From Pseudomonadota bacterium (GTDB taxonomy: Bacteria > Pseudomonadota > Gammaproteobacteria > Steroidobacterales > Steroidobacteraceae): a stretch of 64,000 nucleotides of DNA. A program made the position numbers and the translations under genes. The stretch lies in the NCBI GenBank assembly GCA_018240525.1, contig JAFEFN010000003.1:248001-312000 (forward strand), written 5' to 3'. Shown here in pieces: positions 1 through 64,000 of this stretch. The notes beneath the pieces were generated by a model. It was not told the origin of the DNA, did not search any database, and worked only from the letters and a program-made list of their open reading frames with translations. The first letter of the stretch is position 1. Every line of letters starts with the position of its first letter.

Positions 1-70
1 GATTACCTTTGCCATAAATGCACTCCGCGCAAGAACTCTTTCAAAATGGGGATGCTATAGGGCCACTTCT

Positions 71-96
71 TAGGGGTGGCCGCAGGGGGTTTCAAG
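71..96 (-). promoter_or_regulatory. sigma32-like promoter, probably for dnaK
   Basis: Read on the minus strand this is CTTGAAA, 13 bases, then CCCCTA. The sigma32 (RpoH) consensus is CTTGAAA with an 11-16 base spacer and CCCCATnT, so the -35 is perfect and the -10 partial. It overlaps the grpE stop codon and points off the left edge, where dnaK is expected in the usual hrcA-grpE-dnaK order. It would give dnaK its own heat-shock start. dnaK itself is not in the window, so the target is inferred. Confidence 0.55.
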
Positions 97-649
97 CCCG
101 CGACGGCTCCTTGGCGACGATCACCCGGGCCGGCCGCAGCAGGCGCCCGTTGAGCTCGTAGCCGGGCTGGATCACCTGCAGGACGGAATTGGGCTCGGCG
201 GTGGCCGACTCCTGGGCCAGCATGGCCTCGTGCCGCGCCGGGTCGAAGGGTTCCCCCAGCGGGTCGATCTCGGTGACCCCGAACTTGGACAGCGCCTTGG
301 TCAGCAGCTGCAGGGTGGCCCCCTGGCCGGAGCGCAGGCTCGCCGCATCCGCCGTATCCGAGGCCTGCACCGCCAGGGCCAGGCTGTCCCTCACCGGCAG
401 CAGCTCGGCGGCCAGCTTCTCCAGGCCGTAGCGGTTGGCGGACTCGATGTCCTTCTGGGCGCGCTTGCGGACGTTGTCCAGCTCGGCCACCGCCCGCAGG
501 TACTGCTCCCAGTGGCCCTTGGCGCGCTCCTCGGACTCGGCGAGGGCCTGCTGCAGGCGCTCCATCTCCACCAGCTGGGCGGCCGTCTCCGGCAGCACCG
601 TCGTCTGTTCCGCGCCCGGATCGTGCCGGTCGCGCTCGTTGGCAGTCAT
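92..649 (-). CDS. grpE: GrpE, nucleotide exchange factor for DnaK
   Basis: Cochaperone that dimerises and releases ADP from DnaK in the cytoplasm. The 185-residue product has the GrpE layout: a polar N-terminal tail (about 1-30), a long helical coiled coil (about 30-75), and a C-terminal head ending in the family signature (HEAML, then a stretch ending GRLLRPARVIVAK). Length is normal. The ATG follows GGAGG by about ten bases. It lies 102 bases after hrcA on the same strand, the hrcA-grpE-dnaK arrangement of many bacteria. Its 3' end overlaps a sigma32-like promoter aimed at the next gene. Confidence 0.96.
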   Translation of the reverse strand: MTANERDRHDPGAEQTTVLPETAAQLVEMERLQQALAESEERAKGHWEQYLRAVAELDNVRKRAQKDIESANRYGLEKLAAELLPVRDSLALAVQASDTADAASLRSGQGATLQLLTKALSKFGVTEIDPLGEPFDPARHEAMLAQESATAEPNSVLQVIQPGYELNGRLLRPARVIVAKEPSRA

Positions 650-751
650 CGTGTCTCAGCCTCCGCGGGTCAATTGACCGGCCCCCACCGGTCCGCCCTC
701 TTGAGCGGGGCGGTTCCTGCAAAACAGCCGGCACCTGCCCCGGGGTGGGGG

Positions 752-1810
752 TCAGCGGCGCGAATTCAAGGCGGCCCCGAGCAGTTTAGCCGTCATGTCG
801 ACGATCGGGATGACGCGTTCGTAGGCCATGCGGGTCGGCCCGATCACCCCGAGCACGCCGATGACGCCGTCCCCGTCGGCGTAGGGGGCGGTGACCACGC
901 TGCAGTCATCCAGGATCTGGTAGCCGGACTCGTGGCCGATGAAGATCTGCACCCGCTCGGCCTTCAGGCTGTGGTCGAGCAGGTGCAGGAAGTCGCGCTT
1001 CTCGTTGAAGGCCTCGAACAGCCGGCGCAGCTTCTCGACGCTGGTCAGCTCCGCCACCCCCATGAGGTTGGTCTCGCCCTTGATCACGTACTCGAGGCGG
1101 CCCTCGGCGCCGCCATCGAAGGCCTGCTGCGCCACCGAGATGGCATCGAGCATGATCTGGTTCAGGTGGGCGCGCGCCTCGGAGAGCTGGCGCAGGATCT
1201 CCTGGCGTGCCTCGGTGAGCGAGCGGCCGCGGAACTGCTCGTTGAGGAAGTTCGAGGCGCGCTTGAGTTCGTCGGCCGAATAGCGCTTGTCGGTCTGGAT
1301 GATGCGGTTCTGCACCTCGCGGTCGTTGAAGACCAGCACCACCAGCACCCGGTTCTCCGCCAGCGGCACGAACTCGACCTGGCTGATCTGCGCACCGCGC
1401 GTGCGCGGCACGGTCACCACCCCGGCCAGCTGCGTCACGCTCGAGAGCAGCTGCGAGACGTTGGCGATCAGGTCGGTGGAGCTGTCGCGGCCGGCCTCGA
1501 ACTGGCGGCGGATCTGGCTGCTGTCGGCCTCGTCCAGGGGCCGCACCTGCAGCAGCGTGTCGACGAAGAAGCGGTACCCCTTGTCGGTCGGGATGCGCCC
1601 GGCCGAGGTGTGCGGGGAGGCGACGAATCCCAGGTCCTCCAGGTCCGCCATGACGTTGCGCACGGTGGCCGAGGACAGCTGCAGGCCGGACTCGCGCGAC
1701 AGCGCCCGGGAACCGACCGGCTGCCCGTCCCGGATGTAGCTCTCGACGAGGATCCGCAGCAGGTGCTGCGCCCGCTCGCTCAAGGGCTCTTCCCGCGCTT
1801 CCTGCCCCAT
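752..1810 (-). CDS. hrcA: HrcA, heat-inducible transcription repressor
   Basis: Winged-helix repressor that binds CIRCE operators and represses chaperone operons until heat stress. The N-terminal HTH (LSERAQHLL, then QPVGSRALS and LSSATVRNVMADLE) is followed by the HrcA GAF-like domain containing GYRFFVD. An upstream in-frame ATG at 1843 exists. The ATG at 1810 is preferred because AAGG lies five bases before it and the protein then begins close to the usual MLSERAQ start (352 residues, normal length). No CIRCE inverted repeat (TTAGCACTC-N9-GAGTGCTAA) is visible upstream of hrcA or grpE, so its operators may be elsewhere or diverged. It is divergent from nadK. Confidence 0.95.
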   Translation of the reverse strand: MGQEAREEPLSERAQHLLRILVESYIRDGQPVGSRALSRESGLQLSSATVRNVMADLEDLGFVASPHTSAGRIPTDKGYRFFVDTLLQVRPLDEADSSQIRRQFEAGRDSSTDLIANVSQLLSSVTQLAGVVTVPRTRGAQISQVEFVPLAENRVLVVLVFNDREVQNRIIQTDKRYSADELKRASNFLNEQFRGRSLTEARQEILRQLSEARAHLNQIMLDAISVAQQAFDGGAEGRLEYVIKGETNLMGVAELTSVEKLRRLFEAFNEKRDFLHLLDHSLKAERVQIFIGHESGYQILDDCSVVTAPYADGDGVIGVLGVIGPTRMAYERVIPIVDMTAKLLGAALNSRR

Positions 1811-1985
1811 AAGACCTTCGCATCGGCGTGAAGAACCGATCATGCATCACTGGCGCCGCCGGTCAAGCGGCCGCCGCGCCCCGCCCGAAGGTGCGGCAAG
1901 ATGTGACTTACGGCCATGGCCGCCACGGGCGGCCCCATGCTACAAAGGCGCGCCCGATCGATGCGGGCTTAAGTCAAGGGCTTGA

Positions 1986-2867
1986 ATGGCTTTCCCGGTC
2001 CGCACGTGCGCGCTGGTGGGCAGATTCGCCGATGCGCGCATCGCCGAGACCGTCGCCGCCCTCCTCCCCCACCTGCAGCGCCGCGGCGTCACGGTGCTGG
2101 TGGCCGAGGATGCGTCGCTGCCCGCGGGCCTGGCCGCCACGCGCGTGGCGGAGTCCGAGTTCGGCCCGCGCGCCGACCTGGTCATCGCCGTCGGCGGCGA
2201 TGGCACGCTGCTGCATGGGGCGCGCCTGGTGGCCCGCTACGGGGTGCCGCTGCTGGGGGTGAACCGCGGCCGCGTCGGCTTCCTCACCGACATCCTGCCC
2301 CAGGACATGCTGCCCTCGGTGGACGCGGCGCTGGCCGGGCAGCTCACCCCGGACGAGCGGCCGCTGCTGGCGGCGCGGCTGCACAGCGCGCGCGGCACCG
2401 CCGCGGCCCTGGCCCTGAACGATGTGGTCATGCAGAAGCACGACACCGGCCGCACGCTGGACTTCGAGACGCGGGTCAACGGCCGCTTCGTGAACCTGCA
2501 CGGCGGGGATGGCGTCATCATCTCCAGCGCCACCGGTTCCACCGCCTACGCGCTCTCCTGCGGCGGCCCGATCGTCGAGCCGCACCTGCCGGTGCTGGTG
2601 CTCGCCCCGATCTGCGCCCATACCCTCTCGGACCGGCCGATCGTGGTCTCCTCCGCCTCGGTGATCGAGGTGTCGCTGGCCGAGCGCTCCGACACCCAGG
2701 CGCACGTCACCTGCGACGGCGTGGTGCTCGGGGAATTCGCGCCCGACGACCGGCTCGAGGTGCGCGAGGCGCCCGAGCGGGTGACGCTGCTGCACCCCCC
2801 CGGACACGACTACTACAAGCTGCTGCGCTCCAAGCTGCACTGGGGCCGCGGCGACCCGGAGCGCTGA
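1986..2867 (+). CDS. nadK: NAD kinase
   Basis: Phosphorylates NAD to NADP in the cytosol. The 293-residue product has the diagnostic GGDGT loop at residues 70-74, a LNDVV segment where most homologues have NE, and the ATGSTAY substrate-binding motif in the second domain. Length matches the family. The ATG follows AAGGG by five bases. It is divergent from hrcA and six bases upstream of recN, so nadK-recN is probably one transcript, the order found in E. coli. Confidence 0.95.
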   Translation: MAFPVRTCALVGRFADARIAETVAALLPHLQRRGVTVLVAEDASLPAGLAATRVAESEFGPRADLVIAVGGDGTLLHGARLVARYGVPLLGVNRGRVGFLTDILPQDMLPSVDAALAGQLTPDERPLLAARLHSARGTAAALALNDVVMQKHDTGRTLDFETRVNGRFVNLHGGDGVIISSATGSTAYALSCGGPIVEPHLPVLVLAPICAHTLSDRPIVVSSASVIEVSLAERSDTQAHVTCDGVVLGEFAPDDRLEVREAPERVTLLHPPGHDYYKLLRSKLHWGRGDPER

Positions 2868-2873
2868 AGACCC

Positions 2874-4616
2874 ATGCTGACGCACCTGCAGATCCGCGAT
2901 TTCGCCATCATCGATGCGGTGGAACTCGAGCTGCGCCCGGGGCTGACCGTGCTCACCGGCGAGACCGGCGCGGGCAAGTCCATCCTGGTGGATGCCCTGC
3001 AGCTGCTCGCCGGCGGCCGGGCCGGCGCGGAGGTGGTGCGCCACGGTGCCGAGCGCGCCGAGGTGAGCGGCACCTTCGACCTGGAGCGCGCACCGCGCGA
3101 GCTGAAGCCGTGGCTGGAAGAGCAGTCGGTCGGCGCGGCGGGCGAGCTGGTGGTGCGGCGCGTGGTGGGCGCCGACGGCCGCTCGCGCGCCTACCTCAAC
3201 GGCCAGTCCGTGCCGGTGCAGCTGCTGCGCGAGGCCGGCAACATCCTCATCGACATCCACGGCCAGCATGAATTCCAGTCCCTGACGCGCAGCGCCGCGC
3301 AGCGCTCGCTGCTGGACGGCTACGCCACGCTCACCAACCTGGTGAGCCAGGTCGGCATCGCGCACCGGGTCTGGCTGGAGCTGCTCAACCGCACCCTGGA
3401 GCTGGAGGGCAAGGCGCGCGACCGCGACGCCAAGCTCGAACTGCTGCGCTACCAGGCGCAGGAGCTGATCGCGCTCGCCGTGAAGCCCGGGGAGATCGAG
3501 GCCCTCGGCGACGAGCACGCCCGCCTGGCCAACCGCGGCAAGCTCGCCGCCGGCTGCGCCGCCGCGCTGAACGAGCTGTACGAGAACGAGTCCAGCAGCG
3601 CGCACGCCGGCATCGCCCGGGCGCTCACCGCGCTGCGCGGGCTGTCGACCCTCGACCCGAAGCTGGCCGCGGTCCTGCCGATGCTCGAGGAGGCCTCGAT
3701 CCAGGTGCGCGAGGCGGCGCGCGAGCTGGAGCACTACCGCGACTCGCTCGACCTGGACGCCTCGCGCCAGGACGAGGTCGAGCGACGCCTCGCGGCGGTG
3801 GAGGAGCTGGCGCGCAAGCACCGCGTGACCCCGTTCGAGCTGCCCGAGCGCACCAGCGCCCTGGCCGCCGAGCTCGAGGCGCTGGAACGCGCCGACCTTG
3901 ACCTTGCGGTGCTGCGCAAGGAGCTGGCCACGGCGCTGGACTCCTACCGCGCGCAGGCGCAGGAACTCTCGGGCAAGCGCCGGGTCGCCGCGCGCGCCCT
4001 CGCCAAGGACATCTCCGCGCGCATGCAGACCTTAGGGATGACCGGCGGCCGCTTCGAAGCGGACGTCACCCAGGACGGCAACGCCGAGCCGGCCCAGCAC
4101 GGCATCGACCAGATCGAGTTTCGCGTCAGCGCCAACCCGGGCTCCCCGCCGCGCGCCCTGGCCAAGGTGGCCTCGGGCGGGGAACTCTCGCGCCTGTCGC
4201 TGGCCGTGCAGGTCTCCTGCGCCCAGGAGGAATCGCGCTGCATGGTCTTCGACGAGGTCGACTCGGGGATCGGCGGGGCCGTGGCCGAGATCGTCGGCCG
4301 CGAGCTGCGCGCGCTGGGGGCGCGTGGCCAGGTGCTCTGCGTCACGCACCTGCCGCAGGTGGCATCGCTCGCCCACCATCACCTGCGCGTCACCAAGCTC
4401 ACCGACGGGCGCACCACGCGCACCACGCTGCACGAGCTGACCGCCCAGGAGCGCATCGAGGAGCTCGCGCGCATGCTCGGCGGCATCGAGATCACGTCCA
4501 AGGCGCGCGCGCACGCGCGCGACATGCTCGCGGCCGCCGGCCAGGATGGCGGCCGGTCCGGCGAGGCCGAGGAGACGACCTCGGATACGGTGCGGGTGCG
4601 GCGCCCGAAGCGCTAG
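2874..4616 (+). CDS. recN: RecN, DNA repair SMC-like ATPase
   Basis: SMC-like protein acting in double-strand break repair. Walker A GETGAGKS is at residues 29-36. The middle is a long helical coiled coil (about 150-380). The C-terminal ATPase half carries the ABC signature (ASGGELSRL) and Walker B (MVFDEVDSGIGG). At 580 residues it is slightly longer than E. coli RecN, with the extra residues in a polar C-terminal tail. The stop overlaps the convergent fur stop as CTAG, leaving no room for an intrinsic terminator. Confidence 0.95.
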   Translation: MLTHLQIRDFAIIDAVELELRPGLTVLTGETGAGKSILVDALQLLAGGRAGAEVVRHGAERAEVSGTFDLERAPRELKPWLEEQSVGAAGELVVRRVVGADGRSRAYLNGQSVPVQLLREAGNILIDIHGQHEFQSLTRSAAQRSLLDGYATLTNLVSQVGIAHRVWLELLNRTLELEGKARDRDAKLELLRYQAQELIALAVKPGEIEALGDEHARLANRGKLAAGCAAALNELYENESSSAHAGIARALTALRGLSTLDPKLAAVLPMLEEASIQVREAARELEHYRDSLDLDASRQDEVERRLAAVEELARKHRVTPFELPERTSALAAELEALERADLDLAVLRKELATALDSYRAQAQELSGKRRVAARALAKDISARMQTLGMTGGRFEADVTQDGNAEPAQHGIDQIEFRVSANPGSPPRALAKVASGGELSRLSLAVQVSCAQEESRCMVFDEVDSGIGGAVAEIVGRELRALGARGQVLCVTHLPQVASLAHHHLRVTKLTDGRTTRTTLHELTAQERIEELARMLGGIEITSKARAHARDMLAAAGQDGGRSGEAEETTSDTVRVRRPKR

Positions 4617-5047
4617 CTGCTGCGGCGGACCTTGTGCGGGCAGTTCGGGCGCTTGCAGTGCCCGTACAGGATGAGCGAGTGGTCGCGGATGGCGAAGCCG
4701 TGCTTCTGCGCCACCGCGGTCTGGCGCTCCTCGATGCCCGCGTCCATGAACTCTTCGACGCGGCCGCAGTCTAGACAGACGATGTGGTCGTGGTGGGTGC
4801 CCTCGTTGAGCTCGAACACCGCCATGCCATCCTCGAAGTGGTGGCGCGTCACCAGCCCCGCGGCCTCGAACTGGGTGAGCACGCGGTAGACGGTGGCCAG
4901 CCCGATGTCCTCGTTCGACTCCAGGAGCGTGCGGTAGATGTCCTCGGCCGACAGGTGGCGCGTCTTGCTGCCTTCCATGATCTCCAGGATCTTCAGGCGC
5001 GGCAGCGTCACCTTCAGTCCGGCCTTGCGCAGATCCTTGCCTTCCAA
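4613..5047 (-). CDS. fur: Fur, ferric uptake regulator
   Basis: Fe(II)-responsive repressor of iron uptake. The winged helix (LRKAGLKVTLPRLKIL, then AEDIYR and LATVYRVL) is followed by the dimerisation/metal domain with HHDHIVCLDCG and a C-terminal C-x4-C pair. The reading frame stays open upstream to 5161, but family N-termini align at LEGKDLRKAG. There a TTG at 5047 is preceded by GGAGG with a five-base spacer, so TTG is chosen (144 residues). Divergent from bamE, as in Pseudomonas and Xanthomonas omlA-fur loci. Convergent with recN through CTAG. Confidence 0.95.
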   Translation of the reverse strand: MEGKDLRKAGLKVTLPRLKILEIMEGSKTRHLSAEDIYRTLLESNEDIGLATVYRVLTQFEAAGLVTRHHFEDGMAVFELNEGTHHDHIVCLDCGRVEEFMDAGIEERQTAVAQKHGFAIRDHSLILYGHCKRPNCPHKVRRSS

Positions 5048-5138
5048 GGTGCCCTCCGTACGGGACCACGGCGGTGACTGCCGGCGCCGACCCGTGTTCA
5101 GGTATGATTCGCCGTTCATTATCCCCCATCGGACCCTC
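5048..5138. promoter_or_regulatory. fur/bamE divergent promoter region
   Basis: Ninety-one bases separate the fur TTG from the bamE ATG and must hold both promoters. On the plus strand TATGAT (5103-5108) could be a -10 for bamE, with no good -35. TCATTATC (5116-5123) matches the right half of the Fur consensus exactly, but the left half is poor (about 9 of 19 positions overall). Autoregulation by Fur is therefore possible but not shown. Confidence 0.35.
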
Positions 5139-5507
5139 ATGCGCTTCCCCTTCAGCCGCACCGGTGCCCTCGTGCTCCTCGCCCTCGCCTCAGGCTGCGT
5201 CTACCGGCCGGACATCCAGCAGGGCAACTACCTGGAGAGCAAGACCGTCGACCAGCTGCAGGTGGGCATGACGCGCACGCAGGTCCGCTACCTTCTGGGC
5301 ACGCCCATGGTTCCGGACGTGTTCGACAAGGACCGCTGGGACTACCTCTTCTACTTCCGCCACGGCCGCCACCCCTACGCGCAGCGCCAGGTCATCGTGC
5401 ACTTCAAGGATGACAAGGTGGCCAGCTTCGACACGGTCAACATGGGCATCGGCCCGCCACAGACCCCGGACGAGGGCGCGCCGATCTCCAAGTTCCCGAA
5501 GATCTAG
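5139..5507 (+). CDS. bamE: BamE (OmlA/SmpA), outer-membrane assembly lipoprotein
   Basis: Small lipoprotein of the BAM complex that inserts beta-barrel proteins into the outer membrane. A signal peptide ends in lipobox LASGC with Cys20. The domain beginning [11 protein letters not shown] and containing [20 protein letters not shown] is the SmpA/OmlA fold. 122 residues from the ATG at 5139, the first start that gives a complete signal peptide; the frame is open further upstream but overlaps fur. Its stop overlaps the rnfH stop as CTAG. Confidence 0.96.
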
Positions 5508-5818
5508 CCGCCGCGGCCGGCGCGGCGCGCGCGCGCCACCTGCTCGCGGCGCCGCTCGCGCGGATCGTGCGCCAGGGGGCGGTAGATCTCGATCCGGTCC
5601 CCGTCGGCAAAACCGTCGCTGCGGCGGCGCACCTGCCCGAAGATCCCGACGAGCGCGCGGTCCCACGGGACCGCCTCGCCGGCATCTCCCGCCTGCGCCC
5701 GGGCCGCCGCCAGGGCATCGCCGATCGAGGCCCCCGCCGGCAGGCGCAGCGGCCACAGGAACTGCCGCCCGGGCGTGGCGTAGGCGACGGTGCAGCCCTT
5801 GTCGGGCGCGCCGCTCAC
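5504..5818 (-). CDS. rnfH: RnfH family protein
   Basis: Small ubiquitin-like (beta-grasp) protein of unknown function, conserved next to ratA and smpB in gammaproteobacteria. Family features include the VAYATPGRQ segment near the N-terminus and [10 protein letters not shown] followed by an Arg-rich tail (DPRERRREQ). 104 residues. The start is a GTG overlapping the ratA stop as GTGA, which gives coupled translation; no ATG gives a complete domain. Despite the name, a link to the RNF complex is not established. Confidence 0.9.
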
Positions 5819-6243
5819 GGCAGCCGGCGGGCCCGCTGCACGAAGGCCTCGACCAGGGAGCCGATGGTCGTCGCGAAGAGCGGCTCGAGCAGCATCGCGG
5901 TGAGGCGGTTCTTGAAGGCGAAGCGCACGGTGAAGTCGACGCGGCAGCCGTGCGCCTCGATCGGCGTCAGCAGCCACTGGCCTTCGAGGGTGGTGAACGG
6001 GCCGCGCACCAGCTGCATGGTGATGGCGCGGTCGGGCTCGAGCGTGTTGCGCGTGGTGAACTCCCCGGACAGCGCGCCCTGGCGCACGCCGAGGGTGGCG
6101 AGCACGTGGCGGTCGGACCGCTCCAGCACCCGCGTGTGGGTGCACCAGGGCAGGAAGTCCGGGTAGGCCTCGATGTCGTTGATCAGTGCAAACAATACCC
6201 CGGGCGGTTGGCTCACCAGGGCCGAACGCTTAACCTCTCGCAT
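5815..6243 (-). CDS. ratA: RatA-like START/Coq10 domain protein
   Basis: 142-residue polyketide cyclase/START-type protein. Typical features are the N-terminal [24 protein letters not shown], and the C-terminal helix ending [11 protein letters not shown]. coli RatA was described as an inhibitor of 70S ribosome assembly, while eukaryotic Coq10 relatives bind ubiquinone; which role applies here cannot be told from sequence. It is divergent from smpB by 27 bases and coupled to rnfH. Confidence 0.92.
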
Positions 6244-6270
6244 GAACGCATTGTCCCACTAGCCCAGCCC

Positions 6271-6741
6271 ATGACCAAAGCCGCCCCCACCACGCCCCGC
6301 CTCATCGCCGAAAACCGCAAGGCGCGCTACGACTACTTCATCGAGGAGCGCTACGAGGCGGGCATCGCGCTGCAGGGCTGGGAGGTGAAGTCGATGCGCG
6401 CCGGGCGCGCGCAGCTCACCGAGGCCTACGTGTACCTGCGCAACGAGGAGGCTTTCCTCTTCGGCGCCCACCTGACGCCGCTGCGTTCGGCCTCGACCCA
6501 CGTGCAGGCCGACCCGGTGCGCACGCGCAAGCTGCTGCTGAACCACTCGGAGCTATCCAAGCTGGTCGGCGCGGTGGAGCGGCGCGGCTACACGCTGGTT
6601 CCCCTGGAGCTGTACTGGAAGAACGGACGGGCGAAGCTCGCCATCGGCCTGGCCAAGGGCAAGAAGCAGCACGACAAGCGCGCGGTGGAGAAGGACCGCG
6701 ACTGGCAGCGCGACAAGGCGCGCGCCCTGCGCCGCGGCTGA
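6271..6741 (+). CDS. smpB: SmpB, tmRNA-binding protein
   Basis: Binds the tRNA-like domain of tmRNA and delivers it to stalled ribosomes. The 156-residue product has the OB-fold core ([15 protein letters not shown], then [11 protein letters not shown]) and the basic C-terminal tail that folds in the mRNA channel (GKKQHDKR, then [12 protein letters not shown]). Length is normal. Its RNA partner ssrA lies about 6 kb away at 13044-13682. The last codons and stop sit inside a 12-bp stem-loop. Confidence 0.97.
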
Positions 6742-6755
6742 GGCCGCGGCGCAGG
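6726..6755. terminator. stem-loop across the smpB stop codon
   Basis: A perfect 12-bp inverted repeat (6726-6737 with 6744-6755) encloses a 6-base loop containing the smpB stop. No T-run follows on either strand. Its position between convergent smpB and the DUF481 gene suggests a bidirectional terminator or 3'-end stabiliser. Confidence 0.5.
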
Positions 6756-6763
6756 CAGGCCAC

Positions 6764-7579
6764 TCACTCCGGCGCCAGCTTCGGATTCTTCATGTCGTAG
6801 ACCAGGCTCAGGGTCGCCAGCGAGTCGTTCTTGCCGGAACCGGCCGGCGGGCTGCTGTTGCTGACGATCTGGTAGCCGGCCGCGAGCGCCAGGTGCGTGG
6901 ACATCTTCACCTGCAGGGACACGGTGGCGTTGGTGCGGGTATTGTCCTTGCTGGAGAGCACGCCGACGCCGGCGAGGATCTTGGTCGAGGCGTTGAAGTT
7001 GTGCTCGTAGTTGGCCGCGCCGTTGAAGGCGACGCTGTGCTCCTGCTCGTAGGGGATGCCGGTGTTCGGATCGTAGTCGAGCCGCTCGATCACCCCGCCG
7101 ATGTCGTCCTTGACCAGGTATTCCTTGCGCAGCCACAGGTAGCCGACGCCGCCCTGCACGGTGAGCTTGGTGTTGTCGTCGTTGTAGATCTGGTAGCCGA
7201 TACCGGTGGTCAGCGCGTCCTGGTAGGCGAAGCCCGAGAAGCGGTCGTCGCTGTACCCGGCGCCGAGGTAGCCGTAGAACTTCGGGGTGAAGTTGTAGTT
7301 GGCCTGGCCGTGGACGGTGAAGGCCTGCGCCGTGGTCTCGCCCTTGGTCGAGCCGTACAGGCCCTCGGTGCCGAACAGGAACTTCCAGTCGTTCCAGACA
7401 TGGGCGACGTGGAACAGCGCGTTGCCGGCGCTGTTGTCGGTGTTGCCGCCGGTCTTGGAATAGCCCAGCAGCGCGCGCATCGACCAGTTGGGGTCGCCCT
7501 CGTACGGGGCGTCCTCGGCATGCGCCGCTGCCGCAAACGCCGTGGCCGCCAAGAACCCGAATACCGCTGTCTGCCGCAT
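6764..7579 (-). CDS. DUF481 family outer-membrane protein (YdiY-like)
   Basis: 271-residue exported protein. A signal peptide of about 21 residues ends AHA|ED. The rest alternates hydrophobic and aromatic residues as in a beta barrel (WSMRALLGYSKTGGNTD, ANYNFTPKFYGYLGAGY, LALAAGYQIV), matching the DUF481 'salt-induced outer membrane protein' family. The final residues (LAPE) do not end in the typical barrel aromatic. Substrate and function are unknown. Transcribed alone, convergent with smpB. Confidence 0.85.
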   Translation of the reverse strand: MRQTAVFGFLAATAFAAAAHAEDAPYEGDPNWSMRALLGYSKTGGNTDNSAGNALFHVAHVWNDWKFLFGTEGLYGSTKGETTAQAFTVHGQANYNFTPKFYGYLGAGYSDDRFSGFAYQDALTTGIGYQIYNDDNTKLTVQGGVGYLWLRKEYLVKDDIGGVIERLDYDPNTGIPYEQEHSVAFNGAANYEHNFNASTKILAGVGVLSSKDNTRTNATVSLQVKMSTHLALAAGYQIVSNSSPPAGSGKNDSLATLSLVYDMKNPKLAPE

Positions 7580-7780
7580 CGCTAGACCCTGCCTAAATTG
7601 TGGGGGGCGCGTACCTTACAGAAGGCGGACGGCAGAAGGAAATCGTTGCGCAGGCGCGACACGAGGAACTTGAGCGCGGCACCGCGCGCCGCGTGCCGGC
7701 GCAGGCTGCGCGGCCGGACCGGCGGTCTTACAACGCCCGCGCGCAGCGCTGCCGCGATGGCAGGAGCGCGTCCTGCGGCC

Positions 7781-9730
7781 TCAGATCCGGCACATCTTGA
7801 TGTCCGGGTCCACGCGGATCCACTGCTTCGCCCGCCACACTTCCTTGTTCCAGCTCAGCGCATGCAGCAGCTGCTCGACCAGCGGGATGGGCATGACCGT
7901 GGTCACGTCGGCGCCGACATGGGCGATGCGGTCGACCGTCACGCGCGTGCACGGCGGGTTCAGCGTGGCGACGGCGGCCGCGTTGGTCATGGTGAGCACC
8001 ACCACGTGATCGACGTAGCCGACCGCGGCAATGCCGAAGACCCCGACGCCGAGGCCCAGGCGCGGGATCTGCACGGCAAGGACGGTGCCGGAGACCCCCG
8101 GGCTGGATAGCGTCGGTTGCTCGACTTGCGCCGGGGCGTCGTCGAAGGCCCCGTTCGAATCGGTCTGCGAGCTCGCGCTCGCCAGCGTCCCTGCGCCGCC
8201 GGCGAACTGGAATTTCGCGTGGAAGTGGTGCGCGGCGTGGTTGCCGGCGAGGGCGATCTTGGCGAGGAAGTCGGCACCGAGCTGCACCACGAGCGGGACG
8301 CCGCCCACGATCACGGGGATGTTGAAGCGGACCGGCACGTGCGCGACCGGGATGCTCACCCCACCGTTCCCGCCCTGCCCCAGGCGCGCCACCAGTTCCA
8401 GGTCGAGAGTGCCCTTCAGGTCCTTGAAGTTCACCGAAGTCCCGGCATTGCTGCCCCCGTTGAGCTTGATGGCGGCCTGGAGCGCGGCGCGTTCCAGGTC
8501 CGCGCGGGCACGGAAGCGCACGTCAAGGTTCTCGGCGACCATCAGGAAGAGGTTGAGCAGCTCGTCGTTGCGCGCCGACTCCGCCCGCGCCTTGGCGCGC
8601 GCCGCCTCCGCCAGGGTCTCGGCGTGGCGGTAGTCGGAGATGGCGATGAGCTTCTGCTGCTCGTCCTCGCTCAGGAGAGTGCTGAGCGCCTGCGGGTTCA
8701 TCCCGCTCAGCTGCGGGTCGCCGCCGCGCCCGGCCTTGAGCGCCTCGATCTGCGCGATCTGTGTCTCCAGGTGCTCGACACGGTCGTAGGACTTCTTCGC
8801 GTCCTGCTGGGCATGCCACTGCTCCTCGACGAAGGCGTAGAAGCGGTCGGCCGCCACGCCCTGGAGCTCCGAGCTCCCGTTGCTGCCGCTCGGCTGATTC
8901 TCGTCCGCCTTCCTGCCCTGCAACTCCAGGTGCAGCGTGTTCTGCGAGACCTTGTAGCCCATGGAGAACTGGAAGCCGGCCACGGTGCCGGTGTAGCCGT
9001 TGCCGGTGGCGGCGACCATGTCGGACTCGGCGGTCTGCTCCATGGTCTGGTTGCCCGGATCGACCGGCTGCTCCGCCCCGGCCGGCCCGCCCTGCGGAGG
9101 CGGCTCCGGATCGGGCCCGTAGCGCACCGGCACGAAACCGCTGGGCCGCGCGGCGCGCGTGATGGTGCGCGGCGGCGGCTCCTGGATGCGCGGCTTGTAG
9201 ACCCCGTAGGCATTGCCGAAGTCAACCGGGGTGGCGAACTCGATGTCGGCCCGCGTCAGCGCCTCGCTGAGCGGCACCGCGCTGGTGTGCACCACGGTGC
9301 CGTCCTCGAAGATCCCGAGCCGGTCGATGCGGCGGATGGCGATGCCCCAGATCCACACGATCTTGCCCGGCTGCAGCCTCTGCACCACCGGGTCCGAGCT
9401 GGTGAAGACGAAGTCGCTGCCGTCGGCATTCACGGAACGCAGGGCGCGCAGCGCCTCCTCGCGGCTGACGGGCACCACGTCCTTGCTCCACTCCACCTCG
9501 AACTTGGGCGGCTTGACCTCCTGCACGTTCTGCAGGTAGGTGCGCAGCGCGGCCTGATCGGCACCAAATACGAAAGTGCCGCGTAGCGCCGTGCTCGCCG
9601 AGGCGGGTGCCGCCAGCGGCGCGCTGCCCGCCGCCGCCGGTGTGCTGGACGGATGGCGGCCGCACCCGTGCAGGCCCAGCGCTGCGATGAGGCCGCCCGC
9701 GAGGATCCCCAACACTGCATGACGCTTCAT
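7781..9730 (-). CDS. large uncharacterised lipoprotein with central coiled coil
   Basis: 649 residues from the ATG at 9730, which has GAGAGG just upstream; a longer frame opens at 9757. A signal peptide ends in a lipobox (LHGC, about residue 23). An Ala/Pro-rich linker leads into an N-terminal globular region (about 45-260), a helical coiled-coil stretch rich in Glu/Ala/Arg (about 305-430), and a beta-rich C-terminal region (about 440-640) with several Gly/Val strands. I do not recognise a family. It is the last gene of a four-gene envelope operon, 27 bases after the OmpA-like gene, and would be anchored in a membrane facing the periplasm. Confidence 0.7.
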   Translation of the reverse strand: MKRHAVLGILAGGLIAALGLHGCGRHPSSTPAAAGSAPLAAPASASTALRGTFVFGADQAALRTYLQNVQEVKPPKFEVEWSKDVVPVSREEALRALRSVNADGSDFVFTSSDPVVQRLQPGKIVWIWGIAIRRIDRLGIFEDGTVVHTSAVPLSEALTRADIEFATPVDFGNAYGVYKPRIQEPPPRTITRAARPSGFVPVRYGPDPEPPPQGGPAGAEQPVDPGNQTMEQTAESDMVAATGNGYTGTVAGFQFSMGYKVSQNTLHLELQGRKADENQPSGSNGSSELQGVAADRFYAFVEEQWHAQQDAKKSYDRVEHLETQIAQIEALKAGRGGDPQLSGMNPQALSTLLSEDEQQKLIAISDYRHAETLAEAARAKARAESARNDELLNLFLMVAENLDVRFRARADLERAALQAAIKLNGGSNAGTSVNFKDLKGTLDLELVARLGQGGNGGVSIPVAHVPVRFNIPVIVGGVPLVVQLGADFLAKIALAGNHAAHHFHAKFQFAGGAGTLASASSQTDSNGAFDDAPAQVEQPTLSSPGVSGTVLAVQIPRLGLGVGVFGIAAVGYVDHVVVLTMTNAAAVATLNPPCTRVTVDRIAHVGADVTTVMPIPLVEQLLHALSWNKEVWRAKQWIRVDPDIKMCRI

Positions 9731-9757
9731 TCGCCCTCTCCGCTCAACTGCGTGCAA

Positions 9758-10996
9758 TTAGTGCTTGGCGCAAGGCCGCGCCAGCTCGACGCGCCGGTTG
9801 TGGGCGCGACCCTCGACGGTGGCATTGCTGTCGACCGGGCGCGTCAGCCCGAAGCCCTTCGCGGTGAGCTTACCGGCCGGGATGCCGTAGCGGCCGACGA
9901 GCGCCTGGCGCACCGCGTTGGCGCGGGCCTCGGACAGCTTCTGGTTGTACTCGGCCGAGCCGATGTTGTCGGTGTGCCCCTCGATGGTGAGGGTCGCCTC
10001 CGGGCTGCCCTTCACCAGCGCCGCCACCTGCTGCAGCATGGGCTCGGACTCCTCCAGCAGCACCGCGCTGCCGGAACTGAAGTAGATCCCGTGCAGCTCG
10101 ACGTGGCAGGCACTGCCCCCGAGCTGCGCCGCCAGGGGCGGGCCCGTGGCGACCTGGCCGCCGGCCGAGTCGGTCGGCCAGTCGATGCGGGTGATGCGCG
10201 TGCTCGCCGGTCCGAAGCTCCAGTGCAGTGTCACCGGCCAGTCCGGATTGTCGAGCCACCATACTTCCGCCTTCTGCGGCGCGCCGCCGCTGAAGGAGAA
10301 GGTCCCCGCGGCGTGCACCGCCGGCAGGTTCACGCGTGTGCCATTCACCAGCACCGCCACCGGCACGTCCGTGGTCTCGACCCGGTGCAGCGAGCCGCGG
10401 TAGTAGGTGCGCGCAGAGCCGAACGCCATCCCGAACATCTGCCCGAGGTCCGGCAACACCGGGTTCTTGTCGGGCGCCGGTGCGGGCTTGGTCGCAGCGG
10501 CCTTGGCCGGAGCCGCCACGATCCCCGCAAAGGCGTTGTTCAGGCTGCCCGCGTAGGGCCCGAAGACGAAGGGAACCTCGCCCCCGCCCTTGAGCCCCGT
10601 GAGCACCTTGCGGGAGGTCTCGGTGAAGGTCTGGCCGCCGTAGCTCTCCGGGTCGGTGCTCGCGTACAGCAGGGTCATGCGCGAGGAGTTTTCCAGATCC
10701 GCGCGCTGCACCTGCCGGGGCCAGCGCAGGCGATTCGCGATCTTCTCTGCCTCGGCATTGCCCGCGGCACTGACGCGGATCATGTAGCGCAGGCCCTCCG
10801 GACCCATGGACTGCAGCGCATAGTGATCCTCGGTGTCCATGAAGCCGAAGTCCTGGTTGCCGGCCGTCACGGAAGCGAACACCGTCGCGGTGATCACGAG
10901 TCCCGGGCGCGGCTTGATGTCAGCCGCGTCCAGGGCCAGCGCGGGCGCCCCGCAGGCGAGCGCCAGCCAGGCCAGGCGCCGCACGAATCGGCTCAC
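9758..10996 (-). CDS. OmpA-family protein with C-terminal peptidoglycan-binding domain
   Basis: 412-residue exported protein with an N-terminal signal peptide (cleavage after about ALA at 20-22). The first 270 residues are an unrecognised domain, with a Pro/Ala/Lys linker near 165-180. The C-terminal 130 residues are an OmpA-like domain: IYFSSGSAVLL, TIEGHTDNIGS, YNQKLSEARANAVRQAL, and GFGLTRPVDSN followed by NRRVELA. Such domains bind diaminopimelate in peptidoglycan. The GTG start overlaps the upstream stop as GTGA. Probably tethers an envelope assembly to the cell wall. Confidence 0.85.
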   Translation of the reverse strand: MSRFVRRLAWLALACGAPALALDAADIKPRPGLVITATVFASVTAGNQDFGFMDTEDHYALQSMGPEGLRYMIRVSAAGNAEAEKIANRLRWPRQVQRADLENSSRMTLLYASTDPESYGGQTFTETSRKVLTGLKGGGEVPFVFGPYAGSLNNAFAGIVAAPAKAAATKPAPAPDKNPVLPDLGQMFGMAFGSARTYYRGSLHRVETTDVPVAVLVNGTRVNLPAVHAAGTFSFSGGAPQKAEVWWLDNPDWPVTLHWSFGPASTRITRIDWPTDSAGGQVATGPPLAAQLGGSACHVELHGIYFSSGSAVLLEESEPMLQQVAALVKGSPEATLTIEGHTDNIGSAEYNQKLSEARANAVRQALVGRYGIPAGKLTAKGFGLTRPVDSNATVEGRAHNRRVELARPCAKH

Positions 10997-11754
10997 TCGC
11001 GTTCGCCGAGCTTGCGCTCCGTGAAGCCCTGGGGAATGGCGAACTTGTCTGCCGGCAGCGACTGCGCCTGAGCCGAGGTCAGCACGTGCTCATCGCCCCC
11101 GGAGATGCGCGCTCTGGCCGGGAAGCCATTCATCTGGCCAAGGCGGGTGATGTGCTCGGCGTGTGGGGCCAGCATGGGCACGCTGGCAATGATCTGGCCC
11201 GCGGTGGCGGTCGCCTTCTTCAGCGAGGTTTCGAGTTCCGCGCCGCCGGGCAGGCTGGAGCTGGGCACCACGCAGAACTGCCCGAAGGGCTGGCCACTCT
11301 TCTGCTCCTCCCAGATCTTGCAGGCGTACGAGCCGACGTGGTCGGTGCGACCCGTGTCGGTGAAGGTGTACTGGGTGCTCGCGGACTTCTGCTTCATCTG
11401 CGCCATGCGCGCTTCCATCATCGCCCGCTTCTCCGGCGGTAGGCTGGCGATCATCGCTTCCATCTTGTTCGCGCTTGCACCGGCAAACTCGCCGACGCTT
11501 GCCGAGTCGACGCGCGTATAGGTGCGCCCGGCCGGGTCGATCTCCCACACCACCCCGTCACGCACCAGCGTCGTGCCGGTGATGCCGCCGTGGGCATCCA
11601 TGCGGTCGATACGCAGCATCCCGTCCTGTGCATAGTAGGTCTCGAAGGGCTGCGTCTTGCCGGCCGCGTCCTTGGCATCCATCTTCAGCACCGAGCCGGC
11701 GTGCGCAACCAGGCTGAACAGCAAGGCGAGAGTGCCGGCGATAATCGTGCGCAT
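10993..11754 (-). CDS. exported DUF4412-like protein
   Basis: 253 residues with a clear signal peptide (cleavage after VAHA). The mature part resembles DUF4412-type proteins: KPFETYYAQDGMLRIDR-like strands, then VWEIDPAGRTYTRVD, a helical Met/Lys-rich segment (EKRAMMEARMAQMKQ), and a Cys pair (YACKIWEE and FCVVPSS) that could form a disulfide. Function unknown. GGAG lies just before the ATG. It precedes the OmpA-like gene with a 4-base overlap, so the two are translationally coupled. Confidence 0.7.
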   Translation of the reverse strand: MRTIIAGTLALLFSLVAHAGSVLKMDAKDAAGKTQPFETYYAQDGMLRIDRMDAHGGITGTTLVRDGVVWEIDPAGRTYTRVDSASVGEFAGASANKMEAMIASLPPEKRAMMEARMAQMKQKSASTQYTFTDTGRTDHVGSYACKIWEEQKSGQPFGQFCVVPSSSLPGGAELETSLKKATATAGQIIASVPMLAPHAEHITRLGQMNGFPARARISGGDEHVLTSAQAQSLPADKFAIPQGFTERKLGERE

Positions 11755-11792
11755 CGTCTTCTCCGTTGTGTCTTGTCTTGATCCGTCGAGGT

Positions 11793-12923
11793 TCAGATCT
11801 TGGCCGCCACCGCCACCACCAGTGCCTGGGCGCGCGCCCTGTCGACAAAGCGGGAATTGACGGAGATCTCCACGTCCTGCTTGACCAGGACGTAGTTCAT
11901 GCCGTCATCGGAGACCGACTCGGCCGGGTCGGCGGCCGCGGCACTCGTGGCCGCATTGGACTGGTGCTCGGACTCCTCCTGCGCCGGGAGACCTGGCACC
12001 ACGTCGTGCGCGATCTGCCCCACCGAACCGTAAGCGAGGTTGCTCACGTGGCGGTCGGAGCGCCACTGGTAGTAGCCGTTGCGCCAGCGGACCTTGACGT
12101 CGTACTCCAGCGGCACGGTGCCGGGCGTGCGCGGCATCGCGTACGTGCAGGAGTCATGGCCGTGCCCGGCCGGGTCGGCACCGAGCGGCCCGACGATCGC
12201 CTCGACCTCGGTCCGCGTGAGCAGTGAGCAGACGTCCCGCGGCTGTGGCCGTGTCTTATCCAGAGCGAGCGCCGCGCCCACCGCGGCATTGCCGTTCAGA
12301 GGCAGCGGCTTGTCCATGCGCTTGAAAGCGGCATCGAGCAAAGGGGCCACCTGACGCAGCGACAGGCGCGTGCCGGTGAAGTCGATGACCAGCAGCTGGT
12401 CGCCCCGCAGGGCATTGAAGATGCAGCAGTTCATCGCTGTGAGCGAGGCCTCGTCCCACTCCCCGCTGAGCTCGGTGCCATCGTCGAGCTGGAATCTGTT
12501 GTGGACCGTCTTGGCCATTTCCTCGTTGCCACGGCCGCCCTTGAGCTGCCCCTTGACCATCTGCGTGAGCGAGTACTCCTGCTGGCCGCCCTCGAAGGTC
12601 GCCGTCAGGGTGAGGTAACGGAAGTTCTTGGTCTCATACATGCAGTCAGAGCCGGAGGCGTGCGGGCCCATGCCCCCACTACCGACGCGGAAGGGCGGGA
12701 CGGCCAGGGGCTCACCCAGCACCGCCTCGACCTCCTTCGGGTCGAGCAGGCGGCAGGGATCTTGCGCATCGCTGCTCTCCTCCTCGGCGTTCGAGGAGGC
12801 GAACGGGGGCGGAGGCGGGGCGGCAGAGCCCCGGGGGGCCTCCTGCTTGTGGCTGCACGCACCGAGCACGGCGCCCAGGAGCGTCGTGAGGAAGACCGCG
12901 CGTAAACGCGAGTGGCCAGGCAT
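11793..12923 (-). CDS. lipoprotein with two tandem DUF3558-like domains
   Basis: 376 residues. A signal peptide ends LGAC, giving a lipidated Cys near residue 23, followed by a Pro/Ser-rich linker. Two related domains follow: residues about 55-215 start DPCRLLDPKEVEAVLG and have a later SDCMYE; residues about 230-375 start DVCSLLTRTEVEAIVG and have a later DSCTYA. The C-LL-EVEA-G and C-Y pattern resembles DUF3558-type lipoproteins. This suggests an internal duplication. First gene of the four-gene envelope operon; GGAGG precedes the ATG. Divergent from ssrA. Confidence 0.7.
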   Translation of the reverse strand: MPGHSRLRAVFLTTLLGAVLGACSHKQEAPRGSAAPPPPPFASSNAEEESSDAQDPCRLLDPKEVEAVLGEPLAVPPFRVGSGGMGPHASGSDCMYETKNFRYLTLTATFEGGQQEYSLTQMVKGQLKGGRGNEEMAKTVHNRFQLDDGTELSGEWDEASLTAMNCCIFNALRGDQLLVIDFTGTRLSLRQVAPLLDAAFKRMDKPLPLNGNAAVGAALALDKTRPQPRDVCSLLTRTEVEAIVGPLGADPAGHGHDSCTYAMPRTPGTVPLEYDVKVRWRNGYYQWRSDRHVSNLAYGSVGQIAHDVVPGLPAQEESEHQSNAATSAAAADPAESVSDDGMNYVLVKQDVEISVNSRFVDRARAQALVVAVAAKI

Positions 12924-13022
12924 CTTCTGACACCTCCCTGCCGAGGTTTGACCTTAGCCCAATTTTTTCAGCGCTGCCAGAGACCTGGGCCTTGCACCCT
13001 CGGGCACCGGCCCCATTTGAGG

Positions 13023-13028
13023 TATGCT
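13023..13028 (+). promoter_or_regulatory. candidate -10 element of ssrA
   Basis: TATGCT lies 15 bases before the mature 5' end of tmRNA, consistent with a short leader removed by RNase P. No convincing -35 is seen 17 bases upstream, so the promoter is only half supported. Confidence 0.4.
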
Positions 13029-13131
13029 GAAGGCTGATCCTGAGGGGGCGACCGGTTTCGACGTGGGTTGCGAACCTTCAGGGGCGTGCCGAGGTGTAGG
13101 GCCCTCGTAAAACACTCTGCAAATCATAGTT

Positions 13132-13164
13132 GCCAACGACGACAACTACGCTCTAGCTGCTTAA
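13132..13164 (+). other. tmRNA tag reading frame (ANDDNYALAA)
   Basis: Resume codon GCC, then AAC GAC GAC AAC TAC GCT CTA GCT GCT and TAA. It encodes ANDDNYALAA; with the alanine carried by tmRNA the full tag is A plus this. The E. coli tag is AANDENYALAA, so only one acidic residue differs and the ALAA degron read by ClpXP and Prc is intact. Confidence 0.93.
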
Positions 13165-13378
13165 TCGCAGTTGACCTCTGACCGGTTCGTGCCTGTGCGA
13201 CTGAATCAGGGGACGCGTTCACAGGATCGCGCTCCGGCGTGCGACAGGCCGGTTGCGTTAAGAGTTACTGTCCGCTGGCGCTGCGTCTTCCCTGCTGATC
13301 GGGTAGCGCAGCGTGAGAACTAAAGACCAGCTACGTACGTAGATCCTGAAGTCTAGGACTTGCGGACGGGGGTTCGAT

Positions 13379-13665
13379 CAATGGGTCGCACCAGGCCGAG
13401 AGGCCTGGCAGACAACGGAGCTCACATCGGTGAAACCTGCACCGCCCGCAAGGCGGCATGGCAACGCCGAGGGGTAGGAAGAGGGCCAACTTCAGGCCTG
13501 CCCTGTAGAGACTCATAGACCCGCCGAGGAACTGCGGTTCCGGGGCGGGCACTAGGATCCGGCGCAGAAGATGCGTGCCGGATAACACGCTCCGCATCCA
13601 CCGGCCCTCACCGGCCGGCGGATGAAGGCATAGTCCAGCCCGCGGCGAAAGCCACGGACGTGCTG
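13379..13665 (+). other. group I intron in ssrA (287 nt, no ORF)
   Basis: The upstream exon ends in T13378 and the intron ends in G13665, as group I introns require. P1 pairs 13375-13379 with 13384-13388, with U13378-G13385 as the splice-site wobble. P2 is a hairpin (13391-13397/13402-13408, GAGA loop). P3 pairs CGGAGC 13416-13421 with GCTCCG 13589-13594. P4 pairs 13427-13432 with 13465-13470. P7 pairs 13508-13513 (bulged A13509) with AGTCC 13632-13636. P8 is 13595-13624 and P9 has GGC-GAAA-GCC at 13644-13653. Two extra hairpins between P7 and P3 resemble P7.1/P7.2 of subgroup IA. No homing endonuclease fits, so it is probably a self-splicing ribozyme without its own mobility gene. Confidence 0.9.
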
Positions 13666-13688
13666 TCCCCCCGCCTCCACCACTTGAG

Positions 13689-13716
13689 GGATCCCGGCCC
13701 GCACGGGCCGGGATCC
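13689..13716 (+). terminator. ssrA terminator hairpin
   Basis: A perfect 12-bp stem (13689-13700 with 13705-13716) with loop GCAC starts six bases after the tmRNA CCA end. The following bases are pyrimidine-rich (TCTCCGCTTC) rather than a T-run. The gene on the other side runs convergently and ends at 13742, so it may serve both strands. Confidence 0.6.
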
Positions 13717-13741
13717 TCTCCGCTTCGGTCACACCGCGCGC

Positions 13742-14662
<921 letters not shown>

Positions 14663-14705
14663 GCTGTTCGTCCTGGGTGGGGCGCGCTGCGGTCCACTGC
14701 CCCGC

Positions 14706-15671
14706 TCAGGCGCTGGCCGCATGGCGGGCAGCGAGCGCCTGCTCGACCTGCTCGGTGATGCGCGTCGCGGTCTCGAGCGCCATGAGGCCGGCCTCGCCGG
14801 GCACCATGGGTGCCCGCCCGGTACGGACGCACTCGAGGAAGGAGTCGATCTCGGCTTTGAGGGCATCGCCCGGCTCGAGCGCCTGCTCCTCGATGGCGAC
14901 CGGCAGCGGCCCGGGCCCGTCCTTGGCGGTGCGTTTGCGGATGAGGGTTAGGATCTTCTGCTGCAGGTCGAGCGAGATATAGGCGTCGTCCTCGAAGATG
15001 CGCATCTTGCGCTCGGTCTTGAGGCTGACCCGCGAGGCGGTGGCGTTGGCGACGCAGCCGTTAGCAAAGCGGATGCGCGCATTGGCGATGTCGATCTCGC
15101 CGGAGAACACCGGGGTGCCCACGGCATCGATGCTGGTGATGGGCGCCCCGACGATGGTCTGCACGATGTCGATGTCATGGATCATCAGATCGAGCACCAC
15201 GTTCACGTCGGTGCCGCGCTCACGGTAGGGCGCGAGGCGGTGGCACTCGACGAAGCGCGGGGCGCGCAGGTACGGCTCGGCGGCGAGGATGGCCGAGTTG
15301 AAGCGCTCCAGGTGCCCGACGGCGAGGATCCGCTTCTGCCGTGCGGCGAGTGCGATCAGCTCCCGGGCCTCCGCGGCGGTCTCGGTGATCGGCTTCTCCA
15401 CCAGCACGTGCGCGCCGGCGGCGAGGAAGTCCCGCGCGATGGCAAAGTGCGCCGGGGTCGGCGTGACCACGCTGACCGCCTCGACCTGGCCGAGCAGGCC
15501 CTGGTAGTCCGGCAGCCCCTGCGTGCCGAGCTCCTGGGCGACCGCATCGCGCGCCTCGGCCCGCGCATCGACCACCGCCACGAGTTCGCAACCCGAGGCC
15601 TGCGCGTATTTCTGCGCGTGGAAGCGCCCCAGGTACCCGACACCGATGACGGCAACTCTGATTTTTTGCAT
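14706..15671 (-). CDS. Gfo/Idh/MocA family NAD(P)-dependent oxidoreductase
   Basis: 321 residues. Rossmann motif VAVIGVGYLGRFHA is at the N-terminus, the family Glu-Lys-Pro (LVEKPI) near residue 97, and LMIHDIDI contains the likely catalytic His/Asp of the C-terminal domain. These enzymes oxidise or reduce sugars and related alcohols. Some gammaproteobacterial members make UDP-3-keto-GlcNAc for lipid A (GnnA), which this could be, but no aminotransferase partner is adjacent. It is 43 bases upstream of aguB and may share its transcript. Confidence 0.85.
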   Translation of the reverse strand: MQKIRVAVIGVGYLGRFHAQKYAQASGCELVAVVDARAEARDAVAQELGTQGLPDYQGLLGQVEAVSVVTPTPAHFAIARDFLAAGAHVLVEKPITETAAEARELIALAARQKRILAVGHLERFNSAILAAEPYLRAPRFVECHRLAPYRERGTDVNVVLDLMIHDIDIVQTIVGAPITSIDAVGTPVFSGEIDIANARIRFANGCVANATASRVSLKTERKMRIFEDDAYISLDLQQKILTLIRKRTAKDGPGPLPVAIEEQALEPGDALKAEIDSFLECVRTGRAPMVPGEAGLMALETATRITEQVEQALAARHAASA

Positions 15672-15733
15672 GAGGGGGCTATTATGCCCGCCCGGGCGCT
15701 CAAGCCCGAAGTGTTGTGCATGCAGGGACGCCT

Positions 15734-16090
15734 ATGTCGCGCGCGCCGGAAGACTCGGAGTACATGGTGGAGGAGCCGCGCGGCTGGCGCGGGCTCTCGC
15801 GCCTGCAGCGCGAGATGATCTACCTTGGGGCCGAGCTGCTGTGCGGGGTGCTGGTGGTGCCGCTGCTGATCTGGGTGGTCGGCAATCGCATCCTCGGCGG
15901 CTACGTGCACGGCAGCAGCCAGCACGCCGGCGCGGCGGCGCTGCTGGGGGACTTCTTCACCGGGCTGGGCAACGGCTCCTCGGTATTCTGGCTGGTCGCG
16001 CTCGGCCCGGCGATCCTCGTCACGGTGGTCCGCGCGCTGGTGTACCTGCTGCGCTCAGGATCCGTGCGGCAGGACGATATCCCCTACTGA
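15734..16090 (+). CDS. small membrane protein, unknown function
   Basis: 118 residues from the ATG at 15734; a GTG at 15716 is in frame and would add six residues. Two hydrophobic segments (about 30-50, LLCGVLVVPLLIWVV, and about 80-105, FWLVALGPAILVTVVRALVYL) are separated by a Gly-rich linker, with a polar N-terminus. No family recognised. Divergent from the oxidoreductase and convergent, overlapping by seven bases, with another small membrane protein. Confidence 0.65.
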   Translation: MSRAPEDSEYMVEEPRGWRGLSRLQREMIYLGAELLCGVLVVPLLIWVVGNRILGGYVHGSSQHAGAAALLGDFFTGLGNGSSVFWLVALGPAILVTVVRALVYLLRSGSVRQDDIPY

Positions 16091-16371
16091 GGCCAGTAGA
16101 GCCACACGGCCACCGCCAGCATGGCCAGCATGGCGGCATGGGCCGCCAGGCGCCAGGGGCGCCGCCGCAGCTCCCCGTAGAAGCTCCAGCCGCAGGCGAC
16201 GGCGAATAATGTAAAGACGGCGATGGCCTTGAGCAGGGCCGGCTGTTCCGGGGCAAAACGGGCCTCGTCGGCGGACAGGAACAGGATCACCACCCAGGTG
16301 AGCACCAGGCCTATCGCGAGGGCCACTGCGGAGCCGGCCACAATGGCCAGAAGTGCGGTCAGGGGCTGCAT
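16084..16371 (-). CDS. small integral membrane protein, unknown function
   Basis: 95 residues with three likely transmembrane segments (about 7-33, 45-65 and 73-92), and a short basic loop (ELRRRPWR) between the last two, suggesting its orientation. No family recognised. Its stop overlaps the convergent upstream ORF by seven bases. Divergent from prc. Confidence 0.6.
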   Translation of the reverse strand: MQPLTALLAIVAGSAVALAIGLVLTWVVILFLSADEARFAPEQPALLKAIAVFTLFAVACGWSFYGELRRRPWRLAAHAAMLAMLAVAVWLYWPQ

Positions 16372-16453
16372 GGAATGCCTACTTTACTTGCTAGAATCGA
16401 ACTGCAGGCCCTAGCCTTGCTCTAAAGTGTACCGAACCAGAGAGCTTTTCCGA

Positions 16454-18568
16454 ATGACCTCACCTTCGCGCCGTTCCCCGGGCTGGCTTGCCGCCGTGAC
16501 CCTGGCCGTCCTCGCCCTGGTCATGGGCGGCTCGGCGCAGGTTCCGGCCAGCACCACGACCCTCCCCCCGGGGTCGATTGCCCCGACCGAGCAGCAGCGC
16601 GCCACCGCGCGCAAGGTCGGCCGCATCCTCGAGGAACAGCACTACAGCCGCGCCACCCTCGACGACAAGATGTCCGAGGTCGTCTACCAGCGCTACCTGG
16701 AGTTCCTCGACAGCCAGAAGAGCTATTTCCTGCAGAGCGACATCAACGAATTCAACGCCTATCGCTTCCAGTTCGACGACATGATCCGCACCGGGCAGGT
16801 CGAGCCGGCCTACGTCATCTTCGCCCGTTTCCAGCAGCGCAATCGCGAACGCATCAACCGCGCGATCGACCTGCTGGCCACCGAGCCGAACTGGACCCTC
16901 GATGAGTCGTTCGAGTTCGACCGCAGCAAGGCCAGCTGGATCAGCGACCAGGCGACGATGGATGAACTGTGGAGGAAGCGGGTCAAGAACGACGCCCTTT
17001 CGCTCATGCTCACCGGCAAGACCTGGCCGGAGGCCGCCGAGATCCTCAAGAAGCGCTACCAGCGGGTGCTCAAGCGTGTCGACCAGGTCAGCGGCGAGGA
17101 CGTGTTCGAGAACCTGATGAACGCGTACGCGCGCGCCTTCGACCCGCACTCGAGCTACTTCTCGCCGCGCAGCTCCGAGGAATACCGCATCCAGATGAGC
17201 CTGAACTACGACGGCATCGGTGCCTCGCTGCAGCTCAACGACGACTACGTGACGATCATGAACATCATCGAGGGCGGTCCGGCGGCGGTGGCCGGCACCC
17301 TGAACGTCAACGATCGCATCACCGGTGTCGGCCAGGGCAAGAGTGGGCCGTTCACCGACGTCATCGGCTGGCGGCTGGACGATGTGGTGCAGCTGATCCG
17401 CGGCAAGGCCGGCACCCAGGTACGCCTGCAGATCCTGCCCGCCGGCGCCCTGCCCGGTTCGCCCGAGAAGGTGCTCGAGTTCACGCGCAATAAGGTGACG
17501 CTGGAGGCCCAGGCGGCCCACAAGGAAGTGAAGACCGTGGTGCGCAACGGCCGCACGCTCAAGATCGGCGTGGTGACCGTGCCCGGCTTCTACCAGGACA
17601 CGGCGGTCCCGGACCCGGACGACCCGAACACCCGCAGCACCTCGCACGATGTGGCGAAGCTGCTGAAGGAACTGAAGGGCGAGAACGTCGACGGCATCGT
17701 GCTCGACCTGCGCAATGACGGCGGCGGCTACCTGCCGGAGGCCACCGCGCTTACCGGTCTCTTCATCGACCATGGCCCGGTGGTGCAGCTGCGTGACTCG
17801 GCCGGCCGGCTCGAGGTGCTGGACGATCCGGAGAGGGGCGCCGCGTACGACGGCCCGCTCACCGTGCTGGTGGACCGGCTGAGTGCCTCGGCCTCCGAGA
17901 TCTTCGCGGGCGCGATCCAGGACTACCGCCGCGGCCTCATCCTCGGCCAGACTACCTTCGGCAAGGGCACGGTGCAGAACCTCGTGCGCCTGGACCGCTG
18001 GTCACCGGACCCGGTGAGCGGACAGCTCACGGTGACGATCGGCAAGTTCTACCGCGTCACCGGCGAGAGCACGCAGCATCGCGGCGTGGAGCCGGACGTG
18101 CCGCTGGCATCGCCGCTGGACACCAGGGAAGTGGGCGAGAGCGCGCTCGAGTCCGCGCTGCCCTGGGACCGCATCCCGGGTGTGCCCTTCAAGACCAGCC
18201 CGGCCGCGGCGAGCGCGCCGGCACTGGCCAGCCTCGCCAGCGAGGAAGGCGCGCGCGCCGAGCACGACCCGGACTATCGCCTGCTGGTATCGGATATCGC
18301 CGCCGCCGAGGAAGTGCGCGAGCAGAAGAGCGTGTCGCTGAATCTCAAGACCCGTCGCGAGGAGCGCGCGCGCATCGATCACGAGCGCCTCGAGCGCGAG
18401 AACCAGCGTCGCGCGGCCAAGAACCTGCCCGCCTTCAAATCGGTCGAGGAGATGGACAAGACCAAGGACACCTCCGATCCGGTGCTCGACCAGGCGACGC
18501 AGGTGATGGCGGACGTGGTGACCGGCGTGCGCGCCGGCCCGGGACAGAAGACCGCCAAGAGCGACTGA
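16454..18568 (+). CDS. prc: Prc/Tsp, tail-specific C-terminal processing protease
   Basis: Periplasmic S41 serine protease that recognises nonpolar C-termini and in E. coli degrades ssrA-tagged exported proteins and processes PBP3 and MepS. 704 residues from ATG 16454 (a GTG at 16427 is also in frame). A signal peptide spans the first ~30 residues. A DUF3340-like N-terminal domain is followed by a PDZ domain (about 245-335, GIGASLQLNDDYVTI), the protease core with catalytic Ser in RLSASASEIFAGA and Lys in TFGKGTVQN, and a DUF3340 helical tail. Family length is typical. Confidence 0.96.
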   Translation: MTSPSRRSPGWLAAVTLAVLALVMGGSAQVPASTTTLPPGSIAPTEQQRATARKVGRILEEQHYSRATLDDKMSEVVYQRYLEFLDSQKSYFLQSDINEFNAYRFQFDDMIRTGQVEPAYVIFARFQQRNRERINRAIDLLATEPNWTLDESFEFDRSKASWISDQATMDELWRKRVKNDALSLMLTGKTWPEAAEILKKRYQRVLKRVDQVSGEDVFENLMNAYARAFDPHSSYFSPRSSEEYRIQMSLNYDGIGASLQLNDDYVTIMNIIEGGPAAVAGTLNVNDRITGVGQGKSGPFTDVIGWRLDDVVQLIRGKAGTQVRLQILPAGALPGSPEKVLEFTRNKVTLEAQAAHKEVKTVVRNGRTLKIGVVTVPGFYQDTAVPDPDDPNTRSTSHDVAKLLKELKGENVDGIVLDLRNDGGGYLPEATALTGLFIDHGPVVQLRDSAGRLEVLDDPERGAAYDGPLTVLVDRLSASASEIFAGAIQDYRRGLILGQTTFGKGTVQNLVRLDRWSPDPVSGQLTVTIGKFYRVTGESTQHRGVEPDVPLASPLDTREVGESALESALPWDRIPGVPFKTSPAAASAPALASLASEEGARAEHDPDYRLLVSDIAAAEEVREQKSVSLNLKTRREERARIDHERLERENQRRAAKNLPAFKSVEEMDKTKDTSDPVLDQATQVMADVVTGVRAGPGQKTAKSD

Positions 18569-18585
18569 GCCGCACGGGTGGATGG

Positions 18586-18603
18586 CCCGGCCTAAGCGCC
18601 GGG
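18586..18603. terminator. GC stem-loop between convergent genes
   Basis: CCCGGC (18586-18591) pairs with GCCGGG (18598-18603) around a 6-base loop in the 43-base gap between prc and the convergent coiled-coil gene. No T-run on either strand, so at best a weak bidirectional terminator. Confidence 0.35.
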
Positions 18604-18611
18604 TGCCGGGC

Positions 18612-19679
18612 TCAGCGCAGCAGGATCCGGAATAGGTCCCAGATGTCCTCGGCCAGCACGTTGGGCAGCTTCGGCGCATCGTTGCCCAGGGCCGGAGATT
18701 CCAGCACGTCCCCTTCCGAGCGCCCGATCGAATCGGTGGTCGGCGCGCCATCGTTGGCGCCGCGGTACTTCGCGACGCGCTTCAGCCGCTCGCTGCGCAC
18801 CCGGATCTGATCGGGCAGGCCGGCACGCTCGGCAATGAGCGTCTGCGCGCGGTTGATCTGGCCCATCAGCAGCACGCATTCCTGCGGGGTGCCGTAGGAG
18901 TCGGGCGCCTCGCGCTGGCCGGTGGCTTCGCGGGCCATCGCCACCAGGGGCGTCTTCAGGCTCGCCACGCGCAGGCACAGCACTTCCGCGTATGCGATGG
19001 CCGCGATGTTGATGGCGCGGCGCGCATCCAGTGACAGGCCGGGGAACTCCGGGTTCGGCTCGTTGACGACTTGCTCGACCAGCGCCCGCGCCTGGGCCAG
19101 CGCCGTGACGGCGTTGGCCACGCTCAGCTGCGCCGCGGTGATCTGGTGCGCGAGCGCGCGCCGTTTGAAGTAGTGCCAGAAGCGGGTGAGTGCGGCGCGC
19201 TCGCCCTCCAGGCGGGCCTGCTGCGCAACGGCCTCGTCGTGGATCGTCTGCGCGGCGGCGAGCTGCTGCTCGGCGGCCTGCTTCTTGGCGAACTGGCGCC
19301 GGTTGTGCTGCGCCAGGTGGGCACGGCGCTCCCGCTCCTCCTGCTGGCGCGCAAGATCGGCCGTGAACTGGGTGATCAGCTCGCGGCCGCTCTGCCAGAG
19401 GCGTCGCAGCTGGTAGAACACCAGCGCCGCGTAGGCGGTCTCGCTGCTGCTCAGGCGCCCCTCGAGCGTATTGAGCATCTCCTGCACACGCTGGGTCGCG
19501 CCTTCCTGCTGCTTGATGAGGTCCTTGAGCCGGAAGATCTCTTCCTGCAGGCTGCCGTACTGCTTCTTCAGCTCGGCGCGGTTGCGGAACAGCTCGATGA
19601 CGCGGTGGTCCTCATCGGGCGATGAGTTTTCCGCTCGCAGGCTGAGCTTGAGAAATCCGAGTTGTCGCAAGGCTTTCAT
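18612..19679 (-). CDS. coiled-coil protein of unknown function
   Basis: 355 residues from ATG 19679; a GTG at 19754 would overlap the upstream gene by 47 bases. The protein is almost wholly helical: residues about 20-75 and 115-200 are rich in Glu/Gln/Arg/Ala heptads (LKKQYGSLQEEIFRLKDLI; ARQQEERERRAHLA). The C-terminal third is more globular. No signal peptide or catalytic motif is seen. It follows yqiB on the same strand and is probably co-transcribed with it. I do not recognise a family. Confidence 0.6.
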   Translation of the reverse strand: MKALRQLGFLKLSLRAENSSPDEDHRVIELFRNRAELKKQYGSLQEEIFRLKDLIKQQEGATQRVQEMLNTLEGRLSSSETAYAALVFYQLRRLWQSGRELITQFTADLARQQEERERRAHLAQHNRRQFAKKQAAEQQLAAAQTIHDEAVAQQARLEGERAALTRFWHYFKRRALAHQITAAQLSVANAVTALAQARALVEQVVNEPNPEFPGLSLDARRAINIAAIAYAEVLCLRVASLKTPLVAMAREATGQREAPDSYGTPQECVLLMGQINRAQTLIAERAGLPDQIRVRSERLKRVAKYRGANDGAPTTDSIGRSEGDVLESPALGNDAPKLPNVLAEDIWDLFRILLR

Positions 19680-19707
19680 GAAACGGGCGGCGGCTGCGCG
19701 CCCCTTC

Positions 19708-20187
19708 TCACGTGCCGGGACAAGGCTCCGGGCCGGATAGGAAGCGATGACCACGCTCCACGCAGTACTCCAGCCACTTATTTAACATCATGTTTCGTCC
19801 CCAACGCTGATCCAGTTCACGCTCCGCGCGGGAGCGCAGCGCCTGCAGGACCGGTTGGCCATGGGCATCGGCCCATTGCTGGGCCTCGACCAGGTGCGCG
19901 TCGTGGTACACGCGTACGCGCATGTCGGGGTACCTGAGCGAGCCGTCCTGCTCAGGCAGCAGATACGTGAGGTTCAGCGTGCTGGTGTACGGTGAGCGCT
20001 CGGTCACGGTGAGAACGAGGTCACAGTCCGAGGCGACGCAGGAGCGGCAGGAGCCCTTGAGCGCGGCGAGCTCGCCGGCCAGCCAGCCCAGGCGGATGTA
20101 GTTGCTCTCGTACAGCCCCATGAGCGCAACGAAGGAGCGCGGGCGCGTGCGCCAGGAGACTACCGTCCGTGTATCTGATTGCAGCAC
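19708..20187 (-). CDS. yqiB: YqiB family (DUF1249) protein
   Basis: 159 residues in the conserved DUF1249 family: RPRSFVALMGLYESNYIRL near the N-terminus, CDLVLTVTERSPYTSTLNL and the MRVRVYHDAHLVEAQ core, ending NKWLEYCVERGHRF. Function unknown. The frame opens at 20298, but a GTG at 20187 lies exactly where transcription from the upstream TTGCAG/TATAGT promoter should begin, and it keeps the conserved N-terminal Arg-Ser-Phe. A leaderless GTG start is therefore proposed; the next ATG (20121) would cut into the conserved region. Confidence 0.8.
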   Translation of the reverse strand: MLQSDTRTVVSWRTRPRSFVALMGLYESNYIRLGWLAGELAALKGSCRSCVASDCDLVLTVTERSPYTSTLNLTYLLPEQDGSLRYPDMRVRVYHDAHLVEAQQWADAHGQPVLQALRSRAERELDQRWGRNMMLNKWLEYCVERGHRFLSGPEPCPGT

Positions 20188-20193
20188 GCCCCG

Positions 20194-20221
20194 ACTATAA
20201 CGCACGAACCTCAACCTGCAA
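20194..20221 (-). promoter_or_regulatory. sigma70-type promoter for yqiB
   Basis: On the minus strand TTGCAG (20221-20216), a 16-base spacer and TATAGT (20199-20194). Expected start point is near 20187, coinciding with the proposed GTG start of yqiB. Confidence 0.6.
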
Positions 20222-20351
20222 GCCGGTCGCGGCGTGAATTTGCGGTGCGTTTCGCGTGACACGGAGCTTGCAAAATCCGTGCGACCCGTGCGTTGCACGC
20301 GCGGCGCGTACTCGTGTCAGAATGGTGATCTCACGCGCCGGCCCGTGCGGC

Positions 20352-21173
20352 TTACGGGCGCAGGCGCCGCTGGATGCCGGTCGTGTTCAGGATGCGGCTG
20401 GCGATCTCCTCGATCGAACACTCGGTCGTGTCCAGCAACGGGATCGCGTAGCGCGCGAACATCGCCTCGGCCGTGCGCAGCTCGTAGGTCACCTGCTGCC
20501 GCGAGGCGTAGCGGCTGTGCGGGCGGCGCTCGGTGCGGATCTGCTGCAGGCGCTCCGGCGCGATGGTGAGCGCGAAGAGCTTGCTGCGGAATGACTCCAG
20601 CCGCGGCGGCAGGCGCCCGCTCTCCAGGTCATCGTCCGTGAGCGGATAGTTGGCCGCGAACACCCCGTACTGCAGCGCCATGTAGACGCAGGTCGGGGTC
20701 TTGCCGACGCGCGACACGCCCACCAGGATCACGTCGGCGTGCGAGTAGTCCCCGCCGGTGCCATCGTCGTTGGCGAGCGAGAAGTTGGTGGCGTTGATGC
20801 GCGTGGTGTAGGTGGCCAGGTCGGCGATGCCGTGCGCCCGCCCGGCGCGGTGGGTCGAGCGCATGTTCAGTTCACGCTCCAGCGGGGTGACGAACGCGGA
20901 GAACATGTCCAGGAACAGACAGTTCGCCTGCACCACGATCGCCCGCAGCTCATCCTGCACCAGGGTGCTGAAGATGATGGGGCGGACGCCCTCTTCTTCG
21001 GCCGCGCGGTTGATGCGGCGCACGGCCTCGTGTGCCTTGTCAACGCTCAGGACAAATGGCAAAGTCACCGCCCGAAATTCCAGGCCCTCGAACTGCGTCA
21101 TCAGGCTGTGGCCCAGCGTCTCGGCGGTCACACCGGTCTGGTCAGAGACGAAAAAGACGGTTCGGCGGCTCAC
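20352..21173 (-). CDS. ppsR: PpsR, PEP synthase regulatory kinase/pyrophosphorylase
   Basis: Bifunctional DUF299 protein that inactivates PEP synthase by ADP-dependent phosphorylation and reactivates it by phosphorolysis. 273 residues. Family features: N-terminal RRTVFFVSDQTGVTAETLG and the P-loop-like GVSRVGKTPTCVYMA. GTG start. Divergent from ppsA, its target, across about 100 bases; this ppsR/ppsA pairing fixes the assignment. GC-rich intergenic DNA shows no clear operator. Confidence 0.95.
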   Translation of the reverse strand: MSRRTVFFVSDQTGVTAETLGHSLMTQFEGLEFRAVTLPFVLSVDKAHEAVRRINRAAEEEGVRPIIFSTLVQDELRAIVVQANCLFLDMFSAFVTPLERELNMRSTHRAGRAHGIADLATYTTRINATNFSLANDDGTGGDYSHADVILVGVSRVGKTPTCVYMALQYGVFAANYPLTDDDLESGRLPPRLESFRSKLFALTIAPERLQQIRTERRPHSRYASRQQVTYELRTAEAMFARYAIPLLDTTECSIEEIASRILNTTGIQRRLRP

Positions 21174-21274
21174 GGCTTGGGCATACTCTGGCAGTCACGG
21201 ACGCGCGAACCGCAGTGTTTCACCGCGCGCTCGGGCCCGCAAGCTGGCGCTAACTAGAGTTTTCAGGAGCAGCC

Positions 21275-23650
21275 TTGGAAGCACTCGTCATCCCGTTCGA
21301 GCAGTTGGGAATGCACGACGTCGAGACGGTGGGCGGTAAGAACGCCTCGCTCGGTGAGATGATCGGCTCGCTGAGCCGACTCGGGGTGCAGGTGCCGACC
21401 GGCTTTGCCACCACCGCCCACGCCTACCGGGAGTTCCTGAAGCAGGGCGGGCTCGATGAGCGCATCCGCGGCGAGCTCGCCACCCTCGACGTCGACGACG
21501 TCACCAAGCTCGCCGCCAGCGGCGCGCGCATCCGCCAGTGGATCCTGGCCACCCCGTTCCAGCCGCAGTTCGAGCAGGCCGTGCTGGCGCAGCTGCACCA
21601 GATGAGCGGCGGCAGCGAGATCTCCGTGGCGGTGCGCTCCTCGGCCACCGCCGAGGACCTGCCGGAGGCCTCCTTCGCCGGCCAGCAGGAGACCTTCCTC
21701 AACGTACGCGGCGAGGCAGGCGTGTTGCGCGCGATGCACGAGGTGTTCGCCTCGCTCTTCAACGACCGCGCCATCTCCTACCGCGTGCACCAGAACTTCG
21801 ACCACAGCGCCGTGGCGCTCTCGGCCGGCGTGCAGCACATGGTGCGCAGCGACCTCGGCGCCTCCGGCGTGATGTTCACGCTCGACACCGACAGCGGCTT
21901 CCGCGACGTGGTCTTCATCACCGCCTCCTGGGGACTGGGCGAGACGGTCGTGCAGGGCGCGGTCAACCCGGACGAGTTCTACCTGTACAAGCCGGCGCTG
22001 CGCGCCGGCAAGCACGCGGTCCTGCGCCGCAACCTCGGCGCCAAGGCCATCAAGATGGAGTACGCGCCGCCGGGTGCCGCGGCACGCGTGCAGACGGTGG
22101 AAGTGCCCGCGGCCGAGCGCCAGCGCTTCTGCCTGAGCGACGCCGACCTCGTGGTGCTGGCGCGCCAGGCGCTGATCATCGAGGAGCACTACGGCCGACC
22201 GATGGACATCGAGTGGGGGCGCGATGGTGCCTCCGGCGCCATCTACATCCTGCAGGCGCGCCCGGAGACGGTGCAGAGCCGCGCCGGCCGCACCATCCAG
22301 CGCTACGCCCTCAAGGGCTCCCCCGGCAAGGTCATCGTCACCGGCCGCAGCATCGGCCAGCGCATCGGCGCCGGCACCGCACGCGTGGTCAAGGACGCCT
22401 CGGAGATGGCGCGCGTGCAGTCAGGCGACGTGCTGGTCGCAGACATGACCGACCCGGACTGGGAGCCGGTGATGAAGCGCGCGGCGGCCATCGTCACCAA
22501 CCGCGGCGGCCGCACCTGCCATGCCGCCATCATTGCCCGGGAGCTGGGCATTCCCGCGGTGGTCGGCTGCGGCGATGCCACGCAGCGCATCCGCGAGGGC
22601 CAGGCAGTGACCGTCTCCTGCGCCGAGGGCGACACCGGCGTGGTCTACCAGGGGCTGCTCGAGTTCGAGCGCCAGCAGATCGAGCTGGATGCGCTGCCGA
22701 AGATCCCGGTCAAGATCATGATGAACGTCGGCAACCCCGACCGCGCCTTCGACTTCGCCGCCATCCCGCACAACGGGGTGGGCCTGGCGCGCCTGGAGTT
22801 CATCATCAACCGCATGATCGGGGTGCACCCGCGCGCCCTGCTCGACTTCGACCGCCTCGACGGGGAGCTGCAGGACCAGATCCGCGTGCAGATCGCCGGC
22901 TATGCGGACCCCGTCGGCTTCTACGTCGAGAAGCTGGCCGAGGGCATCGCGCAGATCGCGGCGGCCTTTGCGCCCGAGCCGGTCATCGTGCGCCTCTCGG
23001 ACTTCAAGTCCAACGAGTACGCGAACCTCATCGGCGGGGCGCGCTACGAGCCGCACGAGGAGAATCCGATGCTCGGGTTCCGCGGCGCCTCGCGCTACGT
23101 CGATGAGAGCTTCCGCCCGTGCTTCGAGCTCGAGTGCCGCGCGCTCAAGCGCGTGCGCGAGACCATGGGCCTCAGCAACGTGCAGGTGATGGTGCCGTTC
23201 GTGCGCAGCGTCGCCGAGGCGCGCGCCGTCATCGAGCTGCTCGAGCGCAACGGCCTGAAGCGCGGGGTCGATGGCCTGAAGATCATCATGATGTGCGAGC
23301 TGCCGACCAACGCGCTGCTTGCCGAGGAGTACCTCGAGCACTTCGACGGCATGTCGATCGGCTCGAACGACATGACCCAGCTCACCCTGGGCCTGGACCG
23401 CGATTCTGCGATCGTGGCGCGGCAGTTCGATGAGCGCGACCCGGCGGTGCGCAAGCTCCTGGCGATGGCCATCGCCGCCTGCCGCCGCCAGAACAAGTAC
23501 GTCGGCATCTGCGGGCAGGGACCCTCGGACCACCCGGACCTGGCGCGCTGGCTGCTCGAGCAGGGCATCGACAGCATCTCGCTGAACCCGGATACGGTGG
23601 TCGAGACCTGGCTGTTCCTGGCGCGGCCGCCCGGCGAAGAGAAACTCTAG
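21275..23650 (+). CDS. ppsA: phosphoenolpyruvate synthase
   Basis: Converts pyruvate, ATP and water to PEP, AMP and phosphate for gluconeogenesis. 791 residues, normal length. Domains in order: N-terminal ATP-grasp ([24 protein letters not shown]), central phosphohistidine domain with the active-site His in [12 protein letters not shown] (about 417), and C-terminal TIM barrel with [13 protein letters not shown] and a conserved Cys in ICGQGPSDH. The start is TTG at 21275, preceded by CAGGAG at good spacing; no ATG gives a full N-terminus. Its stop overlaps the orn stop as CTAG. Confidence 0.97.
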
Positions 23651-24210
23651 GTCGCCGCGCCGCGGTACTCCGGGGCGAACAGCCGCGTGCGGTAGTGCTG
23701 CAGCTCGCGGATCGACTCGTGGATGTCGGCCTTGGCCAGGTGCGCCCCCTGCTTGGCGAACCCCTCGGAGACCTGCGGCGCCCAGCGCCGCGCGAGTTCC
23801 TTGAGCGTGCTGACATCGAGGTTGCGGTAGTGGAAGAAGCGCTCGAGATCGGGCATGAGCCGCGCCAGGAAGCGCCGGTCCTGGCAGATGCTGTTGCCGC
23901 ACATCGGCGAGACGCTCGGGTTCACCAGCGGGGCGAGGAACTCGAGCGTGCGCTGCTGCGCCTGGGCGAGCGTGACGGTGCTCGCACGCACGCGCGCGGT
24001 CAGCCCCGAGGCGCCGTGCTGGCGCGTGTTCCAGGCATCCATCGCGGCGAGCACCTCGTCGCTGGTGTGGATGGCCAGCTCCGGCCCCTCGGCGAGGACG
24101 TTGAGCTCCTTGTCGGTCACGACAGTGGCGATCTCGATGATCGTGTCCCGGTCGGTGTTGAGGCCGGTCATCTCCAGGTCGATCCAGATGAGGTTGTGGT
24201 CGCTCGGCAT
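23647..24210 (-). CDS. orn: oligoribonuclease
   Basis: 3'-5' exonuclease that degrades di- to penta-ribonucleotides, including pGpG. 187 residues. DEDDh residues visible: Asp and Glu in [11 protein letters not shown], an Asp in the third motif ([10 protein letters not shown]), and His-Asp in [10 protein letters not shown]. Divergent from rsgA by 74 bases, the standard gammaproteobacterial arrangement, and convergent with ppsA through CTAG. Confidence 0.97.
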
Positions 24211-24284
24211 GTGGTCCCAAGTGGTGGTAGCGTGGTGAGCGCGCGATCGCGAAAGTGTAGCAGAGGCCCGCAGACTCCCCCGGC

Positions 24285-25202
24285 ATGCAACAGACCGTCA
24301 CAGGCCAGGTGATCGCAGCCTTCGGGCGTCACATGCTGGTGCGGCTCGCCGGCGGTGCCGAGCTGCGCGCGCGCCCCTTCGGCCGCGCCCTCACCGTGGT
24401 GTGCGGCGACCAGGTGCGCTGCCACCTCGATGCGCGCCACGAGGAGCTGCACGTGCTGGAGGTGCTCGCACGGCGCCATGCGCTGTACCGCTCCAACCTG
24501 CGTGGCGCCGCCGAGCCGGTGGTCGCCAACCTCACCCGCCTGCTGGTGGTGCTCGCCCCGCTGCCGCTGCCGGATTTCTTCGTCATCGACCGCTACCTCT
24601 GCGCGGCCTCGTCCGCGGGCATCGCCGCGACGCTGGTGCTCAACAAGGCCGAGCTTGGCCTCGGCGAGCAGGCCGCCGCGGAGCTGACCGTGTATGACAG
24701 CCTCGGCTACGCCACGCTGCACTGCTCCGCCGAGACCGGCACCGGGCTGGACGCGCTGCGCGGGGTGCTCACGCCCGGCAGCGTCGCCGCGCTCGTCGGC
24801 CAGTCGGGCGTGGGCAAGTCCTCGCTGGTGCGCCGCCTCGCGCCCGATGCGCAGATCGAGATCGGCGAGCTGGTGCGCGAGGAGGAGGGCCGGCACACGA
24901 CCACCGCGGCGCGGCTCTATGACCTGGAGGGCGGCGCTGCGCTCATCGACTCACCCGGCGTGCGCGACTTCGCCCCGGCGGTGGAGGCGCTCGATGAGCG
25001 CTCGCTCGGCTTCGCGGAAGTGGAGCAGCTCGCCCCCGGCTGCCGCTTCGCCGACTGCCGGCACATGCGCGAGCCGGCGTGCGCGGTGCGCGCCGCCGTG
25101 GAGGACGGCCGGATGCATGCCCGGCGCTACGAGAGCTACCGCAGGCTGCGGCGGCTGCACGAGGAGCTGAGCGCGGCCCGCGGGCCGAAGAAGGCGCGCT
25201 AG
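24285..25202 (+). CDS. rsgA: RsgA, small-subunit-dependent GTPase
   Basis: Circularly permuted GTPase that checks late 30S maturation. 305 residues: N-terminal OB fold (about 1-70), GTPase domain with G4 LNKAE (NKxE instead of the usual NKxD), G1 GQSGVGKSS and G3 DSPGVRDF in permuted order, and a C-terminal zinc-binding region (C-x5-C-x-H and a later Cys). Slightly shorter than E. coli RsgA, lacking most of its N-terminal extension. Confidence 0.96.
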
Positions 25203-25206
25203 GAAC

Positions 25207-25803
25207 TCACAGCGACTGGCGCCCGGCGAGGGCGTGCGCCAGCGTGCCGCCGTCGACGTACTCGAGTTCCCCGCCGACCGGCACGCCGTGGGCGATGCGG
25301 CTGGCGCGGATGCCGCGCGCGCTGGCGAGCTCGCTCAGGAAATGCGCCGTGGCCTCGCCCTCGACGGTGGAGTTGGTGGCCAGGATCAGCTCGCGCACCC
25401 CGCCCTCGGCCAGGATCGCCTCGAGCTCGCGCACGCCGAGCTGCTCGGGTCCCACTCCATCGAGCGGCGACAGGTGGCCCATCAGCACGAAGTAGCGGCC
25501 GCGGTAGCTGCCGGAAGCCTCGATGGCCACCACGTCGGCCGGGGACTCCACCGCGCACAGCAACGCGCCGTCGCGCGCGCTGGCCGCGCAGATCGAGCAC
25601 AGCGGCTCCTCGGTGAGCATGCGGCAGCGCTGGCAGCGGCGCACGCAGCCCAGAGCCGCGGTCAGTGACTCGGCGAGCGTGCGGGCCCCGGGACGCCCTT
25701 CCTGCAGCAGGTGGAACGCCATGCGCTGGGCGCTCTTGGGCCCGACGCCCGGCAGGGCGCGCAGCGCCTCGATGAGCCGCGCCAGGTGCGGGGAGTGCTT
25801 CAT
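25207..25803 (-). CDS. recR: RecR recombination mediator
   Basis: Ring-forming partner of RecO/RecF in RecA loading. 198 residues: N-terminal HhH ([17 protein letters not shown]), C4 zinc finger ([16 protein letters not shown]), Toprim domain ([13 protein letters not shown]) and C-terminal [16 protein letters not shown]. It starts two bases after ybaB, and dnaX-ybaB-recR form one operon, as in E. coli. Confidence 0.97.
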
Positions 25804-25805
25804 CC

Positions 25806-26129
25806 CTAGAACGGCAGCTTCATGCCCGGCGGCAACTGCATGCCGGCGGTGACGCGCGCCATCTTCTCCTGCACGCGCGCCTCGACCTTGTGGACCGCAT
25901 CGTTGGCCGCCGCGGCGATCAGGTCCTCGAGCATCTCGCGATCCTCGCCACTGACCGCCGGCTCGATCTGCACGCGCTTGACCTCGTGGCGCCCGTTCAT
26001 GGTGATCTTCACCATGCCGCCGCCGGCCTCGCCGATCACCTCGAGGCTGGCGATTTCAGCCTGCGCCTTGGCCATGTTTTCCTGCATGGCCTGCGCCTGC
26101 TTCATCAGGTTTCCGATATTGGGTTTCAT
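25806..26129 (-). CDS. ybaB: YbaB/EbfC nucleoid-associated protein
   Basis: 107-residue DNA-binding dimer. Family features: N-terminal [20 protein letters not shown] helix, [19 protein letters not shown], and a Met-rich C-terminal tail ([13 protein letters not shown]). Between dnaX and recR, 42 bases after dnaX. Confidence 0.95.
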
Positions 26130-26171
26130 GGGACCTCGGCAGTTGAGCCGCGCGCACGCGCGCGGCGTGGT

Positions 26172-27803
26172 TCATTTTAGCGGGCGCACGGTATCGGGCA
26201 GCACGGTCGCGCCGAAGCGATCGCGCAGGCCCTGCACGCCGGGGTCCGTCTCGAAGGCCTGGCGGGCCCTGGCAAGCCTGGCCTCCTCGGCCCGCCGCTG
26301 CGCCTGCGCGGGCGTCTCCGCGCTGCCACCGGCGGCCTGGAATTCCAGGCGCACCGTCTCGCCGTAGTGCCGGGAGAGCGCCTGCGCCAGCTTCTCCTCC
26401 TGCGCCGGCGAGCGCACCACCTGGTACTGCGGATCCAGCGCCAGGCGCACGACGTTGCCCTGGCGGCCGAGGAAGGCACAGTGGCTGGCGAGCTGGCGCG
26501 CCGCACCGCCGAGCTCGATCTGCCCGAGGATCTGCGACCAGGCGGCCGGATCACCCGCCGGCCCGACCGCTGCCGGTGCCGCCGGTGCCGCCGGCGCGCG
26601 CGGCGGCGGGGCGCTGGCCGCCGGGGTGGGCGGGCTCGGCCGCTGGGATGCGGCGCCGGCGGCGCGCACTGCCGCCGCGCGGGCTTCGCCGCCGCCGGCA
26701 GTGGCTGTCACCGGCTGGCTGGCCGGCCGGAAGGCCAGCATGCGCAGCAGCGTCATCTCGAAGCCGCTGCGCGGGTCGGGCGCGAGGGGCAGGTCGCGGC
26801 GGCCGATGATCGCGGTCTGGTAGTACAGCTGCACGTCCTCGGGGGACAGGGCCTGCGCCAGGCGCTCGAGCAGCTGCGGCTCGTAGAGCTCGTCACCCTC
26901 GTAGTCCTGCACCGCCTGCCGGAAGCCGACGCGCACCAGCAGGCCCGCCAGCTCGTCCAGCACCTGGGCGTAGTCGGGCGAGAACTCCTCGAGTCCCTGC
27001 GCACAGCGCAGCAGTCCCGCCGCATCGGCAGCGGCCAGGAGGTCGAGTATGCGCACGACGTGGTCGCGCGAGATCGTGCCGAGCATGGCGCGCGCCTCGG
27101 CTTCCCCGGCCTTGCCGCCACCGAAGGCGATGAGCTGGTCCAGCAGCGACAGGCCGTCGCGCATGCTGCCGTCGGCGGCCTGCGCCACGAGCTTCACGCC
27201 CGCCGGCTCGAACCCGATCTTCTCGGCCTCGAGGATGGCGCGCAGGTGGGCGGCGATCTCGCTCACCGGCAGGCGCTTGAGGTTGAACTGCAGGCACCGC
27301 GACAGCACGGTGACCGGCAGCTTCTGCGGGTCGGTGGTGGCCAGCAGGAACTTCACGTGCGGCGGGGGCTCCTCCAGCGTCTTCAGCAGCGCATTGAAGG
27401 AGTGCGTCGAGAGCATGTGCACCTCGTCGATGAGGTACACCTTGTAGCGGCCGCGGGTCGGGGCGTACTGCACGTTGTCCAGCAGCTCGCGCGTGTCGTC
27501 CACCTTGGTGCGCGAGGCGGCATCGACCTCGATCAGGTCCGGAAAGCGACCGGCGTCGATCTCGCGGCAGGCCGCGCAGGTGCCATCCGGCTCCGCGCTC
27601 ACGCCCGCCTCGCAGTTGAGGCACTTGGCGAAGATGCGCGCGATCGTGGTCTTGCCCACCCCGCGGGTGCCGGTGAAGAGGAACGCGTGGTGCACGCGCC
27701 CGGAGCCGAGCGCGTTCACCAGCGCGCGGCGCACGTGCTCCTGCCCGACCAGCTCGGAGAACTTCTTCGGGCGCCACTTGCGCGCCAGGGCGGTGTAGCT
27801 CAT
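26172..27803 (-). CDS. dnaX: DNA polymerase III subunit gamma/tau
   Basis: Clamp-loader ATPase of the replicative polymerase. 543 residues: Walker A FTGTRGVGKTT, zinc module (CLNCEAG and CAACRE), Walker B LIDEVHMLS, sensor 1 region LLATTDPQKLP, and domain III. A Pro/Ala-rich linker (about 385-430) leads to a short tau-type C-terminal domain. It is about 100 residues shorter than E. coli tau; no A-rich slippery heptamer was noticed, so a gamma frameshift form is not supported. Follows ffs on the same strand. Confidence 0.95.
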   Translation of the reverse strand: MSYTALARKWRPKKFSELVGQEHVRRALVNALGSGRVHHAFLFTGTRGVGKTTIARIFAKCLNCEAGVSAEPDGTCAACREIDAGRFPDLIEVDAASRTKVDDTRELLDNVQYAPTRGRYKVYLIDEVHMLSTHSFNALLKTLEEPPPHVKFLLATTDPQKLPVTVLSRCLQFNLKRLPVSEIAAHLRAILEAEKIGFEPAGVKLVAQAADGSMRDGLSLLDQLIAFGGGKAGEAEARAMLGTISRDHVVRILDLLAAADAAGLLRCAQGLEEFSPDYAQVLDELAGLLVRVGFRQAVQDYEGDELYEPQLLERLAQALSPEDVQLYYQTAIIGRRDLPLAPDPRSGFEMTLLRMLAFRPASQPVTATAGGGEARAAAVRAAGAASQRPSPPTPAASAPPPRAPAAPAAPAAVGPAGDPAAWSQILGQIELGGAARQLASHCAFLGRQGNVVRLALDPQYQVVRSPAQEEKLAQALSRHYGETVRLEFQAAGGSAETPAQAQRRAEEARLARARQAFETDPGVQGLRDRFGATVLPDTVRPLK

Positions 27804-27835
27804 GAACGGTCCTCGGGCCGCACACAGGTGGAGGC

Positions 27836-27942
27836 GGCCCGCACCAGCTTAGGCTCCGGCACCCGACATCGTCGCTGCCGCTGCTGCCTTCCGGCCCTGA
27901 CGGGATTCACGACTGGTCGTCGCGGAGAAACCGATGCGGGCC
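27836..27942 (-). ncRNA. ffs: 4.5S signal recognition particle RNA
   Basis: On the minus strand the terminal stem GGCCCGCA/TGCGGGCC closes a 107-nt hairpin. Its tip carries the conserved SRP domain IV sequence (GTCAGG, then CCGGAAGGCAGCAGC), which binds Ffh. Ffh is encoded in the same window at 56989. It sits between tRNA-Ser and dnaX, as in many gammaproteobacteria; the 26-base gap to the tRNA suggests a shared precursor. Confidence 0.95.
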
Positions 27943-27968
27943 ACCATCGTCCGGGTACGGCGCGCAGG

Positions 27969-28060
27969 TGGCGGAGAGGGTGGGATTCGAACCCACGAAC
28001 ACCCGTTAGGATGTTACTGGAATTCCAGTCCAGCGCCTTCGACCACTCGGCCACCTCTCC
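27969..28060 (-). tRNA. serX: tRNA-Ser(GGA)
   Basis: 92 nt with encoded CCA. Acceptor GGAGAGG pairs with CCTCTCC. The anticodon stem CTGGA/TCCAG encloses loop CTGGAAT, giving anticodon GGA (UCC/UCU codons). A long class II variable arm (AACATCCTAACGGGTGTT) and T-arm GTGGGTTCGAATCCCAC confirm a serine tRNA. Upstream of ffs on the same strand. Confidence 0.96.
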
Positions 28061-28179
28061 AATCAACGGCTTACGTACGCTTCCTCGAATCGACCGGGCC
28101 CGCGCGGGACGGCTCGAAAAATGGCCGCGAATGATAAAGCATGCAGCCCCGGGCCGCACTTGCCGCTGCCGGGTGGTCT

Positions 28180-28470
28180 TCAGGCCTGGGGCGCAGGGGC
28201 CGGCTTGTTCACCTTGTACGGGGGCGGCGCATCCAGGCACGGGTCGTTCACGGTGCGCTTCGGCGGCGCCGGCTCCTTGAGCGCGGGCAGCTTCAGCGCG
28301 GTGGTGGTGTCCAGGGGCGTCAGTCCCGCCGGGATGGTCAGCGGGGGCACGCTCGCGGCCTTCTGGTAGTCCTGCGGCTTGTTGCAGGAAGAGCCGCGCA
28401 GGCTCTTGCAGCCACCCAGCAGCAGCGCGAATACCGCCAGAAAGACAACGGCAGCCCGGTACTTCATCAT
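28180..28470 (-). CDS. short BamC-like lipoprotein
   Basis: 96 residues from ATG 28470 (a TTG at 28473 and another ATG at 28467 are alternatives). A signal peptide ends in lipobox LGGC, Cys21. The mature segment has DYQKAASVPPLTIPAGLTPLDT, like the unstructured N-terminal 'lasso' of BamC, and then a Pro-rich tail. The two helix-grip domains of full BamC are absent. It follows dapA on the same strand, where bamC lies in E. coli, so it is probably a reduced BamC, or a lipoprotein that replaced it. Confidence 0.7.
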   Translation of the reverse strand: MMKYRAAVVFLAVFALLLGGCKSLRGSSCNKPQDYQKAASVPPLTIPAGLTPLDTTTALKLPALKEPAPPKRTVNDPCLDAPPPYKVNKPAPAPQA

Positions 28471-28521
28471 CAACCTACCTCGGTGAACTATAGGGAAATG
28501 CGCCCGAATGCCGGACGCGTT

Positions 28522-29403
28522 CTAGGCAAGGAGCCCGGCGGCCCGGGCCGCCCGCCTCACGCTCCCCTGCAGGCCGTCGGCCAGGGGGGTCAGGGGCAAT
28601 CTTACCCCAGAGCCGATGCGACCCATCTGCAGCAGCAGCCATTTCACCGGGATCGGATTCGCCTCCACGAACAGGTCCCGGTGCAGACCGGCCAGCGGGC
28701 CATCCAGGGCCTCGGCCCGGGCATGGTCCCCCGCCAGGGCAGCCGCGACCATGTCAGACATCTGCCGGGGCGCAACGTTCGCCGTGACCGAGATGACCCC
28801 GCGGGCGCCGGCCCGGATGCTCTCGCGCGCCGTAGCGTCGTCACCGCTCAGGACCGCGAAGCCGGAGGGCACCTGGGAGAGCAGCTCGCGCACGCGCTGC
28901 GGGTCCGGCACCGCTTCCTTCAGGCCGACGATGCCGGGCACGCGCGCGAGGCGCGCCACGGTCGCCGGCACCATATCCACCGCGGTGCGCGCCGGCACGT
29001 TGTAGAGGATGACGGGCTTGCCGGCCGCCGCACCGCTGGCCGCCGTGAAGTGCCGGACGAGTCCCTCCTGGGACGGGCGGTTGTAGGCCGGGGTGACCAG
29101 CAGGAGCCCGTCGACCGGCAGCGTGGCAAGCAGCGACACCTTGGCGACCGTGCCGGCGGTGCTGCTGGTACCGGCGCCGGCGATGACCGCCACCCGCCCC
29201 TTCAGCTGCTGGCAGGCACGCGCGGTCAGCTCGCCCAGCTCCGCATCACTCAGCGTCGGTGATTCCCCGGTGGTCCCGCCGACGACGATGCCGCTCGTGC
29301 CGCTGTGCGCATGCCACTCCAGCAGCTCGTGCCACACCGCGTAATCGATGCTGCCGTCGGCGCGCATGGGCGTGACGATGGCAACAATGCTGCCTGAAAA
29401 CAT
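28522..29403 (-). CDS. dapA: 4-hydroxy-tetrahydrodipicolinate synthase
   Basis: Condenses pyruvate and aspartate semialdehyde in lysine and diaminopimelate synthesis. 293 residues: N-terminal GSIVAIVTPM, GTTGESPTLS with the catalytic Thr pair, YNRPSQEGL with the Tyr of the triad, YNVPART, Schiff-base Lys in IVGLKEAVPD, and GARGVISVTANV. The ATG at 29403 gives a full-length barrel; the frame is open well upstream but carries no family sequence there. No clear Shine-Dalgarno sequence. Divergent from gcvR. Confidence 0.96.
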   Translation of the reverse strand: MFSGSIVAIVTPMRADGSIDYAVWHELLEWHAHSGTSGIVVGGTTGESPTLSDAELGELTARACQQLKGRVAVIAGAGTSSTAGTVAKVSLLATLPVDGLLLVTPAYNRPSQEGLVRHFTAASGAAAGKPVILYNVPARTAVDMVPATVARLARVPGIVGLKEAVPDPQRVRELLSQVPSGFAVLSGDDATARESIRAGARGVISVTANVAPRQMSDMVAAALAGDHARAEALDGPLAGLHRDLFVEANPIPVKWLLLQMGRIGSGVRLPLTPLADGLQGSVRRAARAAGLLA

Positions 29404-29569
29404 AGGAGTCAGAAGCGCCGCCGGGGAGTCTTGGGATGTTACGAGCGGAGCTTGCGCTGAAGCAAGGCGAAAGTGCGCCGCGCACCCTCGAGGTCGCGCC
29501 CGGCCCGCGCGACGCGCTACACTGGGCCTCGAGAGGGAAGACGCGCAGCTGAATACCCACAACCCACAG

Positions 29570-30100
29570 ATGAAGCAGCACCTGGCCGTATCCGCGATCG
29601 GCAGCGACCGCACGGGGATGGTCCACGAGCTCACCCGCGTCATCAGCGAGTCCGGCGGCAACATCAGCGAGAGCCGCATGGCCAGCCTCGGCACCGAGTT
29701 TGCGATGCTGCTGCTGGTGTCGGGCAACTGGCACGCGCTGGCGAAGCTGGAGACCGAACTGAACCGCCTGGCCGAGACCAGCGGGCTCACCATCCACCTC
29801 AAGCGCACCGAGCCGCGCACGTCGCGCACCGACATGCTGCCGTACTCGATCGACGTGGTGTGCCTGGACCAGAGCGGCATCGTCTCGAGCCTGTCGGGCT
29901 TCTTCTCCAGCCGCGGCATCGACATCGCGGAGGTTTCCACGCGCAGCTACCCGGCCGCGCACACCGGCGCACCGATGTTCGCCGTGCAGATGATCGTCAA
30001 CGTTCCCAGCCGCATCCACGTCGCGCACCTGCGCGAGGAATTCATGGAGTTCTGCGACTCGCTGAACCTCGATGCCATCCTCGAGCCGGTCAAATCGTAA
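29570..30100 (+). CDS. gcvR: GcvR-type glycine cleavage regulator (two ACT domains)
   Basis: In E. coli GcvR binds glycine and the activator GcvA to control the glycine cleavage operon. 176 residues with two ACT domains: about 1-80 (LAVSAIGSDRTGMVHELTR, ISESRMASLGTEFAMLLLV) and about 95-176 (VVCLDQSGIVSSLSGFF, IAEVSTRSYPA). ATG at 29570 matches the family N-terminus. A possible -10 TACACT (29518-29523) lies upstream without a good -35. Ends ten bases before bcp. Confidence 0.9.
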   Translation: MKQHLAVSAIGSDRTGMVHELTRVISESGGNISESRMASLGTEFAMLLLVSGNWHALAKLETELNRLAETSGLTIHLKRTEPRTSRTDMLPYSIDVVCLDQSGIVSSLSGFFSSRGIDIAEVSTRSYPAAHTGAPMFAVQMIVNVPSRIHVAHLREEFMEFCDSLNLDAILEPVKS

Positions 30101-30110
30101 GAAAGCGAGA

Positions 30111-30578
30111 ATGCCCACGCTCAAGATCGGATCCAAGGTCCCCAATTTCTCCCTGCCCATGACGGGCGGCGGCACGTGGAGCCTGAAGGACAACGCAGGC
30201 AAGAACCTCGTGATCTACTTCTACCCGAAGGACATGACTTCGGGGTGCACCCGCGAATCCCAGGACTTCCGCGACCTGGCCGCCAAGTTCAGCAAGGCCG
30301 GCACCAGGATCATCGGGATATCGCGCGATTCCGTCGCCTCCCACGACAAGTTCGCGGCCAAGGAGTCCCTGCCCTTCCCGCTGCTTGCCGACACTGATGA
30401 AAAGGTCTGCCGTCTGTTCGATGTCATCAAACAGAAAAGCATGTACGGCAGAAAGTACCTCGGAGTGGAGCGCAGTACGTTCCTGCTGGACGGCAACGGC
30501 CGCCTGGTGCAGGAGTGGCGCAAGGTGAAAGTGCCCGGTCACGCGGAGGAAGTCCTTGAAGCAGCGCAGCGTCAATGA
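30111..30578 (+). CDS. bcp: BCP/PrxQ-type thiol peroxidase
   Basis: Peroxiredoxin reducing hydrogen and organic peroxides in the cytoplasm. 155 residues; peroxidatic Cys46 in FYPKDMTSGCTRES, with the conserved Thr and downstream Arg. The usual resolving Cys five residues later is absent (Gln51); the only other Cys is near residue 100, so it may be a 1-Cys enzyme. gcvR-bcp is the gammaproteobacterial order. Its 3' end overlaps the start of the next gene by 23 bases. Confidence 0.94.
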   Translation: MPTLKIGSKVPNFSLPMTGGGTWSLKDNAGKNLVIYFYPKDMTSGCTRESQDFRDLAAKFSKAGTRIIGISRDSVASHDKFAAKESLPFPLLADTDEKVCRLFDVIKQKSMYGRKYLGVERSTFLLDGNGRLVQEWRKVKVPGHAEEVLEAAQRQ

Positions 30579-32031
30579 GCCCGGACCCACGACAGCCTCC
30601 GGAGAGTCCCGCGAAGTGAAAGGCAGGCCGCGCTCGGGGCGGCGCCTGTTCGTGCTCGACACGAACGTGCTCATGCACGACCCGGCCTCGATATTCCGCT
30701 TCGAGGAGCACGACGTGTTCCTGCCGATGGTGGTGCTCGAGGAGCTCGATGCCCACAAGAAGGGCATGTCGGAGGCCTCGCGCAACGTGCGTCAGGTGAG
30801 CCGCTTCCTCGACGAGATGATGCGCGATGCCACCAAGGAGCAGATCGACAAGGGCCTGCAGCTGCCCTCGGGCTACTCCGGCAACCACGGCAAGAAGCCC
30901 TCCACCGGGCGCCTGTACTTCCAGACACGCCAGCTGTCCACCGCCCTGCCGCAGGGGCTGCCCGGCCAGGGCGGCGACAACCAGATCCTGGCGCAGACGC
31001 TCGCCCTGCAGAACGAGTACAAGGATGCGCGCGTCATCCTGGTGTCCAAGGACATCAACCTGCGCATCAAGGCGGCCGTGGTCGGCGTGCACGCCGAGGA
31101 CTACTACAGCGACAAGACGCTCGAGGACTCCGACGTCCTCTACAGCGGCATGGCCGCGCTGCCGCAGGACTTCTGGGAGAAGCACAGCAAGGACATGCGC
31201 TCCTGGAAGGACGCCGACCGCACCTACTACGAGGTCTCGGGGCCGGCGGTGAAGGACTGGCACCCCAACCAGGGCCTGTTCGAGGACACCCCGCAGGGCA
31301 TCGAGGGCATCGTGCGCAAGGTCGCCGGCGACACCGCCACGATCGAGCTGCTGCGCGACTACCGCAACGAGCGCCACAACGTCTGGGGGCTCACCGCGCG
31401 CAACCGCGAGCAGAACTTCGCGCTCAACCTGCTCATGGACCCGCAGATCGACTTCGTCAGCATCCTCGGCCCCGCCGGCACCGGCAAGACCCTGCTGGCG
31501 CTGGCCGCCGGCCTCATGCAGACGCTGGAGATCAACCGCTTCGTCGAGATCATCATGACGCGCGTGACGATCCCGCTCGGCGAGGACATCGGCTTCCTGC
31601 CCGGCACGGAGGAGGAAAAGATGGAGCCCTGGATGGGGGCACTCATGGACAACCTCGAGGTGCTCACCGGCAGCCAGGAGGGCGGCAGCTGGGGCCGCTC
31701 GGCGACCAACGACCTGCTGCGCAACCGCATCAAGATCCGCTCCCTCAACTTCATGCGCGGGCGCACTTTCCTCAACCGCTTCCTGATCCTCGACGAGGCC
31801 CAGAACCTCACGCCCAAGCAGATGAAGGCGCTCATCACGCGCGCGGGGCCTGGCACCAAGCTCGCCTGCATCGGCAACATCGCGCAGATCGACACGCCCT
31901 ATCTCTCGGAGATGACCTCGGGGTTGACCTATGCCGTGAACCGCTTCCGCGGCTGGCAGCACTCAGGTCATGTCACCCTGGTGCGCGGGGAGCGCTCCCG
32001 GCTGGCCGACTTCGCATCCGACATTCTCTAG
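30556..32031 (+). CDS. PhoH-family ATPase with N-terminal PIN domain
   Basis: 491 residues. The N-terminal PIN nuclease domain (about 30-165) has acidic residues in FVLDTNVLMHDP, LEELDAHKKG and SKDINLRIKA. The C-terminal PhoH/P-loop ATPase (about 285-491) has Walker A GPAGTGKTLLALA, the DEAQN Walker B and TRAGPGTKLACIGN. PhoH2-type proteins of this layout couple RNA unwinding to cleavage. The TTG start at 30556 lies inside bcp but has a strong GGAGG six bases upstream; a GTG at 30615 is the alternative. Confidence 0.92.
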   Translation: MKQRSVNEPGPTTASGESREVKGRPRSGRRLFVLDTNVLMHDPASIFRFEEHDVFLPMVVLEELDAHKKGMSEASRNVRQVSRFLDEMMRDATKEQIDKGLQLPSGYSGNHGKKPSTGRLYFQTRQLSTALPQGLPGQGGDNQILAQTLALQNEYKDARVILVSKDINLRIKAAVVGVHAEDYYSDKTLEDSDVLYSGMAALPQDFWEKHSKDMRSWKDADRTYYEVSGPAVKDWHPNQGLFEDTPQGIEGIVRKVAGDTATIELLRDYRNERHNVWGLTARNREQNFALNLLMDPQIDFVSILGPAGTGKTLLALAAGLMQTLEINRFVEIIMTRVTIPLGEDIGFLPGTEEEKMEPWMGALMDNLEVLTGSQEGGSWGRSATNDLLRNRIKIRSLNFMRGRTFLNRFLILDEAQNLTPKQMKALITRAGPGTKLACIGNIAQIDTPYLSEMTSGLTYAVNRFRGWQHSGHVTLVRGERSRLADFASDIL

Positions 32032-32042
32032 GTGTACGCTTG

Positions 32043-32064
32043 GGGGCCGGGAATCCCGGCGCCC
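32043..32064 (+). terminator. possible terminator after the PIN-PhoH gene
   Basis: GGGgCCGGG-type arm (32043-32051), loop AAT, and CCCGGC-G-CCC (32055-32064) with one bulged G, 12 bases after the stop. Only TTGT follows, so it is weak as an intrinsic terminator. Confidence 0.35.
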
Positions 32065-32121
32065 TTGTAAGCGTCTGTAATCGTAGGGAAACTTAAGACC
32101 GCCGCGCGCGGTCCAACCACC

Positions 32122-33669
32122 ATGCGCCGCCTGTGCCTCTTTGCCCTGACCGCACTGATGCTGGTCACGGCCACGGTCTTCGCCGACGAGTCGAACCGGC
32201 CGATCATCCTCGGTCCTCCGGCCGGCTCGGACCTGCCCGAGCTGGGCAGCCCGGCCGCGACCCTGCTGTCGCAGTCGGATGAGTACCGCCTCGGCGCGAT
32301 GGTGGCGCACGAGCTGCGCGAGCAGAACGCCCTCCTCGAGGACCCCGAGGTGAGCGAGTACCTGAACGATCTGGGCGACCGGCTGGCCGCGCAGAGCCCC
32401 AGCGGCGGCGCGCATTTCCAGTTCTTCCTCATCAAGGATCCGACGATCAACGCCTTCGCCGTGCCCGGCGGCTACATCTTCATCCACCAGGGACTCATCC
32501 TCGTCGGCAACTCCGAGTCGGAGCTGGCCGGCGTGATGGCGCATGAAATCGCGCACGTCACCCAGCACCACATCGCCCGGCAGCTGCGCGCGCAGAGCCA
32601 GCAGTCCCTCACCACCGCCGCCATGATGATCGCCGCCATCCTGCTCGGCGCCGCCAGCGGCGGCCAGGCCGCCGAGGCCGGCCTGATCGGCGCCCAGGGC
32701 ATCGCCGCGCAGCAGCAGATCAACTTCACGCGCGAGAACGAGATCGAGGCCGACCGCGTCGGCATCGGCTTCCTGGCCGCCGCCGGCTTCGACCCGAACG
32801 CCATGGCCTCCTCCTTCGAGACCATGAGCCGCCACGAGGGCCTGGCGGCGACCTACATCCCGGCGATGCTCATCGACCACCCGGTGACCACCGACCGCAT
32901 CGCCGAGGCGCGGGCGCGCGCCGCGCAGTTCCCGCCGCGCCGTAACAAGGACTCCGAGAGCTACGAGATGATCCGCGAGCGCGTGCGCGTGCTCACCGCC
33001 GAGCGCGACGTCGACCTGGTCAACTACTACCAGAAGAAGATCGACCGCGGTGAGGCGACCCTCGGGGACCGCTACGGCCAGGCGCTTGCGCTCATCGAGC
33101 GCGACGGCGTCGACCACAGCAGCGCGGACGATGCGGCGAGGATCCTCGACAAGCTCGTGAAGGAGCACGAGGGCAATATCCTGCTGCACATCGCCCTCGC
33201 CCAGGCGCAGATCAAGGACAACCAGGCCAAGAAGGGCATGGCGACCTTCGCGCAGGCCGCGAAGCTCTTCCCACGCAACGTGCCGGTTACCGTGCGCTAC
33301 GCGGAGGCACTGATGCAGGAAGGGCACCCGATGGATGCCCACAACATGCTGCTGGACCTGTTCAACATCGTGCCGCCAACGCCGCAGCAGATCCGCCTCA
33401 CCGCGCTGGCGGCCAGCGCCGCCGGCGATGCCGGCGATGCCTATTTCTACATGGGCGAGTACGACATCGCCGGGGGCGATCTGAACATGGCCGCCCAGCA
33501 GCTGCAGCTGGCGCTCGCCTCCCCGCACATCTCATCGATCCAGCGCCAGCGCTACCAGGCGCGCCTGGACGAGGTACGCGACTACCTCATGAGCATCCGC
33601 AAGAAGCAGCTCGCCGACAGCGGCGACGGCCAGGGCGGCCAGCAGGGCCAAGGACGCGGCGGCCACTGA
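32122..33669 (+). CDS. bepA: BepA-like M48 metalloprotease with TPR domain
   Basis: Periplasmic chaperone/protease that helps LptD mature and removes misassembled outer-membrane proteins. 515 residues: signal peptide (cleavage after VFA, about 21), M48 domain with zinc motif HEIAHVTQH and downstream Glu in ENEIEADR, an adjacent hydrophobic helix, and a C-terminal TPR region (about 310-490), ending in a Gly/Gln-rich tail. Length and layout match E. coli BepA (YfgC). No clear ribosome-binding site before the ATG. Confidence 0.93.
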   Translation: MRRLCLFALTALMLVTATVFADESNRPIILGPPAGSDLPELGSPAATLLSQSDEYRLGAMVAHELREQNALLEDPEVSEYLNDLGDRLAAQSPSGGAHFQFFLIKDPTINAFAVPGGYIFIHQGLILVGNSESELAGVMAHEIAHVTQHHIARQLRAQSQQSLTTAAMMIAAILLGAASGGQAAEAGLIGAQGIAAQQQINFTRENEIEADRVGIGFLAAAGFDPNAMASSFETMSRHEGLAATYIPAMLIDHPVTTDRIAEARARAAQFPPRRNKDSESYEMIRERVRVLTAERDVDLVNYYQKKIDRGEATLGDRYGQALALIERDGVDHSSADDAARILDKLVKEHEGNILLHIALAQAQIKDNQAKKGMATFAQAAKLFPRNVPVTVRYAEALMQEGHPMDAHNMLLDLFNIVPPTPQQIRLTALAASAAGDAGDAYFYMGEYDIAGGDLNMAAQQLQLALASPHISSIQRQRYQARLDEVRDYLMSIRKKQLADSGDGQGGQQGQGRGGH

Positions 33670-33670
33670 C

Positions 33671-33697
33671 TTGCCCGCGCGGTGCGGCTGTTACAAT
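33671..33697 (+). promoter_or_regulatory. candidate mlaA promoter
   Basis: TTGCCC (33671-33676), 15 bases, TACAAT (33692-33697), ending 28 bases before the mlaA ATG. The -10 is good; the spacer is short. Confidence 0.45.
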
Positions 33698-33725
33698 GGC
33701 CGCCACCTTCCCTGGCGGACAATCC

Positions 33726-34565
33726 ATGCGAGCGACGACCCTGCGGACCGCGGTGCTGACGGCGTGCCTGGCTGCTTTCCTGGGCGGCTGCGCGAGCCTT
33801 CCCAAGGACGCGCAGCGCAGCGCGCGCGACCCGTGGGAGCGCATGAACCGCGCCACCTACAAGTTCAACGACGCGCTCGACCGCGGCATCGTCAAGCCCG
33901 TCGCCAAGGGCTACGTCAAGGTCACCCCGCAGCCGGTGCGCACCGGGGTCACCAACTTCTTCGACAACCTCGAGACGCCGATCAGCATGGTCAACGACCT
34001 GCTGCAGTGGCAGATCCGGGACTTCTTCAACGACACCGCGCGGCTGGTGCTCAACACCACCCTGGGCATCGGCGGCCTGCTCGACCCGGCCACGCGCGCC
34101 GGCCTGGACAAGAACGACCGCGACTTCGGGCAGACCCTCGGCAAGTGGGGCCTCAAGAGCGGCCCGTACGTGGTGCTGCCGGTGCTCGGGCCCTCGGACG
34201 TGCGCGATGCCGCCGGGCGCCTGGCGGACAACTACTCCACCCCGCGCGCCTACATCAGCGACCCGTGGGTGCAGTGGGGCTTGTGGGCGGCGCGCGGCAT
34301 CGATACCCGCTCACGCCTGCTCTACACCGACCAGATCGTGCAGAGCTCCTACGACCCCTACGCGTTCGTGCGCAACGCCTACCTGCAGCACCGCGACTTC
34401 AAGGTCTCCGGAGGCGGCGCGGGCGCCGGCGAGAACCAGCAGGAACAGCAGCTGCTGGATGAGGCCGACCAGCTGGAGAAGGAAAATGCGGCCGGCGCCC
34501 AGCCGCCGCCCGCCCCGGCACCGAAGCCCGACGAGACGCCCGCCTCGACACCACCGCCGAAGTAG
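33726..34565 (+). CDS. mlaA: MlaA, outer-membrane phospholipid-removing lipoprotein
   Basis: Ring-shaped outer-membrane lipoprotein that extracts phospholipids from the outer leaflet and passes them to MlaC. 279 residues from ATG 33726. Lipobox LGGC, Cys near 23; then DPWERMNRATYKFND, FFDNLETPISMVNDLLQ, and LKSGPYVVLPVLGPSDVRDAAG. The C-terminal 50 residues are a Gln/Glu then Pro-rich tail that is longer than in E. coli. Tail-to-tail with mlaFEDCB. Confidence 0.95.
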   Translation: MRATTLRTAVLTACLAAFLGGCASLPKDAQRSARDPWERMNRATYKFNDALDRGIVKPVAKGYVKVTPQPVRTGVTNFFDNLETPISMVNDLLQWQIRDFFNDTARLVLNTTLGIGGLLDPATRAGLDKNDRDFGQTLGKWGLKSGPYVVLPVLGPSDVRDAAGRLADNYSTPRAYISDPWVQWGLWAARGIDTRSRLLYTDQIVQSSYDPYAFVRNAYLQHRDFKVSGGGAGAGENQQEQQLLDEADQLEKENAAGAQPPPAPAPKPDETPASTPPPK

Positions 34566-34574
34566 CGCGGCGCT

Positions 34575-34910
34575 TCAGACCCCGCGGTCCAGCAGTTCCG
34601 TGAGATCGCTGATGCGCGCCAGCGCCGCGAAGCCTGCGGGCAGGCCGGTGAAGCGCAGCTGCTGGCCGGTCGCTTTGGCCGCCGCCAGCCAGTCGAGCAG
34701 CACGGCAAGCCCTGCGCTGTCGGCGGCACTCACGCCCGCGCAGTCCATCACCAGGGGCGCCTGCCGCCCGGCCGCGGACAGGACGGCGATGCCGGCGAGC
34801 CGCGCGGCGCGCGCCGTGGCGAAGGTGAGCGGACCGCGCGCCCGCAGCTGCCCGGCCGCGGGCGCCTCGAGCACGAACCCGCCGGTGGATGCGACGGGCG
34901 TGTCGTTCAC
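34575..34910 (-). CDS. mlaB: MlaB, STAS-domain subunit of the Mla transporter
   Basis: Small cytosolic STAS protein that stabilises the MlaF ATPase. 111 residues, with the STAS core LVMDCAGVSAADSAGLAVLLDWL containing the conserved Ser/Asp region. The GTG start at 34910 overlaps the mlaC stop as GTGA; no ATG fits. Last gene of mlaFEDCB. Confidence 0.9.
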   Translation of the reverse strand: MNDTPVASTGGFVLEAPAAGQLRARGPLTFATARAARLAGIAVLSAAGRQAPLVMDCAGVSAADSAGLAVLLDWLAAAKATGQQLRFTGLPAGFAALARISDLTELLDRGV

Positions 34911-35560
34911 TTGGAGGTCTTGCCGATCGCGCTCGGCTTCTCGCCGGCATCCAGCCGCTTGATGACCGCATCCAGGCCCTGGGCTTCGATCTGCGGCCGG
35001 AAGTCCTCGCGGTAGCTGTTGACGTAGGAGATGCCGTCGATCACCACGTCCCAGGCCTTCCAGCCCTCCGCGGTCCTGCGCATGTAGTAGTTCACGGCCA
35101 CGCGGTCGCCGCTGTCGCGCTTGACCTCGGTGCGCACCGTGGCGCGCGCCGCGGTCGGGTCCGGCGTGGTCGGGTAGATCTTCAGCCGGTCGGCGGTGAA
35201 GTCGGTGAGCGCCGAGCCGTAGTTGTTCAGCAGTGACTTGTAGAAGGCATCGATGAAACGCTTCCTCTGGTCCGGGGTGGCGGTGCGCCAGTACTGGCCG
35301 AGCACCAGCTGCGCGGAGAACTCGCTGTCGAAGTGCGGCAGCAGGTACTTGTTGACCAGTGCGCTCACCTTGGAGGGGTCGGCGCGGTAGGAGGCGCGGT
35401 CCTTGTCCAGGTCGGCGAGCATGCCCTGCGCGGCCTCCTGGATGACGTCCGAGGGGCTCTCGGGGCTGGCCGCGGCGGCCGGCGCCGCCGGAGCCGTGGC
35501 CTGGGCGTGCGCCAGGGGGCTCGCCAGCATCACCGCCACCATGAAACTTGCGTATCTCAT
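34907..35560 (-). CDS. mlaC: MlaC, periplasmic phospholipid-binding protein
   Basis: Shuttles phospholipids between MlaA and MlaFEDB. 217 residues with a signal peptide (AHAQA, about 19), a short Ala/Pro linker, and the Ttg2D/MlaC domain: VSALVNKYLLPHFDSEFSAQLVLGQYWRTATPDQRKRF-type region and a YYMRRTAEGWKAWDVVIDG core. The ATG overlaps the mlaD stop as ATGA. Confidence 0.95.
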   Translation of the reverse strand: MRYASFMVAVMLASPLAHAQATAPAAPAAAASPESPSDVIQEAAQGMLADLDKDRASYRADPSKVSALVNKYLLPHFDSEFSAQLVLGQYWRTATPDQRKRFIDAFYKSLLNNYGSALTDFTADRLKIYPTTPDPTAARATVRTEVKRDSGDRVAVNYYMRRTAEGWKAWDVVIDGISYVNSYREDFRPQIEAQGLDAVIKRLDAGEKPSAIGKTSK

Positions 35561-36084
35561 TGCTTCGACTCCGTGCTCTTGTCGTCCGATTTCCCGGCCG
35601 CCTTGTCGCCCGTCTCGCTCCTGCTGCTGGCGTAGTTGGCAAAGAACTTGTTGATGAGGTTCTCGAGCACCAGCGCCGACTGGGTCTGCTCGATGACGCT
35701 GCCCTGCTTGAGGAAGGTGTCCGAACCGCCCGGGCTCAGCCCGATGTACTTGCCGCCGAGCAGCCCCTGCGTCTGGATGGACGCGAAGCTGTCGTCGGGA
35801 ATCTGACTGTAGCCGTCGGCGATGCGCATGTGCACCTGTGCCTTGTAGTCCTTGAGGTTGTAGGTGATGCGGGTCACGACGCCCACGTTCACCCCGGACA
35901 TGGCCACCGGCGAGCCCACCTTCAGGTCCCCGATGTTGTCGAACTCCGCGCTGACCACGTAGCCCTTGGCCTTGCTGAGCTTCAGCCCGCTGGCCGGCAG
36001 CTGCGTCGTCAGGAACAGCAGCGCCGCGAAGCCCAGCAGCACGAACAGGCCGGTTCCTATCTCTAGTGTTCGATTGGGGCGCAT
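35557..36084 (-). CDS. mlaD: MlaD, MCE-domain subunit
   Basis: Hexameric inner-membrane-anchored lipid tunnel. 175 residues: one N-terminal transmembrane helix (about 10-28), then the MCE domain (about 38-118, VSAEFDNIGDLKVGSPVAMSG), GGKYIGLSPGG, and a charged Ser/Lys/Asp-rich tail. Fourteen bases after mlaE. Confidence 0.96.
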   Translation of the reverse strand: MRPNRTLEIGTGLFVLLGFAALLFLTTQLPASGLKLSKAKGYVVSAEFDNIGDLKVGSPVAMSGVNVGVVTRITYNLKDYKAQVHMRIADGYSQIPDDSFASIQTQGLLGGKYIGLSPGGSDTFLKQGSVIEQTQSALVLENLINKFFANYASSRSETGDKAAGKSDDKSTESKQ

Positions 36085-36097
36085 AGGGAAGAGTTCC

Positions 36098-36853
36098 TTA
36101 CTTCAGGAATGCCGCGGTCAGCACATAATCCAGCAACAGCACCAGCACCGAGGAGGCCACCACGGTGCGCGTGGTGGCGAGCCCGACGCCGGCGGCGGTC
36201 CGTTCGGCAGTGTAGCCCTCGTAGACGGCGATGAGGCTGCAGGCGATGCCGAACACGAGGCCCTTGGTGAGGCCCTCGGTGACCTCGCGCAGCCCGACCG
36301 CGCCCTGCGTCTGCGACCAGAACACGCCCTTGTCGACGCCCATCTGCTGTACGCCGACGAGCTGCGCGCCGTACAGGCCGATCACGCCGAAGATCGCCAC
36401 CAGCAGCGGCATCGCGATCACGCCGCCGAGGAAGCGGGGCGCGGCGACGTAGCGCATGGGATCCACCGCCATGATCTCCATCGCGGTGAGCTGGTCGGTC
36501 GCGCGCATCAGGCCGATTTCCGAGGTGAGCGCAGTGCCGGCGCGGCCGGCGAAGAGCAGCGCGGTGATCACGGGTGCAAGTTCCTTGAGCAGGCTCAGGG
36601 CGGCGGCGCTGCCGAGAACGTCCTCCGAGCCGAAGCGCTGCAGCAGCGTGTAGCCCTGCAGACCGAGCACCATACCGACGAACAGTCCCGCCAGCATCAT
36701 GATGATGAGCGAGCGCGCCCCGGTGTTGTACACCTGGGCGATGATCAGCCGCGGCCGGCCGAGTGCCGGCACGCACTGGGCGACCAGTCGCAGCAGGAAC
36801 AGCGTCACCGCACCGACCTTGCGCACCCCGCCGACGAGCTGCCCCTCGCTCAC
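36098..36853 (-). CDS. mlaE: MlaE, permease subunit
   Basis: Integral membrane subunit of the Mla ABC transporter. 251 residues with five or six hydrophobic segments and the family sequences LIIMMLAGLFVGMVLGLQGY, AGRAGTALTSEIGLMRATDQ and MAVDPMRYVAAPR. The GTG start overlaps the mlaF stop as GTGA and has GGAGG upstream. Confidence 0.96.
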   Translation of the reverse strand: MSEGQLVGGVRKVGAVTLFLLRLVAQCVPALGRPRLIIAQVYNTGARSLIIMMLAGLFVGMVLGLQGYTLLQRFGSEDVLGSAAALSLLKELAPVITALLFAGRAGTALTSEIGLMRATDQLTAMEIMAVDPMRYVAAPRFLGGVIAMPLLVAIFGVIGLYGAQLVGVQQMGVDKGVFWSQTQGAVGLREVTEGLTKGLVFGIACSLIAVYEGYTAERTAAGVGLATTRTVVASSVLVLLLDYVLTAAFLK

Positions 36854-37698
36854 GCATCCTCCGCGGACAGAAGCTGCGCCAGGTAGTCCGGCGCGGGGTA
36901 GGCGAACGGCACCGGCCCCTCGGCGCTGCCGGTCATGAACTGACGCACCGCGGCCGCACTGCTCGCCTTCAGTTCCTGGGGCGTGCCCGCGGCGGCCACC
37001 TTGCCCGCCGAGAGCAGGAAGGTGTCGTCGGCGATGGAGCACAGTTCCTGCACGTCGTGGCTGACCACGATGCTGGTGATCCCGAGGGCCTGGTTCATCT
37101 GCTTGATGAGCCGCTGGATGACCCCCAGGGAGATCGGATCCAGTCCCACGAACGGTTCGTCGTAGATGAGCACCTCGGGGTCCATGACGATCGCGCGCGC
37201 CAGCGCCACGCGTCGCGCCATGCCGCCGGAGAGCTCGGCGGGCATCAGCGACGCGGCACCGCGCAGGCCCACCGCCTGCAGCTTGGTCAGCACCAGCTTG
37301 CGGATGAGCGGCTCGGGCAGGTCGGTGTGCTCGCGCACGGGGAAGGCGACGTTCTCGAACACGTCGAGGTCGGTGAGCAGCGCCCCGTTCTGGAACAGCA
37401 TGCCCACGCGCTGGCGCATCGCGTAGATCTCACGCGTGTCCAGGTTCGCCAGGTCGGCGCCGAAGGCGAGCACCTGGCCGCGGTCGGCGCGGATCTGTGC
37501 GGTGAGCAGGCGCAAGAGCGTCGTCTTGCCCGTGCCGCTCGGCCCCATGATCGCCGTGATGCGGCCGCGGCGCGCCCCGAGGCTCAGCCCGGCGAAGATG
37601 GGGCGCCCACCGACCGCGTAGTCCACGTCGCGCACGTCGAACACGACGTCGGCGGCGCCGGCGGGCGCCGCCGTAGTGCCGGTGGCGGGGCTGCTCAC
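36850..37698 (-). CDS. mlaF: MlaF, ATPase subunit
   Basis: ABC ATPase driving phospholipid transport. 282 residues: Walker A GPSGTGKTT (about 53-61), Q-loop MLFQNGALL, signature ELSGGMARRVALARA, Walker B LIYDEPFVGLDP, His switch VVSHD, and a C-terminal extension typical of MlaF. GTG start. First gene of mlaFEDCB, with a 16-base gap from the aldolase gene, which may therefore share the transcript. Confidence 0.96.
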   Translation of the reverse strand: MSSPATGTTAAPAGAADVVFDVRDVDYAVGGRPIFAGLSLGARRGRITAIMGPSGTGKTTLLRLLTAQIRADRGQVLAFGADLANLDTREIYAMRQRVGMLFQNGALLTDLDVFENVAFPVREHTDLPEPLIRKLVLTKLQAVGLRGAASLMPAELSGGMARRVALARAIVMDPEVLIYDEPFVGLDPISLGVIQRLIKQMNQALGITSIVVSHDVQELCSIADDTFLLSAGKVAAAGTPQELKASSAAAVRQFMTGSAEGPVPFAYPAPDYLAQLLSAEDA

Positions 37699-37714
37699 GC
37701 GCGAGGCGGCCTCC

Positions 37715-38737
37715 TCAGGCAGCCTGCGTCTCCATCTCGGCGGCGTAGCCGCCGGTGCTGGCCAGGCCGTTGAGCCGCGCGCGCTTGGCGAATGCCTTCT
37801 GCCCGGCGGCGAAGTTGCCGACCGCCCCCAGCCAGGCCTTCAGGGCGTCATCCTGCAGCGCACGGCCGTAGGAGAAGGTCAGCGCCCAGGGCAGCGGCCC
37901 CATCTTGTTCATCAGCCCGAGATGCAGGGTCGCCTCGGCGGAGGACTGCCCCCCGGAGAGGAAGGCGATGCCCGGCACGGCTGGCGGCACGTGGCGCTTG
38001 AGCGTGCGCAGGGTGGCTTCCGCAACGGTCTGGGGCGGGGCGCGATCGGGCGCCTTCTTGCCCGAGATGACCATGTTGGGCTTGAGCACGATGCCCTCGA
38101 GCAGGACCCGGGCGACGAACAGCTCGTGGAAGACGGTCGAGAGCACGAGCGAGGTGACCTCCTCGCAGCGCTCGAGCGAGTGCGCCCCGTCCATGAGCAC
38201 CTCAGGCTCCACGATCGGGACGATGCCGGCCTCCTGGCACAGCGCCGCATAGCGGGCGAGCGCCTGGGCGTTGGCGTTGATGGCCGCCCAGCTCGGGATG
38301 CCGGCGGCGATGTCGATCACCGCGCGCCACTTGGCGAAGCGGGCGCCGAGGGCGTGGTACTCGGCCAGGCGCTCGCGCAGGCCGTCCAGGCCCTCGGTGA
38401 TGGTCTCGCCGGGGCAGGCGGCCATGGGCTTGGCGCCCGCGTCCACCTTGATGCCGGGGATGATGCCGTTCTGGGACAGGTACTGCGGGAACGGCGTGCC
38501 GTCCTTGGTCTTCTGGCGGATGGTCTCGTCGTACAGGATGACGCCGCTGATGGCCTTGGTGGCCGGGGCGGCCGTGAACAGCAACTCGCGGTAGGTGCGG
38601 CGACTCTCCTCGGTCGACTCGAGCTTGATGCCATCGAAGCGCTTCTTGATCGTGCCGCTGCTCTCGTCGGCGGCAAGCAATCCCTTGCCCTTGGCCACCA
38701 TCGCAGTGGCAATGCGCTGAAGCTCGCTCGCGTTCAT
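37715..38737 (-). CDS. class I fructose-bisphosphate aldolase
   Basis: Schiff-base aldolase of glycolysis and gluconeogenesis. 340 residues, like the animal/plant type: [18 protein letters not shown] near the N-terminus, [28 protein letters not shown], the Schiff-base Lys in GIVLKPNMV, and FLSGGQSS. Two ATGs lie nine bases apart; the second (38737) has GGAGG at workable spacing while the first abuts it, so the second is chosen. Divergent from the SUF operon. Confidence 0.94.
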
Positions 38738-38888
38738 CGTCGTCATCCTCCGGCTAGTGACTGCTCGGGCGGCCGGGAACGCGCACAGGCTGCGCCGGGC
38801 CCGAGGGGTCGTGGAACAGGCCCCGATTTTGGGGTCGCCAAGGATAGCAAATCGGCCCGCCGGCCGGCCGCCGGGGCCGGGCACCGGC

Positions 38889-38917
38889 TTGGTTCCGCCG
38901 CCAAATAGCACTAAAAT
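38889..38917 (+). promoter_or_regulatory. sigma70 promoter of the SUF operon
   Basis: TTGGTT (38889-38894), 17 bases, TAAAAT (38912-38917). Start expected near 38924, about 23 bases before the regulator's TTG codon. Confidence 0.65.
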
Positions 38918-38926
38918 GGTCCTAGT
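38910..38926 (+). promoter_or_regulatory. candidate Rrf2-type operator over the SUF promoter
   Basis: ACTA, nine bases, TAGT forms an imperfect palindrome covering the -10 and start point. The overlapping stretch ACTAAAATGGTC matches 11 of 13 core positions of the IscR type 1 site, though its flanks do not match. Autoregulation by the adjacent Rrf2 protein is the likely use. Confidence 0.4.
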
Positions 38927-38946
38927 TTGCAAGGAGCACCGCCAAG

Positions 38947-39419
38947 TTGCTGCGCATCAGCCGTCTGACCGACTACGCGACCGTCCTGCTCGCCTCCCTG
39001 GCGGCCGCGCCGGGTCGCCTGCAAACGGCCGCCCTGCTGGCCGAGCACACGCATATTGCCCCGCCCACGGTCAGCAAGATCCTCAAGCAGCTGCAGCGCG
39101 CGCACCTGGTGCTCTCGACCCGCGGCACTCATGGGGGCTACCAGCTGGCCCGGCCGCCGGGCCAGATCACCGCCGCGGCGATCCTGGACGCCCTGGAGGG
39201 GCCGGTCACCCTCACCGACTGCGCGGCCGGCGAGGGCCACTGCGGCATCGAGCACACCTGCCAGGTGGGGCGGGTATGGCAGCGCCTGAACCTCGCCATC
39301 CGCCGCTCCCTGCAGGAGGTGACGCTCGCGCAGCTGGCCGGTCTGGATGCGGTTCCGGTGCGTTTCCCGGCGCTCGAGCGCGAGCTCAAGGCAGCCGCGC
39401 AGCGCCAGGCGGTGCGCCC

Positions 39420-39423
<4 letters not shown>
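38947..39423 (+). CDS. Rrf2-family SUF regulator
   Basis: IscR-like repressor expected to sense Fe-S status. 158 residues: winged helix [47 protein letters not shown], and three cysteines in [15 protein letters not shown] (C-x6-C-x5-C) for a cluster. TTG start at 38947 with AAGGAG ten bases upstream. First gene of the SUF operon; its stop overlaps sufB as GTGA. Confidence 0.92.
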
Positions 39424-40880
<1,457 letters not shown>

Positions 40881-40882
40881 CC

Positions 40883-41653
<771 letters not shown>

Positions 41654-41664
41654 GCGGGAAAGCC

Positions 41665-42944
41665 ATGAGCACCCCCGTCAACGCGCTGGCGAGCCGCATC
41701 GCCGAGGACTTCGCCGCCGCGACCGCCGCGGGCGGGCGCGGCCTGGACACCCGCAGGCGCGCGCTGCGCGAGCTGCAGGCCGCGGGCCTTCCGGGCACGC
41801 GCGACGAGAACTGGAAGTACGCCAACCTGCGCGGTCTTGAGCGCCTGCGCTTCGTGCCGGCGCCGGCGGGCGCGACGGCCATCGCCGAGGGCGCCCTGCC
41901 CGCAGCGCTGCCGGGCTTCAGCCGCCAGGTCTTCGTGGACGGCCGCTACGCGCCGGCCCTGTCCGGCGCCGCCCCGGGCGGGGTATTTGCGCCCCTGGCG
42001 GTGACGGCGGCGCCGCCGGGCTCGCTGACCCTTGGCCCCGACCAGCGCTTCGCGCTCCTGAACGAGGCTTTCGCCACCGACGGCGCCCTGGTGCGGGTGC
42101 CCGCCAGGGCCAGCGCGCGCCTGGAGCTGATCTTCCTCGCCACCGCGGAGGCCGCCAGCGGCAGCAGCTACCCGCGCCTGTCGGTCGAGGTCGCAGACGG
42201 CGCGCACCTCGAGCTCATCGAGCGGCATGTCAGTGCCGCATCCCTGGGCAGCTTCGTCAATGGGAGCGCCCAGCTGCACCTCGCCCGCGGCGCACAGGTG
42301 CGCCACTACCGCCTGCAGGAGCTGTCCGCACGCAGCAGGGCCTTCGATACCCTCGGCGCGGCGCTCGACCAGGACGCCAGCTACCGCCTGCACGCCATCG
42401 GCGTGGGCGGCGCGGCGAGCCGTTCCACCGTGGCGGTGCGCCTGCAGGGCGAGCGCGCGGCGGTGACGCTGGCGCAAGTCCTGCTCGGCGCGCGCCAGCA
42501 GGTCCAGGACTGCTTCGCCCTCTTCGATCACGCCGCGCCGCGCACCCAGAGCGAGCAGCTGTTCCGCGGCATCGCCGCGTCGCGCGCGCGCGTGGCCTTC
42601 AACGGCAAGGTGGTGGTCGCCCCCGGCGCGGCCGGCGCCGACTCGCGGCAGTCGCTGCGGGGACTGCTGGCAGGCCCCGAGGCCGAGATCGACGTGCGGC
42701 CCCAGCTAGAGATCTACACCGATGCGGTGCGCTGCAGCCACGGCGCCACGACCGGCAAGCTCGACGAGCAGATGCTGTTCTACCTCCTGTCGCGGGGGCT
42801 GTCGCGCGATACCGCGCAGCGCCTGCTCAAGTGGGCGTTCCTCGAGGATGCCGTGTCGGGCATTGAGCTGCCGGAGCTGCGCCGCCAGGTCGAGCTGGCG
42901 CTCGCCGCGGCGCTCGAGGATGAGACCCTGAAGGAACTCCTCTG

Positions 42945-42945
<1 letters not shown>
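41665..42945 (+). CDS. sufD: SufD, scaffold subunit
   Basis: Partner of SufB. 426 residues: N-terminal GTRDENWKYANLRGLERL, beta-helix core, and RCSHGATTGKLDEQMLFYL with the conserved His, then the C-terminal helices. Its stop shares a base with the sufS ATG. Confidence 0.95.
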
Positions 42946-44194
<1,249 letters not shown>

Positions 44195-44195
<1 letters not shown>

Positions 44196-44638
44196 TGCAA
44201 CTGCAGGACCTCTACCGCGACCTGATCCTCGACCACAACCGGCACCCGCGCAATTTCGGGCGCCTCGGCGCGCCGGCCCGGCAGGCCCTCGGCCACAACC
44301 CCCTGTGCGGCGACCAGCTGACCGTGTTCGTGCGCCTGGAGGGGGAGAAGCTGGCCGACGTGCGCTTCGAGGGCTCGGGTTGCGCGATCTCCACCGCGTC
44401 TGCCTCGCTCATGACCGAGGCGGTCAAGGGCAAGGACCGCGCCACGGTCGGTGCGCTGTATGACCAGGTGCATGCGCTGCTCACCGAGGACGGTGCCCAG
44501 CCGGATGCCTCGCTCGGCAAGCTGGCCGCGCTCTCCGGCGTACGCGAGTTCCCGGCGCGGGTGAAGTGCGCCACCTTGTGCTGGCACACCCTCAATGCGG
44601 CCCTCGGCGAGGGCAGCGCGACCGTTTCGACCGAGTAA
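44195..44638 (+). CDS. sufU: SufU, sulfur transfer protein for SufS
   Basis: Zinc-containing sulfur acceptor from SufS. 147 residues with zinc ligands visible: CGDQ (Cys and Asp), GSGCAIS, and VKCATLCWHTL. It has the SufU signature insertion rather than plain IscU. Takes the place of SufE, which is absent here. ATG overlaps the sufS stop. Confidence 0.94.
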
Positions 44639-44646
44639 AGCCGCCG

Positions 44647-45198
44647 ATGCGCAGAACCGAGAATGCCCCCTTCGTCGTCAGCCGCGAGGTCAAGGCGGTG
44701 ATCGTGCCCGCCGGCCAGGAAGTGAACCTGAAGGTCGGCCAGGCCGGCTACATCACGCAGGCCCTCGGCGGCAGCTTCACGCTCTACATCGACGGCAATC
44801 TGTTCCGCCTCTCCGGCGCCGACGCGGACGCCATCGGCCAGGAGGCGGTTCCCGCACCCGAGCTGCCGCCGGATGCCGGCGAGGAGGACGTCAAGAAGCT
44901 CGCCTGGGAGCAGATGCGCACCTGCTACGACCCGGAAATCCCGATCAACATCGTCGACCTGGGCCTGGTGTACGGCTGCGAGGTCACGGCCAACGCGGAC
45001 GGGACGCGCAGCGTGGAGGTGCAGATCACGCTCACCGCGCCGGGCTGCGGCATGGGCGACATCCTGGTCGATGACGTGCGCGACAAGATCAGCCGCATCC
45101 CGACGGTGCGCGAGGTCAAGGTGGAGCTGACCTTCGATCCGCCGTGGAACCAGAGCATGATGACCGAGGCGGCGCGACTTCAGACTGGCATGTTTTGA
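44647..45198 (+). CDS. sufT: SufT, DUF59-type Fe-S maturation factor
   Basis: 183 residues. C-terminal MIP18/DUF59 domain (about 90-180): YDPEIPINIVDLGLVYG, LTAPGCGMGDIL with the reactive Cys, VRDKISRIPTV, FDPPWNQSMM. The N-terminal 80 residues are the SufT-specific extension. Supports cluster delivery under high Fe-S demand. Eight bases after sufU. Confidence 0.94.
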   Translation: MRRTENAPFVVSREVKAVIVPAGQEVNLKVGQAGYITQALGGSFTLYIDGNLFRLSGADADAIGQEAVPAPELPPDAGEEDVKKLAWEQMRTCYDPEIPINIVDLGLVYGCEVTANADGTRSVEVQITLTAPGCGMGDILVDDVRDKISRIPTVREVKVELTFDPPWNQSMMTEAARLQTGMF

Positions 45199-45208
45199 AA
45201 GGCAAATA

Positions 45209-45523
45209 ATGAGTTCGCAGTGGGTAGACGTGGCGGGTGCCGGCGAGGTGAGCGAGCAGCCGCTGGCATTGTTCGAGAACGGCGTCGCGTTCATCGTGGT
45301 GCGCTGCGGCGACTCGGTGTACGCGGTCGACAACATGTGCACGCACGACGGGGAGACCTTCGGGGAAGCCCAGGTCGAGGACTGCCAGGTGATCTGCCCG
45401 CGCCACGGTGCGCACTTCTGCCTGAAGACCGGGGCGGCGCTGACGCCACCGGCCTACGAGGCGGTGCGCACCTATCCTGCGCGCGAGGAAAACGGCCGGG
45501 TGCTGGTGGAACTGCCCGGATGA
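45209..45523 (+). CDS. Rieske-type [2Fe-2S] ferredoxin of the SUF operon
   Basis: 104 residues. Rieske motifs C-x-H in NMCTHDGETFG (44-46) and C-x2-H in VICPRHGAHF, as in small Rieske ferredoxins that feed dioxygenases. No oxygenase is near. Its place at the end of SUF operons is recurrent, and it may supply electrons or act as a cluster carrier. Start ATG 45209. Confidence 0.9.
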   Translation: MSSQWVDVAGAGEVSEQPLALFENGVAFIVVRCGDSVYAVDNMCTHDGETFGEAQVEDCQVICPRHGAHFCLKTGAALTPPAYEAVRTYPAREENGRVLVELPG

Positions 45524-45533
45524 AGGCACGCGC

Positions 45534-46046
45534 ATGAAGCGTCTGACGCTCATGCGCCATGCCGATGCGCGCTGGAAGGACTCCGATGTCCCGGACTTCG
45601 AGCGCCCGCTCAACCGCCGCGGCACCAGTGATGCGGAGTCGATGGCACGACGCCTCACCGAGCGCGGCCTGGTGCCGGACCTGATCCTGGCGAGCGCGGC
45701 GCGCCGCACCCAGCAGACCGCGGAGATCCTGGCGCGCACCTTCGGCGAAAACGCACCCCGCGTGATGCGCGAGGAGACGCTGTATCTGGCCACTGCCGCC
45801 GAGATCCTGCGCATGGCGCAGGCTTCCGGGCCGCGTATCGAGCACCTGCTGCTGGTCGCCCACAATCCGGGCGTGTCCGAGCTGGTGCAGCTGCTGCTGC
45901 CGCAGGCGACGCCGTCGGAATTGCCGGCCGCCGGCCTGTGCTCGATCGCCTTCGGCTGCGATGGCTGGGATGCCATCGGTCCGGGGGCGATCATGAGTGC
46001 TGTGCACGAGGCACCCCCCAGCGGGCTCTTCGGGCTGTTCGTCTGA
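45534..46046 (+). CDS. sixA: SixA-type phosphohistidine phosphatase
   Basis: Histidine phosphatase of 170 residues: catalytic LMRHADA at the N-terminus, RPLNRRGTSDA, ASAARRTQQTAEIL, and the second His in LLVAHNPGVSELVQ. E. coli SixA removes phosphate from His of ArcB or of the nitrogen PTS. It starts ten bases after the Rieske gene, so it is probably co-transcribed with SUF, an unusual companion. Confidence 0.88.
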   Translation: MKRLTLMRHADARWKDSDVPDFERPLNRRGTSDAESMARRLTERGLVPDLILASAARRTQQTAEILARTFGENAPRVMREETLYLATAAEILRMAQASGPRIEHLLLVAHNPGVSELVQLLLPQATPSELPAAGLCSIAFGCDGWDAIGPGAIMSAVHEAPPSGLFGLFV

Positions 46047-46132
46047 GATCCGCCGGATCACCTCCCCGGGCACGGGAAGCGTAGAATTTTCCCGCCGGTG
46101 GCCGAGGACTCGATTCACCGTTGGAACCTGCG

Positions 46133-46501
46133 ATGCCGCGAACACTCCGCAGCCTGATTGCGCCGGCGCTCGTCGCCGTGCTTCTGTGCAGCCGGGCGCT
46201 GGCAGGGGACTTCCAGGCGGTCGCTGCGACCGACAAGGCCTGGCGGCCCCGGGGCGCCCACCTGACCCTCGCCGCGGCCCTGCAGGTCGCGGAAGCATCA
46301 GCTGCAACGAGGGGGATGAACGTCGCCGAGTTTCAGCCACCGTGGTTCCGCTACGACTACGACGTGTATTACCCGGACATGGGCCTGGGCGACTACGCCT
46401 GGGCCTTCGTCTATGAAGCCAAGGCTCCGGGGAGCGATAGCCACTTCATGGTCGTCGTCAACGATCGCACGCAATACGCCCAATTCATCCCCGGGCGCTA
46501 G
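46133..46501 (+). CDS. small exported protein, unknown function
   Basis: 122 residues with a signal peptide (cleavage after ALAG, about 22). The mature part is short and aromatic-rich (FQPPWFRYDYDVYYPDMGLGDYAW), without Cys. A TAGAAT at 46082-46087 could be its -10. No family recognised. Between sixA and a convergent exported protein. Confidence 0.55.
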   Translation: MPRTLRSLIAPALVAVLLCSRALAGDFQAVAATDKAWRPRGAHLTLAAALQVAEASAATRGMNVAEFQPPWFRYDYDVYYPDMGLGDYAWAFVYEAKAPGSDSHFMVVVNDRTQYAQFIPGR

Positions 46502-46523
46502 GGCTCCTCAGCCCCGAGCATCA

Positions 46524-47054
46524 TTAGGCGAACTCACATTCGCCACTGTAGGTGAAGGTCGGGTTTCCGTCGCCGTCCTTGCCGGTTCCGGTGACCTGCA
46601 GCGTACATCGCACCTGCGGGCCGGCGATGTGATCCACCAGGTAGACGGACCCCCGGTCCGTACCACTCTTCAGGTTCTCATCGAAGCGGAATCTTGCATC
46701 GTGCAGCATCACCGGGTCCGAGCCGGCCACGGTGCCGGAGAAGACCTGGTCGCCGGTGTTGGCCAATGTGCCCGCCTGCTGGTCGATCACCGTCGTGACC
46801 TGGTACAGCACCCGCCCATGCAAGTCACCGCTCAGCTCGACCGTGGCCGTGCTCACCTGGATCAGCCCGGTCGCGGTCGGGCGCTTGGAATGTACGATTG
46901 CCCCGCGAAGATCGTCGAATCCCGCGCCGGTGACGCGCACGGTCCGCGCTGCCCGCGGCTCTCCAGGGTTCGCGGCGGGTACCGCCGTCGCGATCGCGCC
47001 GGCGGTGATTGCAGCCCCCAGGATGCGGAGCCAGGAACACGCGTGGTCTTTCAT
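46524..47054 (-). CDS. exported beta-rich protein, unknown function
   Basis: 176 residues from ATG 47054. A signal peptide (cleavage near PAA, about 28) precedes a beta-rich domain with repeated strands and Gly/Asp turns (VTTVIDQQAGTLANTG, GSVYLVDHIAGPQVRCTLQV, FTYSGECEF). Two Cys near the C-terminus could form a disulfide. The pattern recalls small periplasmic beta-barrel proteins, but no family is recognised. Divergent, by 117 bases, from a TPR regulator that may control it. Confidence 0.6.
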   Translation of the reverse strand: MKDHACSWLRILGAAITAGAIATAVPAANPGEPRAARTVRVTGAGFDDLRGAIVHSKRPTATGLIQVSTATVELSGDLHGRVLYQVTTVIDQQAGTLANTGDQVFSGTVAGSDPVMLHDARFRFDENLKSGTDRGSVYLVDHIAGPQVRCTLQVTGTGKDGDGNPTFTYSGECEFA

Positions 47055-47171
47055 CGCTGCGCCCTCCAGAGCGGTACTTCGTTGCAGGCACGGTAGGCGC
47101 CCTGGCGAAGACCGCCAATGACAACAGGCGCAAGAGTTCCCAGGTGTCATCGTTTGGCACATCATGACCCC

Positions 47172-48809
47172 ATGCCTTCGCGCCCACCGGAGCGGCTCGA
47201 GTCTTGGAAGCAGATTGCCGGCTACCTGCGCCGCAGCGTGCGCACCGTGCGACGCTGGGAGCGGAACGAGGGTCTGCCGGTACGTCGCCACGTGCATCGC
47301 ACGCTCGCGAGCGTATTTGCACTGCGCTCGGAGATCGACGCCTGGTGCGAGCGGGTGGCGCCTCCGGCAGCCGCGCCCGGGCCGGTCACCCGCACGGAGC
47401 GCGACGCAAATACGCTCTCGATAGCCGTTCTGCCGTTCATCAACATCGGGCAGGACGCCGAGAGCGCGTACCTTGCCGACGGGCTGGCGGCGGAACTGAT
47501 CACCACCCTCTCCAGGGTGCGTGCCCTGCGGGTAACTTCGCGCACCTCGTCCGCCGCGCTGCGCGGTACCCACAAGGGCGCGCGTGCCATTGCGCGTCAA
47601 TTGGGCGTGCGCTACCTGCTGGAAGGAAGCGTACAGCGCAGCGGCGCGCGCGTGCGCATATCGGCGCAGCTCATCGACGCGCACGACGACGTCAATCTGT
47701 GGGTCGAGACATACGCGGGCACGCTCGCGGACATTCTCAGCGTGCAGGAACACTTCACCGGCAGGGTCGCCAGAGCCCTCGAGCTGCGCCTGAGCGCGGG
47801 CGACGTGCGCCGGCTGGCCGAGCGGGCCATCCCGAGCGGTCCGGCGTACGACTGCTACCTGCGGGCACGCTACGAGGGCTGGCGCTGGCGCCGGGAATCC
47901 ATCGACCGTTCGGTTCACCTGCTGCAGCAGGCCCTGGAGATCATCGGCGACAACGCGCAACTGTACGCGGCCCTCGGACTTGCCCACCTGCAATACCGTG
48001 AGGCGGGCATCGACCTGACCAACCGCCCGCTCGTGGAGGCCGAGCGCTGCGCCGCGAAACTATTCGCACTGGACCCGTTCACGGTCTCCGGACGGCAGCT
48101 GCGCGGCTGGATCCGGTACTCGCGCGGCGCCCCCCAGGATGCCGTGCGCGATCTCAAGGAAGCGCTCGCGGATGATCCGAACAATGCCGACAGCCTGCTG
48201 CTGCTGTGCAACTGCTACCTGATTTCCGGCCGGGTGAACGCGGGACGGCAGATCGCATCCCGCCTGCTCACGATCGACCCGCTTACCCCGATCACGCGCT
48301 GCATGCCGGCATTCGCGGACATGCTGGAAGGCAAGTTCACGGCTGCGGTTGCACCGTACCGCCAGATGTTGGCCATGGACCCGGCCAATCCTCTGGCCCG
48401 CCTGTTCTACTTCTGGGTGCTGGTGCTCGCGGGCCGGCGCAAGCAGGCGCGTGCGATACTGGCCGGATTCCCAGCAGACTCACAGCACACGGTCCCCGCC
48501 CGCGTCGCGCGTTTTTTTTACCATGCCGCGGCTGGCGACCCGGCCCGTGCGCAGGAGGCCCTCGGGTCCACAGCGGAGGTTGTCGCCCAGGGGTCGGAGC
48601 TGTTCCCGCGAATTCTTGCCCAGGGCTTCGCCATGGCCGGCCGGCACGCCACCGCGCTACGATGGCTGAGAAAGGCCATCGAGCGCGGCTTCATCAACTA
48701 CCCGTTCCTGGCGCAACACGATCCTTGCCTGAAAAGCCTGCGCGCCGAGCCGGCGTACCAGCAGCTCATGCGCACCGTGCACGAGCGCTGGGTGAATTTC
48801 GCCGAATAG
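47172..48809 (+). CDS. HTH / TolB-like / TPR regulatory protein
   Basis: 545 residues from ATG 47172 (frame open to 47118). N-terminal MerR-type-like HTH (about 8-40, SWKQIAGYLRRSVRTVRRWERNEG), a TolB-like domain (about 80-215, IAVLPFINIGQDAESAYLADG, VTSRTSSAALRG), then TPR repeats to the C-terminus (for example LKEALADDPNNADSLL). This layout is found in large regulator families of soil bacteria; targets are unknown. No transmembrane segment. Convergent with sdaA. Confidence 0.8.
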   Translation: MPSRPPERLESWKQIAGYLRRSVRTVRRWERNEGLPVRRHVHRTLASVFALRSEIDAWCERVAPPAAAPGPVTRTERDANTLSIAVLPFINIGQDAESAYLADGLAAELITTLSRVRALRVTSRTSSAALRGTHKGARAIARQLGVRYLLEGSVQRSGARVRISAQLIDAHDDVNLWVETYAGTLADILSVQEHFTGRVARALELRLSAGDVRRLAERAIPSGPAYDCYLRARYEGWRWRRESIDRSVHLLQQALEIIGDNAQLYAALGLAHLQYREAGIDLTNRPLVEAERCAAKLFALDPFTVSGRQLRGWIRYSRGAPQDAVRDLKEALADDPNNADSLLLLCNCYLISGRVNAGRQIASRLLTIDPLTPITRCMPAFADMLEGKFTAAVAPYRQMLAMDPANPLARLFYFWVLVLAGRRKQARAILAGFPADSQHTVPARVARFFYHAAAGDPARAQEALGSTAEVVAQGSELFPRILAQGFAMAGRHATALRWLRKAIERGFINYPFLAQHDPCLKSLRAEPAYQQLMRTVHERWVNFAE

Positions 48810-48839
48810 CCTGAGTGCTCGCGCGGCTGCAGCGCCACA

Positions 48840-50207
48840 TCAGCACTCGGGCACGTTCACCGCCAGACCCCCCTGCGAGGTCTCCTTGTAGATCGTCGCC
48901 ATGTCGATGCCGGTCTGGCGCATGGTGGAGATGACCTGGTCGAGCGAGACCTTGTGCGAGCCGTCCCCGCGCATCGCCAGGCGGGCCGCGTTGATCGCCT
49001 TGACCGAGCCCATGGCGTTGCGTTCGATGCAGGGGATCTGCACCAGCCCGGCCACCGGGTCGCAGGTGAGTCCGAGGTTGTGCTCCATGCCGATCTCGGC
49101 GGCGTTCTCGATCTGCTCGGGGGTGCCCTGGAGCGCGGCCACCAGGCCCGCGGCCGCCATCGAGCAGGCGACCCCGACCTCGCCCTGGCAGCCCATCTCG
49201 GCGCCCGAGATGGAGGCGTTGCGCTTGTAGAGCATGCCCATGGCCGCGGCCACCAGGAGGAAGCGGATGATGCCCTCCTCGTTGGCGCCCTCCTCGAAGC
49301 GGCGGTAGTAGTGCATGACCGCCGGCACGATGCCGGCCGCCCCGTTGGTCGGCGCGGTCACCACGCGCCCCCCGGCCGCGTTCTCCTCGTTCACGGCCAG
49401 CGCGTAGGCGTTCACCCAATCCATCACCTCGAGAGGCTTCACCGTGCCGCTCTCGGTGAGCATGCGGTACAGGCGCGGCGCACGGCGGCGGACCTTGAGG
49501 ACCCCGGGCAGGAGCCCGGTCTGGCGGAAGCCGCGCGCCACGCAGGCCTGCATGACGGCCCAGATGTTGAGCAGCTTCGCGCGCACCTCCTCGGGCGTCG
49601 CCCAGGTGTACTCGTTGGCGAGCATCAGCTCGTAGAGCTCCAGGCCGTGCTCGCGGCACAGGTTCAACAGGTCATCGCCGGAGGTGAAGGGGTATGGCGG
49701 GGCGGCGTGGGTGCGCGTCTCGCGCGCTTCCTCCTCGTCGCCGCGTACCACGAAGCCGCCCCCGAGCGAGAAGTAATCGACCTCCCGCAGCACCTTCCGG
49801 CCCGCATCGAGGGCGGTGAAGCGCATGCCGTTGGAATGGCGCGGCAGGCGCTCGTGCATCATGAACAGCAGCTGCATCGGCTCATCGAAGGCGATCTCGT
49901 GCTCGCCCAGGAGGCGGATGCGGCCGGTGCTGCGGATCCTCTGCACGGCCGGGTCGATGCTGTCGGGGTCGACGCTCTCGGGCTGCGCGCCCTCGAGCCC
50001 CGCCAGGATCGCCCGGTCGGTGCCGTGGCCCTTGCCGGTGAGCGCCAGCGAGCCGTACAGCCGCACGGCGACCTCCTGCGTCGCGCCCAGCAGCCCGTCC
50101 CGCTCGAGCCCGAGCGCGAACTCCCGCGCCGCCCGCATCGGCCCCATGGTGTGGGAGCTCGACGGGCCAATGCCGATCTTGAAGATGTCAAAGACGCTCA
50201 GGGTCAT
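48840..50207 (-). CDS. sdaA: L-serine ammonia-lyase
   Basis: [4Fe-4S] enzyme converting serine to pyruvate and ammonia. 455 residues: N-terminal beta domain ([19 protein letters not shown]), and catalytic domain with cluster Cys in [15 protein letters not shown] and [16 protein letters not shown]. Single-chain type, normal length. ATG at 50207. Downstream of hslR on the same strand. Confidence 0.97.
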
Positions 50208-50224
50208 GGACGGGGAACCTCACG

Positions 50225-50242
50225 GGCACGGCAGCCCGTGCC
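50225..50242 (-). terminator. stem-loop between hslR and sdaA
   Basis: GGCACGG (50225-50231), loop CAGC, CCGTGCC (50236-50242), in the 94-base gap between two co-directional genes. No T-run follows. Could be an hslR 3' end or a structured sdaA leader. Confidence 0.35.
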
Positions 50243-50301
50243 TCACACCAGTCTGCGGCCTGGGCCGCCTCCCGACATGCATCGTGGCGACCTCCGGGAA
50301 C

Positions 50302-50703
50302 TCAAATGCGACCGCGCAGGCGCCGCAGCCGGGCGCGCTCGTGCTTGTCCGGGCGGCCCTGCGGCCGGGGTGCCAGCGCTGCCGCCAGCTTCATGTTACG
50401 GGCAAAGGCCTCGCGCCGCGCCAGGCTGTCGGCACTCTCCAGGTAACACTGCAGCGCCTCGCGCGCCGGACCCCGCCGCGGCGGCAATGCCAGCACGGTG
50501 CACTCGAACTCCAGGGTCCCCCGCTGGAAGGTGATGCGGTCCCCGGGTCGGACCCCGTGGGCGGCCTTCACGCGCAGCCCGTTTATGTGAACACGGCCGC
50601 CGTTGACGGCCTCGGCGGCGAGCGTGCGCGAGGCGGCGAGGCGCACGGCGAACAGCCAGCGGTCGATACGCGCCGCCCCGGGGCGGCTTGCAGGTTCTGA
50701 CAT
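50302..50703 (-). CDS. hslR: Hsp15-like S4-domain RNA-binding protein
   Basis: 133 residues. S4 domain at the N-terminus ([35 protein letters not shown]) followed by a basic tail ([12 protein letters not shown]). E. coli Hsp15 binds free 50S subunits carrying nascent chains. Start ATG 50703 preferred over 50742, since it leaves room for the promoter. Divergent from kbl with only 22 bases between start codons. Confidence 0.9.
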
Positions 50704-50725
50704 GGCCCTCAAGTATAATTCCCGC
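50704..50725. promoter_or_regulatory. bidirectional -10 region of hslR and kbl
   Basis: The 22 bases between the two ATGs contain AAGTATAATT (50711-50720). Plus strand TATAAT (50714-50719) places a start about at the kbl ATG; minus strand TATACT (50718-50713) places one close to the hslR ATG. Both transcripts would be nearly leaderless. Neither -35 is good, and each would lie in the other gene. Confidence 0.5.
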
Positions 50726-51913
50726 ATGAACCCAACCGTCATCGAGCGCCTGCGGGCCGACCTCCAGGCCCTGCGCGACCAGGGCCTCTACAAGGGCGAA
50801 CGCGTCATCGAGGGGCCGCAGGGCGGGGTCGTCCGCGCCGGCGGTCGGGATGTCATCAACCTGTGCGCCAACAACTACCTGGGGCTGGCCAACCACCCGG
50901 CCGTGCGCGCCGCCGCGCAGCGCGCCCTGGACGAGTACGGCTACGGCATGGCCTCGGTGCGCTTCATCTGCGGCACGGACTCCCTGCACAAGCAGCTCGA
51001 GCAGCGGCTGGCCCGCTTCCTCGGCACCGAGGACGTGATCCTGTACTCCTCCTGCTTCGATGCCAACGGCGGCCTGTTCGAGACCCTCCTGGACGAGCGC
51101 GACGCGGTCATCTCCGATGCCCTGAACCACGCCTCGATCATCGATGGCATCCGTCTGTGCAAGGCGCAACGCCTGCGCTACGCCAACAGCGACATGGCCG
51201 AGCTCGAGCAGTGCCTGAAGGACAGCCAGGGCGCGCGCACCCGCCTGATCGCCACCGACGGGGTGTTCTCCATGGACGGCTTCATCGCCAAGCTGCCCGA
51301 GATCTGCGCACTCGCCGAGCGCTACGACGCCCTGGTCATGGTCGATGACTCGCACGCCACGGGCTTCATGGGCCCGGGCGGGCGCGGCACCCCGGAGCAC
51401 ACCGGCACGATGGCGCGCGTCGACATCCTCACCGGCACCTTAGGAAAGGCCCTGGGCGGCGGCAGCGGCGGCTACGTCGCCGCGCGGCGCGAGGTGATCG
51501 AGTGGCTGCGGCAGCGCTCGCGGCCCTACCTCTTCTCCAACAGCATCCCGCCGGTGGTGGCCGCGGCCAGCCTTGCGGTTCTGGACCTGCTGGAGGGAAC
51601 TTCCGCGCTGCGCACGCAGCTCTTTGACAACGCCCGCTTCTTCCGCGCCGGCATGAGCGCGGCGGGCTTCGAGCTCAAACCGGGCGAGCACCCGATCATC
51701 CCGGTGATGCTCGGCGATGCGGCCCTGGCCGCGAAGATGGCCGAGCGCCTGCTCGAGCATTCGGTCTACGTCGTCGGCTTCTCCTTCCCCGTGGTCCCGA
51801 AGGGCCAGGCGCGCATCCGCACGCAGATGTCGGCCGCCCTCACCCGCGAGCAGCTCGAGCGGGCACTCACCGCCTTCTCCCAGGTCGGGCGCGAGCTCGG
51901 CGTCATCCGCTGA
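50726..51913 (+). CDS. kbl: 2-amino-3-ketobutyrate CoA ligase
   Basis: PLP enzyme that splits 2-amino-3-oxobutyrate with CoA into glycine and acetyl-CoA, second step of threonine degradation. 395 residues: [39 protein letters not shown], and the PLP Lys in [14 protein letters not shown] 50726 matches the family N-terminus. Forms an operon with tdh 39 bases downstream; a 7-bp stem (51914-51920/51924-51930) follows its stop. Confidence 0.97.
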
Positions 51914-51952
51914 GCGCGCCGCCGGCGCGCACCAACGAAAGAACAGGACCTC

Positions 51953-52987
51953 ATGAAAGCACTCGTCAAGGACCGCGCCGCGCCGGGGATCTGGCTGAAG
52001 GACATCGCCGAGCCCCAGGTGGGCCCGAACGACGTGCTCATCAAGATCGCCAAGACCGCGATCTGCGGCACCGACATGCACATCTACAAGTGGGACGCCT
52101 GGGCGCAGAAGACCATCCCGGTGCCGATGGCCGTGGGCCACGAGTACTACGGCCGCATCGTCGAGCTCGGTTCCGAGGTACGCGGGCTGAAGGTGGGCGA
52201 CCGGGTCTCCGGCGAGGGGCACATCACCTGCGGGTACTGCCGCAACTGCCGCGCCGGCCGGCGCCACCTGTGCCGCAACACCATCGGCGTCGGCGTCAAC
52301 CGCCCGGGGGCGTTCGCCGAGTACCTCGCCATCCCGGGCGACAACACCTTCAAGCTGCCCGATGCGATCGGCGATGACATCGCCGCGATCCTCGACCCCT
52401 TCGGCAACGCCACGCACACGGCGCTCGCCTTCAACATGATCGGCGAGGACGTGCTCATCACCGGTGCCGGACCCATCGGCATCATGGCCACGGCCATCGC
52501 GCGCTTCACCGGCGCCCGCCACGTGGTGGTGACGGACGTGAACGACTACCGGCTGGACCTGGCGCGCAAGATGGGCGCGACGCGCGCCATCAACGTGGCG
52601 CGCGAGTCACTGGATGCGACGATGAAGGAGCTGGGCATGCAGGAGGGCTTCGACGTCGGGCTCGAGATGTCGGGCAACGCCGCCGCGTTCCGCGAGATGC
52701 TGCGCACCATGCACCACGGCGGCTCGATCGCCATCCTCGGCATCCCGCCGGACGAGACGGCGATCGACTGGAACCAGGTGATCTTCAAGGGCCTGACGCT
52801 CAAGGGCATCTACGGGCGCGAGATGTTCGAGACCTGGTACAAGATGGCGAGCCTGCTGCAGAGCGGGCTGGACCTTAAGCCCATCATCACGCACCACTTC
52901 CCGGTGCAGGACTATCTCGCCGGCTTCGAGACCATGGGCTCAGGCAAGTCCGGCAAGGTGATCCTGGACTGGTCGACGCTGAACTAG
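51953..52987 (+). CDS. tdh: L-threonine 3-dehydrogenase
   Basis: Zinc alcohol-dehydrogenase family enzyme oxidising threonine to 2-amino-3-oxobutyrate. 344 residues: catalytic Zn ligands in [11 protein letters not shown] and GHEYYG, structural Zn in [15 protein letters not shown], Rossmann [11 protein letters not shown], and FEMSGNA-type region. Follows kbl, its pathway partner. The stop overlaps that of sppA as CTAG. Confidence 0.97.
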
Positions 52988-54819
52988 CGCACTTCGCAGA
53001 AGCAGTAGGCGTACAGCCGGTTCGGCTGGCTGAAGCGCTCCAGCTGCTGCGCCTGGTGCGCCACCGGATCCAGCTTCTGCGCCAGGTGCACGAGCGCGCG
53101 CTCGTCGGGGCCGGCGTGGTAGAGCCCTCCCACCACCTTCGCCCGCACGTTCAGCGCCAGTGACTGGGCCCAGGTGAGCTTCGGCTCGATCATCTTGGTG
53201 GTGTAGTCGGTGAGCTTGGCGCGGCGCGCGGCGGACTTCACCGCATCGTTGAAGAGGCCGAGCTGGTCGACCAGGCCGACGCGCTTGGCATCCGTACCGG
53301 CCCACACCCGCCCCTGCGCGATCTCGTTCACCTGCTCGGTGCTCTTGCCGCGCCCACCCGCGACGCGCTCGAGGAACTCCTCGTAGCCGCGGTTGGTGAT
53401 CGCCTGGATCAGCCCCTTGGCGCCCTCGCTCAGCGGGCGGTCGAGGCGCGTCTGGCCGGACAGCGCCGTGGTGCCCACGCCGTCGGTGGAGACCCCGACC
53501 TTGCCGAGCGTCTTGTCGAAGGTCGGGATGATGGCGAAGATGCCGATGGAGCCGGTGATGGTCGCAGGACTGGCCCAGATCTCGTCCGCCGGGGTCGAGA
53601 TGTAGTAGCCGCCCGAGGCGGCGTAGCCGGACATCGAGACCACGACGGGCTTGCCGGCGGCCTTCAGTGCCTGCAGCTCGCGGTAGATCTCCTCGGAGGC
53701 GAACACGCTGCCGCCCGGGGAGTCGACGCGCAGCACCACCGCCTTCACTTCCTTGTCCTCGCGCGCGTCGCGGATGAGGCGCGCGGTCGAGTCGCCGCCG
53801 ATGGTGCCCGGCGGCTGGTCGCCGTCCAGGATCTCGCCCGAGGCGACGATGATGCCGACCTTGTCCTTGCCGAGGGAGAGCTTCTTGTCGGCCTTCACCA
53901 CGCGCAGGTAGTCGGTGCTGGAGACCTGGGCGAAGCTGTCCTTGTCCTCGTCCGTGCCGACCAGCTGGATGAGGCGCTTCTCGACCTCGAGGTTGGTCTT
54001 CAGTCCGGTCACCAGGTTCTGGCTCAAGGCAACCTTGGCCGCATCGCCCTTGGCGGCCGGCACGGTCTGCATGAAGGTGTCGACGTATCGGGCGAGCGCG
54101 TCCGGGGCGAGCTTGCGCGCGCGCGTCACCTCGTCCTGGTAGGCGGTCCAGAGCGCCGTCAGGTAGACGCGGCTCTCCTCGCGGTCCTCGGCCGACATGT
54201 TGGTGCGCGTGTAGGTTTCCACCGCGCTCTTGAAGGCACCGACGCGGAACACGTTGATGTCGACGCCCAGCTTGTCGAGCGCCTCCTTCAGGTACATGCG
54301 GTAGCGGTCGTAGCCCTGCACCAGCACGAAGCCCATGGGGTCGAGGTAGATCTCGTCGGCCTGGGCGGCCAGGTAGTAGCGCTCCTGGGTGAGCTCGGAG
54401 CCGTAGGCGATGACCTTCTTGCCGGTGGCGCGGAACTCGCGCACCGCGGCGGCCAGCTCCGCCAGACTCGGCTGGGTCGCATCCTCGAGCTTGTCGAGGT
54501 CCAGCGCCAGCACCTGGATGCGCTTGTCGCCGGCAGCGGCGCGGATGGAGTCGATGAGGTCCCAGAGCAGCGTCTGGTCGTGGCGGTCCCCGCCCAGGGC
54601 CTCATCCAGCGCCCGCTGGCGCGGGTCGCCGGAGAGCTGCTCGACGAGGTTGCCCTCCGGGGCGATCACCAGGGCGGCCTTGGAGGGCACCAGCGGCACG
54701 GTGCCGCGCAGGATGCCGAGGATGATCCCGAAGATCACCAGCAGCACGATCAGGTGCAGCGCCTTGCGCAGGCCGTCCAGGGCGCGCCACAGTCCGGAAA
54801 AGAATGCACGGGCTCTCAT
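52984..54819 (-). CDS. sppA: SppA, signal peptide peptidase (67 kDa type)
   Basis: Inner-membrane serine/Lys protease that digests cleaved signal peptides. 611 residues: one N-terminal transmembrane helix (about 19-40), and tandem S49 domains. The catalytic Lys is in [11 protein letters not shown] of the first domain and the Ser in [14 protein letters not shown] of the second, as in E. coli SppA. Length normal. 56 bases after rplS on the same strand. Confidence 0.95.
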
Positions 54820-54875
54820 GCAGCAGGCTTCCTGTCGGCTCGAGTGCGCGGAGGGACCTTCCGGGCGCTGCGGCT

Positions 54876-55220
54876 CTAGAGCTTCTCCTCGATGCGCGCT
54901 GCCTTGCCGGACAGGTCACGCAGGTAGTACAGCTTGGCGCGACGCACGCTGCCGCGGCGCTTCACCTGGATGTCGCTGATGGAGGGACTGTAGGCCTGGA
55001 AGACACGCTCGACGCCCTCGCCGTGCGAAATCTTGCGCACCGTGAACGTCGAGTTCAGGCCCCGGTTGCTGCGCGCGATCACCACGCCCTCGTAGGCCTG
55101 GACACGCTCGCGGTCACCCTCCACCACCTTCACCTGCACCACCACGGTGTCACCGGGCTTGAAGTCCGGCAGCTCGCGGGTCATGCGCGCCTTTTCGATC
55201 TCTTCGATTATCTTGCTCAT
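54876..55220 (-). CDS. rplS: 50S ribosomal protein L19
   Basis: 114 residues: [31 protein letters not shown]-type core, [35 protein letters not shown]. The ATG overlaps the trmD stop as ATGA. Last gene of rpsP-rimM-trmD-rplS. Confidence 0.98.
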
Positions 55221-55996
55221 CTGGAATCACCTCGATCTTCTTCCCCGGCCGCACGTGCGGCCAGGAACTCGTCCAATGCGCGCCGCGTCTCCGGCGCGAG
55301 TCTTGCCTTCGCCAGCAGCTCCGGCCGGCGCTCCACCGTGCGGGTGAAGGCCTGCGCGAGCCGCCAGCGGCGGATCTGCGCGTGATCGCCGGACAGCAGC
55401 ACCGGCGGCACACTCGAGCCCTCGAACACTTCCGGCCGGGTGTAGTGCGGCCAGTCGAGCAGCCCCTCTGTAAACGAATCCTCCACGTTCGAGCGCTCAT
55501 CCCCGAGTGCCCCGGGCAGGAGCCTCGCCAGCGCATCGATCACCGTGAGCGCCGGCAGCTCACCGCCGGAGAGCACGTAGTCACCGACCGAGACCTCCCG
55601 GTCGACACCCAGCTGCGCCACCCGCTCGTCCACGCCCTCGTACCGCCCGGCCACCAGGAGCAACCCCGGCGCCTGCGCGAACTGCCGCGCGAGGGCCTGG
55701 CTGAAGGGCTCGCCCTGCGCGGACATCAGCACCCGCACGCTGCCCGGCGGCAACCGCGCCTGCGCGGCGCGGATCGCGGCGAGCAGGGGCTCGACCTTCA
55801 TCACCATCCCCGGACCGCCCCCGTAGGGCCGGTCATCGACCGTGCGGTGCACATCGCTCGTGTGCGCCCGCGGATCCTCGGTCGCCACGCTCAGAAGCCC
55901 GCGGCTCACGGCACGGCCGAGGATCCCGAACTCCAGCGCCCCCGCGATCATGCGCGGGAACAGCGTCACCACCTCGACCCGGAAGGGTGCGCTCAC
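55217..55996 (-). CDS. trmD: tRNA (guanine37-N1)-methyltransferase
   Basis: SPOUT enzyme making m1G37 in tRNAs. 259 residues: [36 protein letters not shown], and the knot region [23 protein letters not shown] start overlaps the rimM stop as GTGA. Confidence 0.97.
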
Positions 55997-56496
55997 GCCT
56001 CCCCCGCCGGCCAGTCCACCACGATCGCACGCGCCGCGAGGTCGACCTTCTTCAGGTGCCGCGGATGCGCCGGCACCCACACTTCCTGCCTGTCGCGCGC
56101 GATCACCATCAGCGCTCCACCCGGCGAGTCGACGAAGTGGCTGACCGTGCCGAGCGACTCGCCCTGCAGGTTCTCCACCTGCATCCCTACCAGGTCCGCC
56201 TGGTAGTACTCGTTCTTCTTCGGCGCGGGCAGCTGCTCGCGCTGCACCTCGATGCGCGCCCCGGTCAGCAGCGCCGCGGCGTTGCGGTCCGTGACGCCCT
56301 CGATGCGCGCCACCAGCCCCTCGCCATGCGCGCGCCCCTCGGCCAGGCGTCGCGGCGAGCGCTCACCGCTCGCGAACTTCAGCATCCAGTCCCGATACTC
56401 CAGCAGTGCCTGCTTCGGATCGGTATGTGATTCGATGTGGAGCCAGCCCTTGATGCCGTACGGTGCACCGAGGCGTCCCAGGGTCACCCACTCCAC
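55993..56496 (-). CDS. rimM: RimM, 16S rRNA processing factor
   Basis: Binds S19 and assists 30S head maturation. 167 residues: [18 protein letters not shown] at the N-terminus, [13 protein letters not shown] and [19 protein letters not shown] in the PRC-barrel half. The frame opens at 56622, but the GTG at 56496 has GGAGG seven bases before it and matches family N-termini. Confidence 0.95.
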
Positions 56497-56557
56497 GCTT
56501 GCGCCTCCAGGTTCCGCGCAGCGGCTCGCGCCCCTGCCGCGGCCCCAAAAGGAAACC

Positions 56558-56812
56558 CTAGGCCGTGGCCTGCTTGCGGTAGTCGGCGACCAGGTGCGCC
56601 ACGCGCTCGGAGGGCTGCGCACCCTGCCCGACCCAGTAGTCGATGCGCGGCAGGTCCAGGCGCAGCTTCTGCTCGTTGGCCCCCGCGACGGGGTTGAAGA
56701 ACCCCACGTGCTCCAGGCTCGGGCCCCCCTGGCGCTTGCGGCTGTCGGTGACGACGACGTGGTAGAAGGGCTGGTTACGGCCCCCGCGCCGGGTCAGGCG
56801 AATAGTTACCAT
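56558..56812 (-). CDS. rpsP: 30S ribosomal protein S16
   Basis: 84 residues: VTIRLTRRGGRNQPFYHVVV and the FFNPVAG, RIDYWVGQGAQPSERV regions. First gene of the rpsP-rimM-trmD-rplS operon, the universal bacterial order. Confidence 0.98.
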   Translation of the reverse strand: MVTIRLTRRGGRNQPFYHVVVTDSRKRQGGPSLEHVGFFNPVAGANEQKLRLDLPRIDYWVGQGAQPSERVAHLVADYRKQATA

Positions 56813-56874
56813 GATGCGTATCGCTCTCGTTCAATGACGGGGGCCACGACTGGGCCGCCCAAAAAAGAGCGCGG

Positions 56875-56903
56875 ATTCTACGCAAGCTTCGAATCCTGCG
56901 CCA
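56875..56903 (-). promoter_or_regulatory. candidate promoter of the rpsP operon
   Basis: On the minus strand TAGAAT (56880-56875) lies 62 bases before the rpsP ATG, with a 17-base spacer to a poor -35 (TGGCGC, 56903-56898). The surrounding 176-base gap between ffh and rpsP holds GC-rich, hairpin-prone DNA near 56930-56985. Confidence 0.35.
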
Positions 56904-56988
56904 GTTTTTCTCACCCCCGGGCCGGTGGCGGACCGCGCCCGCCCGGGCCTGCCCCGGGGGGCGGCCGGGCACCCCCCGGAAGCCCCCG

Positions 56989-58350
56989 TCAGCGGCCCGG
57001 GAAGCCGGGGGGCATGCCGCCCTTGAAGGCCCCCATGAGCCGTCGCAGGCCCCCGCCCTTCATGCTCTTCATGACGCGCTGCATCTCCATGAACTGCTTG
57101 AGCAGGCGGTTCACGTCCTGGACCTGCACCCCGGAACCCCCGGCGATGCGGCGGCGCCGCGAGCCGTCGATGATCGAGGGGTTGCGCCGCTCGCGCGGGG
57201 TCATGGAATTGATGATGGCGATCTGGCGCCGCAGCTCCCGGTCGCCCTGGTCGGCCGAGACCGCCCCCTTCTTCACCATGGCCCCGGGCAGCTTGTCCAT
57301 GACGGCCCCCAGCCCGCCCATCTTCAGGAGCTGCTCCAGCTGGCCGCGCAGGTCGGTCATGTTGAAGCTCTTCCCGCTGGCCACCTTGTGGGCGAGGCGC
57401 TGGGCCTCCTCGGTGTCGACCTGCTTGTGGACCTGCTCGACGAGGGAGACCACGTCGCCCATCCCCAGGATCCGGGAGGCCATGCGCGTCGGATCGAAGG
57501 GTTCGAGGGCCTCGGTCTTCTCGCCGACGCCCATGAACACGATCGGCTTGCCGGTCACTTGCCGCACCGACAGCGCCGCACCCCCGCGGGCATCGCCGTC
57601 GGCCTTGGTGAGGATGATGCCGGTCAGCTCCAGCGCCGCCCCGAAGGCGCGCGCCGCATTCAGGGCATCCTGGCCGGCCATGGCATCCACCACGAAGAGG
57701 CGCTCGGCCGGGTTCACCGCTGCGTCGATCTCGCGCACCTCGGCCATCAGGCCCTCGTCGACGTGCAGGCGGCCGGCCGTGTCCACGATCAGCACGTCCA
57801 CGACCGAGGTGCGGGCCGCCGCCAGCGCCGCAGCGGCGATCCTCGCCGGCGCATCCGCAGCGCTGGCGGGGAAGTACTCCGCGCCCACCTGGGCGGCGAG
57901 CCGCTCGAGCTGCAGCATCGCGGCGGGTCGGCGCACGTCCGTGCTCACCAGCAGGACCTTCTTGCGCTCCTTCTCGATCAGGTGCCGGGCCAGCTTGGCC
58001 GCCGTGGTGGTCTTGCCCGCCCCCTGCAGGCCCGCCAGCAGCACCACGACCGGGGGCGCGGCGCGCAGCTTGAGCGTCGTGGGCGCCCCGCCCATGAGCT
58101 CGATGAGCTCCTGGTTCAGGATGCCGATGAAGGCCTGCCCGGGGGTGAGGCTCCCCAGCACCTCGCTGCCGAGGGCCTTGGCCTTGACCGCCTCGGTGAA
58201 GCTCTTGACCACCGGGAGCGCCACGTCGGCTTCCAGCAGCGCCATGCGCGCCTCGCGCAGGGTCTCGCCGATGTTCTCCTCGGTGATGCGTCCCTTGCCG
58301 CGCAGGCCCTCGATCGTGCGGGAAAGCCGGGCTGTCAGGTTGTCGAACAT
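56989..58350 (-). CDS. ffh: Ffh, signal recognition particle protein
   Basis: SRP54 GTPase that, with 4.5S RNA, targets membrane proteins. 453 residues: N domain (about 1-85), G domain with LAGLQGAGKTTT, DTAGRL and TKADGDARGG, and a Met-rich M domain (from about 300; LLKQFMEMQRVMKSMKGG) with the RNA-binding SRRRRIAGGSG. Divergent from a CorB-like gene, as in E. coli. Its RNA partner is at 27836. Confidence 0.97.
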   Translation of the reverse strand: MFDNLTARLSRTIEGLRGKGRITEENIGETLREARMALLEADVALPVVKSFTEAVKAKALGSEVLGSLTPGQAFIGILNQELIELMGGAPTTLKLRAAPPVVVLLAGLQGAGKTTTAAKLARHLIEKERKKVLLVSTDVRRPAAMLQLERLAAQVGAEYFPASAADAPARIAAAALAAARTSVVDVLIVDTAGRLHVDEGLMAEVREIDAAVNPAERLFVVDAMAGQDALNAARAFGAALELTGIILTKADGDARGGAALSVRQVTGKPIVFMGVGEKTEALEPFDPTRMASRILGMGDVVSLVEQVHKQVDTEEAQRLAHKVASGKSFNMTDLRGQLEQLLKMGGLGAVMDKLPGAMVKKGAVSADQGDRELRRQIAIINSMTPRERRNPSIIDGSRRRRIAGGSGVQVQDVNRLLKQFMEMQRVMKSMKGGGLRRLMGAFKGGMPPGFPGR

Positions 58351-58452
58351 GTCGGTTGGGTAAACTGCGGGGATGAGGGGTAATTATAAGGGTGCCGCGG
58401 CCCTGGCCGCGCCCGCAGGCCTACCGCCGACCCGGAACCGAGGGGTACCGCC

Positions 58453-59739
58453 TTGAACCTGCTACCGACCGCCACGCCCGTGCTTCTCGGGGCGCTCCTG
58501 GTGCTGCTGATCATCGTCGCCTTCTCCTCCGGGACCGAGGTGGCGATGCTCTCGGTGAACCGCTACCGCATCCGCCACCGCGCCCAGGGCGGCAGCGGCC
58601 AGGCGCGCGCCCTCGAGCGCCTGCTCGAGAAGCCGGACGACTGGCTGGGGGCGAACCTGGTGATCCTGGCCGGTGCGAGCATGTTCGCCTCGGCCATCGC
58701 CACGGTGCTCGCCCAGCGCACCGGCCATCCCTACGCCGTGCCGATCGCCGCCTCGCTGCTCACCGTCATCGTCATCGTCTTCTGCGAGCTCGCCCCGAAG
58801 ATCTACGCCGCCGCCAACCCGGAGGGGGTCGCGCTGCACGCCGCCGGCATCTACCGCGTGCTGGTGACCCTCACGCGGCCGGCGCTGTGGCTGACCAACG
58901 TCCTCGCCTACGGCCTGCTCAAGCTGTTCGGGGTCGGCCGCTCCCAGGGGCCGCTGCAGGCCATGAATGCCGAGGAGCTGCGCACGGTGGTGACCGAGGC
59001 GGCCCCGGTGATCCCGGCCCGCCACCGGCAGATGCTGCTGTCGATCCTCGACCTCGGACGGGTCACGGTGAACGACATCATGGTGCCGCGCCAGGAGATC
59101 TCCGGCGTCGACGTCAGCGCGGACTGGGAGGACATCCTCAGCATCCTGCGCCAGACCCCCCACACGCGCCTGCCGGTCTACGAGGGCGAGCTCGACAATC
59201 TGATCGGCCTGCTGCACATGAAGCGCGTGGCGCACGAGCTGGTGCGCGGCAACCTCACGCGCGAGCGCCTCATCGAGATCGCCCGGGGCCGCGAGGCCTA
59301 CTTCGTCCCCGAGGGCACGCCGCTCAACGTGCAGCTGACGCACTTCCAGCGTAACCGCCGGCGCTTCGCCTTCGTGGTGAACGAGTACGGCGACATCGAG
59401 GGGCTGGTCACGCTCGAGGACATCCTCGAGGAGATCGTGGGCGAGTTCACCTCCGACCCGGCGACCATCACGCACAAGGACGTGCATGCCGAGCGGCCCG
59501 GGGTGTTCATCGTCAATGCCAGCGCCACGATCCGCGCGCTGAACCGGGCCCTCGGCTGGGGGCTGCCCACCGACGGGCCGAAGACGGTGAACGGGCTGCT
59601 CCTGGAGCAGCTGGAGAACATCCCGAGCGCCGGCACGATGGTGCGCGTCGGGGACTACGAGTTCGAGGTGCTGCAGACCGCGGATAACGCGGTGCGCACG
59701 GTGCGGGTCAAGGCCCCGCAGGCGCGCCAGCCGGCCTAG
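58453..59739 (+). CDS. CorB/YfjD-like CNNM-CBS membrane protein
   Basis: 428 residues: CNNM/DUF21 membrane domain with about four hydrophobic segments (residues 5-30, 65-85, 95-115, 130-155), a CBS pair (about 205-325; MVPRQEISGVDV, FVVNEYGDIEGLVTLEDILEE), and a C-terminal CorC/HlyC domain. Relatives transport or regulate Mg2+/Co2+. TTG start at 58453 with GAGGGG upstream. Stop overlaps radA as CTAG. Confidence 0.92.
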   Translation: MNLLPTATPVLLGALLVLLIIVAFSSGTEVAMLSVNRYRIRHRAQGGSGQARALERLLEKPDDWLGANLVILAGASMFASAIATVLAQRTGHPYAVPIAASLLTVIVIVFCELAPKIYAAANPEGVALHAAGIYRVLVTLTRPALWLTNVLAYGLLKLFGVGRSQGPLQAMNAEELRTVVTEAAPVIPARHRQMLLSILDLGRVTVNDIMVPRQEISGVDVSADWEDILSILRQTPHTRLPVYEGELDNLIGLLHMKRVAHELVRGNLTRERLIEIARGREAYFVPEGTPLNVQLTHFQRNRRRFAFVVNEYGDIEGLVTLEDILEEIVGEFTSDPATITHKDVHAERPGVFIVNASATIRALNRALGWGLPTDGPKTVNGLLLEQLENIPSAGTMVRVGDYEFEVLQTADNAVRTVRVKAPQARQPA

Positions 59740-61106
59740 GCGCTGCTGCCGCCGCGGGGGCCGAGAGCGGCCTCCAGCGCCTCGCTGATGCGGCCCACCG
59801 GCACGACCCGCAGGCCCTCCGGGTCCCGGCGCGGCGCGTTCTCGCGCGGCACGATCGCCACCTTGAAGCCCTGCGCGTGCGCCTCGCGCAGCCGCTCGTC
59901 CCCGTAGGCCACCGGGCGCACCTCGCCGGTGAGCCCGATCTCGCCGAAGGCCACGAGGGATGGGGGCACCACGCGATCGGCGAGGCTCGAGGCGAGCGCG
60001 ATCAGCACCGGCACGTCCCACGCGGTCTCGCCGATCTCGATGCCGCCGACCACGTTCACGAAGACGTCGTGCTCCTGCAGCGACACCCCCGCGTGGCGGT
60101 TGGCGGCGGCCAGCAGCATCGCCAGGCGGTTGGCGTCCAGCCCCTGGGCAATGCGCCGCGGCGCCCCGAAGCGCATGCGGTCGACCAGCGCCTGCAGCTC
60201 GATGAGCAGCGGGCGCCCCCCCTCGCGGGTGACGGTGACGATGCTGCCCGCGGCGGGCTCCGGCGCGCGCGCCAGGAAGATCGCCGCCGGGTTCTTCACT
60301 TCCTTCAGCCCCGTGCCGCTCATGGCGAAGAAGCCGAGCTCGTTCACCGCGCCGAAGCGGTTCTTGGTGGCGCGCACGATGCGGTAGCGGCTGCCCGCCT
60401 CGCTCTGGAAGTAAAGGACGGTATCCACCAGGTGCTCGAGCAGGCGCGGGCCGGCGATCGCCCCCTCCTTGGTCACGTGCCCGACGATGACCACCGCGCA
60501 ACCGCTGGACTTGGCATGGCGCACCAGTTCCGCGGTGCACTCGCGCAGCTGGGTGATGGCGCCCGCCCCGGCGCCGGCGGCGCCGGACTGCAGCGTCTGG
60601 ATCGAGTCGATGATGAGCAGCGCCGCGGAGCGCTCAGTCGCCAGCGCCAGGATGGACGGCAAATCGGTCTCGCACACCAAGCTCAGGTGCTGCGCGGTGA
60701 GGCCCAGGCGCTGGGCGCGCAGCTGGACCTGGGCCACGGACTCCTCGCCGCTGGCGTAGACGACCTCGCGGCGGGCGGCCACGTGGGCGGCCACCTGCAG
60801 GAACAGCGTCGACTTGCCGATCCCCGGCTCGCCGCCGAGGAGGATGACCGAGCCCCCGACGATGCCGCCACCGAGCACCCGGTCGAGCTCACCGTGGCCG
60901 GAGCCGAGGCGCTCGCCCGTGGCCGGTGCCTGCGCGGCCCCCTTCAGGGCCACTGCGACGGCAGCGCCGGCCGCCGGTCGCGGGGCCCTGGGTGCGGCGC
61001 GCTGCTCGAGCGAATTCCAGTCGCCGCACAGCGGGCACTGGCCCTGCCACTTGAGGGTTTCCCCCCCGCAGGAGCCGCAGACGAACACGGGATTTGAGCG
61101 GGCCAT
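59736..61106 (-). CDS. radA: RadA, branch-migration ATPase
   Basis: RecA-like helicase for recombination intermediates. 456 residues: C4 zinc finger (CGSCGG and CPLCGDW), Walker A LGGEPGIGKSTLF, KNRFG motif (RATKNRFGAVNELG), and a C-terminal Lon-like domain (DVFVNVVGGIEIGETAWD). Divergent from the phosphatase gene across 180 bases in which I see no clear element. Confidence 0.97.
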   Translation of the reverse strand: MARSNPVFVCGSCGGETLKWQGQCPLCGDWNSLEQRAAPRAPRPAAGAAVAVALKGAAQAPATGERLGSGHGELDRVLGGGIVGGSVILLGGEPGIGKSTLFLQVAAHVAARREVVYASGEESVAQVQLRAQRLGLTAQHLSLVCETDLPSILALATERSAALLIIDSIQTLQSGAAGAGAGAITQLRECTAELVRHAKSSGCAVVIVGHVTKEGAIAGPRLLEHLVDTVLYFQSEAGSRYRIVRATKNRFGAVNELGFFAMSGTGLKEVKNPAAIFLARAPEPAAGSIVTVTREGGRPLLIELQALVDRMRFGAPRRIAQGLDANRLAMLLAAANRHAGVSLQEHDVFVNVVGGIEIGETAWDVPVLIALASSLADRVVPPSLVAFGEIGLTGEVRPVAYGDERLREAHAQGFKVAIVPRENAPRRDPEGLRVVPVGRISEALEAALGPRGGSSA

Positions 61107-61286
61107 TCGTGCGCCTCTGGTCCACTTTCGGCTAGGATTCGCGCCGGGAAAGGGTTCGAGTGGCCTTATTTGTGACCGAGGCCGCCCGGACTACAAGCCG
61201 GCGATGCTAGCGTATGCCGGCTTCTTCGGGGACGGAAAAGTGACGCGTATCACATTCGGCACAGTCAGGACGGGTGCACTCAGCGC

Positions 61287-62111
61287 ATGAGCTTGAAAAA
61301 CAAGCTGCGCTTCGTCGGCCTGTCCGACACCGGCAAGGTGCGCGAGCACAACGAGGACACGATCGCCCACGATGCGGACATCGGTCTGCTGGTGCTGGCC
61401 GACGGCATGGGCGGCTACAACGCCGGCGAGGTCGCCAGCGGCATCGCGGTCAAGACCATCGTGAACCTGGTGCGCGAACACGTGCAGCGCGAGGACCTCG
61501 CCGTCCCGGACCGCGAGTCCGGCCTGTCGCGCTCGAACATCATCCTGCGCGATGCCATCAGCCGCGCGAACAAGATCATCTACCAGACCTCGCGCACCCA
61601 GCCGCAGTGCGAGGGCATGGGAACGACCGTGGTTGCCGCGCTGTTCTTCGACAACAAGGTCACCATCGCCCACGTGGGCGACTCGCGTCTGTACCGCCAG
61701 CGCGGGGACACGCTCGAGCAGGTCACCATGGACCACTCGCTCCTGCAGGAGCTGGTCGACCGGGGCTTCTACTCACCGGAGGAAGCCGCAAGGGCCGCAA
61801 ACAAGAACTACGTCACAAGAGCGCTGGGAGTCGAACCGAGTGTCGAAGTCGAGATCCAGGAGGTGCCCGTCACCAAGGGTGAGGTGTACGTTCTGTGCTC
61901 CGACGGGCTGTCGGACATGATCGAGGACGAAGATATTCATTTAACCATAAACACCTTTAGTGCTAATCTGGATACGGTCGCCAAGCAGTTGATTCAACTG
62001 GCCAATGACAATGGAGGCCGGGACAACGTCTCGGTAGTCATGGCGCACATCATGGATGCTTTTCCGGCTCGCACTAAGATTTTCGACAAGATCCTGGGTT
62101 GGTTCGGCTGA
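61287..62111 (+). CDS. PP2C-type serine/threonine protein phosphatase
   Basis: 274 residues with all PP2C metal motifs: REHNEDTIA, VLADGMGGYNAGE, GMGTTVVAALF, IAHVGDSRLYR, LCSDGLSDMI, and GGRDNVSVVMA. Soluble Stp1/PrpC type. 22 bases upstream of an FHA protein, a usual phosphosignalling pairing, but no Ser/Thr kinase is in the window. Confidence 0.93.
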   Translation: MSLKNKLRFVGLSDTGKVREHNEDTIAHDADIGLLVLADGMGGYNAGEVASGIAVKTIVNLVREHVQREDLAVPDRESGLSRSNIILRDAISRANKIIYQTSRTQPQCEGMGTTVVAALFFDNKVTIAHVGDSRLYRQRGDTLEQVTMDHSLLQELVDRGFYSPEEAARAANKNYVTRALGVEPSVEVEIQEVPVTKGEVYVLCSDGLSDMIEDEDIHLTINTFSANLDTVAKQLIQLANDNGGRDNVSVVMAHIMDAFPARTKIFDKILGWFG

Positions 62112-62133
62112 CACGCGATAAAGGCAGAAGCAC

Positions 62134-62838
62134 ATGGCAAGGTTGGTCTTAAGCCTGGATGGCCAGGTGATGGCGGAATACAACATGAACAAGGAGCGCT
62201 ACACGATCGGGCGCCTCCCTGACAATGACATCCGCATCGACAATGCCGCGGTCAGCGGCCACCACTCGCTGATCATCAACATCCTCAACGACTCGTTCCT
62301 TGAGGACCTGAACAGCACCAACGGCACCTACGTCAACGGCAAGCTGATCAAGAAGCATGCCCTGCAGCATGGCGACGTGATCACCGTCGGCCACCACCAG
62401 CTGCGCTTCGTCGAGGACGACGAGCAGCAGGACGAGTTCGAGAAGACCATGGTCATCCAGCCCTCCGCCCGCCCGGTGGAGAAGCTGCGCGCCGCCCAGG
62501 AAGTGGCCAGCGCCAGTGGCGCGGCGGCGACCGGCAAGTCGCGCACGCTCGATGGCGCCGCGGCGGTCAAGAAGGCCAAGCTGCAGGTGCTCTCGGGCGC
62601 CTTCGCCGGCCGCGAGGTCGAGTTGAGCAAGGCGCTCACGACCCTGGGCCGGCCGGGCATCCAGGTGGCGGCGATCACGCGCCGCTCCGATACCTATTAC
62701 ATCGTGCACGTGGACAGCGGCAAGCCGGACGACTTCCCGCTGCTGAACGGCACCCCGATCGGCGCCCAGGCCACCCGGCTGAACGACAACGACGTCATCC
62801 AGCTGGCCGGGGTGAAGATGGGCTTCTTCGTCAGCTGA
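62134..62838 (+). CDS. FHA-domain protein
   Basis: 234 residues. N-terminal FHA domain (about 1-95): YTIGRLPDNDIRID, AAVSGHHSLI, LEDLNSTNGTYVNG, which bind phosphothreonine. A linker of Ala/Lys-rich sequence leads to a C-terminal FHA-like domain (about 150-234; TTLGRPGIQVAAITRR, FPLLNGTPIGAQATRLNDND) that lacks a clean SxxH. Likely reads out the phosphorylation state set by the adjacent PP2C and an unlinked kinase. Confidence 0.92.
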   Translation: MARLVLSLDGQVMAEYNMNKERYTIGRLPDNDIRIDNAAVSGHHSLIINILNDSFLEDLNSTNGTYVNGKLIKKHALQHGDVITVGHHQLRFVEDDEQQDEFEKTMVIQPSARPVEKLRAAQEVASASGAAATGKSRTLDGAAAVKKAKLQVLSGAFAGREVELSKALTTLGRPGIQVAAITRRSDTYYIVHVDSGKPDDFPLLNGTPIGAQATRLNDNDVIQLAGVKMGFFVS

Positions 62839-62843
62839 AGTAC

Positions 62844-62871
62844 ACGGGCGCAGCCCACCGGCTGCGCCCGT
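62844..62871. terminator. bidirectional terminator hairpin
   Basis: A perfect 12-bp stem (62844-62855 with 62860-62871) and loop CACC in the 54-base gap between the FHA gene and convergent alr. No T-run, but it is strong and well placed for both strands. Confidence 0.6.
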
Positions 62872-62892
62872 ATCCCCCGGATTGGACTCTTT

Positions 62893-63969
62893 CTAGCGCG
62901 GCTCGAGCGGCACGCGCTGGCTGATGCTGCACAGCAGCTCGTAGGGGATGGTGTGTGCGTGGCGCGCCACTTCCTCCACCGGCAACCCCTCGCCCCACAG
63001 CGTGGCGGTCGTCCCGACTTCGACCCCGGCGACGCCGGTGACATCCACCGCGATCATGTCCATGGAGACCCGCCCGACCAGCGGGGCGCGCTGCTTCTTG
63101 ATCAGCACCGGGGTGCCGGTTTCGAAACTGCGCGGCACGCCATCGCCGTAGCCGGCCGCGATGATGGCGATGCGGGAAGGCCGGGCGGCGGTCCAGGCGC
63201 CGCCGTAGCCCACGCGCTCGCCGGGCTGGATCTCGCGCACGGTGAGCACGGTGCTGAGCAGCGTCATGACCGGACGCAGGCCGAAGTCCGCCGCGGTGGC
63301 GTCCGCGAACGGCGAGGCACCATAGAGCGCCAGCCCGGGGCGCACCCAGTTGCTGCCCACGACCGTGCCGCCGAAGAGGCCCGCGGAATTGACGATGCTG
63401 GTCTCGAACTTAAGTCCCTGCGTGGCCTCGGCAAAGCGCACCAGCTGCTCGCGCGTGACTGCGCCATCGCGCTCGTCGGCGCAGGCCAGGTGCGTCATGA
63501 GGCGGATCTCGCGCGGCGCGCTCTCGAGCATGCGGATGCGCTTGAGCGCGCCCACGAAATCCCGCGGGGAGAAGCCCAGGCGATTCATGCCGGTGTCGAT
63601 CTTGATCCACAGGGCAAACCGCGAAGCACCACCACACTGCTCCAGCAGTTCGATCTGCTTGGCGTCGTGCACCACGAGATCCAGCCGGTCCTGGGCGGCA
63701 TCCTCGAGCTGCGAGCGGCTGAAAACCCCCTCGAGCAGAACGATGCGCGAGTCGATGCCGGCGGCGCGCAGCGACATGCCTTCCTCGAGGCGGGCCACCG
63801 CGAAGGCACCGGCGTCCTGGATCGCGAGCGCAGCGCTCACCAGGCCATGGCCGTAGGCGTTCGCCTTGACCACCGCGATGACCCTGGAGCGCCCGGCACG
63901 GGCGCGGATGACGTTCAGGTTATGACGGAGGGCTTGAGTGTCGATGACCGCCCGGATCAGGCGGCTCAC
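62893..63969 (-). CDS. alr: alanine racemase
   Basis: PLP enzyme making D-alanine for peptidoglycan. 358 residues: PLP Lys35 in VVKANAYGHG, KIDTGMNRLGF, and the second catalytic Tyr region (ERVGYGGAW), with VGRVSMDMIAVDVT. GTG start overlapping the stop of an upstream frame as GTGA. Confidence 0.96.
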   Translation of the reverse strand: MSRLIRAVIDTQALRHNLNVIRARAGRSRVIAVVKANAYGHGLVSAALAIQDAGAFAVARLEEGMSLRAAGIDSRIVLLEGVFSRSQLEDAAQDRLDLVVHDAKQIELLEQCGGASRFALWIKIDTGMNRLGFSPRDFVGALKRIRMLESAPREIRLMTHLACADERDGAVTREQLVRFAEATQGLKFETSIVNSAGLFGGTVVGSNWVRPGLALYGASPFADATAADFGLRPVMTLLSTVLTVREIQPGERVGYGGAWTAARPSRIAIIAAGYGDGVPRSFETGTPVLIKKQRAPLVGRVSMDMIAVDVTGVAGVEVGTTATLWGEGLPVEEVARHAHTIPYELLCSISQRVPLEPR

Positions 63970-64000
63970 CTCAGGACGCCTTCGGCGTAACTGTCGGACA
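63966..64000 (-). CDS. 3' end of an upstream gene (possibly dnaB)
   Basis: An open frame enters from the right edge and ends SDSYAEGVLR-stop, with its TGA overlapping the alr GTG. In many gammaproteobacteria dnaB precedes alr, so it may be the tail of DnaB; ten residues are too few to be sure. Confidence 0.35.
   Translation of the reverse strand, partial: SDSYAEGVLR

Follow-up and report, generated by a model that had tools for sequence, protein, structure and literature searches.

Four genes, designated A, B, C and D, lie on one strand of the window, i.e. the whole 64,000-nt stretch of DNA that was analysed (from genome G000; all coordinates are positions within this window), and are surrounded by genes such as recN and smpB (Table 1). 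The intergenic gaps are 38 bp (A/B), -4 bp (B/C) and 27 bp (C/D). These coordinates confirm the layout given in the original prediction, that of four same-strand open reading frames with short gaps and a GTGA overlap. In all four genes GC3 (0.87-0.93) is well above GC2 (0.47-0.53), as expected of coding sequence. Relatives of A, B and C were found in the same order in another genome of the genus, G016, with 54, 55 and 65% identity, respectively; these three are therefore real genes.

Table 1. Features of the four-gene cluster and of its surroundings in the window
Feature	Position	Strand	Description
A	11793..12923	(-)	376 aa, lipoprotein, two DUF3558 stretches
B	10993..11754	(-)	253 aa, exported DUF4412 protein
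GTGA overlap	10993..10996	(-)	C start codon / B stop codon, 4 bp
C	9758..10996	(-)	412 aa, GTG start, new N-terminal region and OmpA domain
D	7781..9730	(-)	649 aa, lipoprotein without matched family
Upstream interval	12924-13741		818 bp with no convincing gene; separates A from its upstream neighbour
Downstream gene	6764-7579	(-)	codes for an exported protein of 271 aa that resembles DUF481 by eye; begins 201 bp after D
Mla genes	33696-37698		apparent chromosomal lipid-transport genes MlaA, B, C, D, E and F, read from translations; ~24 kb from the cluster

Scans of the cluster for promoters and terminators produced nothing above chance as compared with shuffled sequences. In the three relatives described below, the gene immediately downstream of D does not accompany the set.

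Protein A passes the curated Pfam cut-off for DUF3558 (PF12079; 37 bits, 4.5e-9, cut-off 34.1 bits) in two stretches, each of which opens with the motif C-x-LL-x(3)-EVEA; the two halves of the protein align to each other around this motif (hhalign P 3.4e-4). The G016 orthologue of A scores under the same cut-off (26.3 bits). The lipobox of A, LGAC, is canonical (Cys23), and a Ser at position +2 predicts location in the outer membrane. Protein B is a marginal member of DUF4412 (PF14371; 21.8 bits, 1.8e-4, cut-off 21.6 bits); its counterpart in genome G778 is a clear one (31.4 bits, 2.1e-7), and the G016 protein scores 21.0 bits. B has a signal peptide (...LVAHA|GS) that looks to be of the ordinary secretory type, and two conserved cysteines (145 and 161). 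Thus, A and B belong to their families with scores at or just over the cut-off. Neither DUF3558 nor DUF4412 has a known function; a literature search found nothing on DUF4412 and nothing relevant on DUF3558.

Protein C, with a signal that also appears to be of the ordinary secretory type, contains a C-terminal OmpA domain (PF00691; 80 bits, 1.8e-22, residues 305-401, Pfam cut-off 27.2 bits). Residues D343, N351 and R358 of this domain are invariant in six family members, and their spacing (8 and 7) is identical to that of Asp576, Asn584 and Arg591, the residues by which PorE contacts peptidoglycan (PMC7192894). Since this triad is present with the PorE spacing and is invariant in these members, C likely holds the cell wall by binding peptidoglycan through its OmpA domain. 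The N-terminal region (about residues 25-290) is new: it matches no Pfam family and nothing in any other library searched. A scan of genome contigs with full-length C was dominated by OmpA domains from unrelated proteins. A role in defence was considered and rejected, as the PADLOC matches covered only the OmpA/MotB part of C.

Searches of Pfam, PHROGs and PADLOC found no family for protein D, and NCBIfam gave no significant match. Its lipobox, LHGC (Cys23), is atypical; three relatives of D have a canonical one. The protein can be divided into an N-terminal domain (about residues 75-195), a helical insert (about 286-424) and a beta-rich C-terminal part with Cys594 and Cys647; these domains may resemble large surface proteins, rich in beta structure, from other phyla. 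The helical insert is missing from two D paralogues in G778 and is, therefore, probably lineage-specific.

The protein descriptions given in the original prediction (a duplicated-domain lipoprotein, an exported DUF4412-like protein, an OmpA-like peptidoglycan binder with a novel N-terminal domain and a 649-residue lipoprotein with a beta-rich C-terminus) agree with these results. The exception is the coiled coil of D: it corresponds to the insert just mentioned and rests on helix prediction at pLDDT 50-60. The claim that all four proteins are located in the envelope is likewise borne out by predicted export signals (lipoboxes in A and D, secretory signals in B and C), and the claim that none has a described function stands.

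To determine how the genes are distributed, we searched every available genome of the genus (58 in total). D was detected in five of them (G000, G009, G016, G027 and G778) and C also in five (G000, G016, G027, G778 and G764); many of the 58 genomes are incomplete, among them G009 (63% complete) and G764 (83%), where C is cut by a contig end. The two proteins share four genomes (hypergeometric p = 5.8e-5, or p = 5.4e-4 without the query genome, both values ignoring phylogeny). The profile rows included G016, G009 and G027 for D and G016 and G027 for C; G778 and G764 were in neither profile. Strict relatives of A occur in two genomes (G000 and G016), and in the genus search the Pfam DUF4412 profile matched only G778 and G016. 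Distant relatives of B found elsewhere in the order are located outside any such cluster. D was not found in 320 other genomes of the class, in plasmids or in viral contigs; a match in locus L004 (36% identity over 77 aa) was dismissed as a chance similarity to another kind of protein (profile E 2.1). Outside the genus, the N-terminal region of C was matched in the class sample by G133 only, partially and with A, B and D not beside it, and in the phylum sample by no genome.

In each of the four genomes that have both C and D, C is linked to D and to a DUF4412-type gene; the arrangement differs from genome to genome. The order in the window is A-B-C-D. In G016 (locus L046, with MFS and GDPD genes around it) A-B-C occupy one strand and are followed by a gene X and by D, convergent on the opposite strand; gene X (7613-8413 of L046) codes for a 266-aa protein without a Pfam family. 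In G027 (L048, among 2-oxoglutarate dehydrogenase genes) D'-C'-B' share one strand, with D' cut by a contig end. In G778 (L149, beside metX-like and protein kinase genes) the four genes run A'-C'-B'-D' on a single strand and are separated by -4, 14 and 16 bp, the A'/C' overlap being ATGA.

Assignments in the two latter genomes require a comment. In G778, A' is a lipoprotein with an EVEA-type motif that misses the DUF3558 cut-off. D' of this genome is also truncated at a contig end; the D profile, to whose rows G778 does not contribute, matches it at 2.8e-4. In G027, the similarity of B' and D' to B and D is not significant when these sequences are left out of the profile, and B' is a putative DUF4412 protein; position is part of the identification of both. 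The linkage evidence, thus, leans partly on position and weak similarity.

These neighbourhoods modify the original prediction of an operon. Same-strand location with short gaps holds in the window; it does not hold in G016, where D is convergent, or in G009, where D is alone on an 18-kb contig, and G778 has two additional copies of D away from C. On independent occurrence in relatives, which had been named as an argument against the grouping, the C-D pair stands up overall, if imperfectly: C and D are linked in four of the five genomes that carry each of them, and there are cases of D without C (G009), extra D (G778) and a second B (G016). The analysis of gene-set co-occurrence that had been proposed showed the set to be non-randomly linked in four species, with differing order and location.

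The two extra D copies of G778 reside in paralogous four-gene cassettes (L150, 7370-11380; L151, 4391-8254), in each of which a D-family lipoprotein gene precedes three genes whose products, exported or membrane proteins, measure about 222-237, 326 and 147-154 aa; those of the L150 set have no Pfam family. Existence of these parallel three-gene sets indicates that D also works in other company.

Linkage that survives changes of order and place is typical of functionally cooperating genes. As order, strand and place of the four genes vary while the linkage remains, a functional module is favoured over chance neighbours or inherited order. We assign a probability of about one half (0.52) to the reading that the four genes make up one functional envelope module, a peptidoglycan-tethered outer-membrane lipoprotein complex. 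The linkage conserved despite the shuffling makes this finding a little stronger than the reading of a single sequence from which it started; that the set forms one assembly, as had been proposed, is what we infer. In such a module all four proteins would be exported. A and D would sit in the outer membrane through their lipid anchors, C would bridge the assembly to the cell wall, with the OmpA domain on peptidoglycan and the new N-terminal region on its partners, and B could act in the periplasm as a soluble helper, for instance as a chaperone or carrier. Outer-membrane sorting, contacts between the proteins and this division of labour are, again, what we infer.

Two rival explanations deny any joint function. 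If the four genes were unrelated genes for exported proteins, adjacent by chance or through merely inherited order, one would expect cases such as D without C in G009 and the extra D copies in G778, as well as DUF4412 and OmpA proteins that are found alone. Inherited order, however, cannot explain linkage that persists in four genomes with differing order and location, and the C-D linkage and co-occurrence largely refute chance; we regard this explanation as very unlikely. The set could also be cargo of a mobile island, whose exported proteins stay together because they are transferred jointly and not because they function jointly. Patchy occurrence (5 of 58 genomes) and differing genomic locations are consistent with such a history, but no integrase was seen among the genes adjoining the window cluster, the tRNA-Ser gene is 15 kb away and the GC content of the cluster region (0.66-0.70) is that of its surroundings, which leaves this explanation with hardly better than a slim chance.

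Other alternatives accept a joint function and differ on what it is. The set might handle lipids or lipoproteins, with D as an MCE-like beta-barrel for hydrophobic cargo, B as a LolA/LolB-like half-barrel carrier, C as a wall pin and A as an accessory lipoprotein. Repeated MCE matches, none significant, fall in one and the same stretch of the D N-terminal domain and range from 0.025 to 0.42: NCBIfam Mce (0.025, in two of five members), PDB Mce chain 8fed_D (0.044 and 0.42) and Pfam MlaD (PF02470; 0.16); comparison with MlaD of the window gave P 0.005, also not significant. These sub-threshold signals suggest that the domain may be MCE-like; YajC, CusF and LRR proteins, however, match it similarly or better. 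For B, LolA/LolB chains recur among the weak matches of the structural model (mLolB, Z 6.0 over 45 residues; Foldseek, VIA), suggesting a possibly LolA-like fold, with nothing in the Foldseek search under 0.001 (best E 0.09). Both models are single-sequence predictions, poor for B (pLDDT 50.5) and unusable for D (pLDDT 37.8). The cluster also lacks an ABC permease or ATPase, and the genome has an apparent Mla operon of its own. We consider lipid or lipoprotein handling unlikely; its narrower version, a device without its own ABC transporter in which D as an MCE-like outer-membrane lipoprotein and B as a LolA-like carrier would be held to the cell wall by C as an OmpA-domain scaffold, is distinctly improbable. 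Equally improbable, in our opinion, is an envelope sensor or regulator in which A, D and C would watch the outer membrane-to-wall distance or envelope stress and signal inward. Lipoproteins together with a peptidoglycan binder would suit a sensor of distance or stress, and the set is accessory and variable across the genus; against this, the four loci have no consistently linked inner-membrane receptor, kinase, anti-sigma factor or regulator.

The preferred reading, a peptidoglycan-tethered lipoprotein complex, can be compared with characterized envelope systems, among which TraAB and PorE are the closest working analogies. TraA/TraB mediate outer membrane exchange in Myxococcus; TraB combines an OmpA domain with an N-terminal region that is still unexplained, and its gene overlaps that of its partner by 4 bp (PMC3325183). 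C resembles TraB in being an apparently exported protein with an OmpA domain (peptidoglycan binding is presumed), a long N-terminal region without a family and a 4-bp overlap with the gene of an envelope protein. Still, C is not a member of the TraB family (NF033763; 73.9 vs 700 bits, residues 274-405 only), and it is accompanied by two lipoproteins and a DUF4412 protein; no PA14, Cys-repeat or MYXO-CTERM partner was seen. PorE anchors the type IX secretion system to the wall through an OmpA_C domain (PMC7192894), in which the Asp/Asn/Arg contact triad is the same as in C. PorE differs from C in being a lipoprotein and in carrying TPR and WD40 domains, neither of which Pfam detects in C. The set has no linked T9SS genes, and C does not belong to the PorE family (NF052230; 54.4 vs 600 bits, OmpA part only).

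Pal of the Tol-Pal system, a third point of comparison, is linked to the outer membrane and, like C, has a peptidoglycan-binding OmpA domain. C is not a Pal (TIGR02802; 71.4 vs 125 bits) and no tol genes adjoin it. Pal has an N-terminal lipoprotein Cys; C has no conserved lipobox Cys, the G016 orthologue having none at this place. Assemblies of the envelope in which an OmpA-domain partner provides the hold on peptidoglycan, such as TraAB, T9SS and T6SS, have repeatedly proved to be real machines. The cluster is an undescribed set of genes with this outline, and no library searched contains a match to its D family or to the N-terminal domain of C. Through its linkage, reshuffled yet persistent, three DUF-type or orphan families acquire a common context that can be tested.

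One more locus in G016 (L049, 6850-8651) contains the second DUF4412 gene and, on the opposite strand, a single-domain DUF3558-like gene, next to a gene for a 1844-aa Rhs-type repeat protein. Here, A-type and B-type proteins are linked a second time.
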